DNA of 64,000 nt from NCBI RefSeq assembly GCF_000419585.1, contig NZ_ATTH01000001.1:1448005-1512004 (forward strand). Reading direction: 5' to 3'. The notes below the pieces were generated by a model, which saw only the letters and a program-made list of their open reading frames with translations, made no database searches and was not told where the DNA came from. Below are positions 1 through 64,000 of this stretch, piece by piece. The translations under genes and the position numbers were made by a program. The stretch comes from Salisaeta longa DSM 21114 (GTDB lineage Bacteria; Bacteroidota; Rhodothermia; Rhodothermales; Salinibacteraceae). Position 1 is the first letter of the stretch; each line of letters begins with the position of its first letter.

Positions 1-1
1 C

Positions 2-463
2 GCGGCCAACTGGCGCGCGCACTACGCGGGCACCGGCGTCGAGCTTTTAGAACAAACGGAGCACCGGATCACGCACTTTGTGGCCGGGCTGGGCACCTCG
101 GGCACGTTCATGGGCACCGTGCGCCGCCTCAAAGAAGCGCGGCCCGCGGTGGAAGCCATCGCCATGCAGCCGCAAACGCCGCTGCACGGGCTGGAGGGCC
201 TAAAGCACATGGACACGGCCCGCGTGCCCGCCATTTACGACGCCTCCCTGGCCGACCGCCACGTGCGCTGCGCCACCGAGGACGCCTTTGCCATGACGCG
301 CCGCCTCGCTGCCGAAGAGGGGCTGCTCGTTGGCCCTTCCGCCGGTGCCAACGTGGCCACGGCCCTGCGCATCGCCCGCACCCTCGACGCGGGCGTCGTG
401 TGTACCATCTTGTGCGACACCGGCACGCGCTACCTCAGCGACGACTTCTGGACTTCTTCCTGA
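2..463 (+). CDS. Cysteine synthase family protein (CysM/CysK-like), 5' end outside window
   Basis: PLP-dependent beta-replacement enzyme that makes cysteine or a protein-bound cysteine from an activated serine and a sulfide donor. Only the C-terminal ~153 residues are in the window; the frame is open from base 2. The visible part has the family motif around THFVAGLGTSGTFMG and the late VGPSAGANV segment that helps hold the cofactor. The PLP lysine is upstream and not visible. It ends 13 bases before a JAMM protease gene, followed by a sulfur carrier and its activating enzyme. That neighbourhood matches the Mycobacterium CysM-Mec-CysO arrangement, so the sulfur donor is probably the thiocarboxylated carrier rather than free sulfide (inference). 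Confidence 0.9.
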   Translation, partial: AANWRAHYAGTGVELLEQTEHRITHFVAGLGTSGTFMGTVRRLKEARPAVEAIAMQPQTPLHGLEGLKHMDTARVPAIYDASLADRHVRCATEDAFAMTRRLAAEEGLLVGPSAGANVATALRIARTLDAGVVCTILCDTGTRYLSDDFWTSS

Positions 464-476
464 CCCTGACTGCCTT

Positions 477-917
477 ATGCTTACCACCGACGCCGTTCTT
501 GACGACATTCGCGCCCACGGGGCCGATGCGTACCCCGAGGAGGGATGCGGCTTTTTGCTCGGCCAGCCCACCGCCGCCGGAAACCACGTCGTGCGCATCC
601 TGCCCGTTACCAACCGGCGCACCGAACAGCGCGAGCGGCGCTACGAAATCACAGCCGAAGACTACCGCGACGCGGCCGCTGTGGCCGACGCGGCAGGCCT
701 CGACGTGGTGGGGTTCTACCACTCGCACCCCGATCATCCCGCACGCCCGTCGACGACCGACCTCGACGAGGCCACGTTTCCGGGCTACACCTACGTGATC
801 GTGTCCGTACAAGACGGCACGCCGGGCGACCTTACGGCCTGGACCCTCGCCCCCAACCGCTCACGGTTTGAGGAGGAGTCGATTGCCGACCCGTCCGCGG
901 CCGAAACGATTGCCTAA
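477..917 (+). CDS. JAMM/MPN (M67) zinc metalloprotease, Mec-like
   Basis: A 146-residue single-domain JAMM protease. The zinc motif is complete: Glu22 in PEEGCGF, then His82-Ser-His84, Ser92 and Asp95 in HSHPDHPARPSTTD. In sulfur-carrier systems such enzymes trim residues after the carrier's Gly-Gly or release cysteine from the CysO-cysteine adduct. The next gene encodes a carrier with two residues after Gly-Gly, which gives this protease an obvious substrate. The start is ATG 477, 13 bases after the cysteine synthase stop; longer in-frame starts would overlap that gene. Function in this cluster is inferred from context. Confidence 0.9.
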   Translation: MLTTDAVLDDIRAHGADAYPEEGCGFLLGQPTAAGNHVVRILPVTNRRTEQRERRYEITAEDYRDAAAVADAAGLDVVGFYHSHPDHPARPSTTDLDEATFPGYTYVIVSVQDGTPGDLTAWTLAPNRSRFEEESIADPSAAETIA

Positions 918-966
918 CACGCACACCACTCATCGCACTGTTTCACCAACGAACCTGCTTGCTTTT

Positions 967-1269
967 ATGGCAACGACCACCGACACCCCAACCGTTACGC
1001 TGCACATTCCAACCCCGCTGCGCTCGTTTACCGACGGGCACGCAACCGTAGACGTGACCGCCGGCACGGTTGATGCCGCGCTGCGCACGCTTGTGGAGCG
1101 TTACCCCGACCTCAAGAGCAATCTGTACACCGACGACGACACGCTGCGGCAGTTCGTGAATGTGTACGTGGGCGACGACGACATCCGCTACCGCGACGGC
1201 GTGGCAACGTCCCTCGACGGCACCGAGGAGGTCTCCATTGTGCCGTCCATCGCCGGGGGCCGCGCCTAA
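967..1269 (+). CDS. MoaD/ThiS-family sulfur carrier protein (CysO-like)
   Basis: A 100-residue ubiquitin-fold carrier. After adenylation by the downstream MoeB-like enzyme its C-terminal glycine would carry sulfur as a thiocarboxylate. The protein ends Ser-Ile-Ala-Gly-Gly-Arg-Ala, so the reactive Gly98 is masked by Arg99-Ala100. A mature carrier must end in Gly-Gly, so processing by the JAMM protease just upstream is expected. Homologues include CysO and the QbsE-type carriers. The chosen ATG at 967 gives a normal N-terminus that begins with a Thr-rich stretch and then TLHIPTPLRSFT. The gene lies 49 bases after the protease and 63 before the activating enzyme. Confidence 0.88.
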   Translation: MATTTDTPTVTLHIPTPLRSFTDGHATVDVTAGTVDAALRTLVERYPDLKSNLYTDDDTLRQFVNVYVGDDDIRYRDGVATSLDGTEEVSIVPSIAGGRA

Positions 1270-1332
1270 CACGCCCCGCGCCTGCTGGCATCTTCCCTCG
1301 CGCGTTCCACCCACCCCAACCGACCCTTTTGT

Positions 1333-2511
1333 ATGGCTACTTCAACCGCTGATGCGGCCACGCTCTCGCCCGATGAACTGCGGCGTTACAACCGGCACCT
1401 GACCCTCCCAGAATTTGGGCGGGCCGGGCAGGAAAAACTCAAGAACGCTTCCGTCCTTTTGGTGGGCGCCGGCGGCCTGGGCTCGCCCGCGGCGATGTAC
1501 CTCGCCGCTGCCGGCGTGGGCCGCATTGGCCTGGTGGACTTCGACCAGGTGGAGGCCTCTAACCTGCAGCGCCAGATTCTGTACGGCACGAGCGACGTGG
1601 GCCGCCCCAAGCTCGATGCGGCCGCCGAGCGCCTCCACGACCTTAACCCGCACGTGGAGGTGGACGTCCACGAGGTGCGCCTGACGAGCGACAACGCCCT
1701 GGACATCATTGACGGCTACGACGTAGTGGCCGACGGTACGGACAACTTCCCCACGCGCTACCTCGTCAACGACGCGTGCGTAATGACGAACACGCCCAAC
1801 GTGTACGCCTCAATCTTTCGGTTTGAAGGCCAAGTGTCGGTCTTTGCTACCGAGGACGGGCCGTGCTACCGCTGCCTCTACGAGGAGCCCCCACCGCCGG
1901 GGCTGGTGCCATCGTGCGCCGAGGGCGGCGTGCTGGGCGTACTGCCCGGCCTGGTGGGCACGCTCCAGGCCACCGAGGTCATCAAGCTGCTTACGGGCAT
2001 TGGCGAGCCGCTGGTGGGCCGCCTGCTCATGATTGACGCGCTGGCGATGAACTTCCGCACGCTCAACATCCAGAAGAACCCGGAATGCCCCGTGTGCGGC
2101 GCCCACCCGAGCGTGACGGAACTGATTGACTACGAAGCGTTTTGCGGCCTTCCATCTGCTACGAACGGAACCGAATCTGACGACATGGCTGTCCCTGAAA
2201 TCTCCGTGCAAGACCTCAAGAAGCGGCGCGACGCGGGCGATGCGCCCTTCGTGCTCGACGTGCGCAAGCCGCACGAGGCCGAGATTGCCAACATCGGCGC
2301 CGACCGCCTGATTCCGCTCGACGAGCTGCCGGAGCGCCTCGCCGAGCTCGAGGACCAGAAGGAGCGCGAGGTGGTGGTGCACTGCCGCTCGGGCGGCCGC
2401 TCGGCCAAAGCAACGGCGCTGCTCCGCCAGCACGGCTTCGATGCCAAGAACCTTGCCGGCGGCACGCTTGCCTGGAGCGAGGAAATTGATGACAGCGTGC
2501 CCACGTATTAG
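1333..2511 (+). CDS. MoeB/ThiF-type adenylyltransferase with C-terminal rhodanese domain (MoeZ-like)
   Basis: A 392-residue E1-like enzyme that adenylates the C-terminal glycine of a ubiquitin-like sulfur carrier and then delivers persulfide sulfur to it. The N-terminal ThiF domain has the nucleotide motif GAGGLG at 45-50. The two zinc Cys pairs are CYRC at 178-181 and CPVC at 252-255. Residues ~280-392 form a rhodanese domain with active-site loop CRSGGRS starting at Cys351. This two-domain form corresponds to MoeZ/MoeBR. It closes the sulfur-carrier cluster and is followed by a strong terminator. The partner carrier is most likely the adjacent MoaD/CysO-like protein; service to molybdopterin synthesis as well cannot be excluded. 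Confidence 0.92.
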   Translation: MATSTADAATLSPDELRRYNRHLTLPEFGRAGQEKLKNASVLLVGAGGLGSPAAMYLAAAGVGRIGLVDFDQVEASNLQRQILYGTSDVGRPKLDAAAERLHDLNPHVEVDVHEVRLTSDNALDIIDGYDVVADGTDNFPTRYLVNDACVMTNTPNVYASIFRFEGQVSVFATEDGPCYRCLYEEPPPPGLVPSCAEGGVLGVLPGLVGTLQATEVIKLLTGIGEPLVGRLLMIDALAMNFRTLNIQKNPECPVCGAHPSVTELIDYEAFCGLPSATNGTESDDMAVPEISVQDLKKRRDAGDAPFVLDVRKPHEAEIANIGADRLIPLDELPERLAELEDQKEREVVVHCRSGGRSAKATALLRQHGFDAKNLAGGTLAWSEEIDDSVPTY

Positions 2512-2543
2512 CCACGCGCCGTGATCAGGAGCTGCAAACGACG

Positions 2544-2584
2544 AGCGGGCGACGGGGCACTTGGTGCCGGTCGCCCGCTTTTTT
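2544..2584 (+). terminator. Rho-independent terminator after the sulfur-carrier cluster
   Basis: A 10-bp perfect stem, AGCGGGCGAC (2544-2553) with GTCGCCCGCT (2570-2579), has an inner GGCAC/GTGCC extension and runs into six T (2579-2584). It lies 32 bases after the MoeB-rhodanese stop codon on the same strand. Confidence 0.9.
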
Positions 2585-2752
2585 GCTCCGTGGCACCACG
2601 ACGGGCGGAATGAAGGACTGCTTGAAGCGCCTGTGGGGGAAGACGTAGCTGCACGGCGTTCGAAGCAGCGGGCCTACCGCCATGCAGCACAACGCAGCAG
2701 CGGCTGTCCAATCGGGCGCCGTCCGCGTGGGGGGGCAAACACAGCCTAGCAC

Positions 2753-4627
2753 TTAGCGCGTGCGGCGCACGATAAGCCCGCCATACGCCGGCACCTCCAA
2801 CAGCAGCGCCGCACCATCTTGCTGCACCCGAAAGCCGTCGCCCGGCACGGCAAAGGCCAGCGCATAGGTGCCGCGGAGCGTGTCGGGCAACGGGATGCGG
2901 AGGCTGTGCGCTTCAGACGAGCGGTTGAGCGCCACGACCACAACGCTGCCCTCGTAGGTACGCCCGTACGCCAGCGTCCGCTGCGCGTCGTTGGTATACA
3001 GCGGCGTAAATGGGCCACGGCGCAGCGCCGGATACGCCGTGCGCAGCCCCACAAGGTCTTGGTAGAAGCTGTGCAGGTCGGCGTTGAAGGCCACCGCGTT
3101 GCGCTCCCGGGGCTGTCCAAACGGATGGTTCACCTCCGGCTCGTACTGCATATCGGGCCACACCATCGGCTTCCGGTCGTCCGGATCGTCGGCGCCCCAC
3201 ATGCCCGCTTCGGTCCCGTAGTAGATCATGGGTGCGCCCACGTATGTCATCTGAAAGAGCGCCACGAGCCGCTGCACCCGGCGCCCGGTCGGCTCCGGCG
3301 CGGTGACATCGTACGAGCGGTTTTGCCGCACCGACGCCACGGCACCCCAGTCGTAGTCGAAGCGCGCCGGCTTTACGTAGCCCGTGTCCGAACGATTGGC
3401 GACCATCGAGGCCAGGCGCGGCGTGTCGTGCGAGTCGATGAGGTTCAGAAGCGCATACCGGCGGGCCTTGGTGTAGGCGGTGCGGCGCGCAGCCAGTTGC
3501 TCCACAAACGCCGTGGGCCCGATGGCATTGTCAATCAGAAACCCTTTCACGGGATACGCAAAGCCGTGGTAGTTCATGGTGGCCGAGAAGCCACCCTCCG
3601 CCAAAAATCCTGAGGCCGCGGCCCAGTCCTCAGCCACGGTGTAGGCCGCGGGGTTGATGGACCGCACGTGCGCGTTCCAGTCGCGCCAAAAGCCTGCGGG
3701 CACCTCGGGGGCCACATCGAGCCGCCACCCGTCAACGCCATCCGATGGATCGCCGTCGCCGTTGGGATCCATCCAGCGGCGGGTGCTATCGAAAATGTAG
3801 CGCTTCACCTCGGCCTGCAGATCGGTACCGGCGGGGTTGTTGGCAAACTCGGGCAGCGACGCCAGATCCCACCAGCCCACATACGCGAACTCGTTGGTGT
3901 CGGGCGTAGCAGGGTCATCGAACGCCGTCACATCGTACCAGTCGGCGTACGGCGCGTCGCGCTGCTCGGCCTGCACGCTGTTGAATGCGAAAAAGTCGCG
4001 GCCCGTGTGGTTAAACACGCCGTCGATGATCACGCGCAGCCCCCGCCGATGTGCCGCGCGGAGCAGCGCCACGAACAGCGAGTCGGCACCGGTCATGCGC
4101 CAGGTGGTGGGGTCGGTGGGCGTTTCTTGCGCGATGAGGCGCTTGTCGCGGGCCGGCGTGGGGCCAAAGTGCGGATCGATGTGGTGGAAGGTGCGCCCGT
4201 CATACTTGTGCAGCGAACGCGCCCAGAACACGGGATTGAAGTAGAGCGCGGTGACGCCCAGTGAGTCGAGATAGGGCAGCCGGTCGATGACGCCCTGGAG
4301 GTCGCCTCCGTAGCGTCGGTCGTACACGCTTTCGTAGAAGCCGCCCGGCATGGCCTGCTCCCACGCCGCTTCCTCATACCAGTTGCGCGTCCACGGCGTG
4401 ACCGTCCATGTGGACGGCACGTCGCTGAGTGGGCGTTCGAGGGTCGCGCGCGTCGGGTCGTTGCTGGGGTCGCCGTTTCGGAAGCGCTCCGGAAAGATCT
4501 GGTAGAAGACCGCGTCGCGCACCCACGCGGGCACCGGATCAGGCGATGGCGTGGAAGGCGGCGGTGTCGTCGGCTGACAGCCCACCACACCCAACGAAAC
4601 GAGAACAGCAAGCAGAACAGCGCGCAT
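2753..4627 (-). CDS. GH13 alpha-amylase / cyclomaltodextrinase-like lipoprotein
   Basis: A 624-residue secreted glycoside hydrolase that probably cuts alpha-1,4-glucans outside the cytoplasm. The N-terminus is a lipoprotein signal with lipobox Cys17 (LGVVGC), followed by a Pro/Thr-rich linker. The (beta/alpha)8 domain has all four GH13 regions: IIDGVFNH; GWRLDV with nucleophile Asp304; VAEDW with acid/base Glu333; LIDSHD with Asp401. A beta-sandwich C-terminal domain follows. The ATG at 4627 is preferred over an upstream GTG at 4636 because it starts directly at the signal peptide. It stands apart from the intracellular TreS/GlgE/GlgX block, but may feed it with maltose. Exact substrate is unknown. 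Confidence 0.9.
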   Translation of the reverse strand: MRAVLLAVLVSLGVVGCQPTTPPPSTPSPDPVPAWVRDAVFYQIFPERFRNGDPSNDPTRATLERPLSDVPSTWTVTPWTRNWYEEAAWEQAMPGGFYESVYDRRYGGDLQGVIDRLPYLDSLGVTALYFNPVFWARSLHKYDGRTFHHIDPHFGPTPARDKRLIAQETPTDPTTWRMTGADSLFVALLRAAHRRGLRVIIDGVFNHTGRDFFAFNSVQAEQRDAPYADWYDVTAFDDPATPDTNEFAYVGWWDLASLPEFANNPAGTDLQAEVKRYIFDSTRRWMDPNGDGDPSDGVDGWRLDVAPEVPAGFWRDWNAHVRSINPAAYTVAEDWAAASGFLAEGGFSATMNYHGFAYPVKGFLIDNAIGPTAFVEQLAARRTAYTKARRYALLNLIDSHDTPRLASMVANRSDTGYVKPARFDYDWGAVASVRQNRSYDVTAPEPTGRRVQRLVALFQMTYVGAPMIYYGTEAGMWGADDPDDRKPMVWPDMQYEPEVNHPFGQPRERNAVAFNADLHSFYQDLVGLRTAYPALRRGPFTPLYTNDAQRTLAYGRTYEGSVVVVALNRSSEAHSLRIPLPDTLRGTYALAFAVPGDGFRVQQDGAALLLEVPAYGGLIVRRTR

Positions 4628-4966
4628 AGATTCCACAATTTTGGGCAGACAGGGGCCTGCAAGGAAGCAAATGTCCGCTGCAGGTGCAAGTGCTTCCGAG
4701 GTGGAGCGACCTCCGCAGTCAGGAAATCTGCGTAGGTTTGAAGGAAACTTCCGGGGCTCGGGCGGTGGAACGCATCAACGACGCACAGGTAGCTTCCTCT
4801 AGCTATTTACTTGCGAAAAATACGGGGACACGCGCATGACTGGTTGGTGTTTATCCTGTAGCCCCATGTGGTAACCCCTGCGCCGTCTTCTCCGCTGATT
4901 TTGGATGCCCGCTGGCGCACACCGTGTGGCCGCTGCGGGCTTTTTTCATGCATTGCCCGACCGCCT
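4628..4966. other. Intergenic region between divergent GH13 and ATP-grasp genes
   Basis: About 340 bases without a credible gene. It must hold the promoters of both flanking genes, but I could not pick out convincing -33/-7 boxes. It contains a small hairpin near 4697-4713 (GAGGT...ACCTC) and a terminator-like hairpin at 4907-4946, listed separately. Confidence 0.6.
4907..4946 (+). terminator. Terminator-like hairpin in the leader of the ATP-grasp gene
   Basis: GCCCGC (4907-4912) pairs with GCGGGC (4935-4940) and is followed directly by six T (4941-4946). It lies only 20 bases before the ATG at 4967 and no gene precedes it on this strand. It could be an attenuator in the 5' leader or the end of an unannotated small RNA. 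The stem is short and the loop long, so confidence is moderate. Confidence 0.5.
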
Positions 4967-5908
4967 ATGTCCTTATACATCCTCCACGAGAACGACGACT
5001 GGATGCCCCCGCTGCGGGCCGCGCTCGATGAGGCCGCCGTGCCGTACACCGAGTGGTTCGTGACCGACGGCCACTTCGATGTGACGAGCCCGCCCCCCGA
5101 GGGCGTGTTTTTGAACCGCATGAGCGCCTCGTCGCACACCCGCGGCCATCACGTGAGCGTATCGCACACGCGGCAGCTGCTGGCGTGGCTGGAACGTCAC
5201 GGGCGGCGCGTCCTCAACGGGTTGCATGCCTTCGAGCTGGAGATGAGCAAGGTGCACCAGCACGCCGCGCTTACGCAACACGGGCTTCGTACGCCGGCGA
5301 CGCGGGCGGTGGCGGGCGGCCCCGAAGCGTGGCTCGCCGCGGCAAAGGACGTCCCTACGCCGTTTATCACAAAGCACAACCGGGGCGGAAAGGGCCTGGG
5401 CGTGCAGCTCTTTCGCAGCTACGATGCCTTTGCACAGGCCGTCGACGCCGGCACCATCGATCCACCGGCCGACGACATCCTGCTGTTGCAGCAGTACGTT
5501 GAAGCTGCGGCGCCGTTTATCACGCGCTGCGAGTTTGTAGGCGGCACGTTTCAGTATGCCATCACCTCGGACACCAGCGAGGGCTTCGAGCTGTGTCCAG
5601 CCGAGGCCTGCCGCGTGGACGGCCCCACGTGCACGGTGGATGGCGACGATTCGCTGTTTGCCCTCCGCACCGACGTGCCCCAGGACCTGATTGCGCAGTA
5701 CGCGCAGTTTTTGCAGGCCGAACGGATTGACATCGCGGGCATCGAGTTTATCGAAGACACCGAAGGCCGCGTGTGGACGTACGACATCAATGGCACCACC
5801 AACTATTCGCCCGATGTGGAGGCGGCCCATGACGTGAGCGGCATGGCCGCCGTGGCCGACCTGGCCCGGCGCGCACTAAAGGACGCAACCGCTGCGCCGG
5901 TGGCGTAG
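4967..5908 (+). CDS. ATP-grasp domain protein (RimK-like ligase family)
   Basis: A 313-residue protein whose central and C-terminal parts fit the ATP-grasp fold: TPFITKHNRGGKGLGV (the nucleotide-binding glycine loop), a LLQQYVEA beta strand that presents the adenine-contact residues, and EFIEDTEGRVWTYDINGTTNY, which supplies the acidic metal ligands and the Asn. ATP-grasp enzymes join a carboxylate to an amine or thiol through an acylphosphate. The N-terminal MSLYILHEND begins a Rossmann-like preATP-grasp domain. The substrate is not evident. The ATG at 4967 is chosen because upstream in-frame codons run through the terminator-like hairpin. It is convergent with the polyketide synthase gene. 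Confidence 0.8.
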   Translation: MSLYILHENDDWMPPLRAALDEAAVPYTEWFVTDGHFDVTSPPPEGVFLNRMSASSHTRGHHVSVSHTRQLLAWLERHGRRVLNGLHAFELEMSKVHQHAALTQHGLRTPATRAVAGGPEAWLAAAKDVPTPFITKHNRGGKGLGVQLFRSYDAFAQAVDAGTIDPPADDILLLQQYVEAAAPFITRCEFVGGTFQYAITSDTSEGFELCPAEACRVDGPTCTVDGDDSLFALRTDVPQDLIAQYAQFLQAERIDIAGIEFIEDTEGRVWTYDINGTTNYSPDVEAAHDVSGMAAVADLARRALKDATAAPVA

Positions 5909-5926
5909 CGCCGCCCGCACGCCACG

Positions 5927-7021
5927 CTACGTCCACTGGAGCAAAGCGCCCTCGATGGTTAATCCGGGGCCGAAGGCCATCGCCGCGCCGTAGGGGTTGG
6001 CGGTGGGGCCGCGCTCCAGGATGCGCTTCAGGACAAACAGGATGGTGGGCGAGCTCATGTTGCCGTTTTGCCGCAGCACCTCCAGGCTGTCCCGTACGGC
6101 CTCCGGCGGCAGCCCGATCACCTCGCGCGCCTTGTCAACGATGGCGCGCCCGCCGGGATGAATGGCCCAAAAGCCCACATCCGACGGCGCGGTCGCGGGA
6201 GGCAACAGGTCGCGGAGGTAGGCGGGCAGATGCTCGGCGATGACGTTGGGCACGCGCGAGGAGAGCCCCATCAGGAAGCCCGTATTGCCAATGGCCCACG
6301 TCATTGCATCCATCGAATCGTCGTCGAGGCGCGTCTGCGACCGGACGTACGTGAGCGCGCCGGAGGCGGCCGGCCGGTTCGAGAGCACAGCGGCCGCGGC
6401 GCCATCCGAAAAGAGCGCATTCACCACCACGCTCTCCAGCGCATCCTCCACCTGAAAGTGCAGGGTGCACAGCTCGGCGCACACCACCAATACGCGCGCC
6501 TCGGGGTGCTGCTGACAGAAGCTGTCGGCCACCCGCAGCGCGTTAAAGGCCGCGTAGCAGCCCATAAATCCGATGAACGTGCGCGGCGTGCCCCGCCCCA
6601 GGCCCAGGCGCTTGACCAGTTCGATGTCGAGCCCCGGTGCAAAGAACCCCGTGCAGCTCGCCACCACCACGTGCGTCACGTCCGATGCTTCCAGCCCGGC
6701 GTCGTTGAGCGCGCGCTGCGCGACGTCGGTGGCCAGGGGCACCACCGCGGCCCGATAGTGCTCGTTGCGTTGGCGCGTGGTGGGCGCCGGCTCCAATGCC
6801 CAGTTGGGCGGAAAGAATGTGAAGTCCGACGGATCGTCGCGCCCATAATCCGCGATGCAGCTGTAGCGGTAGTCGATGTGTGAGCTGCGGTACACCGCCG
6901 GCAACCGGCTGCGCAGCGAGGGCGAAAGCGTCTCGATGTTTTGCATGAACGCCGCCGCTTCGTCTTGCGACCGGCGGTGCGGCGGGTGGCCCGTGGCAAT
7001 GGCGTCGATGACGGTGGGCAT
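5927..7021 (-). CDS. Type III polyketide synthase (chalcone/stilbene synthase family)
   Basis: A 364-residue homodimeric ketosynthase that extends an acyl-CoA starter with malonyl-CoA and cyclises the product, usually to alkylpyrones, alkylresorcinols or similar phenolic lipids. The catalytic triad is visible: Cys155 in FMGCYAAFNALR, His288 in WAIHPGGRA and Asn321 in NGNMSSPTILF. Length matches bacterial members. The start ATG at 7021 (MPTVIDAIATGHPP) is preferred; an upstream in-frame start would add 26 non-conserved residues. The usual partner genes (isoprenylcysteine-type methyltransferase, oxidase) are not adjacent, so product tailoring cannot be predicted. It is divergent from mpl. Confidence 0.92.
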   Translation of the reverse strand: MPTVIDAIATGHPPHRRSQDEAAAFMQNIETLSPSLRSRLPAVYRSSHIDYRYSCIADYGRDDPSDFTFFPPNWALEPAPTTRQRNEHYRAAVVPLATDVAQRALNDAGLEASDVTHVVVASCTGFFAPGLDIELVKRLGLGRGTPRTFIGFMGCYAAFNALRVADSFCQQHPEARVLVVCAELCTLHFQVEDALESVVVNALFSDGAAAAVLSNRPAASGALTYVRSQTRLDDDSMDAMTWAIGNTGFLMGLSSRVPNVIAEHLPAYLRDLLPPATAPSDVGFWAIHPGGRAIVDKAREVIGLPPEAVRDSLEVLRQNGNMSSPTILFVLKRILERGPTANPYGAAMAFGPGLTIEGALLQWT

Positions 7022-7152
7022 GAGGGGCGCACATCCTATGAGAAAATATGGGGCTGCATTACGCTCGCGGCCCGCGCTTGGTTGAAGGGATCTGCCCACA
7101 AGCGGCGTCGTTTGCGGAAACGTCGCATCTTTTTCCGCTATACCTGCCCCCT

Positions 7153-8634
7153 ATGACTGACCTGCACGACCTCCCCGATGCCCACTTGCGCGTGTTCGAA
7201 CGACCCGACGCGCCGCCGCCCGAGGCGATCGACTCGGTGCACCTGATTGGCATCTGCGGAACCGGCATGGGCGCACTGGCTGGCCTCCTAAAGGCGTCGG
7301 GCTGCACCGTGCGGGGCTCCGACGAGGCGGCCTATCCGCCCATGAGCACGCACCTGGCCGAGCAGGGCATTGAGGTGCTGGAAGGCTACGACCCCGCGCA
7401 TCTCGATCCGCCGCCCGACCTCGTGGTGGTGGGCAACGCCTGCAGGCCCACGCACCCGGAGGCCACCTACGCCCGCGAGCAGGGCCTGGTGCAGCTCTCC
7501 TTCCCCGAGGCCCTCGCCCACATGATGCTGTCGGACGAGCGGCGCTCCATCGTGGTCGCCGGCACCCACGGCAAAACCACCACCACCGGCCTGCTCGTGC
7601 ACGTCTTTCAGACCGCCGCGGCCGATCCCGGATTTTTAGTGGGCGGCGTGATGCAAAACACCGGCCGCAGCTACGCCCTGGGCACCGATCAGCCGTTCGT
7701 CATTGAGGGCGACGAGTACGACAGCGCCTACTTCGACAAGCGGCCGAAATTCATGCACTACCGGCCCGAAAAGGCCATCGTCACGTCGCTGGAGTTCGAC
7801 CATGCCGACATCTACGACGATCCCCCCGCATATGCGGCAGCGTTTGAAGCGTTTGTGGGCCAACTCGGCCATCGCGACGGCCTGCTGGCATTGTGCGGCG
7901 ACGATCCGGCGGTAGCTGCCCTCGCCGACCACACCGACGCCCGCGTGCGCACCTACGGCCTCGACGCCTCCAACGACATCAGCGCGGCCGACCTGCGCGT
8001 CACCCCCGAGGGCCAGCACTTTACCCTCACGATGGCCGGCTTGTCGCGCGGCGAGATGTTTCTGCCCATGCACGGCCGCCACAACCTGCAGAATGCCCTG
8101 GCCGTCGCCCTCATGGCGCTCACCGAAGGCTGCTCGCCCCAGCAGATTGCCGAAGGCTTCCGGACGTTTCAGGGCATGAAGCGCCGCCAAGAGGTGCGCG
8201 GCGAGGTGAACGACGTGCGCGTCATCGACGACTTCGCGCACCATCCCACCGCCGTTCGCACGACGCTGCAGGGGCTACGCAGCGCCTACCCCGAGCGGCG
8301 CCTTGTGGCCGTCTTTGAGCCGCGGAGCAATACGAGCCGGCGCAAGCTCTTTGAAGCCGCGTACGGCGAGGCGTTTGGGGCCGCCGACCGCGTACTGCTG
8401 AGCGCGCCCCCCGTGCGGCACAACGATACCAACGACGCCATGCTCGATCCCGAAGCGGTGGTGCGCACCATCCGCGCCGATGGACCGCCCGCGGCGGCCT
8501 ACCCCGACGCCGACACCCTGCTGCCGGCCCTCGTGGAGGTCGTGCGGCCCGGCGACGTGGTGGTCATCATGAGCAACGGCAGCTTCGATGGGCTCCACGC
8601 GCGCCTCCTGGAGGCCCTGGAGGCTGCCGGATAG
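7153..8634 (+). CDS. mpl: UDP-N-acetylmuramate:L-alanyl-gamma-D-glutamyl-meso-diaminopimelate ligase
   Basis: A 493-residue Mur-ligase family enzyme that attaches recycled tripeptide to UDP-MurNAc in the cytoplasm. The order of motifs is HLIGICGTGMGALAGLL at the N-terminus, the ATP loop GTHGKTTTT, and EGDEYDSAYFDKRPKF, which is typical of Mpl rather than MurC. The C-terminal ligase domain has DDFAHHPTAV and EPRSNTSRRKLF. Length fits Mpl (~450-490). The ATG at 7153 is chosen because it gives the normal short N-terminus; upstream in-frame codons overlap the divergent promoter region. It shows that the organism recycles meso-DAP murein. Confidence 0.93.
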   Translation: MTDLHDLPDAHLRVFERPDAPPPEAIDSVHLIGICGTGMGALAGLLKASGCTVRGSDEAAYPPMSTHLAEQGIEVLEGYDPAHLDPPPDLVVVGNACRPTHPEATYAREQGLVQLSFPEALAHMMLSDERRSIVVAGTHGKTTTTGLLVHVFQTAAADPGFLVGGVMQNTGRSYALGTDQPFVIEGDEYDSAYFDKRPKFMHYRPEKAIVTSLEFDHADIYDDPPAYAAAFEAFVGQLGHRDGLLALCGDDPAVAALADHTDARVRTYGLDASNDISAADLRVTPEGQHFTLTMAGLSRGEMFLPMHGRHNLQNALAVALMALTEGCSPQQIAEGFRTFQGMKRRQEVRGEVNDVRVIDDFAHHPTAVRTTLQGLRSAYPERRLVAVFEPRSNTSRRKLFEAAYGEAFGAADRVLLSAPPVRHNDTNDAMLDPEAVVRTIRADGPPAAAYPDADTLLPALVEVVRPGDVVVIMSNGSFDGLHARLLEALEAAG

Positions 8635-8640
8635 CCCGCG

Positions 8641-9849
8641 CTACTCGTGATGCGGCGGCCGCAGCGACCGCAGGGTGCGCGTGAGCGTAAACCGGACGCC
8701 CGTCACACCTTCCGGACTCACGCCGACGGCGAGGTCGATGTAGCTCTCGTCGCGGAACAGCGGCGCAAGGTGCACGCCCAGCGAAGCCGCCGGCCGCAAC
8801 GGAACGGCTGCCGGCGTGACGGGCGGCTCCTCCGCAAACGTCACCGCCGGGTCGAAGTCCTCAAACACGTTGTTGTACACGCTGCCCACTTGGGCTGCGG
8901 CATGTCCTTCAATGCGAAACAGCTGCGCCACCGTCCCCACCGGAAATCGGTAGCCCACGGTGGCCAGCAGGCGGTCGTTGCCAAAGAAGCGGTCGCGGCG
9001 CCAGCCCGGCATCCGGCGCCCGTCCAAGCGCATGCGCAGATAGAACGGCACGGGCCCTCCGCTGCGCGCCCGGGTGATGCCCGCCGCCACAACGCCAAAC
9101 AGCCGGTGCCGCCCGCCCAGCGGCACGTAGCCCGCCGCCTCTATCTGAAATTGATCGAACGTCAGTTCATCGGTGCCGAGGGTGCCGAAGCGCTCGGCGG
9201 TGCCTTGCAGCAGCAGTCCGCGGGTGGGTGCGGCGCGGCGGTCGCGCGTGTCATACGCCACGCTGCCCCCGGCCACCACCCCGTACGGATCGGCCGCCGC
9301 GGCCTGCGTCAGATGCGACTGGACGTCTGCAGGCGCCACTGGCGGGGCCTCCAGCGCATGCGCCCGCCAGCCCACATGCGGCTCCACCAGCACGCGGCCG
9401 TCGAGCAGCGTGTAGCCCAGGCGCACCGTGGCACGCACAGACTGCAGATCGGTGAGCGTACGCTGTGGCCCGCGCGCAAACGGCCCCAGCCCAAAAAACG
9501 GCTGGCGCGTGGTGGTCATGTAGCGACTTGTGAGGGCCACGTACCAGGGTGCCGCGTGGGGGTTGCGCGTAGCGATGGAGGCGGTGAGTACCGTCTCGTA
9601 CTGCGCGGGCGCCGCGGTGAGCAGCGCCACCGTGCCCGGATGCCCCACGTGGTGCGCCACGAGCCCAGCGCCGCCGCCCCAGCCGGCTTGCGGGCCCCAG
9701 GTAGCTAGCGGATAGACGCGCAGGTTGAGGTACGGATCGGGCGGCGCAGCCTGCCCCCGCACCACGCCCATGCTGCAAAGCAGCAGCACGACCGCCCAGC
9801 ACGCAATTTTATTCAGAATCCGGAAAACGGGTCGGCAGCGGATGTGCAT
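8641..9849 (-). CDS. Outer-membrane beta-barrel protein, BamA/Omp85 surface-antigen-like
   Basis: A 402-residue protein with an N-terminal signal peptide (hydrophobic core AVVLLLCSMGVV, cleavage near residue 33) and then alternating polar/apolar strands with many Tyr, Arg and Gly. Segments such as AYDTRDRRAAPTRGLLLQG and LFGNDRLLATVGYRFPVG resemble the last strands of Omp85-type barrels (DTRD..P..G.. and the C-terminal FS..RFPVG region). No POTRA domains are present, so it looks like a barrel-only surface-antigen protein. Cargo or role is unknown. It ends six bases after the mpl stop on the opposite strand. Confidence 0.75.
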   Translation of the reverse strand: MHIRCRPVFRILNKIACWAVVLLLCSMGVVRGQAAPPDPYLNLRVYPLATWGPQAGWGGGAGLVAHHVGHPGTVALLTAAPAQYETVLTASIATRNPHAAPWYVALTSRYMTTTRQPFFGLGPFARGPQRTLTDLQSVRATVRLGYTLLDGRVLVEPHVGWRAHALEAPPVAPADVQSHLTQAAAADPYGVVAGGSVAYDTRDRRAAPTRGLLLQGTAERFGTLGTDELTFDQFQIEAAGYVPLGGRHRLFGVVAAGITRARSGGPVPFYLRMRLDGRRMPGWRRDRFFGNDRLLATVGYRFPVGTVAQLFRIEGHAAAQVGSVYNNVFEDFDPAVTFAEEPPVTPAAVPLRPAASLGVHLAPLFRDESYIDLAVGVSPEGVTGVRFTLTRTLRSLRPPHHE

Positions 9850-9956
9850 AGAAGCAACGTATCAGCTATACTGACAGGCGTAGACGCGCAGGACTCTCAA
9901 CCCTGCGTCTGCACCGAAAGGTTCGCCCGCACTCTTTTTTCTCAAGGCTCATTCGC

Positions 9957-11249
9957 ATGCGCATTCTGATTCTTGGCAGCGGTGGACGCGAGCATGCCCT
10001 CGCTCGTGCGTTTGCTGCTTCGCCGTCTGTTGAGGCGTTGTTCGTTGCGCCCGGCAACCCGGGCACCGCCGCCCTCGGCACCACCCTCGACGTCGCCGCC
10101 ACCAACGGACCGGCAGTGCTGGACCTCGTGGCGACGCATGCCATCGACATGACCGTCATTGGCCCCGAGCAGCCGCTGGTAGACGGCGTCGCCGACCGGT
10201 TGCGCAACGCCGGGCATGCGGTGGTGGGCCCCTCGCAGGCTGCGGCCCGCCTGGAGGGCAGCAAGGCGTTTGCCAAGGCGTTCATGCAGCGCTGCAACAT
10301 CCCCACGGCTGCCTTCAAAACGTTCAGCGCGGCGGACGCCGACGCGGCCCGCGCGTACCTGGACGCCCAGCCGGTGCCCATCGTGGTAAAGGCGAGCGGC
10401 CTGGCCGGCGGCAAGGGCGCGTTCGTGTGCGCCACACGCCAGGAAGCGCACGACGCCCTCGATGCCATCGTGGAGGATCGGGCCTTCGGCACCGCCGGCG
10501 ACCAGATCGTCATCGAGGAGTTTATGACCGGCGAGGAAGCCAGCGTCTTTGCGCTCACCGATGGCGACCGCTACGTGCTGCTGACCCCCTCGCAAGATCA
10601 CAAAGCCATCGGCGAAGGCGGCGTGGGGCCCAACACCGGCGGCATGGGGGCCTATGCGCCCGCGCCGGTAGTGAGCGGCGGGCGCCTCACAACCATCTGC
10701 CGCACCATCATCGAACCCACCCTCGCGGGCATGGCGGCGGAGGGCCATCCGTATCAGGGCATTTTGTACTGCGGCCTGATGATGACCGACGCAGGCCCCA
10801 AGGTGGTTGAGTTTAACTGCCGGCTGGGCGACCCCGAGGCCCAGGTGGTGCTTCCGCTCATCGCGAACGACGTGGGCGATCTTTTCATGCAGGTGGCCCA
10901 GGGCGAACTGCGCGGCACCGCCGTCCAGGCGCGCGATGGCGCTGCGGCCTGCGTGGTGCTGGCCTCGGGCGGCTATCCAACCGACTACGAAACCGGATTC
11001 CCCATCACCGGCATCGAGGACGCAGAAACGGTAGAAGGCGTGCACGTCATTCACGCCGGCACGGCCCGCGCCGATGATGGCACGCTGGTTACGGCTGGCG
11101 GACGCGTGTGCAATGTGGTGGGCGTGGCCGATACGCTGGAGCACGCCCTGGAGCGCGCCTACCGTGGCGTTGAGGCGATCGAGTTTGAGGGCAAGACCGT
11201 GCGGCGCGATATCGGCCAAAAGGGCCTCATGCACCAGACCGCGGAGTGA
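9957..11249 (+). CDS. purD: Phosphoribosylamine-glycine ligase (GAR synthetase)
   Basis: A 430-residue ATP-grasp enzyme for the second step of purine synthesis: phosphoribosylamine plus glycine plus ATP to GAR. The N-terminus MRILILGSGGREHALA is diagnostic. It is followed by PLVDGVADRL, the ATP-grasp loop VVKASGLAGGKGAFV, and the late EFNCRLGDPEAQVVLPL with metal and substrate ligands. Length is standard. It stands alone, without other pur genes in the window, and converges with the TreS-Mak gene three bases downstream. The 5' leader (~9887-9925) has a weak CGCAGG/CCTGCG hairpin before a T-run; no riboswitch was recognised. Confidence 0.96.
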   Translation: MRILILGSGGREHALARAFAASPSVEALFVAPGNPGTAALGTTLDVAATNGPAVLDLVATHAIDMTVIGPEQPLVDGVADRLRNAGHAVVGPSQAAARLEGSKAFAKAFMQRCNIPTAAFKTFSAADADAARAYLDAQPVPIVVKASGLAGGKGAFVCATRQEAHDALDAIVEDRAFGTAGDQIVIEEFMTGEEASVFALTDGDRYVLLTPSQDHKAIGEGGVGPNTGGMGAYAPAPVVSGGRLTTICRTIIEPTLAGMAAEGHPYQGILYCGLMMTDAGPKVVEFNCRLGDPEAQVVLPLIANDVGDLFMQVAQGELRGTAVQARDGAAACVVLASGGYPTDYETGFPITGIEDAETVEGVHVIHAGTARADDGTLVTAGGRVCNVVGVADTLEHALERAYRGVEAIEFEGKTVRRDIGQKGLMHQTAE

Positions 11250-11252
11250 TCC

Positions 11253-14200
11253 TTACGACGAGGCCGATGGGGCGCTGCGGGCTTCGGTGTGCAGCAAGCG
11301 GTTGAGTCCGCGCAGCGGCAGCCACGCCCACGAGGGGCGGTGGTTCAGCTCGTAGCGCACTTCGTAGAGGGCCTTCTCAAAGAGGTACGCCCACAGCACA
11401 TCATAGCGTGAGGGCTTCGGTTGCAAAAACGCGGCATCGCGCGCGGTGTCGGCGTAGGCGTCGAGAAATACGACATCGGACCACTGGATGAGGGCGTCGA
11501 TCCACGGCTCGAAGGCCGCGTCGAGGGCGGCACGGTCTTGCCAGGCCGCCAGCACGGCGTACTCCAGCGAACGCAACATCCCCGCCACATCGCGCAGGGC
11601 GTTGTCGCGCTGCCGCCGCGCCGCAATGGAGCGGGCCGGCTCGCCCTCAAAATCCAAGAGGTAGAAATCGCCATCGGCGCGCAGCACCTGTCCGAGGTGG
11701 TAGTCGCCGTGGATGCGAATATGATCGGGGGTCGCGCGGATTTCGGCCAGCTGCTCGATGCGATCGAGCGCCGCGGCCCAGTCGGAGGCCTGCGGAAGGG
11801 ACATTTTGCGCAGCGCCTCGTCGTGCGCGCGGTCGGCGAGCAGGTCGCGGGTGGCTTGCGCCTCATCGCGGATGCGCGCCGCGAGGGCCGCGCCTGTGCC
11901 GTCATCGGCGGGCTGCGGACGCAGCGCTTCGGTGGTGCCTTGGTGCAACGCGCGGTGCATCTCGGCAGTGCGCACGCCCAGCACGCGGGCCAGCGAAATC
12001 ATTTCGGGGGCCACCTCCTCCAGCCACACCGGCACCACCGCGTCGTCGGTTGGGCCGTAGTGCGTGCCATCGGTGTGCAAGCGGGCCTCGCCCGGGAAGC
12101 GCGTTTGGGCCACGCGGTCCAGAAAGCGCGTGGTGCTGTCCAGCGCATAATTCCAGCCGTCCGTCTCCACCGGCAGCGCCTCCTGCAGGATGCCCAGCGT
12201 AAAGCGCTGATCGCCCTGGCGGAACTGCATGGTACCGTGCAGCCGCGGCGCAAACGTGAAGTCGACGGACGTCAGGTGGTCCAGCAGCTCTTGCTCGGGG
12301 TTGATGCCTTCTTCGAGGCGGCGGTAGAGCTTGACGAAGAACTGATCGCCTACGATGGCCGAGGTGTTGCTTTGCTCGCCGGTGAGGAGCCGTACGTTCT
12401 CGGGATCGGCAGCGGCCACGGCCTCCGAAGGTTCGGCCACGTACAAGCCCTTCAGGGAGCGGCGCTTGCTGTTCGATTGCCACCACTGGAACAGCACGGC
12501 CCAGAAGTGCTCGTTCACCGTGGCGTCGTACACGAGATAGCGCCCGTCGTCTTCAATGTCGATCCAGGCGACCGCGGCCGTCGGGTGGTCTTCCAGCACA
12601 TGCGTGGCCTCGGCCACGCGCGCCACCGTGAGCGGCAGCGTGTACAGCGACGTGCCCTCGGCCGTCTCCACCGCGAGAATGGAGAGGTAAATGGAGGGGT
12701 TGGTGTGCAGGCGCACTGCATCGGCCACGTACACGTCATCGACCGCGCTGCTTTTGCCGCCAAACCATCGCTGCTTCTGGATGAAGTCGGGCAAGAGCGC
12801 TTCGAGTTGTTCGGGGCCACGGTCGCGGGCCATGGTGGGCACAAGCAAGTTCTGCAGCCCTTCGCTTACCCGCAGCACCGGCAGCTCGTGGCCGTTGGGG
12901 CCCGTCTCGATGCGCAGGCCGCGCCGGCGCTCGCTTTCGCGCTGCAGGTCGTCCGCCGGCGTCAGCTTGAACCAGTAGAAGCCGTGCGGCGCCAGCACCA
13001 TGTGATAGTCCTCGTCGGCCTCGAATTGGGGAAAGGCCGTTTGGCCGAGCAGCTCCACCGGCGCGTGTCCGGCCAGCGCCTCGTGGGGCGGCACCGTAAC
13101 CGACTGCGCGAACCGCGAGAGGTTGGCCATCACCAGAATCTGCTCGCCCTCATGCGCCCGCACAAACGTGAGGACCCGCTGGTTGTCGACCGGAATGAGC
13201 GCCAGCGTGCCCCGCCCAAACACTTCCTTGTGCTGCTGACGCAGCGTGATGAGGCGGCGCATAAAGTGCAGGAGCGAATGCGGGTCGCGCTCGGCATCCT
13301 CCACATTCACAAACTCGTAGCTGTACTGCCCCCGGTTGATGGGCGGCATAAACAGCTTATGATGCGGCGCCCGCGAGAATCCGCCGTTGCGGTCGGGGCT
13401 CCACTGCATGGGCGTGCGCACGCCGTTGCGGTCGCCCAGGAACGGATCGTCGCCCATCCCAATTTCGTCACCGTAATACACGACAGGGCTGCCTTTAAGC
13501 GAAAAGAGCAGCGCGTTCATCAGCTCGATGCGCCGGCGCTCGCCGCCCAGCAACGGCGCAAGCCGCCGCCGAATGCCCACGTTGATCCGGAAGCGGTCTT
13601 CGGCAGCGTACTCGTTGTACATGTAGTCGCGCTCCTCGTCGGTCACCATTTCGAGCGTCAGCTCGTCGTGGTTGCGCAAGAAGATGGCCCACTGCGCATC
13701 GTCGGGGATGTCGCGGGTTTGCTCCAGCATCTCTACCAGCGGGCGCCGGTTTTCGCGCCGCAGGGCCATGTACATGCGCGGCATAATCGGGAAGTTGAAC
13801 GCCATCTGCACGCCGGTGCTTTGCTCGGCGTCGGCATCGCCAAAGTACGGCAGCGTGTCCTCCGGCCATTGGTTGGCCTCGGCCAGCAGCACCTTGCCGG
13901 GCCCGTAGCGCGCCTCGATGGCCGCGCGCAGCTCCTTCACGTAATCGATGGTTTCGGGCAGGTTCTCGCCGTTGGTGCCTTCGCGCTCGAACAGGTACGG
14001 CACCGCGTCGAGCCGCAACCCATCGACGCCCATGTCGAGCCAGAAGAACATCACCTCCTTCATCGTCTCGCGCACCGCCGGGTTGTCGTAGTTAAGGTCC
14101 GGCTGATGGCTAAAGAAGCGATGCCAGTAGTACTTTTGCGCCTTGGGGTCCCACGTCCAGTTCGAATCCTCGGTATCGGTAAAGATGATGCGTACATCTT

Positions 14201-14621
14201 CGTACTTCTCTTCCGTCTCGCTCCACACGTACCAGTCGTGCTTGTCGGAGGCGGGGTCGCGCGCTTCCTGAAACCACGGATGCTGGTCGGAGGTGTGGTT
14301 GAGCACCAGCTCGGTCACCACCCGCATGTCGCGGGCGTGCGCCTCGTCCAGGAAGGCTTGGAAGTCGTCCAGGTCGCCGTGGATGGGCAGCACCTTCGTG
14401 TAATCGGAGGTGTCGTAGCCGTCGTCTTTCAGCGGACTCTCGACGAAGGGCAGCAGCCACAGCGTATTTACGCCCAGGCGCTCCAGGTACGGCAACCGCT
14501 CGCGCAACCCCTGGAAGTCACCAAATCCGTCGTCGTTGGCATCGTTGAATGAGCGGACGTGCAGCTCATAGATGACGGCGTCTTTGTACCAGAGCGGGTC
14601 GTCGAGAAATCGATCAGGCAT
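11253..14621 (-). CDS. treS: Trehalose synthase-maltokinase fusion (TreS-Mak/Pep2)
   Basis: A 1122-residue bifunctional protein. Residues ~1-560 are a GH13 trehalose synthase that interconverts maltose and trehalose: VTELVLNHTSDQHPW, GVDGLRLDAVPY (nucleophile Asp), LLAEANQWPED (acid/base) and FLRNHDELTLEM. Residues ~600-1110 are maltokinase with an aminoglycoside-kinase-like core: RWFGGKSS near its start, HGDYHLGQVL (catalytic loop) and LLDFEGEPA (metal site). The fusion would channel maltose to maltose-1-phosphate for GlgE. The start ATG at 14621 (MPDRFLDDPLWYKDAVIYELHVRSF region) matches TreS N-termini; longer starts run into the glgE stop. glgE lies 49 bases upstream on the same strand, so co-transcription is likely. 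Confidence 0.95.
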   Translation of the reverse strand: MPDRFLDDPLWYKDAVIYELHVRSFNDANDDGFGDFQGLRERLPYLERLGVNTLWLLPFVESPLKDDGYDTSDYTKVLPIHGDLDDFQAFLDEAHARDMRVVTELVLNHTSDQHPWFQEARDPASDKHDWYVWSETEEKYEDVRIIFTDTEDSNWTWDPKAQKYYWHRFFSHQPDLNYDNPAVRETMKEVMFFWLDMGVDGLRLDAVPYLFEREGTNGENLPETIDYVKELRAAIEARYGPGKVLLAEANQWPEDTLPYFGDADAEQSTGVQMAFNFPIMPRMYMALRRENRRPLVEMLEQTRDIPDDAQWAIFLRNHDELTLEMVTDEERDYMYNEYAAEDRFRINVGIRRRLAPLLGGERRRIELMNALLFSLKGSPVVYYGDEIGMGDDPFLGDRNGVRTPMQWSPDRNGGFSRAPHHKLFMPPINRGQYSYEFVNVEDAERDPHSLLHFMRRLITLRQQHKEVFGRGTLALIPVDNQRVLTFVRAHEGEQILVMANLSRFAQSVTVPPHEALAGHAPVELLGQTAFPQFEADEDYHMVLAPHGFYWFKLTPADDLQRESERRRGLRIETGPNGHELPVLRVSEGLQNLLVPTMARDRGPEQLEALLPDFIQKQRWFGGKSSAVDDVYVADAVRLHTNPSIYLSILAVETAEGTSLYTLPLTVARVAEATHVLEDHPTAAVAWIDIEDDGRYLVYDATVNEHFWAVLFQWWQSNSKRRSLKGLYVAEPSEAVAAADPENVRLLTGEQSNTSAIVGDQFFVKLYRRLEEGINPEQELLDHLTSVDFTFAPRLHGTMQFRQGDQRFTLGILQEALPVETDGWNYALDSTTRFLDRVAQTRFPGEARLHTDGTHYGPTDDAVVPVWLEEVAPEMISLARVLGVRTAEMHRALHQGTTEALRPQPADDGTGAALAARIRDEAQATRDLLADRAHDEALRKMSLPQASDWAAALDRIEQLAEIRATPDHIRIHGDYHLGQVLRADGDFYLLDFEGEPARSIAARRQRDNALRDVAGMLRSLEYAVLAAWQDRAALDAAFEPWIDALIQWSDVVFLDAYADTARDAAFLQPKPSRYDVLWAYLFEKALYEVRYELNHRPSWAWLPLRGLNRLLHTEARSAPSASS

Positions 14622-14670
14622 GCGGCGTAGGGGAAGGCTTTCGGGGCGTTTAGAGGCGAGTGCGTGGGTG

Positions 14671-16695
14671 TTATGCGTGCACGGGGCGATGATACACCGG
14701 ATGCTGCGTTTCATGATGGCCGTGCCGGGCAATCCGAAACAGGTGCACCGGGGTGTGGCCCGGATCGAGGCGCACATAATTTGCAGCGCCCTGCCACGTG
14801 TAGTGGGCGTCGTGCAGCACGTCGGTCAGGTCGTACGGCTGATCGTGCGGCAGGCCTAGCTCATGCAGCGGCAGCACCACCTGGCCCTCTTGGACATGGT
14901 GCGGGTCGAGGTTGGCCACCACCAGCACGAGGTTGTCGGCCGTTTCTTTGGTGTAGGCCAGCAGGTTCAGGTTTTGAGTGTCATGAAACTGGATGGTGCG
15001 CATCTGGCGGAGCGCCGGGTTCTGCGCGCGGGCCGCGTTTACCTTCTGCATGAACGGCTGCAGCGACGACGGGTCGTTCCAGTTCCAGGTGCGAATCTCG
15101 TACTTCTCGTTCTGTGCGTACTCCTCGCGGTCGGGGTGCTGCACGTTGAACACGTGTTCGTAGGGCGGGCCGTACACGCCGTAGGCGCTCGACAGCGTAG
15201 CCGCCAGCACAAAGCGCACCTTGTGAGCCGCGCGGCCGCCGTGCACCAGATAATCGTGCAGGATGTCGGGCGTGTTGGGCCAAAAATTGGGCCGGAAGAA
15301 CTCGGCCACTTCGGTATGAAAGAGCTCACGGGCGTAGTCTTCCAGCTCGTGCTTCGTGTTGCGCCACGTGAAGTACGTGTACGAGTTGTTGAAGCCGAGC
15401 TTGGCCAGCCCGTACATCGTCTTCGGCTGCGTAAAGGCTTCCGACAGCACAATGAGTTCGGGCGTATCCTTCCGTAGCTCCTGCAAGCACCATTCCCAAA
15501 AGGCAAACGACTTGGTGTGCGGGTTGTCCACGCGGAAGATGGTGACGCCATGTTCAATCCAGAACTCGAAGACGCTCTTCAGCTCCTGCCAGAGCGCCGG
15601 CCAATCGTCGGTTTCGAAGTTGATGGGGTAAACGTCCTGGTACTTCTTCGGCGGATTTTCGGCATAGCGGATGGAGCCGTCGGGGCGATGGTAAAACCAC
15701 GCGGGGTGTTCTTCTACGTACGGGTGATCGGGCGAGGTTTGGAAGGCAATGTCGATGGCCACTTTCAGTCCAAGGCTTTCGGCCTCGCTCACGAAGCGGT
15801 CGAACGCCTCAATGCCGCCCAGGGCCGGGTGCACGCTTTTGTGGCCGCCGGAGGTGCCGTCGGCCGTAGGTCCGCCAATGGCCCACGGGCTGCCGGGGTC
15901 GTCGGGGCCCGCGGTGGGCGCGTTGTCTTTGCCCTTGCGATTCGTTTCGCCAATGGGATGCACCGGCGGCAGGTACACAATGTCGAAGCCCAACTCCTTG
16001 ATGCGGGGCAGGCGCTTTGCCGCTTCATCCAGCGTAGCATGCGCCCCGGGCGTGTCGCCCGCCGAGCGCGGAAAGAACTCGTACCACGCCCCCGAGCGCG
16101 CAATCACCGGATCGACGAGCACCTCAAAGGTATCGCTCACCGTCTCCTGATCGTGCGGCGCGTACCGGCGCACCAGGGCCGCCAGCTCCTCGCTGAGGGC
16201 CGCGTCGTACAGGCCGTCCTGCATCTGCTCGTGGTAGCGCGCCAGCATCTCGCGGTCTTGGCCCGCGCTTGCCTCCAGCGCCCGCGCCACCAAATCGAGC
16301 CCTGCCTTCAGCTCGCTCGCCAGCTCCGCTTCCGACTCGCCGCCGTCCACCCGGCGCGCAAACTGATCCTGCCACGTCGCAAAGCGGTTCAGCCAGGCGC
16401 GCACGCGGTAGGCATGCCGCCCCAGCTGGTGCGTACCAAACGACGCCGTAAACTCGTCGTTGCCCTCCGGCGTCATGCGCACGGTCGTCCACGCCGTCGT
16501 CTGCGGCGGCTGATGCTGCAGCTCCACCGTCAGCACGTCGTGGCTGTCAATGATCACCCCGGCGCGCACATGCACCGACTCGCCTTTGGCGCGCTTGATG
16601 GGCCAGCGCCCGCCATCCACCGACGGGTGCACGGACGTAATCATGATGCGCGACCAATCCGACGGCATCGTTGTTGCTTCAAGTGCTGTGGACAT
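14671..16695 (-). CDS. glgE: Alpha-1,4-glucan:maltose-1-phosphate maltosyltransferase
   Basis: A ~674-residue GH13_3 enzyme that moves maltosyl units from maltose-1-phosphate onto alpha-1,4-glucan ends. It has the N-terminal beta-sandwich domain and dimer helices, then the barrel with FDIVYLPPVHPIG, the GlgE-type KYQDVYPINFE segment, GVTIFRVDNPHTKSF (nucleophile Asp) and IVLSEAFTQPKTMY (acid/base Glu). Its donor is made by the TreS-Mak fusion just downstream. Of three in-frame ATG codons I prefer 16695; 16668 (MPSDWSRIMITSVHPS) is a plausible alternative and 16740 adds a Cys-rich unlikely N-terminus. A branching enzyme (GlgB), also needed for the pathway, is not in the window. Confidence 0.95.
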   Translation of the reverse strand: MSTALEATTMPSDWSRIMITSVHPSVDGGRWPIKRAKGESVHVRAGVIIDSHDVLTVELQHQPPQTTAWTTVRMTPEGNDEFTASFGTHQLGRHAYRVRAWLNRFATWQDQFARRVDGGESEAELASELKAGLDLVARALEASAGQDREMLARYHEQMQDGLYDAALSEELAALVRRYAPHDQETVSDTFEVLVDPVIARSGAWYEFFPRSAGDTPGAHATLDEAAKRLPRIKELGFDIVYLPPVHPIGETNRKGKDNAPTAGPDDPGSPWAIGGPTADGTSGGHKSVHPALGGIEAFDRFVSEAESLGLKVAIDIAFQTSPDHPYVEEHPAWFYHRPDGSIRYAENPPKKYQDVYPINFETDDWPALWQELKSVFEFWIEHGVTIFRVDNPHTKSFAFWEWCLQELRKDTPELIVLSEAFTQPKTMYGLAKLGFNNSYTYFTWRNTKHELEDYARELFHTEVAEFFRPNFWPNTPDILHDYLVHGGRAAHKVRFVLAATLSSAYGVYGPPYEHVFNVQHPDREEYAQNEKYEIRTWNWNDPSSLQPFMQKVNAARAQNPALRQMRTIQFHDTQNLNLLAYTKETADNLVLVVANLDPHHVQEGQVVLPLHELGLPHDQPYDLTDVLHDAHYTWQGAANYVRLDPGHTPVHLFRIARHGHHETQHPVYHRPVHA

Positions 16696-16964
16696 GAAAG
16701 AGACGTAACAGTTGGTGGAGAGAAACAGGCGATGGCGCATCCGCTCCTACGCAACCCATCGGCTGTGCGTGCGCGCCGATCACGTATGCGCCGATCATAC
16801 GATAGGCAATAGACCGGAGACTTCATAGCACGATGCGCCGGTAGTGCATAGGAACATGCGCATGGGGTTGTTCGATGGATGAAGGTGCCGTGCATATTTT
16901 ACCCGGCATCCCGTAAGGCCCAACGCCGCCGGTTCGTATTTCCCCACTCGCAGAATGCCGTTTT

Positions 16965-19148
<2,184 letters not shown>

Positions 19149-19158
19149 ACCTACCGTG

Positions 19159-19186
19159 GTAGGGACGACCCGCGGGTCGTCCCTAC
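19159..19186. repeat. Perfect 28-bp palindrome between convergent glgX and clpB
   Basis: Each half reads GTAGGGACGACCCG inward, and the two halves are exact reverse complements with no spacer. A partial third copy (GATCGTCCCTACATT) follows at 19197-19211. It lies between converging genes, so it could stop transcription from both sides, although no T-run follows. The motif resembles short dispersed palindromic repeats seen in other genomes. Confidence 0.8.
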
Positions 19187-19260
19187 ATTCCGGCGGATCG
19201 TCCCTACATTAGCGTAGGCGGATAATGCTGTGGTGTCGTTTTGACCGAACAGGGTTCGGC

Positions 19261-21924
19261 TCAACCGTGCGGGGTGCCGTTCGTGGCGGGGGCCGCAGCC
19301 GCTTCGGGCTTCACGGTCTCAAACGTTAGCCCATCGGCGCTCGCGTCGTAGGCAATGCGCACCGTGTCGCCGTCTGCAATCCAGCCGCTTAGCAGCTCCT
19401 CGGCCAGGGGATTGGAGACCTGGCGCTGCATGACGCGCTTCAGCGGGCGCGCCCCAAACGCCGGATCGTAGCCGCGCTCGGCCAACCAATCCTTGGCCTC
19501 GTCGGTGAGCGTAAGCGTGAGGTCGTGGCTCTTCGCCGCAATCTTCGCAATGCGGTTGAACTGAATCTCCACGATCTCGCGGATCTCTTCGCGGCCCAGC
19601 GAGCGGAACATCACAATGTCGTCGATCCGGTTCAAAAACTCCGGACGCAGCCGCTTCTTCAGCAGGGCCAGCACTTCTTCTTCCAGCTTCTGCTGCTCGG
19701 CGTCCGACAGGTGCCCATCGTCCGATGCCAGCTCCATACGCTCCGAGATGACCTCCGAGCCCATGTTGCTCGTCATGATGATGATGGTGTTGGTGAAGTC
19801 GACCGTGCGGCCCTGGTTGTCCGTCAGGCGGCCGTCGTCCAGCATCTGCAGCAGCACGTTGAAGATCTCGGGATGCGCCTTCTCAATCTCGTCGAGCAGC
19901 ACCACCGAGTAGGGCCGCCGCCGCACCGCTTCGGTGAGCTGGCCGCCCTCCTCGTAGCCCACGTAGCCGGGGGCCGCGCCAATCAGGCGGCTGGCCGTGT
20001 GGCGCTCCTGGTACTCGCTCATGTCGATGCGCACCATCGCGTCCTCGTCGTTAAACAAGAACGCCGCTAGACTCTTCGCGAGCTCCGTTTTGCCGACGCC
20101 TGTGGTGCCCAAAAAGATGAACGAGCCGATGGGCCGCGATTCTTCCTGCAGCCCTGCGCGCCCGCGGCGCACCGCATCCGCAACGGCTTTGATGGCCTCG
20201 GGCTGGCCCACCACGCGCTTCGAGAGCTCCTCCTCCATGCGAAGCAGCTTCTGGCGCTCGCTCTCCATCATGCGGCTGACGGGGATGCCCGTCCAGCGCG
20301 CCACAATTTCGGCAATGTCTTCGCCTTCAATCTCTTCTTTGAGGAGCGCACCGTCTTCCTGAATGGCTTGCAGTTTTTCGTTGGCGGCTTCAGCCTCCTG
20401 CTCCAATTCCGGAATTTCGCCGTACCGGATTTCGGCGACGCGATCGTACTTGCCTTCCCGCTCCAGATTTTCTGCCTCGACGCGGAGCTTGTCCATCTGC
20501 TCCTTCGCGCGGCGCACGGTCTGGATCAGGTCTTTTTCCTCTCTCCAGCGCGTCTTGAGGGCATCGCGCTCGTCTTCGAGATCGGCAATCTGCCGGTTGA
20601 TATCGTTGAGCTTCTCGTCGTCCTCATCGCGCTTCACCGCCTCGCGCTCAATCTCCAGCTGCCGGATGTCGCGCTCCAGCTGGTCGAGCGCGGCAGGCAT
20701 CGAGTCGATTTCGATGCGGAGCTGCGCGGCGGCCTCGTCGATCAGGTCGATGGCCTTATCCGGCAGGAAACGGTCCGAGATGTAGCGCTCGCTCAGGTCG
20801 GCCGCGGCCACGAGCGCACTGTCCTGAATGCGCACCCCGTGGTGCACCTCGTAGCGCTCCTTTAGGCCACGCAGAATGGAGACGGTGTCCTCTACCGAGG
20901 GCTCGTCGATGATGACCTTTTGGAAGCGGCGCTCCAGGGCGCGATCCTTCTCAAAGTGCTTGCGGTACTCGTCGAGCGTGGTGGCGCCAATGGCGCGCAG
21001 TTCGCCGCGGGCCAGCGCGGGCTTCAGGATGTTGGCCGCATCCATCGCGCCTTCGGCCGCACCGGCGCCCACAAGGGTATGGATCTCGTCGATAAACAGG
21101 ATGAGCTCGCCGTCGGAGCCGCTCACTTCCTTGACAACGGCCTTCAGGCGATCCTCAAACTCGCCGCGGTACTTGGCGCCCGCGATGAGCGCCCCCATGT
21201 CGAGCGCCACGATGCGCTTCGTCTGCATGCTCTCGGGCACATCGCCGTGCACAATGCGCGTGGCGATGCCTTCGGCGATCGCTGTTTTGCCCACGCCGGC
21301 TTCGCCCACCAAGATCGGGTTGTTCTTGGTGCGGCGGCTCAAGATTTGCAGCACGCGCCGGATCTCCTGATCGCGCCCAATGACCGGGTCAATCTTGCCC
21401 TGACGCGCCAGGTCGTTGAGGTCGCGCGCGAAGCGGTCGAGCGCCTCGTAGCGGCTTTCCGCATGCGGATCGTCGGCGCTCTGCCCGCCGCGCACATCGC
21501 CTAGCACCTGCATGATCTTGTCCTTCGTGGCGCCCTGCGCGCGCAGCGCGTCGCCGATGGCGTTTTTGCCTTCCACCAGGCCAATGAGCAGATGCTCGGT
21601 CGATACGTATTCGTCGCCAATGACATCGGCCTCGGCGCGGGCCCGGTCGAACACCTTCTTGAGGTCCTCGCTCAGGTACTGCCCCGTCGCGCTAGCGCCG
21701 GTAACGGTGGGCAGTTTCTCGCGCTCGGCCTCGGCTGTTTGCCGCAACGCCTCCACCGAAGCGCCCAGGCGCCGCAAAATGGACGTTGCAATGCTCTCGG
21801 GATCGCCCACGAACGCCTCCAACAGGTGAGCGGGCGCCACCCCTTGGTGATGGGCCGACGCCGCAATTTCGGTCGCTTTCTGCACAGCTTCCTGCGCCTT
21901 AACGGTAAACTTTTGCAGGTTCAT
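19261..21924 (-). CDS. clpB: ATP-dependent disaggregase ClpB
   Basis: An 887-residue Hsp100 chaperone that with DnaK rescues aggregated proteins. It has the N-terminal Clp repeat domain ([20 protein letters not shown]), NBD1 with Walker [14 protein letters not shown] and Walker [14 protein letters not shown], the long coiled-coil M domain (~410-530) that separates ClpB from ClpA/C, and NBD2 with [13 protein letters not shown] and [13 protein letters not shown]. The start ATG at 21924 matches the family N-terminus; longer in-frame starts add unrelated residues. No CIRCE element was recognised upstream. The C-terminus ends in a low-complexity Ala/Pro tail. Confidence 0.97.
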
Positions 21925-22193
21925 ACGATGTGGGAGTGATTGATGACGGTAATGGGGGAGCAGCAGGCGCATGTCCTGCATCGTTCACCGCATAACGGAA
22001 CCAAAAGCATACCACACCCGCCAATCCGCCAAAATGACAGCACGCGGAGGCAGGGCGCGTCGCATGAACGTATTGTAAAATGACGCGGCGCGTTACCGCT
22101 CTTTTGAAACCTTATGACGCAGCGCGTTATTCAAGGATATGCAGTACGCGCAGTTGCCTTGCCACAGTATTTTGCATTTTATCCCTACCTGTT

Positions 22194-22859
22194 ATGAGCA
22201 CGCAAGAAACCAAACAGAAGCAAACGAATCAGCTGCCGCAAGAATTGTCGAACGTGACGAAGGAGCTGAGCGGCCGCGCCCGTGAGGTATGGCTGGCGGG
22301 CCTCGGTGCCCTGTCGCGCCTCGAAGAAGAGGGCGACAAGGTGTTTAAGTCGCTGGTCGAACGCGGCAAAACCTACGAAGGCAAGCGCCGCAACCAAATT
22401 GATGACGTGGCCAACGACCTGCGCAAGCAGCAGGAGACCATCAGCAAGAACGTGACCGAAAGCGTCAACAAGACCACCGAGACGGTGAGCAAAGCCGTCA
22501 ACGAAACGCTTACCGGTGCGCTGGGCCGCCTGGGCGTCCCGACGCGCGACGAGGTGCAGGGGCTCTCGGAGAAGGTGGGCGCGCTTTCGAAGAAGCTCGA
22601 CGACCTGTCGGCGCTCCTGGACGCGCAAGCCGCGGCGCAGGATGCCACGACGACGGTGTACCACGTCATTCCGCACGAAGACGGCTGGGCCGTGAAGCGT
22701 GAGTCGGCGGAGCAAGCCGCGGGCGTGTACGACACGAAGAAGGAAGCAGTGGATGCCGCCCGCTCCGTTGCGAAGAAGCACGCGCCCAGTGAGCTGATCG
22801 TGCACAAGCAAGATCGCTCGGTGCAGGAGACCTTCTCCTACGACGGCGACGATGCCTAA
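22194..22859 (+). CDS. Phasin-family protein with C-terminal DUF2188 domain
   Basis: A 221-residue protein. Residues ~10-145 are helical and amphipathic and fit the PhaF/PhaI-type phasin family (REVWLAGLGALSRLEEEGDKVFKSLVERG), with a long coiled-coil middle and the GVPTRDEVQGLSEKVGALSKKL segment common to it. Residues ~155-221 match the small DUF2188 domain: VYHVIPHEDGWAVKRE...A...YDTKKEAVDAAR...APSELIVHKQDRSVQETFSY. Phasins coat polyhydroxyalkanoate granules; no PHA synthase is in the window, so a granule role is unproven. The start ATG at 22194 begins the polar N-terminus; upstream in-frame codons lack similarity. A strong terminator follows. Confidence 0.8.
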   Translation: MSTQETKQKQTNQLPQELSNVTKELSGRAREVWLAGLGALSRLEEEGDKVFKSLVERGKTYEGKRRNQIDDVANDLRKQQETISKNVTESVNKTTETVSKAVNETLTGALGRLGVPTRDEVQGLSEKVGALSKKLDDLSALLDAQAAAQDATTTVYHVIPHEDGWAVKRESAEQAAGVYDTKKEAVDAARSVAKKHAPSELIVHKQDRSVQETFSYDGDDA

Positions 22860-22892
22860 CCGGGCCTCGTAGATCCAACCCAACGCTGTACG

Positions 22893-22929
22893 ACGCCCGT
22901 CTGCTCTTGTGGCAGGCGGGCGTTTTTTT
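22893..22929 (+). terminator. Rho-independent terminator after the phasin gene
   Basis: ACGCCCGTCTGC (22893-22904) pairs with GCAGGCGGGCGT (22912-22923) over 12 positions with one G-U pair, a 7-base loop, and seven T (22923-22929). Confidence 0.93.
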
Positions 22930-22947
22930 GGTACCGCCGCCCGCGCT

Positions 22948-23751
22948 CTATCGGAACAGGCTGGTAGACAACGAAAGGCCCAGCACGTACGGCGCCGTGT
23001 TGCGCACGGTCGAGTTGATGGGGCTGCTCAAGAAAAGTCCGGGCCGAACGTACGGCGTGTTAAAGATGACGGTGCCCGTGGCGTAAAAGAGGGTATTGGG
23101 GCCGGGCTGCGTGGTGAGCACCGTTCGGGCGCTGCCCGCAAGACCAATCGTCACCCACTCATCTTCGCGCCAGAACTGCACGCTGTAGTGCGACCGAACA
23201 GCCTGCTCGGTCGTGGCCCCCGATGGCGCCGTGGGATGCTCGGCATACACGAGGCCCGCGCGCAACCGCGCGGTTAGCTTCTCGCCCAGCTGCAGCCGCC
23301 CGTTGAGCGCCAAATGCCCGCTGTACTCCTCGGGCACGAACGCCTTGGTGCGCCCCACGCTCGCCAACGGATCGAGCCCGGCCGCGCCGCCAAACGAGGC
23401 AAGGCCCAAGCGCCCGCCGACCTCCACCAAAAACGGCCAGTCGACCCCGGCGAGCCGCAGCCCCAGGTACGGATTTCCAACCGTGGACGTGGCGGCGCCT
23501 CCGGCGACAGCGGCATTTACCGACACCGGCACTTCCGCAACCACCTCAATGTTTTCGTTGATCAGGTACCCAGCGCTCACGAACACCGCCTGCCCCGAGC
23601 GGCCTGTAGCGTCGTCATACAACGGCTGCATCCACTCCACCGCCACCTGCGAGGGCACATACGGCGCCGTCCAGATGGTTTGCGCCGCGCTATGCGCCGC
23701 CGTTGCCATCCACAAGATCATCAGAACATAGGTTGCGCGAACACACGTCAT
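22948..23751 (-). CDS. Secreted, probably outer-membrane protein of unknown function
   Basis: A 267-residue protein with a signal peptide (MILWMATAAHSAAQ, cleavage around residue 24) and no other membrane helix. The rest has alternating strands with many Gly, Val, Tyr and Pro and ends ...APYVLGLSLSTSLFR with a terminal aromatic-Arg pair, as in small outer-membrane barrels. Segments such as YLINENIEVVAEVPVSV and GGRLGLASFGG suggest a transporter- or MetA-pathway-like barrel, but no family is firmly recognised. Start 23751 is chosen because it places Met just before the signal peptide. It converges with the phasin gene terminator and is divergent from the cysteine desulfurase. Confidence 0.6.
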   Translation of the reverse strand: MTCVRATYVLMILWMATAAHSAAQTIWTAPYVPSQVAVEWMQPLYDDATGRSGQAVFVSAGYLINENIEVVAEVPVSVNAAVAGGAATSTVGNPYLGLRLAGVDWPFLVEVGGRLGLASFGGAAGLDPLASVGRTKAFVPEEYSGHLALNGRLQLGEKLTARLRAGLVYAEHPTAPSGATTEQAVRSHYSVQFWREDEWVTIGLAGSARTVLTTQPGPNTLFYATGTVIFNTPYVRPGLFLSSPINSTVRNTAPYVLGLSLSTSLFR

Positions 23752-23880
23752 GGGGCATGCACCGTTCGACAAAAAAGCACGAGGCCGCAGGAGAATTTGC
23801 ATAACCTCCCCTGCATTTCTCAATGTGCACAACTATCTTTGGAATGTTGTGAGTGCCTGTTGAAGAATTGCCGCGTCCCT

Positions 23881-25401
23881 ATGTTTTCTACCGTTCCCGC
23901 TGCCACCACACACCGCCCGCGCGCCGAGCGTCTCCAGCTACTGGAAGCGCTTCGCACCTCGTTCGACGGGCTCGACACAACCTACGAACGCGCCGATGGC
24001 ACCCGTCAGCGGCGCATTTACCTCGACAGCGCCGCGTCCAACCTGCGCTGCACCGCCGCCCGCGCCATGGCCGACCGGGCGATGCAGCACTACGCCAACA
24101 CGCACTCGCAGCTGCACATGGGGGCATCGCTCATGACGGCCCTTTACGACGAGGCCCACGCCATTGTCCGCCGCTTTGTGGGCGCGCCGGAAGCCTACAC
24201 CGCCATCTTTTGCGGAACGGGCGTGACGGGCGGCCTCAACCGCATGGCGCGCGTGCTTACCGCGCAGCGTCCCTCGCGCGACGTGGTCATCACGACCATG
24301 ATGGAGCACCACGCCAACGATTTGCCGCACCGCAAGCACGCCGGCCGCGTGGTGCACGTGCCGCTTGCGCACGATCCGGACGGCGAAGCGGGCCGCGTGG
24401 ACATGGACGCCCTGCGCCGTGCCATCCGCACCCATGCCGACCGGCTCAACTACGTGGCCGTCACGGCAGCGTCGAACGTCACGGGCATCACCAACCCCGT
24501 GCACGAGATCGCGCGCCTCGCGCATGACGTGGGGGCGCTGTGCGTGGTCGACGCGGCACAGTCGGCGGCGCATAGCCCCATTCGCATAACGGGCGACCGC
24601 GACGACGAGGCCCTCGATGTGGTGTGCCTGAGCGGCCACAAGATCTACGCGCCGGGCAGTCCGGGCGTCATCGTGGCGCGCAAGGACCTGTTTGCCGGGC
24701 ACGAGCCGGAAGAAGTGGGCGGCGGGATCGTGGAGTTTGTCGACACCGAGCGCTACACTGTCACCGACGCGCTGCCCGACCGCGAAGAAACCGGCACGCC
24801 AAACCTGCCGGGCGCCTTCCTGCTCGCCAGCATGCTCCTCTTGATGGAGCGTGTGGGCATGGACCTGATTGCCGAGGACGAGCGCGCCCTCACGCAGTAC
24901 GCCATGGAGCGCTTCACCGCCATCGACGGCTTGCACCTGTACGGCTCGCACCGGCTGGAGGTGGCCGAGCGCATCGGCGTGCTCACGTTTAACCTGGAGG
25001 GACTGCCCCACGGCCTGGTAACGGCTATCCTGAACGACTACTTCGGGATTGCGGTGCGCAACGAGTGCTTCTGTGCGCAACCCTTCGTGCGGCAGCTGCT
25101 GGGGATTGCCGATGCAACCGGCGTGGCCCCCGACTCTTGCCTCGATACCTGCACGCCGCAGGCGCAACCGGGCATGGTGCGCGTGTCGCTCGGCCTGTAC
25201 AATACGCGGGCGGATGTTGACGCAGCGGCCGACGCCCTCGCCGACATCGCCGCACGGCCGGACGCATACCGCTCGAAATACCGCGCGCTGCGCAATGGAC
25301 ACGGCGATTGGGCGCACACCGACTTCAACGTGCCGCCGCACGAGCTGCTGACCCTGGAGGGTGCGGCCGACGATTGGGTGCGCGACGCCTTGTCCTCGTA
25401 G
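23881..25401 (+). CDS. Cysteine desulfurase / class V aminotransferase (SufS-like), long form
   Basis: A 506-residue PLP enzyme of the NifS/SufS superfamily, which releases sulfur from cysteine as an enzyme persulfide for Fe-S cluster or other thio-cofactor synthesis. Lys254 in LSGHKIYAPGSPG binds PLP, VVDAAQSAAH gives the Asp that contacts the pyridine nitrogen, and Cys398 in ECFCAQP sits at the sulfur-accepting position. About 100 residues after it (DAYRSKYRALRNGHGDW...) make it longer than SufS (~406). The start ATG at 23881 follows a low-similarity leader. Its last ~312 bases recur at 29235-29546, where the copy is broken; see the island entry. Confidence 0.88.
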   Translation: MFSTVPAATTHRPRAERLQLLEALRTSFDGLDTTYERADGTRQRRIYLDSAASNLRCTAARAMADRAMQHYANTHSQLHMGASLMTALYDEAHAIVRRFVGAPEAYTAIFCGTGVTGGLNRMARVLTAQRPSRDVVITTMMEHHANDLPHRKHAGRVVHVPLAHDPDGEAGRVDMDALRRAIRTHADRLNYVAVTAASNVTGITNPVHEIARLAHDVGALCVVDAAQSAAHSPIRITGDRDDEALDVVCLSGHKIYAPGSPGVIVARKDLFAGHEPEEVGGGIVEFVDTERYTVTDALPDREETGTPNLPGAFLLASMLLLMERVGMDLIAEDERALTQYAMERFTAIDGLHLYGSHRLEVAERIGVLTFNLEGLPHGLVTAILNDYFGIAVRNECFCAQPFVRQLLGIADATGVAPDSCLDTCTPQAQPGMVRVSLGLYNTRADVDAAADALADIAARPDAYRSKYRALRNGHGDWAHTDFNVPPHELLTLEGAADDWVRDALSS

Positions 25402-25465
25402 GCGACGCCGCACGCAGCGCCCCCGGCCGGTTCATGGTACCCTCGCCTGAACTTGAACCAGGATT
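25090..25465. repeat. Left copy of the ~376-bp direct repeat flanking the restriction-modification island
   Basis: It matches 29235-29610 at a constant offset of 4145 bases with about six mismatches by eye. It covers the last ~312 bases of the cysteine desulfurase gene, the 33-base spacer and the 3' 31 bases of tRNA-Arg. Similarity stops abruptly on both sides (before 25090 and after 25465). Confidence 0.93.
25435..25465 (-). pseudogene. tRNA-Arg 3' fragment (CCA, acceptor 3' strand and T arm only)
   Basis: The minus strand carries AATCCTGGTTCAAGT, then TCAGGCGAGGGTACCA, the 3' part of the intact tRNA-Arg at 29580-29655, with one change in the T stem. The anticodon and D arms are missing; sequence after 25465 is unrelated. 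This is the usual remnant on the far side of an element that integrated at a tRNA 3' end. Confidence 0.88.
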
Positions 25466-25937
25466 CCAAAGGGCAATCAGTAAGTTATCGCACGTAATAG
25501 ACTTACCGGAAATAAAATAAGGCTCCATTGCATTATCTGTCGCGGTTTGGGGTTTTATATGCTGATTTGGTGTGAATATGATTCTTTGGGTTCGGCGCGC
25601 GCCCTAGGTCGCACACTACATTTCGCGGTTGTGGCAAAGTTATGTTGTTCGCTTACCTGTGAAGATGCGCTAGTAAGGGAATATCCGTGCTGCGTGATCC
25701 TTTCGGTACGAGACTGCCAGAGGGAAAAAGCTGTTGCTGGCTGGTCTACTATCTGCGTGTTCTATGTATTGCGCGCATTCCTTACATTACATTCGCGCGC
25801 GGAAGTGTTCAGATTGCAGACAGGGGGGTGTCAACTTGCAGATAAGGGGGCCTATTTGACCGCGAAAACCGGGCTTATAAGCGCTCAAGGCCGATCTGTC
25901 CCCTATGTGTGGTATGATCAGAGGGGTATGTAGTTTA
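25466..25937. other. Lower-GC non-coding stretch inside the island
   Basis: About 470 bases between the tRNA fragment and the restriction-modification gene's stop. Base composition is visibly more AT-rich than the flanks and no reading frame looks like a protein. It contains two direct copies of a motif 22 bases apart: TTGCAGACAGGGGGG (25814-25828) and TTGCAGATAAGGGGG (25836-25850). Repeated motifs of this kind occur at the ends of some insertion sequences, so this may be eroded mobile DNA. Confidence 0.55.
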
Positions 25938-28900
25938 TTACTCCTCCGGCAACCCCAAATCCGGCAGCCCCTCCACGATGTCCACGGTCTTTACGCTGAC
26001 GGTGGTGACGCGCTTGATGAGGTCTGCGATGTACCACTTGTTGTCGGGGTCGTTGGGGTCGTGGGTGATGTCGTAGCGTTTGTAGGTACGCACACGGTAC
26101 TGGTTGACGAGCCATTCCAGCGCGCTGCGGTTCCCCAGACGGTAATCGTGTGCCCGTTCGGGAATGCCTTCGAGCGTGAGGAAGTCGTTGTACTTGATCG
26201 CAGTCTTGTTCTGGCGAAACCGCATTTTCTCAACGCGCCACTCGTAGTTGGCAGCGTCGTCTTCCACTTCATTCAGCGGATACGGCTCCGCGTCTTTGTA
26301 GCCTACGTGCAGCTCGGCCAGTTGCGCACCGGCCTCCACGAAGCCGCGAAATGCGTCTGTATCGGGTGCAAAAGGGATGCGGGGGAGTTGGCGCTTGAGG
26401 TTGCCTTCGTAGCGCTCACGGTAGCCTGTGTGGTGCAGCACGCCGTAGACGTAGTAGAAGATGTCGCGCTTGGTGATGGTCGCATCGTCATAGTGCGACC
26501 GGAAGCGCTCCAGCGCCCAATCGGTCACGTTCTCCCGACGGTTTGTGCCGTCTTCGTCGTAGACGTAGAAGGGGAAGCATTGGGAATCGCCCGTGAGGTG
26601 GAGATCCGCAATCTGGTCTGTGGCGAGACAGTGGAAGTCCTTCGTATTGCTCGTGGTGCGAAGGGCGATAATGACGCTCTCTTCCTCTGATTCACGAGAA
26701 GGCAGCACCTTGGGGAACTGACTGGTTCGGTGTACCAGCGTCCGATCAAAATAGAGGTGTTTTTTGCAGAAAGGGCGGAAGTGTGCATGCCGGATTTTGT
26801 CGGCATCGTAATTTACTCGCTTTCCGCGTTTCGCTGCGCTACGAAGACTACTGCTCCACTTGATTTGCTTGTCATCGTTTAGCAAAAACTCTCGCAGGTT
26901 TGCATCACGGTCATTCCGTACCTCCCAGCGGTGCACTTCATCGTTGTAGGTAGCAATGAACTGCTTGATGCGGTTGCGAAGCTCCGCTTTATCGAAGTCG
27001 TACACCCAGCCATCCCGGTTCGTGTTGACACCAAGACTGTACGTCTCAAAAATCGTCTCCGCCTCACCCCAGTCGGCCTTCTTGTCTTCTTTCGTGCCGA
27101 GGGGAATGTACGCCTCAAACTCCCGCGTCGTCGGCTCCACCAGCCAGCGGTGCTTGGCATCCGGTTCCAGTTCGTCCCACGCGATGCCGCGCCAGTCTTC
27201 GGCGTCGTTCATCACCGCGTAGCGCTCCTCTTTCGTCAGGAACTCCTCCATTCGAAAATAGCGGATGTCGCAGGTTTCGGGGTCGCCGTCTGCATGCTTC
27301 ACGAAGAAGGTGACGCTCACGCCGACCTGAATCCCGAAGACGTTGTGCGTGGTGCCGCTGAGTTTCGGATTCTTGCGGACGTTCCCGCCGCAGTCCAGCA
27401 CGTAGATCGCGTCGAAGTCCTCTGCCAGGTGTTTCCGAACACCATCGAATGAGTTTTTATGGACAAAGCTACTATTTGTCACGTACGCCACGATGCCCTC
27501 ATCCCCAATCCGGTCGGTGGCCCACCGAATCGCCTTCACGTAGGGATCGTAGAGCGCATTTTTGTTCGTGGCTGACGAATCAGATGCATACGTTTCTCGC
27601 ACCCGGCTATCCACGTGTTCATACGTTCTATTTCGGTTATTATCGTTCGCATTAACCTGTTTTGAGTTGTACGGCGGGTTGCCAATCACCACGGTGATGG
27701 ACTGCTCTTGCTGCTGCTTGACGCGCTCGGTGTTCTCTGGCGTGAAGAGTTGCGGGGATTGGCGCTGGTCTTCTGCCTCGAACGTATCCACCAAGCACAC
27801 GCCCTGAAAAGGCTCGTAGGTGCCCATGCGCTCGTAGTAGGCGTGCTCAATGTTGAGTGAGGCGATGTAGTAAGGCAGCAGCATCACTTCGTTGGCGTGC
27901 AACTCGGGATCGCCCTCGGACCCGTATTTCTGCGGAAGTTGGCGACGGGGAATCTCTTGCATCAGGCGCACAATGAAGTTGCCTGTGCCTGTGAATGGGT
28001 CGAGCACATGCACACCCGAATCCCCAATAGACACGCCGAACTCCTCCTGCAAAAGCCCGGTCACGCTGTTCGTCATGAAGTCCACAATGGGCTGCGGCGT
28101 ATACACAATGCCGTGCGTATCGGCTACATCGACCGCAAAGCCCTGAAAGAACTGCTCGTAGACCGTGTTGAGAAACTCTTGCTTCTCGGAAAAGTCGGTG
28201 GCTGCGTCGGCAGCGTTCTCGATGGCCAGATAGAAGCGGTCAAGCGGCTTCAGAAACTCGGTGCGCGAAAAGGAACGCGACGTAAGCGCATCAATGACCT
28301 GCTCAATTTCGCGGGCAATGATGTTGCGGCGCACAAATGCATCATTCTGGAAGACCGTACGGAAGAGGCGGCTTGTGAGCAAGTGCTGAATGAGCATCTC
28401 TTCCACGGCCTCCCGCGAAAGGTTCGGGTTGATGGCCTGCTGGCAGAGCGCAAAGAAGTCGCTGAATGCCTGCCGGAAGCTCGCGTTTTGGTCGAGCTCG
28501 TCTTCAATGATACCGCGTAGTGCCTGCCCGATGTCGGGCACGCGGTCCTTGAACTCGGACACAGCGGCTTCCCACTCTTCATGGGCAGGCTCCTCGTAGT
28601 CAAAGAACATCCGCAGGCAGTCCACAAGGTGCTGCGGGTCCGTAATGTCCGCATCGAACACAACACCGCCGTCCTGCACCAGCACAGCCCGATTGGGCTC
28701 CTGAAAGATGATGTTGCTGGTCGGGTACCCCTTGTCGATCTTCTTCTGGATCTCGCGGTCGAGATCGTCGGCGCTGTCTTTTGCTTCCCAGAAGCCTTTG
28801 CGCAGATCGAAGTGATCCACCAGCACGCCGTCAGGACGAATGTTGCGTTCGCGCAGCGTCTTTTCAGGCACGAGCGTCCAACCCATCTGCTGCCCCCCGT

Positions 28901-29030
28901 GGTTGAGCAGATCCCGAAAGGCCGTGCGCACAGCACCTTCGTGTTCAGCCCCCACGTTGGCATAGGATTGAAGCTGGTCGTAATAGTCCTGAACGGCCTG
29001 ATGAGAGGGCTTGAGGTTCAGTTTTGACAT
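25938..29030 (-). CDS. Single-chain restriction-modification enzyme (type ISP-like/type IIG, no helicase)
   Basis: A 1030-residue protein that should both methylate adenine and cut DNA. Residues ~50-120 are a Mrr-like PD-(D/E)XK nuclease: Pro66-Asp67, then Glu82-Ala-Lys84 in GFWEAKD. After a helical linker comes an N6-adenine methyltransferase of the gamma type, with motif I LDPFTGTGNF near 343-352 and motif IV NPPY at 451-454. The C-terminal ~400 residues would be the target recognition domain. LlaGI-type ISP enzymes have a helicase between nuclease and methylase; here the spacing leaves no room for one. Start 29030 (MSKLNLKPSHQAVQDYYDQL) matches the family. It is the only gene of the island and is richer in Asp/Glu and A/T codons than its neighbours. 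Confidence 0.88.
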   Translation of the reverse strand: MSKLNLKPSHQAVQDYYDQLQSYANVGAEHEGAVRTAFRDLLNHGGQQMGWTLVPEKTLRERNIRPDGVLVDHFDLRKGFWEAKDSADDLDREIQKKIDKGYPTSNIIFQEPNRAVLVQDGGVVFDADITDPQHLVDCLRMFFDYEEPAHEEWEAAVSEFKDRVPDIGQALRGIIEDELDQNASFRQAFSDFFALCQQAINPNLSREAVEEMLIQHLLTSRLFRTVFQNDAFVRRNIIAREIEQVIDALTSRSFSRTEFLKPLDRFYLAIENAADAATDFSEKQEFLNTVYEQFFQGFAVDVADTHGIVYTPQPIVDFMTNSVTGLLQEEFGVSIGDSGVHVLDPFTGTGNFIVRLMQEIPRRQLPQKYGSEGDPELHANEVMLLPYYIASLNIEHAYYERMGTYEPFQGVCLVDTFEAEDQRQSPQLFTPENTERVKQQQEQSITVVIGNPPYNSKQVNANDNNRNRTYEHVDSRVRETYASDSSATNKNALYDPYVKAIRWATDRIGDEGIVAYVTNSSFVHKNSFDGVRKHLAEDFDAIYVLDCGGNVRKNPKLSGTTHNVFGIQVGVSVTFFVKHADGDPETCDIRYFRMEEFLTKEERYAVMNDAEDWRGIAWDELEPDAKHRWLVEPTTREFEAYIPLGTKEDKKADWGEAETIFETYSLGVNTNRDGWVYDFDKAELRNRIKQFIATYNDEVHRWEVRNDRDANLREFLLNDDKQIKWSSSLRSAAKRGKRVNYDADKIRHAHFRPFCKKHLYFDRTLVHRTSQFPKVLPSRESEEESVIIALRTTSNTKDFHCLATDQIADLHLTGDSQCFPFYVYDEDGTNRRENVTDWALERFRSHYDDATITKRDIFYYVYGVLHHTGYRERYEGNLKRQLPRIPFAPDTDAFRGFVEAGAQLAELHVGYKDAEPYPLNEVEDDAANYEWRVEKMRFRQNKTAIKYNDFLTLEGIPERAHDYRLGNRSALEWLVNQYRVRTYKRYDITHDPNDPDNKWYIADLIKRVTTVSVKTVDIVEGLPDLGLPEE

Positions 29031-29234
29031 GCGGGATGCGAAGGTTTTGGATGTGTGAGCACGCGTATACACGCACGCTTGTGGCCCAACGTGCGTTTCG
29101 TGGGATACAGATTGAGGCTGCAAAAGCGGTGTTTACCGGACACTTACACGATGCAGGATCTACCCACGGGGCCGGATTGGGACGCGGGGCCATGTCTGCT
29201 CTGCTGCGTCCGGTGCCTGCCCCGATTGCTAAAA

Positions 29235-29546
29235 CGGCAACTGCTGGGCATCGCCGATGCAACCGGCGTGGCTCCCGACTCTTGCCTCGATACCTGCACG
29301 CCGCAGGAGCAACCGGGCATGGTGCGCGTGTCGCTCGGCCTGTACAATACGCGGGCGGATGTTGACGCAGCGGCCGACGCCCTCGCCGACATCGCCGCAC
29401 GGCCGGACGCATACCGCTCGAAATACCGCGCGCTGCGCAATGGACACGGCGATTGGGCGCACACCGACTTCAACGTGCCGCCGCACGAGCTGCTGACCCT
29501 GGAGGGTGCGGCCGACGATTGGGTGCGCGACGCCTTGTCCTCGTAG
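29235..29546 (+). pseudogene. Cysteine desulfurase 3' fragment
   Basis: The frame encodes the last ~103 residues of the desulfurase (from LLGIADATGVAPDSCLDTC to the stop), nearly identical to the complete gene, with a Gln/Glu-type difference near CTPQ. The PLP lysine and active cysteine regions are absent and the upstream sequence (29031-29234) is unrelated, so it cannot be a working enzyme. Confidence 0.88.
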
Positions 29547-29610
29547 GCGACGCCGCACGCAGCGCCCCCGGCCGGTTCATGGTACCCTCGCCTGGACTTG
29601 AACCAGGATT
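29235..29610. repeat. Right copy of the ~376-bp direct repeat flanking the island
   Basis: Counterpart of 25090-25465, offset 4145 bases. It holds a desulfurase 3' fragment, the spacer and the 3' part of the intact tRNA-Arg. Differences from the left copy include one in the tRNA T stem (C here, T on the left, tRNA strand) and several near the start of the repeat. Confidence 0.93.
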
Positions 29611-29655
29611 TGCAGCTTAGGAGGCCGCCGTTCTATCCAGTTGAACTACGAGGGC
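29580..29655 (-). tRNA. tRNA-Arg (anticodon CCT)
   Basis: The minus strand folds as a complete 76-nt tRNA with encoded CCA. Acceptor GCCCTCG/CGAGGGT, D stem GTTC/GAAC, anticodon stem GCGGC/GCTGC with loop CTCCTAA (anticodon CCT), T stem CCTGG/CCAGG with loop TTCAAGT, then A73 and CCA. The first acceptor pair is G1-U72, which is unusual. The gene is the target of the island: its 3' part is duplicated at 25435-25465. Confidence 0.95.
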
Positions 29656-29672
29656 TTCGTGCCGGTGCGCGG

Positions 29673-30242
29673 TTACTGCGTGTTGCGCCACGGTGTTTCT
29701 GACGGGTCGTACCACGGATTGTCGTCGGGGACTTCGCGCCCCGCGTGGGCCGCGCTGTACCGCAGGTAGTTCTCGGCATACGTCCGAATGCGCGCCACCT
29801 CGGCGTCCGTGAGCGAGCGCACCACCCGCGCCGGCTGCCCCAGCACCATCGACCGGGGCGGCACCTCGGTACCGCCGGTAACCAGCGCCCCCGCCCCCAC
29901 GATGCTGCACGTGCCAATCACGGCATGATCCATCACCGTCGCGCCCATGCCTACAAGCACCGTGTCTTCAATCGTGCAGCCGTGGATGATGGCCCCGTGG
30001 CCAATCGTCACGTACGCGCCCACGTCGGTTGGGGCCGTGCCGTGGGTGACGTGCACGCAGCTGTTGTCCTGCACGTTCGACGCCTTCCCGATGCGAATGG
30101 CGTTCACGTCGCCCCGCACGGTGGTGTTGTGCCAAATGCTCGCGCCCTCGCCCAACGTTACGTCGCCCAGCACGACCGCCGAGTCGGCTATGTAGTTGCT
30201 TTCATTATACCGCGGGTGCTGCCCTAGAAACGATCGGATCAT
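29673..30242 (-). CDS. Gamma-class carbonic anhydrase family protein
   Basis: A 189-residue left-handed beta-helix protein built from hexapeptide repeats (AVVLGDVTLGEGASIW... and VTIGHGAIIHGCTIEDTVLVG). The histidines expected to bind the metal between trimer subunits are present in CVHVTHG and IGHGAIIHG. Such proteins hydrate CO2 or act as PaaY/YrdA-like members; activity varies, so catalysis is likely but not certain. The C-terminal ~40 residues (RTYAENYLRYSAAHAG) form the usual packing helix. It lies 17 bases upstream of the tRNA-Arg 5' end on the same strand. Confidence 0.88.
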   Translation of the reverse strand: MIRSFLGQHPRYNESNYIADSAVVLGDVTLGEGASIWHNTTVRGDVNAIRIGKASNVQDNSCVHVTHGTAPTDVGAYVTIGHGAIIHGCTIEDTVLVGMGATVMDHAVIGTCSIVGAGALVTGGTEVPPRSMVLGQPARVVRSLTDAEVARIRTYAENYLRYSAAHAGREVPDDNPWYDPSETPWRNTQ

Positions 30243-30395
30243 GGCGTCAGAAAACCGGTGGATGGGTGTGACGCTGCAACATCGGCATTTTCACACCGGA
30301 TTGCAACGCCCGGCCCTGCCGGCCTATGGCACACCGCCACACATGCGGCGTACATACCATTCCACGCCTTTTCGCACAGACCGCTTCCGCACATC

Positions 30396-30893
30396 GTGGC
30401 TGGATACAAAGGACACGTGGCCGGTGCCTCCGTATTTGGTACAGGCTACGTGGCAGCACTGATTTACGTCTTTTCGATCAACGCGGCCTATCAGCAGTTC
30501 ACCGCGTGGGAGCTCCTTGCCTATCCGCTGGGCGTTTTTGTGCTGGCCCTCTTGTTCGGATTGTGGCCCGACGTGGACACCGACTCGAAGGGGCAACGCG
30601 TATTCTATGTGCTGTTCTTCCTGACGGACCTCTACCTGATCCTGATGGGCCACTTTCGCTACGCGGCCTACCTCGGCCTCTTTGCGCTCGTACCCGCCAT
30701 GGGCAAGCACCGCGGGTGGACCCACACCTGGTGGGCCATGCTCCTCGTCCCGGCGCCCATCCTCGTACTGCCGTATTTCCACATGCCCGAGCGTCCGCTG
30801 GTAGGCGTGCCGTTCTATGGGGCGGCGGTCATCGGCTACTTTAGCCACCTGGTGCTCGACGGCGTCTTTCCTGGCATGGAGCGCACCCGATAG
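30396..30893 (+). CDS. YdjM/DUF457-family membrane-bound putative metal-dependent hydrolase
   Basis: A ~165-residue inner-membrane protein with four to five hydrophobic helices. Polar motifs typical of the family are kept: an N-terminal GYKGHV, LWPDVDTDSKG after the second helix, HRGWTHTWW in the middle and GYFSHLVLDGVFPG at the end; the Asp and His residues probably bind metal. The GTG at 30396 gives the expected short N-terminus (MAGYKGH); the longer ATG start at 30258 adds ~46 residues without similarity and overlaps the divergent carbonic anhydrase leader. The stop is three bases before murJ, so the pair is probably one operon. Confidence 0.75.
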   Translation: MAGYKGHVAGASVFGTGYVAALIYVFSINAAYQQFTAWELLAYPLGVFVLALLFGLWPDVDTDSKGQRVFYVLFFLTDLYLILMGHFRYAAYLGLFALVPAMGKHRGWTHTWWAMLLVPAPILVLPYFHMPERPLVGVPFYGAAVIGYFSHLVLDGVFPGMERTR

Positions 30894-30896
30894 CTC

Positions 30897-32600
30897 ATGG
30901 ATGAGACCGACGCGTCGCCCCCCAACGAGCCGTCTGCCGCTTCGTCCGACAGCCGCGCCGGGTCGGTGGCAGCGGGCATTCTGTCGAGCCGCGTGGCCGG
31001 GCTGCTGCGCGAGAGCGCCTTTGCCTACTACTTTGGCGTAAGCGCCTTCACCGACGTGCTGCAGGTCGCGTTCAAGTCGCCCAACCTGATCCAAAACTTG
31101 CTGGGCGAGGGCACGATCTCGGCGGCCTTCATTCCGGTGTACACCCGGCTGTTGGAGGAGGAGTCGCCCGAGGCGGCCGGCCGCTTCGCAGGGGCCATCT
31201 TTGGCCTGCTCTTGGCTATCGTGGGCGTGCTTGTCATTGTGGGCGTGGTGGCGGCGCGGCCGCTGGCCATCGTCCTTGCACCGGGCTACGTGGGCGATGC
31301 GGCCCAAGTGGCCGCCGGCGCGCGCGCCATCAACCGGCTGGACCTGCTCGTCGATGCGGTGCGCATCATCTTTCCGATGGCAGGCCTGGCGACCCTCGCG
31401 GCGTGGGCGCTGGGCATCCTCAACAGCCACCGGCAGTTTTTCATTCCGTACGTGGCCCCTGCGCTGTGGAACGTGAGCATTATCGCGGCCCTCGCGGCGG
31501 GCGCGCTGTACTGGACGGGCACGCCCTGGACGCCCGCGGCCCTTGCCTCCGACCAGCTCGCGCGGCTCGTGCTCGCGGCCTGCGGCGGCGCCCTGGTGGG
31601 CGGCGCGCTACAGTTTGGCGTGCAGCTCCCGTTTGTGGCGCGCCACCTCACGGGCTTCCGCCTGTCGCTTTCCACCCAGGTGCACGGCGTGCGCGATGCG
31701 CTGCGGGCGTTTGGTCCGGTTGTGGCGGGCCGCGGCGTGGTGCAGCTGTCCAGCTACCTCGATACCTTCCTGGCCACGTTTCTGGCCGTTGGCGCGCTCA
31801 GCGCCCTTCGCTTTGCGCAGCTGTTCTACCTGCTGCCCATCAGCCTATTTGGACTGGCTGTGGCGGCCTCCGAGCTGCCCGAGCTGTCGCGCCTCACGGC
31901 GGCGGCCCGGCAAACGTTTGCCGAACGCGTGCGGCGCTCGCTCCGCCAGATCGCCTTCCTCACCGTGCCCACCGTCGTGGGCTACCTATCGTTTGGCTAC
32001 TTGCTGGTGGCCGCCCTGCTGCAACGCGGACAGTTTGGCGTGGCCAGCACCTGGCTCGTGTGGCTGGTGCTGGGGGCCTACGCGCTGGGCATCCTCGCCT
32101 CGACCTTCGCGCGGCTGCTGCAAAATGCGTTTTACGCCGTTGAGGAAACGAAGACGCCTGCCCGCGTGGCCGCGTGGCGCGTGGGCGTCTCGACCGCCGT
32201 GGCCCTGCCCGCCATGTTTTTGCTCGATCGGGTGGCGCTGACGGCGGTGGTGGGCCATCCGTTGGCGGGCGAGCCGCTGTTTTTGGGCGCCGTAGGGCTG
32301 GGCTTGGGCGCGAGCGCCGGGGCGTGGATGGAGCTGTGGTGGCTCCGCCGTGCCCTGCACGCCCGCTTGCCGGCCCTCGTCCTGCCGTGGCGCGCCATCG
32401 GCCGGATGGGCCTGCTGGCTACGATCGTCGGTGCGCTATGCACGGGCCTCTGGTGGATGCTGCCGGCGTGGCCGCCGCTCGTGCTGGCGGGCTTGGTGGG
32501 CGGAAGCTTTGCGGGCTGTTACCTCGCGGGCGCCGCGGCGCTTGGCTTCCCCGAAGGCCGCGCCTGGACGCACCAGCTGCGCCGGCGCCTCCCGTGGTAG
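30897..32600 (+). CDS. murJ: Lipid II flippase MurJ (MviN family)
   Basis: A 567-residue polytopic inner-membrane protein of the MOP exporter superfamily, with about 14 helices, that flips the murein precursor lipid II. Family signatures include SRVAGLLRESAFAYYFG at the start of helix 1, FKSPNLIQNLLGEGTISAAFIPVY and, in the second half, FYAVEETKTPARVAAWRV. A ~25-residue polar N-terminal extension precedes helix 1. It follows the YdjM-like gene by three bases. Essential in most murein-containing bacteria. Confidence 0.93.
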   Translation: MDETDASPPNEPSAASSDSRAGSVAAGILSSRVAGLLRESAFAYYFGVSAFTDVLQVAFKSPNLIQNLLGEGTISAAFIPVYTRLLEEESPEAAGRFAGAIFGLLLAIVGVLVIVGVVAARPLAIVLAPGYVGDAAQVAAGARAINRLDLLVDAVRIIFPMAGLATLAAWALGILNSHRQFFIPYVAPALWNVSIIAALAAGALYWTGTPWTPAALASDQLARLVLAACGGALVGGALQFGVQLPFVARHLTGFRLSLSTQVHGVRDALRAFGPVVAGRGVVQLSSYLDTFLATFLAVGALSALRFAQLFYLLPISLFGLAVAASELPELSRLTAAARQTFAERVRRSLRQIAFLTVPTVVGYLSFGYLLVAALLQRGQFGVASTWLVWLVLGAYALGILASTFARLLQNAFYAVEETKTPARVAAWRVGVSTAVALPAMFLLDRVALTAVVGHPLAGEPLFLGAVGLGLGASAGAWMELWWLRRALHARLPALVLPWRAIGRMGLLATIVGALCTGLWWMLPAWPPLVLAGLVGGSFAGCYLAGAAALGFPEGRAWTHQLRRRLPW

Positions 32601-32618
32601 GGCGTCAGGGATCGCCGC

Positions 32619-33287
32619 TTACGCATCGCTACGCGTATCCTGCACCGCCGCTACAAAGGCCCGGACCTTTTCGGCATCGAGCATGCCGTTGGTGCGCACG
32701 CCGCTACACACATCCACCCCAAACGGCCGCACCTGCGCAATGGCTGCCGCCACGTTGCCCGCGTGCAAGCCGCCCGCCAGAAAAACGGGCACGTCTACGG
32801 CATCACGAATGGTGCGGCTGATCGCCCAGTCGTGCACGCGCCCCGTGCCGCCTAACTCCTTCACCGCAGCCTGCGGATTCCCTGAATCGAGCAGTAACGC
32901 GTCGACATGCGGTGCTGCCGCTGCCGCCTCTGCGCGGGCCGCGGGGCCTTGTACGTGAATGACTTGCACCAAATGGGTGCGCGGCAGTGCCCTGCGGAGC
33001 GCCTTATCGTCCGACGGATCTATCGCATCACACAACTGCACCGCCGTTGCGCCGATGCGCTGTTGCTGCGCGATGATGGCGGCGGGGCGCTGCGCGCTGG
33101 TCAGCAAAAACGTGGCCACCGGCGGGGGCACCTGGGCTGCAATCCCGCGCGCCGTCGCTTCGTCGATGACACCCGGCCCGCTGGGCATGGCCGACACAAG
33201 CCCGAGCGCGTTTGCTCCAGCCAACACCGCTTCGCGCGCCTCAGCCGGACGCTGAATGCAGCAGATTTTTATGCGAGGTACCGGCAT
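32619..33287 (-). CDS. Phosphoribosylanthranilate isomerase (TrpF)-like protein
   Basis: A ~222-residue TIM barrel. The N-terminal strand reads RIKICCIQRPAEAREAVLAGANALGLV, where TrpF normally has KICG(L/I)T; the first Cys (the catalytic base in TrpF) is kept but Gly is Cys and Thr is Gln. The later DALLLDSGN supplies the acid Asp, and VFLAGGLHAGNVAAAI...GVDVCSGVRTNG is the phosphate site. It may be a true isomerase of tryptophan synthesis or a TrpF-like enzyme with another substrate; no other trp genes are nearby. Start 33287 (MPVPRIKICC) or 33302 are both possible. Confidence 0.75.
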   Translation of the reverse strand: MPVPRIKICCIQRPAEAREAVLAGANALGLVSAMPSGPGVIDEATARGIAAQVPPPVATFLLTSAQRPAAIIAQQQRIGATAVQLCDAIDPSDDKALRRALPRTHLVQVIHVQGPAARAEAAAAAPHVDALLLDSGNPQAAVKELGGTGRVHDWAISRTIRDAVDVPVFLAGGLHAGNVAAAIAQVRPFGVDVCSGVRTNGMLDAEKVRAFVAAVQDTRSDA

Positions 33288-33370
33288 ACGAATACAGGGC
33301 ATTGAGGGCGCAGGGCAAGCAGTATGGAACAGAAGCCGCGCGGCCCGCGGGTTGATCCCCTAACCACAAA

Positions 33371-33410
33371 CGGACCCGCCGGCCGTGCCGACGGGTCCGC
33401 GTGCGTTTTT
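33371..33410. terminator. Hairpin terminator between TrpF-like and metallo-hydrolase genes
   Basis: CGGACCCG (33371-33378) pairs with CGGGTCCG (33392-33399). On the plus strand T5 follows at 33406-33410; on the minus strand, on which both neighbours are transcribed, the stem is followed by TTTG. It most likely ends the metallo-hydrolase transcript. Confidence 0.65.
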
Positions 33411-33431
33411 GCTTTGGTTTGGTTGCGGCCG

Positions 33432-34112
33432 CTAGCGTTCCAGCGTACCACCAAACGGAATGATGTGCGTATCGAAGCCCGCCTCGTCAAAGACCTCCGT
33501 GAAGTCGTCTAGGTCAATCTGGTTGAAGGGGAAGGTGTTGTAGTGCACCGGCACAAACAACGCCGGATCGACCATATCCGCCGCCATCAGCGCGCCCTCA
33601 ATGCCCATCGTCACGGTATCGCCGATGGGAGCAAGCATCAGATCGACGTCATACATATCGCCAATCCACTGCATTTCGGCAAAAGGTGCCGTGTCGCCGG
33701 TGTAGTACACGCACTGGTCGGCAAGCTCCAGCACAAAACCAACGGGCACGCCGCCGTAGCTTCCATCGGGGAAAGACGACGTGTGGCGCGCATGCACAGC
33801 TTCCACCGAGCCCCAGTCAAAGTGCACCGTTCCGCCTTCGTTGAGGGGCTGCACCTTCTCGTGATCGTAGTCGCTCCCCACGCGCGAAATGACCTCAAAC
33901 GTACCAATTACTGTGGGATCGCTGGCCGCCAGCACGCCCTCAATGTCGGCGTAGTGATCGAAGTGCGCATGCGACAGCAACACTACGTCGGGCGACAGGT
34001 CTGCGGGCACCGTCTCGGTGTGCGGGTTGTCGTTAAAGAACGGATCGAACAGCAACGTCGTGCCGCCGGTCTCGATCTGAAAAGTGGAGTGGCCGAAGTA
34101 TGTAAGCGTCAT
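33432..34112 (-). CDS. UPF0173-type metallo-beta-lactamase-fold hydrolase
   Basis: A 226-residue metal-dependent hydrolase. It starts TLTYFGHSTFQIETGG and LLFDPFFNDNP as UPF0173/YtkL proteins do, then has the metal motif HAHFDHYAD, a downstream TGDTAPF with a metal-bridging Asp, and a final PVHYNTFPFNQ His. The biological substrate of this family is unknown. It stands alone on the minus strand with a hairpin terminator downstream. Confidence 0.9.
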   Translation of the reverse strand: MTLTYFGHSTFQIETGGTTLLFDPFFNDNPHTETVPADLSPDVVLLSHAHFDHYADIEGVLAASDPTVIGTFEVISRVGSDYDHEKVQPLNEGGTVHFDWGSVEAVHARHTSSFPDGSYGGVPVGFVLELADQCVYYTGDTAPFAEMQWIGDMYDVDLMLAPIGDTVTMGIEGALMAADMVDPALFVPVHYNTFPFNQIDLDDFTEVFDEAGFDTHIIPFGGTLER

Positions 34113-34452
34113 AGCGATTGCGGAATGATGAAAAGACCCGTGTCACTGCGCTGTACGACCGTAACGAAGCAGAGGTGCTCTTCAGGCCGGGGCGTTACAA
34201 CATTGAAAGGTCCCCGTGGCGTGCGTGGTGAAACGTGAGCGGTCGACGGATCACCGATACACACGTAAAGAACGAATTACATGTCGACTGCGCCTTTGTA
34301 TTTGAAGGCACTGCGTACCATCTTGAATGTGCGTACTTCACGTAGGCTTTATCTGACACGTCTGTACCGGCCCAGCTGCGCGCAGTCCCTGATGAGATGT
34401 CAGACAACGCCTGCCGCCTGCATGGTTTTCTCTCCTTACGGCCCTCGTTTTT
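34113..34452. other. Intergenic region with divergent promoters
   Basis: About 340 bases between the metallo-hydrolase (minus) and the small membrane-protein gene (plus). No reading frame or RNA fold looked real. The stretch 34290-34310 (TTTGTATTTG) resembles Bacteroidota promoter elements but spacing is not convincing, so I do not call a promoter. Confidence 0.5.
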
Positions 34453-34944
34453 ATGTCGCAACAACGCGTGCAGCAGGTCTTCCTCAATCATATCGAATGG
34501 TGGCTCAGTGTAGCCGCACTGCTCGTCATTGTCGGCGCCCCGATGGCCGCAGGCGCGACGGGGCTTCTCTTTTGGCAAATTATGGCGAGCGTAGCCATTG
34601 CGGTGGGCATGATCCACGCCGGTATCTTTTGGACCGTGCGGCGGCGGCAGCAACGCGTGCGGGAGCAAACCATCGCCGAATTGCGGCAGATGCTGTCGGA
34701 TGTGGTCAAAAATCAACTGACCGTCATCGATTTATATCTGCCCGAAAAAGAACAGATGATCATGCGGCAAGAGCTCAACGGCATTCGCAAGACCCTCACC
34801 GACATCGGAGCGGTCGTCGAGACGCTTTCAGACGAGACCGTTCGGGACTGGAAGGCGCGGTATGACACCATCCCGCACGCCCCAAACGTTTCACCGGGGC
34901 GCTCCAACTGCTCATATTCGGTATCCAATGACATCATGCAATAG
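34453..34944 (+). CDS. Small membrane protein with cytoplasmic helical domain, unknown function
   Basis: A 163-residue protein. Two hydrophobic helices (~16-38 and ~44-64) form a hairpin, followed by an Arg-rich turn (TVRRRQQRVREQ) that should sit in the cytoplasm and a predicted helical domain. The stretch MLSDVVKNQLTVIDLYLPEKEQ vaguely resembles the helix of histidine-kinase phosphoacceptor domains, but the histidine is missing. I do not recognise the family. The upstream neighbour is divergent and the next gene downstream encodes a type IX cargo protein. Confidence 0.6.
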   Translation: MSQQRVQQVFLNHIEWWLSVAALLVIVGAPMAAGATGLLFWQIMASVAIAVGMIHAGIFWTVRRRQQRVREQTIAELRQMLSDVVKNQLTVIDLYLPEKEQMIMRQELNGIRKTLTDIGAVVETLSDETVRDWKARYDTIPHAPNVSPGRSNCSYSVSNDIMQ

Positions 34945-35076
34945 GCGGCTATTTTATACGCCGAATTCACAAAAATAGTGCACAATGCGTTCTTTTCACT
35001 TTTACTTTAAAATCGTCCAGTAGGTCGTATCGGACACGCGCAACTCGCATTTGGGGGTTAAACACCGGTACCTGTT

Positions 35077-36891
35077 ATGAGACAAACTGCTACGACGTTA
35101 CGCTATCTCAGCATCTTCTTTGCATCCTGTGCGCTACTTCTTGTAGGGTTTTTGCCATCTACAGGCTATGCGCAGCAGACCGCCGACCTGCAAGTTATCC
35201 ATAATGCCGCAGGGTTTGGCGATGTGGATATCTACATCCTTGACAGCGGCGGCACACAGCTTGATAAGCTCAATGACTTCCCCTTCCGCGGCGCACTCGT
35301 TGCAAGCGGCGTACCTGCCGGGCAAGACCTCACGCTCACGGTGAATGACGCCAGCAGCACAAGTTCGAGCGATCAGCAGGTAACTTCGCAAACGGTCAAC
35401 TTTGCAGCTGATACGTTCAACCAAGCCATCGCCCTGGGCGATGTAGGTGATTTCTCGCTGTCGGTCGTCAACAACCAAACCACCACCGCCGGCGGAAGCG
35501 GATTGATTGACGTGTTTGCCGTACATGGCACGCCTGACGCAGGAACCGTTGATGTGCTCACCCGCGGGGCTGTTGTCGTCGACGCGCTTGGCTACAAGCA
35601 GACGGTCTTGTACGATAACTTGCCCACTGACGATTACGTGGTGCGCGTGGGTCCCAACGACAATTCGTCGTTCCTAGCGTCGTACAATGCCAACCTGCAG
35701 GCACGTGGACTGGACAATGTAACGGTGACCGTTTTAGCATCGGGGTTTGTGAACCCCTCCACGGGCAAACCCAGCTTCGTCGTTGCTGCGGTTCCCCCGC
35801 AAGATTTGTCTACAACCCCAACCGACAACTTCATTGAACTATCCCCGGCGCCACAAACGCTCATCATCAATGAGTTTTTTGCCAATCCAGGCAGCTCGCA
35901 AGACACGAACGGCGACGGCATAAACGGCGGCGATGCAGAGGAGGAGTTCATTGAGGTTGTAAATATCTCAGGCGGCACCATTGACCTCTCGGGGTATGTG
36001 CTGCGTGATGCTGCCGACAACACCTACACGTTTCCGTCGGGCACGTCGCTCGCGCCCCAAGAGGCGGCAACTATTTTCGCTGGCGGCACGCCCACCGGCA
36101 TTCCAGGCGTTACGGACACCGGAAGTCCTGCGCTCAACAACGGGGGCGACATCATCTACCTGGAAAACGACACCGGCACGCAGCTAGACATCGTCGACTA
36201 CGACACGGCGTTTGCCCCCGAAGCGGACGGCACCTCTTCCACCCGCAACCCTGACTTCTACGGAGGCATGGTGGAGAGCACCACGCTTGGTTCGGCGTTT
36301 ACCCCCGGCACCACCACGGGCGGCGGCGCGCTTCCCGTCGAGATGGGCGCCTTTACTGCCACCGCCGATGGCCGCGACGTCCTGCTTCGCTGGACGACCC
36401 TTGCGGAGACCAATAACAGCCACTTTGAGGTTCAGCAGAAGGTTGACGGCGCGTTTCAAGCCGTTGGACGCCGCGAGGGTGCCGGCACCACCCAAACCGA
36501 AACGTCGTATCGCTTCCGCGTGCGTGGCCTTGCACCGGGCTCCTACGCTTTCCGGCTCCGCCAGGTCGATGCCGACGGCGATGTGTCGTTTGCGGGCCCC
36601 GTGACGGCCATCGTGGGCCTCCGCGGCGCATATCAGTGGGCAAACGTAACGCCGAACCCGGTGCGCACCACCGGCCGAACGCGCTTGCAAGTGCAAAAGA
36701 CGCAATACGTCACCGTGACGCTGTATGACATGCTTGGCCGTGAGGTGAAAACGCTCTATCGCGGTACGCTTGGGGCGGGCCGCGCGCAGAGCATTGCGCT
36801 GGAGGCCGGTGATTTGCCCAGCGGACTCTACCTCCTGCGCGCCCGCGGCGAAACGTTCAGCAGCACCCAGCGCGTGACCATCGTTCGGTAG
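35077..36891 (+). CDS. Secreted DUF4397 / lamin-tail-domain protein with type IX C-terminal sorting signal
   Basis: A 604-residue extracellular protein. A signal peptide (core FFASCALLLVGFLPSTGYA) is followed by two DUF4397 repeats (~32-250; LQVIHNAAGFGDVDIYI and LIDVFAVHGTPDAGTVDVL). Next is a lamin-tail domain (~262-400; LIINEFFANPGS...EEEFIEVVNIS...LSGYVLRD). A fibronectin-like region follows, and the last ~80 residues form a type A sorting domain: PNPVRTTGRTRLQV, LYDMLGREVKTLY, LPSGLYLLRARG and a final VTIVR. It should be secreted by the PorV-dependent type IX system and anchored or released at the surface. Function is unknown; DUF4397 and lamin-tail domains often occur in adhesive or nuclease-associated surface proteins. 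Confidence 0.88.
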   Translation: MRQTATTLRYLSIFFASCALLLVGFLPSTGYAQQTADLQVIHNAAGFGDVDIYILDSGGTQLDKLNDFPFRGALVASGVPAGQDLTLTVNDASSTSSSDQQVTSQTVNFAADTFNQAIALGDVGDFSLSVVNNQTTTAGGSGLIDVFAVHGTPDAGTVDVLTRGAVVVDALGYKQTVLYDNLPTDDYVVRVGPNDNSSFLASYNANLQARGLDNVTVTVLASGFVNPSTGKPSFVVAAVPPQDLSTTPTDNFIELSPAPQTLIINEFFANPGSSQDTNGDGINGGDAEEEFIEVVNISGGTIDLSGYVLRDAADNTYTFPSGTSLAPQEAATIFAGGTPTGIPGVTDTGSPALNNGGDIIYLENDTGTQLDIVDYDTAFAPEADGTSSTRNPDFYGGMVESTTLGSAFTPGTTTGGGALPVEMGAFTATADGRDVLLRWTTLAETNNSHFEVQQKVDGAFQAVGRREGAGTTQTETSYRFRVRGLAPGSYAFRLRQVDADGDVSFAGPVTAIVGLRGAYQWANVTPNPVRTTGRTRLQVQKTQYVTVTLYDMLGREVKTLYRGTLGAGRAQSIALEAGDLPSGLYLLRARGETFSSTQRVTIVR

Positions 36892-36932
36892 GCCTTTCCC
36901 GGCAGCCCCGTTTCGTCTTGCTGCTCCCCTGG

Positions 36933-36970
36933 GCGGACTGCAACCCCTGCGGGTGCAGTCCGCTGCTTGT
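36933..36970 (+). terminator. Hairpin terminator after the type IX cargo gene
   Basis: A 10-bp perfect stem GCGGACTGCA (36933-36942) / TGCAGTCCGC (36954-36963) is followed by a short T-rich tail (TGCTTGTTT). The neighbours converge, so it may serve the cargo gene from the left. Confidence 0.75.
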
Positions 36971-37000
36971 TTACACGCGGCCCGCGGGCGGACGCGGCGT

Positions 37001-38029
37001 CTAATCGTCACCCTCGCTGCCTTTTGTACGCAGCACAAAGGGCCCCATGGCCAGCGTGTGCTTGGCGACCGTCACAATGCGCACGATGTAGGCAAGCAGT
37101 ACCATAAACGGCAGCAGCGTCACGGCCGTTGCCAAAGCCACAACCCACACCATGCCATCGAGGCCCGCCAGGGTCCACAGGCTTGCAGTCATTCCGGCAT
37201 CCGCGTACAAGATCATGCAGGTGGCGACAAGAAGCGCCGGAATGGAGGTGTACAGCAAAAAACGCGACAGGTCAATGAGCTCCCACTGAAAATACAGCGT
37301 CTTGATGTGCTCGCGCGTGGGGCCAAACAGCGTGAGCAGGTTCACGACCGCCTCCAAAGCGGCCTCTACCCCCTGTGCCTCTCCGTTCACTGCATCCATC
37401 GCCTGCAGGCGGCGCCCCTCGTTGATCTTCTGCGAGTAGTTGTAGTTGAGCGCGGCAAACACCACCGCAAACGTGCCAAACTGCGCACCGGACAGCTGAT
37501 CCGCAACCTCCTCGGCATGTGCCGCGGTGTCCTCGCTGTAGGTGCACAGGGCCTCCCGCGCGTCGTCCGCGGGCAACGCATCGTTGGCTGCTTTCCCCAC
37601 CGCTTTGGCACGCGCGGCAATGCCCCGAAGCAACGCCTCAAGAAACGCGGCCGGGGCGGGCGGACTCACGGCCAGATCCAACGCGTCGGCCACTTCCGCA
37701 CGAAAGGACAACGCCTTATCCATCCGCTCCTGCTGATCGCCCAGCGGCCCCAGCTCTTGTGAAAGCACCACCTGGTTGATCGAAATAACGAGCGATACCG
37801 CCGTGATAATGGCTGTTAGCAGCCCCTGGAACAGCGTCTCGACGGGATCGCCCGACGCAAGCGAAGCGGGCGCTACCGCCCCGCCTACAAGCAAAACCAC
37901 AACGACAAGCCCCACGGCCGCTGCGGCCACCCATCCGCGGCTGGCATTCATCAAAACCCAGAGCTTTACGCGGCTTTGGTTGAGGCGCCCACGCATCGTG
38001 TCGCGGGTGGAGGTTGGGTGGGATGGCAT
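37001..38029 (-). CDS. Multi-helix integral membrane protein, haloarchaeal-like, unknown function
   Basis: A 342-residue membrane protein. Two helices near the N-terminus (~24-46 and ~58-80, with ISINQVVLSQELGPLGDQQERMD between or after them) are followed by a ~120-residue helical soluble domain (DALDLAVSPPAPAAFLEAL ...) and two or three helices at the C-terminus (SIPALLVATCMILY; WVVALATAVTLLPFMVLLAY). The segment SINQVVLSQELGPLGDQ is, from memory, characteristic of membrane proteins common in haloarchaea, which would fit exchange with halophiles. Start 38029 avoids an unlikely Cys/Arg-rich extension. No catalytic motif is seen. Confidence 0.6.
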   Translation of the reverse strand: MPSHPTSTRDTMRGRLNQSRVKLWVLMNASRGWVAAAAVGLVVVVLLVGGAVAPASLASGDPVETLFQGLLTAIITAVSLVISINQVVLSQELGPLGDQQERMDKALSFRAEVADALDLAVSPPAPAAFLEALLRGIAARAKAVGKAANDALPADDAREALCTYSEDTAAHAEEVADQLSGAQFGTFAVVFAALNYNYSQKINEGRRLQAMDAVNGEAQGVEAALEAVVNLLTLFGPTREHIKTLYFQWELIDLSRFLLYTSIPALLVATCMILYADAGMTASLWTLAGLDGMVWVVALATAVTLLPFMVLLAYIVRIVTVAKHTLAMGPFVLRTKGSEGDD

Positions 38030-38139
38030 CAAAGATTGTGTCTTAGGAGCAAGAGCAAAAACCGCATGGACACTGCGGCGTGTGCTTTGTATTATACAAA
38101 TCGTGGTGCCCAATGTCTTTCCCTCATGATTGAGCGGTT

Positions 38140-38841
38140 ATGTCCGATTGGTCCCTTCCCAACACTGCGCATCGCGTAGCCGAACAGTCGTTTGATGCCC
38201 AAGGCGCAGGGCATCTGCACCTACAAGTGCCCGGGGCACGCGTGCGGCTCACCCCCGCCGAGGCCCGCCTCACGATTCAGAGCTACCTGACGGCCCCTTC
38301 TGCCGATCAGGCCCAACAGCGCATGCGCACCCTGCCCCTGAGCACCCAGCAAGCAGGGGCCGACATCCACGTGCAATGGGAGGCCGATGCACGCGCCACG
38401 GATGCCCGCACGCAATGGCTGCGGCGGTGGAATGAATCGCTTGGTCTGTTTCTGGACATCGCCCTGCCATCGGCTTTCCGCGCAACGCTTCACATGGCCG
38501 GCGGGGGGTGCTGGGCGCACGACCTCTCCAATACCCTTGCTCTGCACGTGTCCGGCGGACGCCTATCGCTCGCGTCGCCGCACGGGCCGGTGAACATTGA
38601 GGCCCACGGCGCCACCGTCGCCTGCACCGACGTACATGGCCCGCTGACGCTTCATGGCGCGGGGAGCGATCTGTCGCTGCACCGCCTACAGGCCGATACG
38701 ACTGTGCACGCAGCCGGCGGCGCGCTCACGGTCTCGGAGGCAACCGCTCCCCTCACGCTGTTCACGAACGGGGTCGCCCTCACCCTGCACGACGCGACGT
38801 GCGCCGAGCGCCGCACGAACGGGCAGCCCGTCGCGGCATAG
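38140..38841 (+). CDS. DUF4097-like beta-helix protein of unknown function
   Basis: A 233-residue protein without signal peptide or membrane helix. The C-terminal half consists of short repeated strands with alternating hydrophobic residues (LALHVSGGRLSLASPHGPVNIEAHGATVACTDVHGPLTLHG...), as in the DUF4097/adhesin-like beta-helix of Bacteroidota and Firmicutes. The first ~85 residues (HLHLQVPGARVRLTPAEARLTIQ...) are probably a preceding strand domain. Role unknown. It sits 91 bases before the PGDH gene on the same strand. Confidence 0.6.
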   Translation: MSDWSLPNTAHRVAEQSFDAQGAGHLHLQVPGARVRLTPAEARLTIQSYLTAPSADQAQQRMRTLPLSTQQAGADIHVQWEADARATDARTQWLRRWNESLGLFLDIALPSAFRATLHMAGGGCWAHDLSNTLALHVSGGRLSLASPHGPVNIEAHGATVACTDVHGPLTLHGAGSDLSLHRLQADTTVHAAGGALTVSEATAPLTLFTNGVALTLHDATCAERRTNGQPVAA

Positions 38842-38932
38842 GCGCGGCCGCGTGGAAGCGCTCCCACGAAACACTGCTGCACCGGACTGTTCTGATTGAT
38901 AGCTCGTTACCCCTCGCTTTACTCTTGCTCCC

Positions 38933-40282
38933 ATGCCGGAAACCGAAACGGCACCGCGCACCCGCTTTCTCGCCCCATCGTTCTCGAAGGCCCTCATCTT
39001 GGAGGAACCCGATCCCTCCCTGGACGACTACCTGCGCGAGCAGGGCATCACGCCCGAGCGCCTTCCCAAATCGGCGACCGAAAATATCGACCACGTGGTG
39101 GAGCGGCTTGCGGAGGGCCACCACGACCTGCTGTACAAGCGCAGCAAGTTTCCGGTGACGGAGGACGTGCTGCAGGCCTCGCCCAACCTTGCCGCGATCA
39201 TGCTGTGCTGCATTGGCGACGACACGGTCGACAAGAAGGCCTGCGCACGCGAGGGCGTGCTGGTGATGAACGACCCGGTGAGCAACGGGCGCTCGGTGGT
39301 GGAGTTGGTGATGGGCGAGATGGTATGCCTTGCGCGGCGCATCTTCTCGGCGAATGATGCCGGGCGGCAGCATCTGTGGACGAAGGATAGCGCGCGCCGC
39401 TACGAGCTGAAGGGCAAGACGCTGTCCATTGTGGGCCTGGGCAATATCGGCAAGCAAGTGGCGCGCATCGCCGATGCCTTTGGCATGGACATCTGCTTTT
39501 ACGACCGTTCGGACGTGGCCCGCGAGGTGGGTGCTACGCTCGGATGGCGCGCCTGCCACTCGCTTGACGAGGCCTTTCGGGCCGGCGACTTTGTGACGCT
39601 GCATGTGTCGGCCGAAGATCCGCGGGGGCAATCGAATGCGGGCCTCATCACGTACGATCACTTCCAGCAGCTAGCCGCCGACCGGCCCGCCAACAGTCCG
39701 CGCGGGTTCATTAACGCGGCTCGTGGATTCCTTTTTGACCCCTCGGACCTGACGCGCGCCGTGAACGAGGGCCATGTGCGGGCCGCGGCCATCGATGTGT
39801 ATCCGGAGGAGCCCGGCAGCGCCGACGATTCGTGGCAGAATCCGTATGCCGAGCTGGAGGACGTCGTGACGACGCCGCACATTGGCGCTGCCACGCAAGA
39901 GGCCCAGCCGCGCATCGCGAAGCACATGGCCGGCTCAACGCGCCTGTTCAACGAACAAGGCACGGTGCGCGACACGGTGTTTGCGCCGGGCCAGCAAATT
40001 GGCGTTCGTGCCGAGCCGCCGTACTGGGTCCTTGCGGTGGTGCACAGCGACGTGCGCGGTACGAAGAAAGCCATCGACGACAGCATCTACGAAGCCGGGG
40101 CCAGCAACGTGCAGTCCAACCACTGGGATTTTCCGGCGTACGGCATCGCGTACGACATCAGCGCCATCGACCAGCCGCTGGCCAAAGATCAACTCGAACG
40201 GTTGATCGAGCGGGCGGCCGATCTTTCAGACGATCCATCCGCGATTCGCTCCCTCCGCCAGTTCAAGGTCAACGGCGAATAG
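38933..40282 (+). CDS. serA: D-3-phosphoglycerate dehydrogenase family protein
   Basis: A 449-residue D-isomer 2-hydroxyacid dehydrogenase. The NAD loop is LSIVGLGNIGKQVARIA. Catalytic residues appear in FINAARG (Arg), IDVYPEEP (Glu) and TTPHIGAAT (His). The N-terminal substrate domain has CIGDDTVDKKACAREGVLVMNDP, and the last ~90 residues (VLAVVHSDVRGTKKAIDDSIY...) fit an ACT-type regulatory domain. The expected role is the first step of serine synthesis; the gene name is assigned on this basis, but another 2-hydroxyacid substrate is possible since no other ser genes are near. It converges with the peroxiredoxin gene six bases away. Confidence 0.85.
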   Translation: MPETETAPRTRFLAPSFSKALILEEPDPSLDDYLREQGITPERLPKSATENIDHVVERLAEGHHDLLYKRSKFPVTEDVLQASPNLAAIMLCCIGDDTVDKKACAREGVLVMNDPVSNGRSVVELVMGEMVCLARRIFSANDAGRQHLWTKDSARRYELKGKTLSIVGLGNIGKQVARIADAFGMDICFYDRSDVAREVGATLGWRACHSLDEAFRAGDFVTLHVSAEDPRGQSNAGLITYDHFQQLAADRPANSPRGFINAARGFLFDPSDLTRAVNEGHVRAAAIDVYPEEPGSADDSWQNPYAELEDVVTTPHIGAATQEAQPRIAKHMAGSTRLFNEQGTVRDTVFAPGQQIGVRAEPPYWVLAVVHSDVRGTKKAIDDSIYEAGASNVQSNHWDFPAYGIAYDISAIDQPLAKDQLERLIERAADLSDDPSAIRSLRQFKVNGE

Positions 40283-40288
40283 CCGAAA

Positions 40289-40774
40289 TTAGGCGTCGGT
40301 CACGCCGTGCCACTTTTCGAGCACCTCGGCTGTATGGTCGCCGGTTTTGGGGCGCTTGAACACATGGCGGATGGTGCCTTCGGGATCGATGAGATAGGTG
40401 GTGCGCTTCGTTCCCATGAAGGTGTTGCCGTACATATTCCGCTCGCCGTACACGCCGTAGGCGTTCAGGATGTCGTGGTCGGGGTCGGCCGCCAGCGGAA
40501 ACGGAAGCTGGTGCTTAGCGGCAAAGGCTTCATGCGAGGCCACGTCGTCCTCCGATACGCCAATGACGGCGAGGCCTGCATCCTGCAATGTTTGATAGCC
40601 GTCGCGCAGGTTGCACGCCTGCTTGGTGCACCCGGGCGTGTCGTCCTTGGGGTAGAAGTACAGCACCACCCATTGTCCGCGGAAATCGCTGAGGCGCACG
40701 GTGCCCTCCGGAGTGGGCGCTTCGAAGTCTGGGGCTTGGGTGCCGACGGGCAGGCGATCGATGGTTGGCGGCAT
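40289..40774 (-). CDS. bcp: Thioredoxin-dependent peroxiredoxin (BCP/PrxQ type)
   Basis: A 161-residue peroxiredoxin that reduces hydroperoxides with thioredoxin electrons. The peroxidatic Cys lies in DDTPGCTKQACNLRD, with a resolving Cys five residues later, the pattern of atypical 2-Cys BCP proteins. VVLYFYPKD precedes it and TTYLIDPEGTIRHV gives the late strand. Length and motifs are standard. Confidence 0.94.
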   Translation of the reverse strand: MPPTIDRLPVGTQAPDFEAPTPEGTVRLSDFRGQWVVLYFYPKDDTPGCTKQACNLRDGYQTLQDAGLAVIGVSEDDVASHEAFAAKHQLPFPLAADPDHDILNAYGVYGERNMYGNTFMGTKRTTYLIDPEGTIRHVFKRPKTGDHTAEVLEKWHGVTDA

Positions 40775-40872
40775 GGATAGGCAAACGTGTTAGCGACAAA
40801 GCGAGCGCAACGATCGGACGCACGCGGCCCGCGCGGGATCCATCCGGCAGCGCGCCTTCGCCCGGCCGCCGC

Positions 40873-41733
40873 TCAATGACCCGCAGCGGCGAGGTCTTGC
40901 GCAACCTCAGCGTAAAACGCATTGGCCTCGAACGCCGACTTCCCCAGCGACCGGTCGAGGCCCACTTGCTGGGCGTGGTTGGCCGCCAGGGTCCCGCGGA
41001 AGTCGCCCCACTGGGCGCTCTCAATGGAGACGAGTCCGTCGTTGAGGCCTTCGCGGTCGTACAGGTACGCATTCAGGACGCGCATCACCGGATCGACCGG
41101 CACGTCCGTCCCGCGGCCCGCGGCGCCGGCGTACGACCAGTACGTCACCGACGGATGGTTGGGCACCTCGGGGTTGAACGCCTCTTGGATGTGCTCGGGG
41201 GTGAGCTCTCGGATCGACTGCAAGGCGTTGGCGGGGCCGTGGTCCGAGACCTGTGCGCCCAGCCAGTCGGCCATCTCGCCGATCCAGCCGCGCACCGCCG
41301 GGGGCTGCTCCAGGATGAACGAGGCAACCGACGAGCCGCGGTGGGGCGTGGCCACCGTCACCAGCACATCCACGTGGGCGTGCCAGCCCATGGCGTGGAT
41401 GAGATAGCGCGCGTCGAGCCCGCCCATGGAGTGGGCCACGAGGGTGCAGCGCGTAGCGCCCAGCGCCTCCAGGATGTGGGTGAGGTGCTGTTCCCAAATT
41501 TGGGTGCGCACCTTCACGGTGCTGTAGGGCGGCACGTTGGGCGCGAACGCCCGCACGCCGCGGCTGCGCAGGTGCATGGCCGCCGTATGCAAGTGGCCGC
41601 CGCGCCGCACCGCCCCGCCAATGCCAAATCCGTGCATGAGGACGACCGGGTGCCGCACCGGAATGACCGGAGGCTGCGGACGGCTGTCGAGCCCGGCCCA
41701 GCGCTTCACGGCATTCGAGGTCAGGTTGGCCAT
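40873..41733 (-). CDS. Alpha/beta-hydrolase, lipase/esterase-like
   Basis: A 286-residue cytoplasmic-looking hydrolase with no signal peptide. VVLMHGFGIGG is the oxyanion-hole region, VAHSMGGLDARYL holds the nucleophile Ser, NDGLVSIESA probably the acid Asp and NHAQQVGLD the His, a lipase-like triad. It is most similar in motif layout to bacterial triacylglycerol lipases (LIP/EstA family). Start 41733 is chosen because the longer start would overlap the upstream gene entirely; the gap to that gene is then 13 bases, suggesting an operon with the kinase-like and HAD genes. Confidence 0.82.
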   Translation of the reverse strand: MANLTSNAVKRWAGLDSRPQPPVIPVRHPVVLMHGFGIGGAVRRGGHLHTAAMHLRSRGVRAFAPNVPPYSTVKVRTQIWEQHLTHILEALGATRCTLVAHSMGGLDARYLIHAMGWHAHVDVLVTVATPHRGSSVASFILEQPPAVRGWIGEMADWLGAQVSDHGPANALQSIRELTPEHIQEAFNPEVPNHPSVTYWSYAGAAGRGTDVPVDPVMRVLNAYLYDREGLNDGLVSIESAQWGDFRGTLAANHAQQVGLDRSLGKSAFEANAFYAEVAQDLAAAGH

Positions 41734-41746
41734 AACAGGTAGCAGG

Positions 41747-42367
41747 TCAGTGGATGAGGAGCACGGCCCAGCCTGCATACGCAACGGCGAGCGGGCCGCG
41801 GATGTTATCGTTGAGGGGAAGGGGCCACACTTCCACAAGCGCGCCCACGGCCACGGCCACGGCTCCGGCCCCCAGCAGCGACGGGGCACTGATGAACCAG
41901 ACCAGCAGGCCGGTGCCCACGAAGGCAGCGGAGCCTTCTACGGTTCGATCTTGCGCGGGCCACGGGTGGGTGCCCCACCGGCGCCCCACCAGGGCCGCAG
42001 CGGCATCGGCGAGCAGCGCAGCGGGCAGTGCCGCGCGGGCAATGGACAGCGGCGTGCTGCACGCCACCAGGGCCGCCCCTACAAGCATCGCAGAGGCGCC
42101 GTTGAGCCGGAACGCGCGTTCCGTCGCCGACCGCTGCTCCTCGGCGCGCATCAGGGTACCAACGGTTGCGGCAACCCACCGCCGAACGCGTGCCGAGCGC
42201 GTCTGCGCCCATTCCGCCCCAACGGCACACACAGCAGCCGCAAGGAGCGTGCCTTGCGCCACGGGGTACGGAAGCACATACAAGAGCGCCGTCAGCCCCA
42301 GCGCGGTGCTCACGTGCACCATCTTGCGTCGCACCTCCATGGCGAGAGGCAAGGCCCCCTTGTGCAT
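41747..42367 (-). CDS. Polyprenol/diacylglycerol kinase-like membrane protein (SEC59/DGK1/VTE5 family)
   Basis: A 206-residue polytopic membrane protein. It starts with EVRRKMVHVSTALGL, the EXXRKXXH element of CTP-dependent lipid kinases, and later has LADAAAALVGRRWG and RTVEGSAAFVGTGLLVW, the conserved DAxAAxxGxxxG and (K/R)TxEGS segments. Eukaryotic relatives phosphorylate dolichol, diacylglycerol or phytol; the bacterial substrate is unknown. It is three bases downstream of the HAD gene and 13 bases upstream of the lipase, so the three probably work on a shared lipid or isoprenoid (inference). Confidence 0.75.
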   Translation of the reverse strand: MHKGALPLAMEVRRKMVHVSTALGLTALLYVLPYPVAQGTLLAAAVCAVGAEWAQTRSARVRRWVAATVGTLMRAEEQRSATERAFRLNGASAMLVGAALVACSTPLSIARAALPAALLADAAAALVGRRWGTHPWPAQDRTVEGSAAFVGTGLLVWFISAPSLLGAGAVAVAVGALVEVWPLPLNDNIRGPLAVAYAGWAVLLIH

Positions 42368-42370
42368 CGG

Positions 42371-43117
42371 TTAGTTGGTCTGTAGAGCGACGCGCGTCGT
42401 AAAGTTATCGACCAGGTCGGGCAGCGTCGCCGCATCTTCAATGATGAGATGCGCGCCGCGCTCGCGCAGCAAGGGGCCATGCGATGCCGCCTCCAGGTAC
42501 GGCGGCACCATGCCCACCGCCCACATGTTCGCGGCGCGAGCCGCCTTCATGTCATCGACCGAGTCGCCAATGTACACGGTTTCGTCCGGATCGACCGGCC
42601 GCCCCGCGGCCGCGAGCAACGTGCGGCAATGATTGAGCGGGTAGGGATCGGGCTTGGGCCGGTCGCCCTGCTTCTCTTTCCCAATGACAAGCGGAAAGTA
42701 CTGCGTCCATCCAAAATGCTCGATGGTCCACTCGGCCTCATCTTGCGGGCGCCCCGTCACGATGCCCATAATGTCTGCACGCGCTGCCAGCGCATCCAAC
42801 GTATCCGCGTCAATGAGCGGCTCCTCCTCGGCGATGAATCCGTCCCAGTTGTCGCCGCGGTACCGGCGCTGAAACTCCTCGATCACGCGGCTCAGCGGAA
42901 TCTCCATGGCCGTATCGGTGATCACCGCGTGCGTCAGCTTCCAGTCGTCGTTGAAGCCGCCTTCGTTTTTATACCGCTGCACGGCATTGGCGCTGATTTG
43001 TCGCCCGGTAAAGTGCTCCACCGTTTCTTGGATAGCGCGGCGATAGGAGCGCGATACATCCACCAACACGCCATCCATGTCGAAGAGGATGACGCTTAAC
43101 GATACAGATTGCGGCAT
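42371..43117 (-). CDS. HAD-superfamily phosphatase (TIGR01548-like)
   Basis: A 248-residue HAD hydrolase. Motif I is ILFDMDGVLVDVSRSY (nucleophile Asp and general acid Asp), motif II GIVTGRPQ, motif III the Lys in DRPKPDPYPL and motif IV YIGDSVDDMKAA. The cap region YKNEGGFNDDWKLTHAV resembles TIGR01548 proteins, some of which lie near histidine genes in halophiles and cyanobacteria. Substrate unknown. It is the first gene of a tight minus-strand group with a lipid-kinase-like protein and a lipase. Confidence 0.85.
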   Translation of the reverse strand: MPQSVSLSVILFDMDGVLVDVSRSYRRAIQETVEHFTGRQISANAVQRYKNEGGFNDDWKLTHAVITDTAMEIPLSRVIEEFQRRYRGDNWDGFIAEEEPLIDADTLDALAARADIMGIVTGRPQDEAEWTIEHFGWTQYFPLVIGKEKQGDRPKPDPYPLNHCRTLLAAAGRPVDPDETVYIGDSVDDMKAARAANMWAVGMVPPYLEAASHGPLLRERGAHLIIEDAATLPDLVDNFTTRVALQTN

Positions 43118-43196
43118 ACAGATAGAACGTAGAGATACGAGACGAACAATGCGCTAACAGTATACCACACCCTGTTTTATCCACAGTTCCCTGCGG

Positions 43197-44243
43197 CTAT
43201 CGCGAGTTGCTGTTGGCGCGGCGCTGTCGCATAAGGCGCCGGTAGGCGTTGGCCTTTCGGTTGTGTTCGCGCAGGGTGCGGCTGAAGGCGTGTCCGCCCG
43301 TGCCATCGGCCACGAAGTAGAGGTAGTCGTGGGCGGCGGGATAGGCCACCGCGCGGAGGGTAGAGGGCGCCGGGTTGGTGATGGGCCCCGGGGGCAGTCC
43401 CCGAAATTGGTACGTGTTGTACGGATGCTCGATCTCGTAATCCGCAAAGAAGAGCCGGCGCTTTTGGCCCTCGCGTTGCAGGAGGGCGTATTGCACGGTG
43501 GGATCGGCCTGAAGCGGCATGCCAATGTCGAGACGATTCAGATAGACCTCGGCCACCATGGGTTTCTCCTCATTCAGATACGTTTCCCATTGCACGATAG
43601 AGGCTACCGTAACGAGCTCGGACTTCCGCAGCCCGATGCTGTCGGCCCCGGCGGCTAGTTCTCGTGCGTAAAAGGCATCAAACGCTTCTTTGATGCGCTC
43701 CACCACCTCACGGGCCGGGGTTTGCCAGTAGAAGTGGTACGTCTCGGGCAACATGTACCCAAACAGGTGCGCCACATCGGTGCCCAGGCGTCGGGCCAGG
43801 GCGGTGTCACGCAGCGCGGATCGGAAGGCGGCGGGGGTAAGCTTTAGTGCTTTGCCCACCACCGCCGCAACCACGCGGGGACGCGACCCGGGGGGAATGG
43901 TGACGCGCACCGGCTCTTGCAGTCCGCGCCGCAGCACATCGAGCATGCGGTAGTTGCTCACGCCCGATGTGAAGGCATAGTGGCCCTCCTTCATCTGGGC
44001 GTTCCACCCCGTCAGGCGCGCGAGCCATCGCACCCCTGTTGCCGTTCCCACAATGCCATTGGCTTGCAGGGAATCGATGGTAGCAGCAAAGGACGGATCG
44101 GGGGGAAGGATGACCGTGCGCGTGCCCGGGTACGATGTTGTGCTGGAGCCAAGGATCAGCCACCCGCCCGCGGCTGCGGCCAACGCACCGCCAAGGACGA
44201 GGGCGCCGAGGAGGTGCTTCCAAGAAAAATGTGCCACTGCCAT
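43197..44243 (-). CDS. mltG: Endolytic murein transglycosylase MltG
   Basis: A 348-residue inner-membrane-anchored enzyme that cuts nascent glycan strands and releases them from the synthase. One N-terminal helix (residues ~12-30) is followed by a LysM-like domain and the YceG fold: FGYMLPETYHFYW, VASIVQWETYLNEEK (with the conserved Glu in WET), VYLNRLDIGMPLQADPTV and YNTYQFRGLPPGPITNPA, ending LYFVADGTGGHAFSRT. Motifs and length are standard. It is 100 bases downstream of the chorismate mutase gene. Confidence 0.93.
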   Translation of the reverse strand: MAVAHFSWKHLLGALVLGGALAAAAGGWLILGSSTTSYPGTRTVILPPDPSFAATIDSLQANGIVGTATGVRWLARLTGWNAQMKEGHYAFTSGVSNYRMLDVLRRGLQEPVRVTIPPGSRPRVVAAVVGKALKLTPAAFRSALRDTALARRLGTDVAHLFGYMLPETYHFYWQTPAREVVERIKEAFDAFYARELAAGADSIGLRKSELVTVASIVQWETYLNEEKPMVAEVYLNRLDIGMPLQADPTVQYALLQREGQKRRLFFADYEIEHPYNTYQFRGLPPGPITNPAPSTLRAVAYPAAHDYLYFVADGTGGHAFSRTLREHNRKANAYRRLMRQRRANSNSR

Positions 44244-44343
44244 CGTGCGAACACGTTCAACGGAAAATGATGCGCGCGCGGGACGGCTCCCGCGGAAAAC
44301 CCCTTAACGCAGGGCATGAACGAACGTTCACGGCAAGCCCGCG

Positions 44344-44703
44344 TCAGTCCACGCGGCCCTCGTAGGTGCGCTGCTCCAGCGTGCGCGTCTCTTCGATGAC
44401 CTGCTCTACGATGCGGCGAATGGCATTGTCGGGGAGTGGGCCGTCGTTGTGGTCAATGACGTTTTGGAGCACCTCGGCCTCGCGGCCCGGCACGTAGGCC
44501 CGCATCCCAATGGCACTTTTGATGGCGCCAATGACGTCGGCATACGCGGTGCGTTCGTTGAGCAGTTGGACGATTTGTTGATCGATGGCATCGATGCGCT
44601 CGCGCCAGGGCGCCAGGTCATCGGGGGTCGGTTCGTCGGGCACGTCGGGCACATCGGTGTCGGCGTACCGTGAAGCGTGGCGGAGGGCGTTGGGGAGCGT
44701 CAT
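44344..44703 (-). CDS. Chorismate mutase, AroQ type
   Basis: A 119-residue all-helical enzyme converting chorismate to prephenate for phenylalanine and tyrosine. The three-helix core has RERIDAIDQQIVQLLNERTA (helix 1), VIGAIKSAIGMRAYVPGREAEVLQ (the catalytic Arg and Lys region) and IRRIVEQVIEETRTLEQR (helix 3). A ~40-residue polar N-terminal extension (YADTDVPDVPDEPTPDDLAP) precedes it. The start ATG at 44703 is used; an upstream in-frame ATG would extend into sequence without similarity. Confidence 0.9.
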   Translation of the reverse strand: MTLPNALRHASRYADTDVPDVPDEPTPDDLAPWRERIDAIDQQIVQLLNERTAYADVIGAIKSAIGMRAYVPGREAEVLQNVIDHNDGPLPDNAIRRIVEQVIEETRTLEQRTYEGRVD

Positions 44704-44840
44704 CAATAACGGCGCATGCATGAACACAGGAATGTACCCTCTTAACATGCAAGCGCGCCCAAGCGGATGCAAGCAAAGCGCTTCCACGCCACGGCAATTG
44801 CATCAATCTTGCCGGTTCGCGCTGACGCCGTTCGGTTGGA

Positions 44841-45118
44841 TTTGCGCATCTGCATGCTCAACGCACGAAAAAGCAGTACGCTCCTTGTCATCGCAAGGAG
44901 TGCGGGGCCTTGGCCGTGCCACTGGTGCGGATGCGAGCGACGGGGGGCCGAAGGTCATACTATGATCGGGCCGGAGGTCATGCCATAGGTGCGATTTCCA
45001 TGTACGGGCAGGAGTGCACCATTGTGGAGATTGCCACGTCGCCTTCGGCTCCTCGCAATGACAAAAGGGGGAAATGCAAAAACGATACGTGAATGGTTCA
45101 GATGGTCGATCGGCTTGA
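44841..45118. repeat. Tandem repeat unit A with internal inverted repeat
   Basis: Begins TTTGCGCATCTGCATGC and ends near GATCGGCTTGA. Inside lie TTGTCATCGCAAGGAG (44885-44900) and CTCCTCGCAATGACAA (45049-45064), near-perfect inverted copies ~150 bases apart. The segment GAGATTGCCACGTCGCC, followed by TTCGGCTCCTCGCAATGAC, belongs to a repeat type dispersed in many bacterial genomes (from memory). Confidence 0.85.
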
Positions 45119-45420
45119 TTTGCCCACCTGCACGCGTGACACACAAAAAAGCAATACACTCTTTGTCATCGTGAGGACTGAGGGGCCTTGGTCATGCCAC
45201 TGGTGCGGATGCGAAGGACGTGCGGACCGCGGGTCATATCTATGATGGGGCCGAAGGTCATGCCATAGGTGCGATTTCCATGTACGGGCAGGAGTGCACC
45301 ATTGTGGAGATTGCCACGTCGCCTTCGGCTCCTCGCAATGACAAAAGGGGGGAAATGGAAAAACGATACGTGAATGGTTCAGATGGCCGATCGGCTTGAT
45401 TCGCCCATCTGCACGCCTGC
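45119..45420. repeat. Tandem repeat unit B plus a short third copy
   Basis: Unit B (45119-45399) aligns with unit A over its whole length; 45265-45400 is almost identical to 44985-45118, while the first part has diverged. Inverted repeats are TTGTCATCGTGAGGA (45163-45177) and CTCCTCGCAATGACAA (45329-45344). A third copy starts at 45400 (TCGCCCATCTGCACGCCTGC) and stops after ~20 bases. The period is ~280 bases. Confidence 0.85.
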
Positions 45421-45604
45421 GGAGATTGGCTCTTCCAAGATGCCCAGAGCTCTTACATCAATCGTTGGGGTATGACGACGTGCCTCGGCAGCAAGGGCCG
45501 TCTTTGAAGCGCACAGGGCAGATTCACGATGACTCGTGCGTTTGCTCTGGCTTCCGCGCGCAGCTGGTGCCCAGAACAGCGGTGCGGCGTGCTGCAACAC
45601 AGCG

Positions 45605-45635
45605 AAAGGGCTGCCCCGGCGTGGAGCAGCCCTTT
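45605..45635 (-). terminator. Rho-independent terminator of the PorV-like gene
   Basis: A 10-bp perfect stem AAAGGGCTGC (45605-45614) / GCAGCCCTTT (45626-45635). On the minus strand it lies ~30 bases after the PorV-like stop codon and its 3' arm ends in TTT. Confidence 0.85.
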
Positions 45636-45664
45636 CCCTAACGACACAGTGCCACGCGCGCAGC

Positions 45665-46846
45665 CTACCGGTTAAAGTTTAGCAGCAACGAAAAGCGCAG
45701 CGTCTGATCGAGCGGGCTGCTTTGCTCCATCGCGTAGATGTACGACACATCAACCCCGACGATGTTGTAGCGCAACCCGGCGCCAAAGTTGAGCAGCTCA
45801 CGGTTGCCGTTTTGCGGGTCCTCATAGTAGTACCCGGTACGCAGCGCGAACAAGTCGTTGTACCAGTACTCAAGCCCAAACGCTGCGGTGATCTGTTCGA
45901 GGGCACTCAATTCCGCCACGCCGCCATCGGCGTTCCCCAGGCCGGTGCCGTTGCTCCACGATGTGAAGATTGCCTTGTAGAAGGGATCGGGATCGCTCCG
46001 CACTTCGATGTCCTCATCGGCGCACTGCGCCAGCGGATCGCCCGTTTCGCAGGTCCGCGTTTCCTGCACGCGCACCATCGCCTTGGTGAAATCGTTGGTG
46101 AACGTCAGCGAGTTGTATTCATCGAAGTCGAAGGTGAACGCGTAGCCCGCGCGTAGATTGGTGGGCAGGGCCTGCGCGTCCTCGTCGTACTTCATCTCGG
46201 TTCCCATGTTTGACAGGTTGAAGCCCGCCGAGAACGTCGTTTGGGTGCCGCCCAGCGCAAAGGGATTTGTGCGATAGAGCGCGCCGAGGTCGAAGCTTAC
46301 CGCCGAGGCCGTTCCGCTTTCGATGTCGCCCGTCGCTTCCGAGAGCTTCGAGTAAATGTACCGCAGGTTGGTACCCAACGAAAGGTTGTCAGACACCTTG
46401 CGGGCGTACGACGCAGCCACGGCATACTCGTAGGCGCGCGCCGTTCCCACATCGTTGCCTCCGTTGTCACGCAACTCGATCTCGCCAAGATTCAGGTACG
46501 TGATGTTGCCGCCAAACGTCCCAATACCGGGCGCGTGGTACGTACCAACGATGTACTCATAAAACAGCCCCGCGTTGAATTCGGGAAGCCAGTTGGCGTG
46601 CGTGATGCCCACCTGCGTGTTCTTCTGAAAACCAAGTCCTGCGGGGTTCCAGAACATCGCGTTGGCATTATCAGCAAGGGCAACGCCGGTGTTGCCCATA
46701 CCGGCCGAACGGCTGTCGGGCTCGATACGCAAAAACAGCGCGGTCGCCTCGCCCAACTGCGCGTGCGCCGGTGCGGGCGTCCACAGTGCAAGGGAAAAGA
46801 GCGCAACCGCAAACGAGTAAAAAGAGACAGAACGTATATACGTCAT
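45665..46846 (-). CDS. PorV/UPF0164-family outer-membrane barrel (type IX secretion)
   Basis: A 393-residue outer-membrane protein with a signal peptide (FAVALFSLALWTPAPAHAQ) and a 14-strand FadL-like barrel. The N-terminal SRSAGMGNTGVALADNANA and FWNPAGLGF are the hallmark of PorV/PorQ proteins, and it ends with LRFSLLLNFNR. PorV shuttles cargo from the type IX translocon to the attachment complex; the secreted protein at 35077-36891 carries the matching sorting domain. PorQ or another UPF0164 member is an alternative. Start 46846 (MTYIRSVSFYS) opens the signal peptide. A terminator follows. Confidence 0.85.
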   Translation of the reverse strand: MTYIRSVSFYSFAVALFSLALWTPAPAHAQLGEATALFLRIEPDSRSAGMGNTGVALADNANAMFWNPAGLGFQKNTQVGITHANWLPEFNAGLFYEYIVGTYHAPGIGTFGGNITYLNLGEIELRDNGGNDVGTARAYEYAVAASYARKVSDNLSLGTNLRYIYSKLSEATGDIESGTASAVSFDLGALYRTNPFALGGTQTTFSAGFNLSNMGTEMKYDEDAQALPTNLRAGYAFTFDFDEYNSLTFTNDFTKAMVRVQETRTCETGDPLAQCADEDIEVRSDPDPFYKAIFTSWSNGTGLGNADGGVAELSALEQITAAFGLEYWYNDLFALRTGYYYEDPQNGNRELLNFGAGLRYNIVGVDVSYIYAMEQSSPLDQTLRFSLLLNFNR

Positions 46847-47063
46847 GGATACCTGCTTATGGTCAGATTCAGCGTACCTTCTATGCACAGCCGCACACGC
46901 TGAACGTGCGCGCATGCAATGCTATCGTGCAGTAACGCTGTTTCGATAGACGACTTTTGCTGTGGAAGGGAATGATGGCCGGCCGTATCAACGAAGCCCG
47001 CATCCCTAACATAGGGAAGCACAGGTACATCCACAAACGCTGCTTGATGCAATTTATGTGGAC

Positions 47064-47321
47064 TTACAGGTCTTTGCGAATCTGCATCAAACGCTGGAGC
47101 GAGGTCCCCATACGGTCGGCAGCTTCTTGAATGTCCTCTACCGAACGGACAAACTGCTCGTCAAGATCCGCTTCACGACAGAGCTCCAGCAGAAACTGCG
47201 CATTGCCGCTGATGATGGACAGCGGGTTGTTGAGGTCGTGGTAGACCGTTGCGAGTTGCTCTTCGATGTTGACCTCCTCATTTTCCGAGGCGTCCGGCGG
47301 TGCGGTTGATGTGTCATTCAT
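47064..47321 (-). CDS. Stand-alone histidine-kinase phosphoacceptor (HisKA/DHp) domain protein
   Basis: An 85-residue protein that contains only a DHp hairpin. EEQLATVYHDLNNPLSIISG carries the H-box with the phosphoacceptor His in HDLNNPL, and DIQEAADRMGTSLQRLMQIRK is the second helix. There is no ATP-binding domain, sensor or membrane helix, and no kinase or response regulator gene is adjacent. It could be a histidine phosphotransfer-like or dimerisation partner, or a regulator that forms heterodimers with a true kinase. An ancient truncation is also possible, but the frame is short, clean and begins with a normal ATG. Confidence 0.75.
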   Translation of the reverse strand: MNDTSTAPPDASENEEVNIEEQLATVYHDLNNPLSIISGNAQFLLELCREADLDEQFVRSVEDIQEAADRMGTSLQRLMQIRKDL

Positions 47322-47355
47322 AAGCGGTCAGGCAGTTAGTGGTGGCAAAGAGAGC

Positions 47356-48204
47356 TTACAGCGCGTCCAGCGTGCGCTTGTCCGCGAGGGCGGGGCCGTC
47401 AGCGGTGGACACCGCCCGGGCGACCTCCACCTCGGGGTCATGTTCAAAGAACAAGTTCCATTCCGCTTTTGCTGCCTGCCGCAAAAAATCGGCCTTTTCG
47501 TCGATCGTGGTGAGGGGATGCACGTCGTACGCCATCGTCCATGCTGCCCCTACGTGGTGCGTGGTGGGCAGCAGATCGGCGACGTACACCAGGGTTTGCG
47601 CATCGTCGTGCACCACCACCAGCTGTTGGGCCTCGGTGTGGCCATCTACCGTGCGCACCGAAAGGCCGGGGAACAGCGTCGTCGCTCCATCCACCAAATG
47701 CAACTGCCCGGCGGCCGCGAGTGGGTCGAAGGTTCGCCGCAGAAAGGAGTTTTTTTCCTTCGGATGGGCATTGCGCGCCCACGTCCAGTGCGCCCGTTGC
47801 ACATGGTACGTGGCGTTGGGGAAGGTGGGCACCCGCTCTTCGCACGCCGCGCGCGTCGCCCCGCCGCAGTGGTCAAAGTGCAGATGGGTCAAGATCACGT
47901 CGGTTACGTCCGACGGCTCCACCCCGTGGGCCGCGAGGCCCGCTACCACATCGGTACCCTCCACCGCGTAAATGGACCGGTACTTTTCCCCAAACACGTC
48001 GCCGATGCCGGTATCCACCAGCACGCACCGTTCGTCGCTGCGCAAGAGCAGGCAGCGCGTGGCCAACGGAATCCGGTTCTGCTCGTCGGGGGCGATGCGC
48101 TGCGCCCACAGCGGCTTCGGGACGATCCCAAACATTGCGCCGCCGTCAAGTGCGAACCGCCCGGCGTGCACGGCATGAAGGGTGTACGGACCGATCTGCG
48201 GCAT
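47356..48204 (-). CDS. MBL-fold metallo-hydrolase, lactonase/quorum-quenching-like family
   Basis: A 282-residue zinc hydrolase. The ligands are in LTHLHFDHCGG (HxHxDH), TVDGHTEAQQLV (third His) and YVADLLPTTHH (bridging Asp), with the last His in FFEHDPEV. Overall layout (PLWAQRIAPDEQNRIPLATRCLLL, then VLVDTGIGD) is that of the AHL-lactonase/MPH-like branch. The true substrate is unknown. Start 48204 (MPQIGPYTLHAVHAG) is typical; an in-frame ATG six codons earlier is possible. Confidence 0.88.
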   Translation of the reverse strand: MPQIGPYTLHAVHAGRFALDGGAMFGIVPKPLWAQRIAPDEQNRIPLATRCLLLRSDERCVLVDTGIGDVFGEKYRSIYAVEGTDVVAGLAAHGVEPSDVTDVILTHLHFDHCGGATRAACEERVPTFPNATYHVQRAHWTWARNAHPKEKNSFLRRTFDPLAAAGQLHLVDGATTLFPGLSVRTVDGHTEAQQLVVVHDDAQTLVYVADLLPTTHHVGAAWTMAYDVHPLTTIDEKADFLRQAAKAEWNLFFEHDPEVEVARAVSTADGPALADKRTLDAL

Positions 48205-48261
48205 AAGCGAAAGGGCAACCAATGAGAGGCAATCAACGAACGATGATCTGCGGCCGTCCCG

Positions 48262-48903
48262 CTACACTTCTTCCGGCGGAAAATCTTTGAAGTGGCCGTT
48301 CGAGCGAATCCGCCGCTGCACGTCTTCTTGCTGCTCCACGCGCGGGATGAGCGACGCGAAGTGCCGGCTGAGGTATGCCAGGCGCTCCTGCTCGGAGGTT
48401 AGCTCCAGCACCTCCTGCTTTTGCTCGTTGTCCAATCCGCCATTTTGGGCCAGCACAAACGACAGGGTGTCCACGTTTTGGTAGAGCGACGGCCGCACGG
48501 TGCGACCGGCAAGCTCCAGCAGCTTCATGTGTTGCGTAATGACGCGCTCTTGCAGGTCGTGCCCCTCCGCTTCGATGGGCGCCTCATCCCCAAAAAGGGT
48601 GACGTCTGCGGTGTAGTAGCTCTTGCGGTCGTACACTTCCTGAATGCGAAAGCGCTGCTCGCCTTGCACCATGAGGTCGAGGCGTCCATCGTCGTAACGA
48701 TTCAGCACGCGCTCGATGCGCGCCGTCGTGCCAACAGAGGCCAGGGCGTCTTCGTACAACACGATGCCAAACGGCACGTCGTGATCGAGGCAGTACTTGG
48801 TGAGCGCCTTGTAGCGATTCTCGAAGATATGAAGCGGGAGCTGTTCGTTGGGATACAGCACTAAACCCAGCGGAAAAAGCGGGAGGGACTGGATAGCGGC
48901 CAT
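48262..48903 (-). CDS. LON peptidase N-terminal domain protein
   Basis: A 213-residue protein consisting of the Lon substrate-recognition domain alone: LPLFPLGLVLYPNEQLPL and FGIVLYEDA at the N-terminus, a DDGRLDLMVQGEQRFRI strand region, and a helical C-terminal tail (LAYLSRHFASLIPRVEQQEDVQRRI). No protease or ATPase domain is present. Small proteins of this kind (YbbN-like neighbours, Lon-N family) are common in bacteria, with no defined role. Start 48903 is chosen over a Cys-containing upstream extension. Confidence 0.88.
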   Translation of the reverse strand: MAAIQSLPLFPLGLVLYPNEQLPLHIFENRYKALTKYCLDHDVPFGIVLYEDALASVGTTARIERVLNRYDDGRLDLMVQGEQRFRIQEVYDRKSYYTADVTLFGDEAPIEAEGHDLQERVITQHMKLLELAGRTVRPSLYQNVDTLSFVLAQNGGLDNEQKQEVLELTSEQERLAYLSRHFASLIPRVEQQEDVQRRIRSNGHFKDFPPEEV

Positions 48904-48942
48904 GACACGGAGACAGTAGACGATAACACCACCCGTGCACAA

Positions 48943-50745
48943 CTATGGGGCTGAAGGCGATGTTTCGGGCACAATGCGCAGACGATGTAACACCCATCCG
49001 CCCCCGGCGGCGAGGGCCGTCATGGCAAGCGCCACCGGCCAGCGGAGCAAGAGCGCGCCGCCCACCGCAAACATGGCCCCGAACAGCACACACGCCGCAG
49101 CGCCGGTTTGCAACAGGCTATGCCGCAACGACTGAAGCGGCGCCAAGCCGGTCCGGGCCCGCTGACGCGTCCACCCGGGGCCGCCCGGTCGCGTTTTGCG
49201 GTAGAATGTATCCAGCGTCCCATCGTCTTCCGGCGCGGTGTACACCATCACCGCAATCCACACCGCGGTTGTGCCAGCCGTGATGACGAGCAACCGCAGC
49301 CCAAAGTCGTCGATGGTAAGCACCGGCACGACGGTCGTGAGCACGCCGCCCGCGAAGCCCGCGAGCATCGCAGCGAGCTCCGTCCACGCATTGACGCGCC
49401 ACCAAAACCAACGCAGGATGAGCACAATGCCCGGCCCGGTGCCAATGGCAATTACCAGCCGAAACACCGTCGCGACGCTTTCGGCAAAGAACGCCGCAAA
49501 CGCCCCGAAGGCCGTGATAAGCACCGAGGCCACGCGCCCCGCCGCGACGAGCTCCCCCTGCGACGCCTCGGGCCGCACGAAGCGGCCGTAGAGGTCGTGC
49601 GTGAGGTACGAGGCGCCCCAGTTGATCTGCGTAGACACGGTGCTCATGAAGGCCGCCACCAGCGAGGCCACCACGAGACCCAACACGCCGGTGGGCAAGA
49701 AGCGCAGCATGAGCTTCGGGTAGCCCAACTCGGGATCCTTCAGATTCGGGTACAGCACCAGCGCCGCCAGCGCAACCAGCACCCACGGCCAGGTGCGCAC
49801 CACGTAGTGCATGATGTTGAAAAACCACGCAGCGCGCTCGGCCTCGCGCTCGTCGCGGCTCGCCGCCAGGCGCTGGATGAACTCGCCGCCGCCGTCCGAG
49901 CGCCGAAACGTCCACCACTGCAAGCCCACGTAAGCCATGAACGTGGTGGCCGAGATGCCTGCAAACGCGCTCCACCCCACCTGCAGGCCATCGTGCCACG
50001 AGAGGGTAAACGGCACAAAGGCAAGCACGTCGAACGAGGTCACCCGCTGCGCCTTCGTCACCAACCCGTGCAAGCCGCCCACATCGGGGTGTGCCAGTGC
50101 ATAGAGCGCCACCACAATCGCGCCAAACAGCGCCAGGAAGAACTGGAAGAAGTCCGTAGCCACAACGCCCCACAGGCCCGAGAGGCCCGCGTACACCAGC
50201 ACCAGCACCGACACGCCAATGACCAGCAGCAGCTTCGGATCGAGGCCCGCTACGGTTGCCCCGCTTGCCACCCCCAGCGCCTCCCAAATGCCCAGCGCGC
50301 CCACCACCTTTACGGCCGCCAGCATGATGTAGCCAATGCCGATGCAGTTGATAGGCACCGCAAACAAAAACGCCTTCACGCCGCGCAGCAGGGCCGCCGG
50401 CCGGCCGCCGTACCGAAGCTCGGTGAGGGCGGCATCGGTCACAATTTCGCTGCGGCGCCACAGCCGCGCAAAGATGTAGATGAGCGCCACGTGGCCAAAC
50501 CCAAACGCCCACCATTCCCAGTTGCCCGCCAGCCCGCGCGTGCCCACCACGCCCGCCACGTACAGCGGCGTGTCGATGGAGAACGTCGTCGCCGCCATCG
50601 ACGTGCCGGCCAGCCACCACGGCAGCGAGCGCCCCGACACAAAGAAATCCTCGACCGAGCCCGACGCGCGCCCCGAGAGGTACGCGCCCAATCCCAGCGC
50701 GAACGCCATGTACGCGCCGACCACCGCCCAGTCAATCCAATGCAT
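48943..50745 (-). CDS. Sodium:solute symporter family protein
   Basis: A 600-residue inner-membrane transporter of the SSS family with ~13-14 helices. The first helix reads WAVVGAYMAFALGLGAYLSGR, followed by VEDFFVSGRSLPWWLAGTSMAAT, the sodium-binding helix region of the family, and later AAFMSTVSTQINWGASYLTHDLY. The substrate is not predictable; this subgroup (YPT-like, with FGFGHVALIYIFARLWRR) often takes up sugars or other organic solutes. In a halophile it may import osmolytes (speculative). Confidence 0.9.
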   Translation of the reverse strand: MHWIDWAVVGAYMAFALGLGAYLSGRASGSVEDFFVSGRSLPWWLAGTSMAATTFSIDTPLYVAGVVGTRGLAGNWEWWAFGFGHVALIYIFARLWRRSEIVTDAALTELRYGGRPAALLRGVKAFLFAVPINCIGIGYIMLAAVKVVGALGIWEALGVASGATVAGLDPKLLLVIGVSVLVLVYAGLSGLWGVVATDFFQFFLALFGAIVVALYALAHPDVGGLHGLVTKAQRVTSFDVLAFVPFTLSWHDGLQVGWSAFAGISATTFMAYVGLQWWTFRRSDGGGEFIQRLAASRDEREAERAAWFFNIMHYVVRTWPWVLVALAALVLYPNLKDPELGYPKLMLRFLPTGVLGLVVASLVAAFMSTVSTQINWGASYLTHDLYGRFVRPEASQGELVAAGRVASVLITAFGAFAAFFAESVATVFRLVIAIGTGPGIVLILRWFWWRVNAWTELAAMLAGFAGGVLTTVVPVLTIDDFGLRLLVITAGTTAVWIAVMVYTAPEDDGTLDTFYRKTRPGGPGWTRQRARTGLAPLQSLRHSLLQTGAAACVLFGAMFAVGGALLLRWPVALAMTALAAGGGWVLHRLRIVPETSPSAP

Positions 50746-50827
50746 GCGTGCGTGCTGCTTGTGCGTAAGAATCGTGTGGCCGCCTCAACTGCACCGCCCG
50801 TCGCTGGTTCACAGCAAACGCGTCCAA

Positions 50828-51304
50828 TCAGCGGAAATCGTCCAGCGCCGTGGCAAAGCGAATCCGGTAATCTTCGTACTGCGGACTCCATCCGGCCCCA
50901 ATCACCTCGAAGCCTTCGGCCAGCCCCAGCACCGTCATGCCCGGGTGCATGTTCGGAAAGGTGTCGTACACAAACGTCTGGTAGCCGCGCTGCGCGGTGA
51001 TTTCCAGCATTGTGCGCAGCATCGCCCGCGCAATGCCGCAGCGGCGCCTATCGGGGTGCACGCCGCCTTTCGCGCTGTAAAATCGCTGCTCAGACAGCGC
51101 ATAGCCCACTTTAAAGCCCACCGGCTCGTCGTTCATCAGCGCAAGCAAAAGCAGCAGCCCCTCGCGGTCGAAGGTGCGAATGACGTTCGACGTATCGAAA
51201 ATGAGTTCGTTGAGCGACCGAATCACGGGCAGCGCCGAGCGGTCGACTTCCGTGATGGAAAGGTCGAGGGCGTGGGGGGCAGTCACGAGAGGCGAAGCGC
51301 TCAT
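50828..51304 (-). CDS. GNAT-family N-acetyltransferase
   Basis: A 158-residue acetyl-CoA-dependent transferase. The phosphate-binding loop is RRRCGIARAML in motif A, after a GGVHPD strand, and the NDEPVGFKVGYAL strand precedes it. The C-terminal part (TVLGLAEGFEVIGAGWSPQYEDYRI) fits the family. The substrate is not evident. It lies eight bases downstream of the helicase gene on the same strand, so it is probably co-transcribed. Confidence 0.82.
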   Translation of the reverse strand: MSASPLVTAPHALDLSITEVDRSALPVIRSLNELIFDTSNVIRTFDREGLLLLLALMNDEPVGFKVGYALSEQRFYSAKGGVHPDRRRCGIARAMLRTMLEITAQRGYQTFVYDTFPNMHPGMTVLGLAEGFEVIGAGWSPQYEDYRIRFATALDDFR

Positions 51305-51312
51305 GGGTCGGA

Positions 51313-53424
51313 TCAGAACGGGAGGCCGTCATCGGCAGGCCCATCGTCATCGGCGGGGCCCGCGTCGGGTGCGCCGGGCGCGCCAAGTGCAGGGGCGCCG
51401 TCTGCGGCGGCGGGGGGAAGTTCGTCGGGGGCCGCGTCGGTCACGAGGCGCACCGGCTCCAAGAGGGCCTCGGGCACCGCGTCGATGAAGCGGCTCGGGT
51501 CGGTCAGGTAGTCGCCCTGGTACGGACGATACTGCCGCTCGGGGTACGACACGAACAGGTTTTCCTCGGCGCGCGTCACCGCAACATAAAAGAGCCGCCG
51601 CTCTTCGTCCAGCCCGCCGGGTTCGTCGTAGGCATAGCGCGAGGGCAGCGTGCCCTCCAGCGCCTGAATCAGAAACACGGTGTGAAACTCCAGGCCCTTG
51701 GCGGAATGGATGGTGGAGAGCACCAGCGGTGGTTCATCGTCGTCTGCGCCCTCCTGGTCGATCGCCGAAAGCTCAATTGGGTCGAGAGCCAGCTCGGCCA
51801 AAAACCGGCCGCGGTCGGCGTAGCTGCGGGCGATGCTCACAAACTGCTCCAGGTCTTGCGCGCGCTTCGGGTAGTCGTCGGCGTACTTGTGCTCAAAGTG
51901 CGGACGGTACGTTTCAATCACGGCCTCCACCTGTTCGGCCAGCGGCAGGTCTGGGTCGCGGATGCGCCGCAACGTAGCAAACAGCTGCTTCAGGTCGGAC
52001 AGGTAGCGCTTCGAGAACGGCCCGCCGTCGCCAATGGTAAACGGCTCGTCGGCCTCCTCGGTGATCCACGCGATCAGGTCGCGCGCCGTCTTGGGCCCAA
52101 TGCCGTGCAGCAGCCGCAGCACGCGATTCCACGAAGCGGCATCTTGCGGATTCTCGGCCACCTTCAGGTGCGCCAGCACGTCTTTGATGTGCGCGGCCTC
52201 GTTCAGCTTCATGCCGCCGTACTTTACAAACGGAATGTTGCGGCGGTTGAGCGCCACCTCCACATCGTAGGCATTGTGGCTGCTCCGAAACAACACCGCC
52301 ATGCGCTGCAGCGGCACCCCCGACTCGCGCAGTTGCAGCACCATCTGCGCCACGAAGCGCGCCTCCGTCTCGCCGTCGGGCGCGGGCACACGGGCCGGCA
52401 GGTCGCCCGCCGCCATCTCACTGAACAGCGTCTTGTCGTACGACTGATTCGCATCTTCAATGACGTGATTCGCGAAGTCCAGGATGGGCTGCGTGGAGCG
52501 GTAGTTCTGCTCCAGCTTCAAGACGCGCGTGTCGGGAAACTGATCGGGGAAGCGGAAAATGTTGCGGTAGTCGGCACCACGAAATCGGTAGATGCTTTGC
52601 GCATCGTCGCCCACCACGGTTACGTTGCCGTGCACCGCCGCAAGCAGCTGCACAAGATCGGCCTGCAGCGCGTTGGTATCCTGATACTCATCCACCAGCA
52701 CGTGCTTGCACCGCCCGGCCACCTGCCGGCGAATCGCTTCATTGCGCGCCAGGAGCGCCCGCGTGTGCAGGAGCAGGTCGTCAAAATCCATCAGCCCGTG
52801 CGCCTTCTTGTAGCGCGCGTAGGCCCGGCGGATGTCCTCCAGGTCGTCGTGCAGCGGCACGTATTGCGGATACCGCTCGGCCAGCACATCCTCCAGCGGC
52901 TCTTGCCGGTTGCTTACGGCCGAGAACATGTTGTAGAGCGTCCGCTTCTGCGGAAAACGCTCGTCGCGTTTGTGGTAGTTGCCCTGCGTGCGCAAGACCG
53001 ACAGCACGTCGGCCGCGTCGCTCGCATCCAGGATGGTGAAGTTGTTGGGGAAGCCGATGGCCTCGGCATGGCGCTTCAGGACGCCCAGGCAGAAGGCATG
53101 AAAGGTGCCGCCTTGCACGCGCTGGCAGCGGCCGTCGAGGAGCGCGGTGGCGCGGGCCGTCATCTCCTGCGCCGCCCGCCGCGTAAACGTGAGCAGGGCG
53201 ATGCGCTCGGGGCGCGTCCCCGTTTCCACCAGATAGGCCAGGCGGTAGATGAGCGTGCGGGTTTTGCCCGTGCCGGCGCCCGCGATGATGAGCGTGGCCC
53301 CGGCGCCCGCCGTAGCCGCCGCATACTGCTGATCGTTCAGCGCCGCGCGGTAGTCAATCGTCAGCGCGTCGTCCGACGATGCCTCCGCGGGGCCGTCCGA
53401 TGATAGGACGATGCGACGAGCCAT
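51313..53424 (-). CDS. UvrD/PcrA-type SF1 DNA helicase
   Basis: A 703-residue 3'-5' helicase. Walker A is GAGTGKT at 49-55, Walker B/motif II LVDEYQDTN, motif III VVGDDAQSIYRFRGA, motif IV LEQNYRSTQ, and motifs V/VI STIHSAKGLEFHTVF and VAVTRAEENLF. The layout matches UvrD, PcrA or Rep (repair, recombination, replication). The last ~40 residues are Ala/Pro/Asp-rich and disordered. Which of the three roles it fills cannot be decided; more than one member per genome is common. Confidence 0.92.
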   Translation of the reverse strand: MARRIVLSSDGPAEASSDDALTIDYRAALNDQQYAAATAGAGATLIIAGAGTGKTRTLIYRLAYLVETGTRPERIALLTFTRRAAQEMTARATALLDGRCQRVQGGTFHAFCLGVLKRHAEAIGFPNNFTILDASDAADVLSVLRTQGNYHKRDERFPQKRTLYNMFSAVSNRQEPLEDVLAERYPQYVPLHDDLEDIRRAYARYKKAHGLMDFDDLLLHTRALLARNEAIRRQVAGRCKHVLVDEYQDTNALQADLVQLLAAVHGNVTVVGDDAQSIYRFRGADYRNIFRFPDQFPDTRVLKLEQNYRSTQPILDFANHVIEDANQSYDKTLFSEMAAGDLPARVPAPDGETEARFVAQMVLQLRESGVPLQRMAVLFRSSHNAYDVEVALNRRNIPFVKYGGMKLNEAAHIKDVLAHLKVAENPQDAASWNRVLRLLHGIGPKTARDLIAWITEEADEPFTIGDGGPFSKRYLSDLKQLFATLRRIRDPDLPLAEQVEAVIETYRPHFEHKYADDYPKRAQDLEQFVSIARSYADRGRFLAELALDPIELSAIDQEGADDDEPPLVLSTIHSAKGLEFHTVFLIQALEGTLPSRYAYDEPGGLDEERRLFYVAVTRAEENLFVSYPERQYRPYQGDYLTDPSRFIDAVPEALLEPVRLVTDAAPDELPPAAADGAPALGAPGAPDAGPADDDGPADDGLPF

Positions 53425-53504
53425 GGCACGTGGATGTCATTGGAGAAAGGCGGGACGCACCCAAAAAACCGCGGGCTGCCGTGTAGTGATCCCGCCCGCA
53501 GCGC

Positions 53505-54227
53505 TCACGTCCACGCCAGGTGCACCGTGTGGGCCGCGGTGAGGGCTGCCGTCTCGGCCCGGAGCCGGCGCGCGCCCAACGAGGCCGCCCGGAAGCCGGC
53601 GTCCTGCGCGGCGGCCACTTCGTCTGCGGTAAAACCGCCCTCGGGCCCCACGCACACGCAGCCCTCGCGCGCATCCGCGGCACGCAGCGCATCAAAGAGC
53701 GTAGCCGTGCGGTCGGTTGCTTCATGGCAGATAAAGCCCGTGGGCGGCGCGTGCGCATCGAGCCAGGTCGTCCAGGCGCGAAGCGGCGCGAGCGTGGGGC
53801 GGCACGAACGCCCGCATTGCTTCAGCGCAGCGATGATGATCCGCTCCAGGCGATCGGCCCGAATGGACGCGGCTTCGGTGCGTGCCGTTTGAATCGGCTG
53901 GATGGTGGTTACGCCCAGCTCCACGGCCTTTTCGATGGCTGTCTCGAAGCGGCTGCGGCGCTTCAGCGGGCTCAGCGCAAGCGTGAGCGCGTACGGCGGC
54001 TCGCCTACGTTGCGGCGCGTGGTCACCACGTGGCCCGCCACCTGCCCGCGGCTCACATGGTCGAGTTGCACCTCGTGCCAGCCCCCGGCACCGTCGACCA
54101 CCACGATGGTGTCGCCCGGTTGCTTGCGCAACGTGCGGGCAGCGTGCTGCGCTTCGTCTTCCGGAAGCACCACGTGGCCGCCCCGAAAGCACGCGGGCGG
54201 TGCGTAGAAGCTGGTCGTAATCGCCAT
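53505..54227 (-). CDS. rsmE: 16S rRNA (uracil(1498)-N3)-methyltransferase
   Basis: A 240-residue SPOUT-family methyltransferase that modifies U1498 of 16S rRNA. It has an N-terminal PUA-like domain (HVVLPEDEAQHAARTLRKQPG) and the knot with CVGPEGGFTADEVAAA and ASLGARRLRAETAALTA, the SAM-binding signature. Length and motifs are standard. The gene sits between menF-like and the helicase gene on the minus strand, with 24 and 80 bases to them. Confidence 0.94.
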   Translation of the reverse strand: MAITTSFYAPPACFRGGHVVLPEDEAQHAARTLRKQPGDTIVVVDGAGGWHEVQLDHVSRGQVAGHVVTTRRNVGEPPYALTLALSPLKRRSRFETAIEKAVELGVTTIQPIQTARTEAASIRADRLERIIIAALKQCGRSCRPTLAPLRAWTTWLDAHAPPTGFICHEATDRTATLFDALRAADAREGCVCVGPEGGFTADEVAAAQDAGFRAASLGARRLRAETAALTAAHTVHLAWT

Positions 54228-54251
54228 AGACGCACAAAAAAACGAGTGGGC

Positions 54252-55688
54252 TTAGTCGCCGAGGCCAAGGATGGCGGCGAAGTTGCTGATCTTCTGCTCG
54301 ATCTCGGCCCATTCGTTTTCGGGTTCCGAACCCTCCACGAGGCCCGCGCCCGAAAAGAGGGCCAGCTGTCGCCCGTGCACGAGCCCCGAGCGGATGGCCA
54401 CGGCAAACTCGGCCGCATCGGGGCCCATCCAGCCCACCGGCCCGGCGTACCAGCCACGGTCGAAGGGCTCCGCCGTGCGGATGAAGTCCAGCGCCTCGCC
54501 CGTGGGCACCCCACCAACGGCCGGTGTGGGATGCAGCGCCCGCAAGAAGTCGACCGCATGCGCGCCGTTATTGAGCGGGCCGCGGATGGTGGAGCACAAA
54601 TGTCGCTTGCGACGCAGGCGCAGCTCGGTGGGCGGCGCCACATCAATCGACCGGCAAAACGGCGCCAGCTGTTCACGGATGGCGTCGGTCACGAATGCAT
54701 GCTCGCGACGGTCCTTCTCGCTTTCCATCAGCTCGGTACGCAGCGCCTCATCTTCGGACGCCCCGTCGACGCGCGCCCGGGTGCCCGCCACCGCTTCGCT
54801 TTCCACGACGCCGTCTTCCAGCCGAAACAGCCGCTCGGGCGTAGCGCCTACAAAGGCGGTGCCGTGCTCGGGGCGAAACCCAAAGTGAAAGCATTGCGGC
54901 GTCTCGTTCGCCAGGTGCTCTAGCAGCAGCAGCGGGTCGAGGGCCGACGCGAAGCCCAGCGTCACGCGGCGCGCGAGGACGGCCTTCTGCAGGTCGCCCC
55001 GGCGGATGGCCGCAACGGCGTCCTGCACGCGCTGCATCCACACGTCGCGCGCCGGCTCGTCTTGGCGTCGGACAGGTGTGGGCAGCGGGCCGGGCGCGGT
55101 GGACGCAGGAAACACGAGCTGCTGGATGCTGCGCTGCAACGCCTCGGCGCGCTTCTTGTCGCGCGGCAACACGATGTTGCACACCAGCACGTGGCCCGCG
55201 TCGGTGGTTTGCCACTCAAACCGGGGCAGCACCATACGCGCGGTGCCAAAGGGCCGCCAGTAGGCCTCCGGGCGGCCGTCTACCGGGGGCTGGCGGGCAT
55301 CGAAGCGGATGCCGCCGTAGTAGCGCACGGCCGACGGTGCGTCGCTCAAGCGGGCGTCGAGGAGCGCGCCCAGCGTGTCGTACTGCAGCGGCGCCCCGGT
55401 GGTACGCACTGCATCGGCGACGCCGGCGGCCGCGATGGACGTGGCGCTACGGCGCCCCTTCCAGTACAAGCCGTAGGGAAAGGACTGCGCGCGCAGCCAG
55501 TGCAGCGCCGGCACGCGGCCCTCCACCGGCACGCGCACCTGCCGGATCAGCAGATCGGTGGACGACGTCTCGCGCAGCACGCGGGCCACTTGGTCGGCAA
55601 GCGCTGCACGCCACCGATCGGCCGCAGGCACCTCCGGCGGCGACAGGATCTGGTCTAACGACATCATGGAACGAGCGGCTTCAGGCAT
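54252..55688 (-). CDS. menF: Isochorismate synthase (MenF/EntC type)
   Basis: A 478-residue chorismate-utilising enzyme that makes isochorismate, probably for menaquinone. Family motifs are clear: GATPERLFRL, VAGTRARV, LHPTPAVGGVPT, YAGPVGWMGPDAAEF and LFSGAGLVEGSEPENEW. The start ATG at 55688 overlaps the stop of the upstream gene in a TGATG arrangement (one shared base), so translation is probably coupled; internal ATGs at 55667 and 55664 are alternatives. Other men genes are not in the window, and a siderophore role is less likely without an ent/dhb cluster. Confidence 0.9.
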   Translation of the reverse strand: MPEAARSMMSLDQILSPPEVPAADRWRAALADQVARVLRETSSTDLLIRQVRVPVEGRVPALHWLRAQSFPYGLYWKGRRSATSIAAAGVADAVRTTGAPLQYDTLGALLDARLSDAPSAVRYYGGIRFDARQPPVDGRPEAYWRPFGTARMVLPRFEWQTTDAGHVLVCNIVLPRDKKRAEALQRSIQQLVFPASTAPGPLPTPVRRQDEPARDVWMQRVQDAVAAIRRGDLQKAVLARRVTLGFASALDPLLLLEHLANETPQCFHFGFRPEHGTAFVGATPERLFRLEDGVVESEAVAGTRARVDGASEDEALRTELMESEKDRREHAFVTDAIREQLAPFCRSIDVAPPTELRLRRKRHLCSTIRGPLNNGAHAVDFLRALHPTPAVGGVPTGEALDFIRTAEPFDRGWYAGPVGWMGPDAAEFAVAIRSGLVHGRQLALFSGAGLVEGSEPENEWAEIEQKISNFAAILGLGD

Positions 55689-56338
55689 CACGCAGCGTTC
55701 AGGTGAGCGGTACAGTTGAGGAGTTTGGCCTGAAAACGGCCATCGCGGTACTCCAGGTGATTGACGCACGTGTTGGCGTGCCCCATCTCGTGCATGTTGT
55801 GCAGCCCGCGCTCCAGCACGGAAGCCAGCAGCACGCGCAGGTATCGCCCGTGCGTGACAACCAGGATGGTGCGCCCGGCCGACGCCTCCAGCATATGATG
55901 CACCGCCCGCTGGGCCCGCGCTTCCACGTCGCGCGGCGACTCGCCGCCCTCAATCGGAAGATCGACCGTGCCGGCGCGCCATTGTTCTTTGATGGCATTC
56001 ATGGCCGCGTCGCGGTCGGGGGCGGGCGGTTCGCCCTCGTACACGCCCCATGCCATCTCCTCCAAATCTTTCAGGTAGATGGTGGGCAGCGGGCGGTGCC
56101 GGGCGGTGACCAGGCGGGCCGTTTGCCGCGTACGCCGCAGCGGACTCACGTACGCCACGTCAAAATCTACCGTTGCGAAGCGCTCGCCCAACGCCTTCGC
56201 TTGGGCGCGGCCCGTCGCGTTCAGATCGGCGTCGATGCCACGGCCCTGCACGATGCCTTGGCGGTTGTACTCGGTTTCGCCGTGCCGCACGAGGTAGAGC
56301 GTCGTGGTGGCAACATCGACCGGAGAGGACACAGGCAT
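55688..56338 (-). CDS. Histidine phosphatase family protein
   Basis: A 216-residue phosphoglycerate-mutase-like phosphatase. LYLVRHGETEYN holds the phosphorylated His and Arg, SPLRRTRQTA the second Arg, EMAWGVYEG the acidic residue and VVTHGRYLRV the second catalytic His. Substrates range from cofactor intermediates (CobC-like) to sugar phosphates. Its stop codon shares a base with the menF-like start, so a link to menaquinone or another chorismate product is suggested only by position. Confidence 0.88.
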   Translation of the reverse strand: MPVSSPVDVATTTLYLVRHGETEYNRQGIVQGRGIDADLNATGRAQAKALGERFATVDFDVAYVSPLRRTRQTARLVTARHRPLPTIYLKDLEEMAWGVYEGEPPAPDRDAAMNAIKEQWRAGTVDLPIEGGESPRDVEARAQRAVHHMLEASAGRTILVVTHGRYLRVLLASVLERGLHNMHEMGHANTCVNHLEYRDGRFQAKLLNCTAHLNAA

Positions 56339-56368
56339 AGCGTAGCAAGATCGGGTTGGCAGAATGGG

Positions 56369-57046
56369 TTAGTCGTCGCGGCGCACGCTCCAATTGTCGA
56401 TCATGGCGCGCGCCATGTCGTCCACCTCGGGCAGCGGGAGACGCCGGCTGACGGCGACCCGTACAATGATGGCCCGCAGCATCTGATCCGCCGCCGGCAA
56501 GGTGTACAACAAGCGCCAGATGGGCCGTACCGCTGCGTTGCCGATGCGCTCTAGCACGCCCCAGCGCCCCAGCACAAAAACCGTGAGCCCAACGCCCACG
56601 GCCCAGAAGCGCGATTGCGCAGCAAAGGCGCTCATCGAAACCACGTAGAACGTCCCCTGGCTTACCGGGTGCTCGGCCCAGCGCATGATTTTCGCGGCGC
56701 GCAGGCTTGCCACCGACGGGCTGAATATTTTCCAACCGAGGTAAAGCCCCACTGCACTCGTGGTTGCAGGAAGGGCCGGCAGCACCCACAGCAGCACCGG
56801 AAGCGCCCACAGCAGCAGCGCCTCGGGCGTGCGGTGCCACGCTTCGGCCCAGGCCACAAGACGGGCCAGCGGCACCGCATCCAGCACCGCCGGCGCATAC
56901 TCTTTAAGCCCATCGGCCGTCACATGAAACCAGCGCCCCGAGGCGGTAAACAGGCCGTACGGCGTGTCGATAAATGAAGCGTCGGGGGCGTCCGTCACGT
57001 GCGGCGTGGCACCGGGTGGCTGAATAAATAAAAAGCAGGCGCGCAT
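56369..57046 (-). CDS. Membrane protein of unknown function with two or three helices
   Basis: A ~225-residue protein. The first ~65 residues are soluble (DASFIDTPYGLFTASGRWFHVTADGLKEYAP), followed by a pair of hydrophobic segments (~73-100, LLLWALPVLLWVLPALPATTSAVGLYL) and a third near 139-160 (FWAVGVGLTVFVLGRWGVL); the tail is basic and helical. The family is not recognised. I use the ATG at 57046; a GTG at 56998 (VTDAPDASFIDTPYG) would also fit. Upstream open frame beyond 57046 is antisense to the CBS gene and is rejected. Confidence 0.6.
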   Translation of the reverse strand: MRACFLFIQPPGATPHVTDAPDASFIDTPYGLFTASGRWFHVTADGLKEYAPAVLDAVPLARLVAWAEAWHRTPEALLLWALPVLLWVLPALPATTSAVGLYLGWKIFSPSVASLRAAKIMRWAEHPVSQGTFYVVSMSAFAAQSRFWAVGVGLTVFVLGRWGVLERIGNAAVRPIWRLLYTLPAADQMLRAIIVRVAVSRRLPLPEVDDMARAMIDNWSVRRDD

Positions 57047-57238
57047 CGGGGCGCGCTGTATTGTGCAGCAAATCCACGTACACGAGAGCGCACATCCGGT
57101 TTCAGATATTTCTGAAAGCTTCGCAGACCATCCATCCGTTGCCAATGGGTTCCACTTGCATCGAAGCTGTAATGCACTGGAACCGCTTTCGGCGCGCTCC
57201 AATTGAGCATTGCCCCGTTCACTTCCTTCCAACCGGCG

Positions 57239-57706
57239 ATGCACAACGCCATGAAACGTCCTCTTTCCGAATTGCTGAAGCGACGCGGCGTTCTCATCCA
57301 CGTAGGCCCGCAGGCCGCGGTGGCTGAGGCGGCTGCGCTGATGGACGAGCACAACGTGAGCGCGCTCGTGGTGCTCAACGACGCCGGTGATGCGGTGGGC
57401 ATCGTGACGGAGCGCGACCTCACCCGCCGCGTGGTTGCCAAACAGCGCCCGCCTGCCGAGACGCCGGTGCGCGCGATCATGACAGAAGACGTGGTGGTGG
57501 TGTCGGAAGATACCCCCCGCGACGAGGCGCTCAACCTGATGCACGACCGGCACATTCGTCACCTGCCGGTGGCCTCCGACGACCAGCTCGTGGGCATGAT
57601 CTCGATCCGCGACCTGCTCCACTTCGAGAACCGGATGAAGGAGCAAACCATCGAGGACCTGCGCGACTACGTGCTCGAAAAGCCGTATCCGCGGTACCCG
57701 CGCTGA
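57239..57706 (+). CDS. CBS-domain pair protein
   Basis: A ~155-residue protein made of two CBS domains (a Bateman module) after a short basic N-terminus (MKRPLSELLKRRG). Signature stretches are AAALMDEHNVSALVVLNDAGDAVGIVTERDL and LNLMHDRHIRHLPVASDDQLVGMISIRDLL. Such stand-alone pairs usually bind adenine nucleotides and sense energy or ionic state; the partner is unknown. The ATG at 57239 and an internal ATG at 57251 are both possible. It converges with rnhA, 14 bases away. Confidence 0.9.
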   Translation: MHNAMKRPLSELLKRRGVLIHVGPQAAVAEAAALMDEHNVSALVVLNDAGDAVGIVTERDLTRRVVAKQRPPAETPVRAIMTEDVVVVSEDTPRDEALNLMHDRHIRHLPVASDDQLVGMISIRDLLHFENRMKEQTIEDLRDYVLEKPYPRYPR

Positions 57707-57720
57707 GGCCCTACCGGCGC

Positions 57721-58161
57721 TTACTTGTACGGCTCCATAGCTGCCACGGCACGCTCATCGGCCATGTTGTTTAGGGGATTGTCGGCGTGGCCCTTCACCC
57801 AGATCCACTCCACGTCGTGGCGCTTGTCCTGTGCGATGAGCTGCTGCCACAGGTCTTTGTTCTTCACGGGTTTCTTTGACGACGTGCGCCAGCCCCGCTT
57901 TTTCCATCCTTCAATCCACCCGTCGTTGAAGGCGCGCGAGAGGTAGGCGCTATCGGTGTGCAGCTTCACGGTGCACGAATCCTCCAGCGACTCCAGGGCC
58001 CGCAGCGCGGCGGTGAGCTCCATGCGGTTGTTGGTGGTGTGCTTGGTTCCCCCTTCCAGGGTGTCCATGGTGTGCTCGTCGCGCACAATGATGGCCGCCC
58101 ACCCGCCAGGGCCGGGGTTGCCGCTGCACGCGCCGTCTGTATAAATCGTCACCGTGTCCAT
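57721..58161 (-). CDS. rnhA: Ribonuclease HI
   Basis: A 146-residue nuclease that degrades RNA in RNA-DNA hybrids. The metal-binding residues appear in IYTDGACSGNPGPGGW (Asp), NNRMELTAALRAL (Glu), KLHTDSAYL (Asp) and KGHADNPLNNMADERA (His and Asp). A basic handle (IEGWKKRGWRTSSKKPVKNK) is present as in E. coli RNase HI. Start 58161 (MDTVTIYTDG) gives the standard N-terminus. Confidence 0.96.
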   Translation of the reverse strand: MDTVTIYTDGACSGNPGPGGWAAIIVRDEHTMDTLEGGTKHTTNNRMELTAALRALESLEDSCTVKLHTDSAYLSRAFNDGWIEGWKKRGWRTSSKKPVKNKDLWQQLIAQDKRHDVEWIWVKGHADNPLNNMADERAVAAMEPYK

Positions 58162-58371
58162 CGTTGGTTGTGAGATTGATTCAGGGGTTTCGCAACATAA
58201 CCGTGCGATGATTGGTGTGCGCACCGGGCTGCGGAAAAAACGTGTGGAGATGCGCCGCGCGCAGATTTTTGGAGCAGACTGAACGCGGGCGCCGTTCGCT
58301 TCGTTGGGTGTTGGTCAGCGCTCGGCCTACGGGACGGGCCCCACGATGGATGCAGGCAATGGTACAGCGTC

Positions 58372-59388
58372 ATGAAATTTGTCGATCAGGTAGAAATTAA
58401 GGTGCGCAGCGGCGATGGCGGGCGCGGGCTCGTCTCGTGGCGGCGGGAGAAGTTCGTGCCGAAGGGCGGCCCGGCCGGCGGCAACGGCGGCACCGGCGGA
58501 TCGGTGTATGTTGAAGCGGATGAAAACCTGTATACGCTGCTCGACTTCCGCTACAACAAGCACCACGAGGCCGAGGACGGTGCGCCCGGCGGCAAGTTCA
58601 ACAAGACCGGTGCCGATGGCGACGACGTGGTGCTGCGCGTACCGCCCGGCACCGTGATCCGCAATGCCGATACGGGCGCACAGATGGGCGAGGTGCTGAA
58701 CGACGGCGATCGCCTGCTGGTGGCCGAGGGCGGCCGCGGCGGGAAGGGCAATGCCTTCTTCAAGTCGTCGACGAACCAGGCGCCGCGCTTTGCGCAACCG
58801 GGCGAAGACGGCGAGACGAAAACCATTGTGCTGGAGCTGAAGCTGCTGGCTGATGTGGGCCTCGTGGGGTTTCCCAATGCCGGAAAAAGCACGCTCGTCT
58901 CGTCTCTTTCGGCCGCCACGCCGGAAGTGGCCGACTACCCCTTCACGACGCTCAATCCGCAGCTGGGCATGGTGTACCTGAACGACTTTGAGTCGTTTGT
59001 GATGGCCGATCTGCCCGGCATCATCGAGGATGCGCACGAGGGCAAGGGCCTGGGCCTGCGGTTTCTGCGCCACATCGAACGAACGAGCGTGCTCCTTTTC
59101 GTCATCCCCATTACCGCAACGGATCTGGCGGCGACGTACACGAAGCTGCGCCGCGAGCTGGGCGCCTACGAGGCGGCGTTGCTGCACAAGCCGCACATGG
59201 TGGCCCTCTCCAAGATCGATGTGCTCGCGCCCGACGAGCGTGCCTTGCTGCCCGACATTGTAGCCGACGACTTCCCCGACGATGTCCCGCTTGTGCCTAT
59301 CAGCGCGGTTGCGCAGCTGGGCCTCGACGACCTCAAGCGCCGTCTATACCGTCATGTGAAGGAAGCCAAGGACGTTGCGTTGCCCTAA
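58372..59388 (+). CDS. obgE: Obg GTPase (ObgE/CgtA)
   Basis: A 338-residue ribosome-associated GTPase. The Gly-rich Obg domain fills residues 1-158 (MKFVDQVEIKVRSGDGG; GGPAGGNGGTGGSVYV). The G domain has G1 VGFPNAGKS near residue 165, G2 at YPFTTLNPQ, G3 DLPGIIEDA and G4 as LSKID. There is no long C-terminal extension. Involved in 50S assembly and stress response. It converges with the SDR gene. Confidence 0.96.
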   Translation: MKFVDQVEIKVRSGDGGRGLVSWRREKFVPKGGPAGGNGGTGGSVYVEADENLYTLLDFRYNKHHEAEDGAPGGKFNKTGADGDDVVLRVPPGTVIRNADTGAQMGEVLNDGDRLLVAEGGRGGKGNAFFKSSTNQAPRFAQPGEDGETKTIVLELKLLADVGLVGFPNAGKSTLVSSLSAATPEVADYPFTTLNPQLGMVYLNDFESFVMADLPGIIEDAHEGKGLGLRFLRHIERTSVLLFVIPITATDLAATYTKLRRELGAYEAALLHKPHMVALSKIDVLAPDERALLPDIVADDFPDDVPLVPISAVAQLGLDDLKRRLYRHVKEAKDVALP

Positions 59389-59405
59389 CGCGTGGACCGC
59401 GAGGC

Positions 59406-60218
59406 TCACAGCAGGTGCTTGATTCGTCCGCCATCCACGGGAAGCGCAGTGCCGGTGATGTATCCGGCCTGCTGGCTGGCCAGAAACGCCACGGCGGCCG
59501 CAAACTCCTCGGGGGTGCCCAGCCGGTCGAGCGCGTTCTCCTCGGCCCAGGCGGCCTCCACCGCAGCCCGCGATGTTCCGGTGCGTGCTTCAATCGACGC
59601 GGCCAGTTCGGTCAGCCGGTCGGTTTGGGTGTAGCCCGGCAGCACGGTGTTCACCGTAATGCCCTTGGGCCCAAGATCGGCCGCCAGGCTCTTGGCGTAG
59701 CCCTGCACGCCAGCGCGCGCGGTGTTTGAGAGGGCCAGCGTGGGAATGGGCTGCTTCGCCGACACCGACGACACCATGACGATGCGCGCATGGTCGTCCG
59801 CGGCGGCGGCATCCTCCAACGAAGCGCGGGCGGCGGTGCACAGGTGAATGGTGCTCATCAGGTTGAGCTCCAGCGCGGCGCGCCAGTCCGCGGCGTCGAC
59901 CTCGGTGGCCGTTCCGGAGGGCGGGCCGCCGGCGTTGGTGACAAGGACGTGGAGCGCGCCAAAGGCGTCCACCGTCTGTGCGATTGCCTCCGCAACAGCC
60001 GTTGCGTCGGTTACGTCGCATACCAGCGGCAGCACCCGGTTGGGCGGCGTGCCCGCTGCTTCGGCGATGGCTTCGGCGGCCGTTTGGATGCGCGCCTCGC
60101 TGCGTGAACAAATGGCCACCGTGCATCCTTCGCGGGCCAGGCGGGTGGCCGCTGCACGCCCTAATCCGCTACTGGCCCCGGCAACAAACGCAACGCGATC
60201 GGTGAGTCCTAAGTCCAT
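59406..60218 (-). CDS. SDR-family oxidoreductase
   Basis: A 270-residue short-chain dehydrogenase. The NAD(P)-binding loop is VAGASSGLGRAAAT; NAGGPPSGT sits at the NAG position. The catalytic Ser is in MVSSVSAKQPIPTLALSNTARAGVQGYAKSLA, where Ser-Asn-Thr takes the usual Tyr-x-x-x-Lys region, so the canonical Tyr appears replaced; the C-terminal part has ITVNTVLPGYTQTDR and VAFLASQQAGYITGTALPVDGG. Proteins of this subgroup are annotated as 3-oxoacyl-ACP reductase-like. Substrate unknown. The possible loss of the Tyr is worth a check. Confidence 0.85.
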   Translation of the reverse strand: MDLGLTDRVAFVAGASSGLGRAAATRLAREGCTVAICSRSEARIQTAAEAIAEAAGTPPNRVLPLVCDVTDATAVAEAIAQTVDAFGALHVLVTNAGGPPSGTATEVDAADWRAALELNLMSTIHLCTAARASLEDAAAADDHARIVMVSSVSAKQPIPTLALSNTARAGVQGYAKSLAADLGPKGITVNTVLPGYTQTDRLTELAASIEARTGTSRAAVEAAWAEENALDRLGTPEEFAAAVAFLASQQAGYITGTALPVDGGRIKHLL

Positions 60219-60301
60219 GGCCCTGGGGGTTGGTCGGTTGATGAATGGGTGGTTTGCACCACGATCAACCTGTCAGGTTCGCCCCTCGCGCCCTTGCCTT
60301 G

Positions 60302-61042
60302 CTAAAACAAACCGCCTGTGAGGAGTCCGGTCGGCGGCACCGCGTCGCTTAGCGGCAGCGAACGGGCGGTGAAGCGACCCTCCATGCGCAACGGGGCAGC
60401 CAACGGACGCCCGTGGAAGGTTGGGGGCATCGGGAGATTCGTCATGGTGCCAGGATCGTACGCGCGGAGCGAGTCAACGTACGCCTCCAGCGCCTCACGT
60501 GCTATGGCGAGACGGCGCGACGCGCTGAGCGAAAACCGTCCGCGTATCACCGCATCGTCAGCGCGCTCAATGGTCAGCGTGCCCTGTGGCAATGGATAGG
60601 AAACCACCGAGTCTGCCGTCATGCGCGAGTAATCAGCCCACGTGAGTGCGCCCAACGAGTCGAAGAGCGCTGGTGCAGGCGCCCTAAAGCCCACGACCTC
60701 CGGATATCCGCCGCCAAGTCCTCCAAGCGTATTGACCTCGTACGTCCCCGGACGCAGTTCGTCGAACCCACGGAGCATAAACGTCAGTGCATGCTGGCTG
60801 CCTGACGCCCCCGACGGCGTGCCATACAGCTGAATGACCGTTGAGGAGCCGAATCCGCTACCAATCGGGAAGAAGAACTGGTCATTGAAGGCCGCGCCGT
60901 CGTTCATCGCGGCCTTGCCCTGCACGGTTTGGTGGACCGGTGCACTCAAAGAGAGCGTAAACGAGGCGTCTGGGGGTTGCTCCGATGCGTCACATCCAAC
61001 GACGAGGAGGCAAAAGACGCCTAAAACAAGCAAACGGCGCAT
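60302..61042 (-). CDS. Predicted lipoprotein of unknown function
   Basis: A 246-residue lipoprotein: signal MRRLLVLGVFCLLVVGC with lipobox Cys17, then a beta-rich domain (FTLSLSAPVHQTVQG; VIQLYGTPSG; ALTFMLRGFDELRPGTYEV; GTLTIERADDAVIRGRFSLSA) with no catalytic motif that I recognise. Alternating strands and a Gly/Pro-rich C-terminus suggest an extracytoplasmic lipocalin- or sandwich-like fold. It stands alone, and the 61043-61116 leader is AT-rich. Confidence 0.7.
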   Translation of the reverse strand: MRRLLVLGVFCLLVVGCDASEQPPDASFTLSLSAPVHQTVQGKAAMNDGAAFNDQFFFPIGSGFGSSTVIQLYGTPSGASGSQHALTFMLRGFDELRPGTYEVNTLGGLGGGYPEVVGFRAPAPALFDSLGALTWADYSRMTADSVVSYPLPQGTLTIERADDAVIRGRFSLSASRRLAIAREALEAYVDSLRAYDPGTMTNLPMPPTFHGRPLAAPLRMEGRFTARSLPLSDAVPPTGLLTGGLF

Positions 61043-61116
61043 GACATTCTATTAGTTTAATTTTACGCTTTTCCATACATTAAAGATTAAACGCTAATTT
61101 CTGCAACACGCGTTTG

Positions 61117-61758
61117 TTACTTTAACGCAACGATAGCATCGGAGCACAGCCCCCACGGACACACACGCTGCACCGTGACGCATGTCCAGGCGTAGCAGTT
61201 CACGTACCGCACGGCCTCAATCGGGCGACACCCGCCAACCAGCGCGGGCCACCGCCGATGCAGCCACACCCAGCCCGCGCACAGCCGTCCCGGCACGCCG
61301 CCGTCCGTGCGTGCAAGGCTTGCAATGCATAGCGCGCCGCCGGGGCGAAGCAGGCGGCGGGCTTCCCGGATCATCGCATGGAGGGCCGCGGGCGCCAGGA
61401 GGTCGAGCACGTAGTTGAGCACCACCGCGTCAGCCGACGCATCATCGCGCGGGAATGGCGGCCGTCCATCGGTTACGTGCACCGTGGCGCGCGCAGGCGG
61501 CAGACGTTCTGCGGTGAGGCGGGCCATCGTGGGACTCAGCTCGAAGCCCACATAGCGCACCTGCGGGTACTGCCGCACCAGCCGCGCAGCAAAACGTCCG
61601 GTGCCGCCGCCCACCTCCACCACCGTCGCGGCGTCGGGCCAGGGCCCGTGGGCAAGCAGCCAGTCTTTGGCTGGCTCTTCGTAGAACGCCTGTGTGTCCT
61701 GCCAGCGGCCCACGCGATCGTACAGCGCGCGCAGCGCCGGGCGATCAAGCGTCGGCAT
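61117..61758 (-). CDS. Class I SAM-dependent methyltransferase
   Basis: A 213-residue methyltransferase. Motif I is VVEVGGGTGRFAARL, the acidic loop YVGFELSPTM, motif II ADAVVLNYVLDLL and a following LRPGGALCIASLA. The C-terminal ~60 residues are rich in Cys and Trp (CAGWVWLHRRWP; CYAWTCVTVQRVCPWG). The acceptor is unknown. The gene overlaps the DinB gene upstream by 14 bases, so both are translated from one message. Confidence 0.85.
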   Translation of the reverse strand: MPTLDRPALRALYDRVGRWQDTQAFYEEPAKDWLLAHGPWPDAATVVEVGGGTGRFAARLVRQYPQVRYVGFELSPTMARLTAERLPPARATVHVTDGRPPFPRDDASADAVVLNYVLDLLAPAALHAMIREARRLLRPGGALCIASLARTDGGVPGRLCAGWVWLHRRWPALVGGCRPIEAVRYVNCYAWTCVTVQRVCPWGLCSDAIVALK

Positions 61759-62284
61759 GGGCCCGGATGTCGTCGATGATGGCCTGGTGGTGCGCCGTGT
61801 GGATGCGCACAAACCGGAGCCATTGCGGCGCGGTCAGAAAACCCAGCGCGGGATGCTCGATGCGCTCGGATGACGCAGCCGCGGCATCAAGATGGTCGGC
61901 GAGACGGTGCAACGCGGCCCGGCTACGTTCGAGCGTCGCGCGCAAGTCCGAAAGATCAGGGGATGCAGGCGGCGTGACGGCGTCGGGGGCTTGCATCTGT
62001 CCGCGCGGCAAGCCTTCTTCCTGCAGCACGCGGCGGCCCGCACGCGTCGGCTCGCCGGTGGTCGTCGAGCGCTTGCCAACGGCCGCGTAGCGCGCCGCGG
62101 TAAGACTCATGCCGTTGGCCGTCCACACGTGATGCAGGTGCTGCGCCACGGTCCACCCCGAAACCGACGGAACGGCGGCAACGAGCACCGCCTCGGGGCC
62201 GTCAAGCAGCGCGGCTTGCTGCTCATACAGGGCGCTGAGTTGATCGTATTCGACGTGCGGATCAATGGTGGGCATCGGGGGCAT
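61745..62284 (-). CDS. DinB-like four-helix-bundle protein
   Basis: A ~179-residue protein of the DinB/YfiT metal-binding superfamily. QHLHHVW near residue 48 and IHTAHHQAIIDDI near the C-terminus provide the His residues, and the two helices of TLERSRAALHRLADHLD lie between. Members include thiol-dependent transferases in mycothiol or bacillithiol metabolism, but many have no known activity. Starts at 62284 or 62275 (MPTIDPHVEYDQL) are both plausible. Its 3' end overlaps the methyltransferase gene by 14 bases. Confidence 0.8.
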   Translation of the reverse strand: MPPMPTIDPHVEYDQLSALYEQQAALLDGPEAVLVAAVPSVSGWTVAQHLHHVWTANGMSLTAARYAAVGKRSTTTGEPTRAGRRVLQEEGLPRGQMQAPDAVTPPASPDLSDLRATLERSRAALHRLADHLDAAAASSERIEHPALGFLTAPQWLRFVRIHTAHHQAIIDDIRAHADA

Positions 62285-62318
62285 GGAGGATGAGGAACAG
62301 GTGTGCCGGCAGGTATCA

Positions 62319-64000
62319 TCAATGCACGCGCTTCGCCCACTCCGGATTCCACTGCGGGGTGGTGCTCCACCCGCGGCCCGTCCAATACTGCATGGACTGC
62401 ATGTGCGCGCGCACCTCCTCCGTAGTCAAGCGGGCCTCGGGCTGTCCATTCGCGACCATCGTCCGCACCTGCGCGTCGTAGTGGGACGACGTGCCAATCC
62501 ACACCGGCTCCAGATCGTGCGCCAACCGGACAACGATGTAGGGGCAGTTGTCAGGGTCGCCCGATATGTTAGGGCCTTCGTTGATGTACACCTCCAGGTA
62601 CCGCTTCTTTATCGTGAGCCGAAAGGGCTTGCTGTAGGTGTTAACCCGAAGCGTGTGGAAGGCCGTTTGCGGAAGCCGCACGTAGGCCCGCTCGGCTGCC
62701 GAGGCGATGTCGCGTACGTCGTAAGCAGCGGTATGAGGCGCCATGCCCTGGGGGTAGCGCGGATCGAGCACCACCAGGATCGGCTCCTCATAGCTGTTAT
62801 TAATACCGGCCGCGATCAGCTCTTTGATACCATCGCCATCCAAATCAAAGGCCTCCGGCTCGGTGGTAAGATGCCCAGGATGCACGTAGCGGCTTCGTAC
62901 GGTACCCGTTGTCCCGTCGAATTGTACAATGACGCACGGGAAGTAGGGCGAGTGGTTGGCTTGTACCCACACGCGCGGCGGCCCTTGGGCCGTAGCCTTC
63001 GTGATGATCAACGAGCGCGGCACATAGCGATCGCTCGTGTCCACAAACGGCTTCTGTGGAAAGACGAGCCCCGGGCGAATCGCGCGCCGCCAGAGCAGCG
63101 TATCTGCACTCACATTTTTACACTGCACCGTCGGCGCTCCGCCTTGGATCCAGCACACCTCGTTCGTCGCGTCGCCCGCAAGATCGCGCAGCGCATAGCT
63201 ATGGGGCGAGGCGCGCTGTACAAAGTGCTCGCCCACCGTGATTCGGTCTACCACATCGCCGCCTGCATTCACCAAAACCATCTGTTCGCCTTGCAGCCGC
63301 ACCGCTGCCGGATTCTGGTCGATCGGTCCATACAGCATGCCCGCAAGGCCCATGCTCAACAAAACGACGAGCAGAGCAGCAACGGTGGTATAGCGATTGG
63401 CCCAAAGGACGCGCAAGGCGTACTGCGCGCGCCCTTCGGTGGTGCGCACCACAAGGCGGCGGTGCGCAAACGTATCGGAAAGGCTGCGCACACCCACAAC
63501 ATCCAGGTGCCCGTGCGGATGCCGCCGGCGCAACGCGTCGCGGTGAGCAAGCGCCTGTTGCTCTTGCGCGCGGGGCACGGCCAACGTGGTTAGCGGACTA
63601 AAAAACGCGGCGGCAACTTTTGCGGGGAGCGTCTCTTCAGCCACGCTCTTTACCTGCCCGGTGGCCGACACCCGTCCGGTGTACGCCACGGTACGCGGCA
63701 ACGTCTCGCGCACGCGGTTGGCCGCTGCGCACTGCACAGCCGCGCACGTGGCCGCGGCAAGCCCAAGCACCGCCGATGCGCCGTGCAGCGACGTGCGCGG
63801 CGACGGCGCGAAGCGCAAGCTCACATGCCACGCGTCGGCGAGCAGCGACGCCTGGCGCAGGTACTGCTGGGCGCTGTCTTTTATAGCGCGCACCACGCGT
63901 TCCTCCACGGGCGCCGTGAGGGTGAGCCGAGGGCCGCCCACAGCATCTCCTGTACGACGGCACGTGGCCTGGACGGAATACAACGTACCGGCCGCGCGCT
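62319..64000 (-). CDS. Lon-like domain / transmembrane / FG-GAP-like protein, 5' end outside window
   Basis: The frame is open through the window edge; 554 codons follow a TTG at 63983 that is an internal codon, not a start. The N-terminal part looks like a Lon-type S16 protease fold: LYSVQATCRRTGDAVGG at the start, LHGASAVLGLAAATC at the Ser position, and TVAYTGRVSATGQVKSVAEET then LPAKVAAAFF at the Lys position. One helix follows (TVAALLVVLLSMGLAGMLY). The C-terminal ~330 residues are probably outside the cytoplasm and contain DLDGDGIKELIAAGIN, an FG-GAP/VCBS-type repeat. I do not recognise this architecture as a named family, and the catalytic residues need checking by alignment. Confidence 0.6.
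   Translation of the reverse strand, partial: RAAGTLYSVQATCRRTGDAVGGPRLTLTAPVEERVVRAIKDSAQQYLRQASLLADAWHVSLRFAPSPRTSLHGASAVLGLAAATCAAVQCAAANRVRETLPRTVAYTGRVSATGQVKSVAEETLPAKVAAAFFSPLTTLAVPRAQEQQALAHRDALRRRHPHGHLDVVGVRSLSDTFAHRRLVVRTTEGRAQYALRVLWANRYTTVAALLVVLLSMGLAGMLYGPIDQNPAAVRLQGEQMVLVNAGGDVVDRITVGEHFVQRASPHSYALRDLAGDATNEVCWIQGGAPTVQCKNVSADTLLWRRAIRPGLVFPQKPFVDTSDRYVPRSLIITKATAQGPPRVWVQANHSPYFPCVIVQFDGTTGTVRSRYVHPGHLTTEPEAFDLDGDGIKELIAAGINNSYEEPILVVLDPRYPQGMAPHTAAYDVRDIASAAERAYVRLPQTAFHTLRVNTYSKPFRLTIKKRYLEVYINEGPNISGDPDNCPYIVVRLAHDLEPVWIGTSSHYDAQVRTMVANGQPEARLTTEEVRAHMQSMQYWTGRGWSTTPQWNPEWAKRVH

Follow-up and report, generated by a model that had tools for sequence, protein, structure and literature searches.

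Insertion accompanied by a long duplication of the target is classically associated with restriction-modification (R-M) genes, and has been proposed to occur in one step in Helicobacter pylori and others (Nobusato et al. 2000; Furuta et al. 2010, as related in PMC3031569, PMC1643837 and PMC4978471). Members of this class combine a lone R-M gene with a long direct target repeat of variable length and a target gene that is complete at one end of the insert but truncated at the other; neither transposase nor integrase is present. Islands that integrate into tRNA genes (tDNA islands; Islander, PMC4383910) instead have an intact tRNA gene on one side and a 3′ fragment in the same orientation on the other, with the insert downstream of the tRNA; the tRNA T-arm is among their usual crossover regions (1836 T-stem-region sites in Islander, next to 2083 anticodon sites). 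A further relevant arrangement is the duplication around ICEhptfs4b of H. pylori ELS37 (PMC4615327), where a host-gene direct repeat surrounds a mobile element with one homologous and one non-homologous junction.

The locus described here, in a 64-kb window of the Salisaeta longa DSM 21114 genome (the whole stretch of DNA that was analysed), bears a likeness to each of these. It has the features of the R-M class just listed and differs from that class in that a tRNA gene contains one of its ends, the repeat copies differ at their ends, and the host is of a Rhodothermales type rather than Helicobacter. With the tDNA islands it shares the tRNA arrangement, a T-arm boundary and the position of the insert downstream of the tRNA. 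Unlike them it contains no integrase, and its repeat runs 345 bp past the tRNA into the neighbouring gene; the insert (3769 bp) exceeds the length of at least 2 kb in Islander’s definition but has no tyrosine integrase inside it, which the definition also demands. ICEhptfs4b is alike in its host-gene repeat and in its explanation by such a pair of junctions, whereas its duplication measures 1577 bp, lies in a restriction gene, surrounds a ~50-kb ICE and involves no tRNA. Since R-M genes are the classic case of long target duplication, the anatomy is not without precedent; the observation itself is well supported, and its twist is the tRNA boundary together with a second, related case (genome G018, see below).

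Base-by-base alignment of the two repeat copies (Table 1) yielded 376 bp with 370 identical positions, six mismatches, no gaps and an offset of 4145 bp, which is the period of the arrangement, and the similarity ends sharply beyond both limits. This is the longest direct repeat of the window (self-BLAST E = 0; repeat finder), and it comprises 312 bp from the 3′ end of a cysteine desulfurase gene (the last ~104 codons with the stop), 33 bp of spacer and the final 31 nt of tRNA-Arg(CCT), which ARAGORN detected as the only tRNA gene in the window. On the left the desulfurase is intact and the tRNA broken, while on the right the desulfurase is cut down to its last ~104 codons and the tRNA is intact; when the flanks are joined within the repeat, a complete desulfurase end and tRNA-Arg result. 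A sequence-only reading had already described this mirror-image layout, its exact 4145-base offset and a duplicated segment of about 376 bp running through the spacer and ~312 bp of the neighbouring gene, all of which the alignment, ARAGORN and the joining of the flanks bear out. Its description of the geometry as Campbell-type with an exceptionally long repeat, and its suggestion that host-type DNA from beyond the tRNA came along by imprecise excision or homologous recombination, are likewise consistent with our data. It overlooked the cargo, a lone R-M gene with no integrase, and placed its emphasis elsewhere than on the strong clustering of the mismatches and on the 3.8-kb unique insert with its one recognisable gene.

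The insert (25466-29234) lies downstream of the 3′ end of the tRNA, and the displaced 3′ fragment keeps the tRNA’s orientation. One end of the repeat (25465/25466) falls within the T-arm, according to tRNA position numbers assigned by hand, and the other is an arbitrary point in coding sequence. The encoded CCA was considered as a sign of a tRNA end supplied by the element and was rejected, since CCA is also encoded by about half of the genome’s other tRNA genes that were examined. Apart from the 376-bp repeat, self-BLAST returned a single match in the window, a local tandem repeat at 44829-45419 made up of two adjoining segments of ~310 bp that are 88% identical and overlap slightly.

Table 1 Features of the desulfurase/tRNA-Arg locus (positions in the window)
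Feature	Coordinates	Strand	Basis or remark
Intact cysteine desulfurase, SufS/CsdA-like, 506 aa, ATG at 23881	23881..25401	+	Pfam, NCBIfam, alignment
Left copy of 376-bp direct repeat	25090..25465		Alignment, repeat finder
tRNA-Arg 3′ fragment (T-arm, acceptor 3′ strand, CCA); G53-C61 pair broken	25435..25465	-	Alignment
A+T-rich left end of insert, 49% GC, no recognisable gene	25466..25937		472 bp
Helicase-less single-chain R-M enzyme, 1030 aa, intact	25938..29030	-	Pfam, PADLOC, structure match, motifs
Stretch between R-M start codon and right repeat	29031..29234		No convincing match elsewhere, best E 0.002
Right copy of 376-bp direct repeat (truncated desulfurase end, spacer, tRNA-Arg 3′ part)	29235..29610		Alignment, repeat finder
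Intact tRNA-Arg(CCT)	29580..29655	-	ARAGORN

The domains of the insert’s gene product are Type_ISP_C (1e-103), ISP_coupler and N6_Mtase (Pfam), and its best match among the PADLOC models is to type IIG (REase_MTase_IIG). It aligns end to end with a solved structure of 1029 aa, 7lo5 (residues 11-1023, E 1.5e-215), but with the type ISP enzymes LlaGI and LlaBIII only from residue 180 onward. The motifs DPFTGTGNF and NPPYN of a methyltransferase and RPD...EAK, resembling that of a nuclease, are present. The Pfam scan detected no helicase domain, so that the helicase-like ATPase that type ISP enzymes carry between nuclease and coupler is lacking. Because of these domains, PADLOC and structure matches and motifs, we assign the gene to a predicted, apparently intact helicase-less type IIG enzyme related to type ISP, its single chain combining an N-terminal nuclease, an N6-adenine methyltransferase and a C-terminal recognition domain, as is the criterion for type IIG. 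Methyltransferase, coupler and recognition domains are common to this enzyme, to LlaGI and LlaBIII, and to the equally long solved type IIG enzyme (7lo5/7lvv), which we take to be DrdV, whereas LlaGI and LlaBIII, which carry the ATPase part, are much longer.

Neither integrase nor transposase was found in the insert, and the tyrosine recombinases and integrases that the genome does possess are located outside it. Its 472-bp left end gave no meaningful match in 60 related genomes or phages, which were searched for a parent island, and viral contigs contained no relatives of the R-M gene. The G+C content is 57% for the R-M gene (73% at third positions) and 68% for the desulfurase (86% at third positions), the latter being assigned by Pfam Aminotran_5 (5e-69) and a SufS subfamily match of NCBIfam below its cut-off; the C-terminus of the left, intact desulfurase aligns with relatives up to a few residues from its end. 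Elsewhere in the genome, outside the window (C1:1532739-1535779; L204:6740-9780), three complete tRNA-Leu(CAA) genes stand in tandem 1.3 and 1.6 kb apart, with at least 115 nt in common, including sequence upstream of the tRNA, and with a partial tyrosine integrase between the second and the third; this array looks like small elements that each carry a whole tRNA.

The six mismatches between the copies (left/right: 25095 G/A, 25104 G/C, 25107 T/C, 25128 C/T, 25163 C/A and 25450 A/G) are spread unevenly, five falling in the first 74 bp and one 16 bp from the other end, with 286 identical bases in between. With six changes placed at random, an identical run of this length would arise with a probability of about 0.001. 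Four of the five mismatches in the desulfurase are synonymous, a weak bias given five sites (P about 0.02), and the fifth exchanges A for E, a residue also seen in relatives. At 72-76% DNA identity, such relatives are nearly uninformative for polarising the mismatches. The change at 25450 lies in the left fragment, which is non-functional, and disrupts the conserved T-stem pair G53-C61; for this reason it may represent decay. The uneven distribution fits a crossover between two alleles, leaving a mosaic, and the divergent 74 bp are as expected of a second working allele (four synonymous changes plus A/E); the same pattern is equally expected from gene conversion that keeps the middle of two old copies alike. 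Since both routes give this pattern, a foreign source is a possibility only. The earlier reading, which had taken about six mismatches as a sign of a related source genome or of later divergence, was right in its count, but the mismatches alone do not establish the foreign source, as conversion too would confine differences to the ends.

Among relatives with a clear desulfurase match (27 genomes plus 17 wider loci, the latter drawn from species genomes that are largely the same organisms, all outside the host’s genus), tRNA-Arg was never found beside the desulfurase, and tRNA-Arg(CCT) of relatives sits in other surroundings. As no relative examined shows this adjacency, this lineage is the most likely source of the copied segment, which extends across the desulfurase-tRNA junction. 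The desulfurase search of species genomes recognised no sibling genome of the same genus, and a single-copy empty site was not seen among the relatives examined, all of other genera. A search for the exact tRNA-end pattern found no desulfurase-tRNA segment on viral contigs, and plasmids gave matches of tRNA size only.

Of the homologues of the R-M enzyme, the closest (68% aa identity) is encoded in G018, a genome assigned to the genus Salinibacter via a named sister genome. Its gene belongs to a 13.2-kb island located at tRNA-Lys/tRNA-Leu, which also carries an intact tyrosine integrase. This island is flanked by a 161-bp direct repeat of 99% identity (L071:4487-4647 and 17725-17885) that consists of the 5′ 25-26 nt of tRNA-Leu, the spacer and the 3′ half of tRNA-Lys, while the sister genomes have a plain tRNA-Lys/tRNA-Leu pair. 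Both copies share a spacer peculiar to G018, which implies a local or same-strain origin for this repeat as well. One island boundary falls in the anticodon loop of tRNA-Lys; besides the T-arm, this is the other region where crossovers usually occur. At the right end of the island the assembly lacks the 5′ half of tRNA-Lys(TTT) and about 90 bp; this may be a misassembly, and a genuine loss would have serious consequences for the cell.

The idea that members of the enzyme family generally have flanking repeats was rejected, as a scripted check of 29 other loci, in which several contigs end near the R-M gene so that repeats could be missed there, found one only at the closest homologue. Some other homologues lie near tRNA genes: one of 50% identity (G302, L216:8349-11604) starts 106 bp past the 3′ end of tRNA-Ser(GCT) and has the orientation with respect to its tRNA that is seen in the window, and two more lie 1.5 kb from tRNA-Pro (G165) and about 4 kb from tRNA-Leu (G036). 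At the two of these loci that were followed up, no matching tRNA fragments in the same orientation were present within about 50 kb, and none of the right orientation was found at G302; closeness to tRNAs was thus not used as evidence.

The layout is best explained by an imprecise, homology-driven insertion rather than by ordinary integrase action. We tentatively favour, with somewhat less than even confidence, a tRNA-targeted island whose integrase was lost in an imprecise event and which took host DNA along and entered by homologous recombination, the insert being a putative remnant of this mobile island with its type IIG gene. The donor would have been a strain of the same lineage with the desulfurase beside tRNA-Arg, in which the island had integrated with the crossover in the T-arm part of the tRNA (25465/25466). 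It may then have left imprecisely, in the manner of lambda dgal, taking the 3′ fragment of the tRNA, the spacer and ~312 bp of the desulfurase, and leaving behind its tRNA-proximal end, the possible position of the integrase, with 29234/29235 as the illegitimate joint. The resulting circle, or an equivalent incoming molecule, would have had 376 bp of homology to the desulfurase-tRNA region and needed no integrase, and its entry by one homologous crossover would place the intact desulfurase on the left and the intact tRNA on the right; exchange during this crossover, or later conversion between the copies, could yield the identical middle and the differing ends. This scenario would account for every feature, and the intact integrase of the G018 island supports it. 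Against it, searches of plasmids, viral contigs, relatives and phages found no donor strain, circle or integrase-bearing parent island, and in this one case the boundary may lie in a tRNA gene by chance.

If an ordinary tRNA island with the usual short repeat had been damaged later, its integrase end being replaced by DNA from an empty-site strain, the anatomy would be identical and the loss of the integrase also explained. Homologous recombination on the tRNA side would here be paired with an illegitimate event inside the island (homology-facilitated illegitimate recombination), so that desulfurase 3′ end, spacer and tRNA form the new end; the 1577-bp duplication around the Helicobacter ICE, with its one homologous and one non-homologous junction, is a closely similar case (PMC4615327), and domestication has been suggested to come about when incoming DNA deletes mobility genes (PMC4795794). 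The right desulfurase piece would, however, all be donor DNA, and a second event is needed to explain the abrupt switch from five mismatches within 74 bp to a run of 286 bp without any; we consider this course rather unlikely. A main rival, which we also consider rather unlikely, is that the R-M gene inserted itself in one step and duplicated a 376-bp target, even though the lone gene, the missing integrase and transposase, the target intact in sum and the long repeat are features of that class (PMC3031569, PMC1643837, PMC4978471) and the closest homologue too has a long repeat, with the G018-specific spacer in both copies. The end in the T-arm would then be a coincidence, the G018 integrase and anticodon-loop boundary point to tRNA targeting in both islands, and the differences at the repeat ends require later change plus conversion. 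Ordinary integration by an integrase acting in trans, for an element whose attachment site happened to contain a long host-identical stretch, is improbable: the tRNA target, orientation and T-arm boundary are typical and the genome has other tyrosine recombinases, but an attachment site has no reason to hold 312 bp of host coding sequence, the source of which is left unexplained. Finally, a 376-bp repeat exceeds short-read length and could invite an assembly artefact; yet a single 3.19-Mb contig contains the unique insert with both of its flanking copies, mismatches occur at each end of the repeat, the junctions are clean single changes and each side completes one gene, which makes this highly improbable.

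A broader idea, which we regard as a long shot, is that helicase-less type IIG genes of this family travel by a so far unrecognised mode of insertion, targeted to tRNA genes and regularly duplicating 100-400 bp of host DNA outside the tRNA. If true, this mode (376 bp here, 161 bp at the closest homologue) would tie tRNA islands to the unexplained long target duplication of R-M genes. R-M units with such flanks can amplify via unequal crossing-over (PMC3031569). With 286 identical bases, RecA recombination between the copies should delete the S. longa island without a scar or amplify it. Loss of an R-M gene may be countered by post-segregational killing, which is established in other R-M systems. 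For the mechanism of long target duplication by R-M genes, a question dating from 2000, the combination of a tRNA end with an arbitrary gene end suggests that at least some of these insertions are integrase-targeted islands reworked by homologous recombination.
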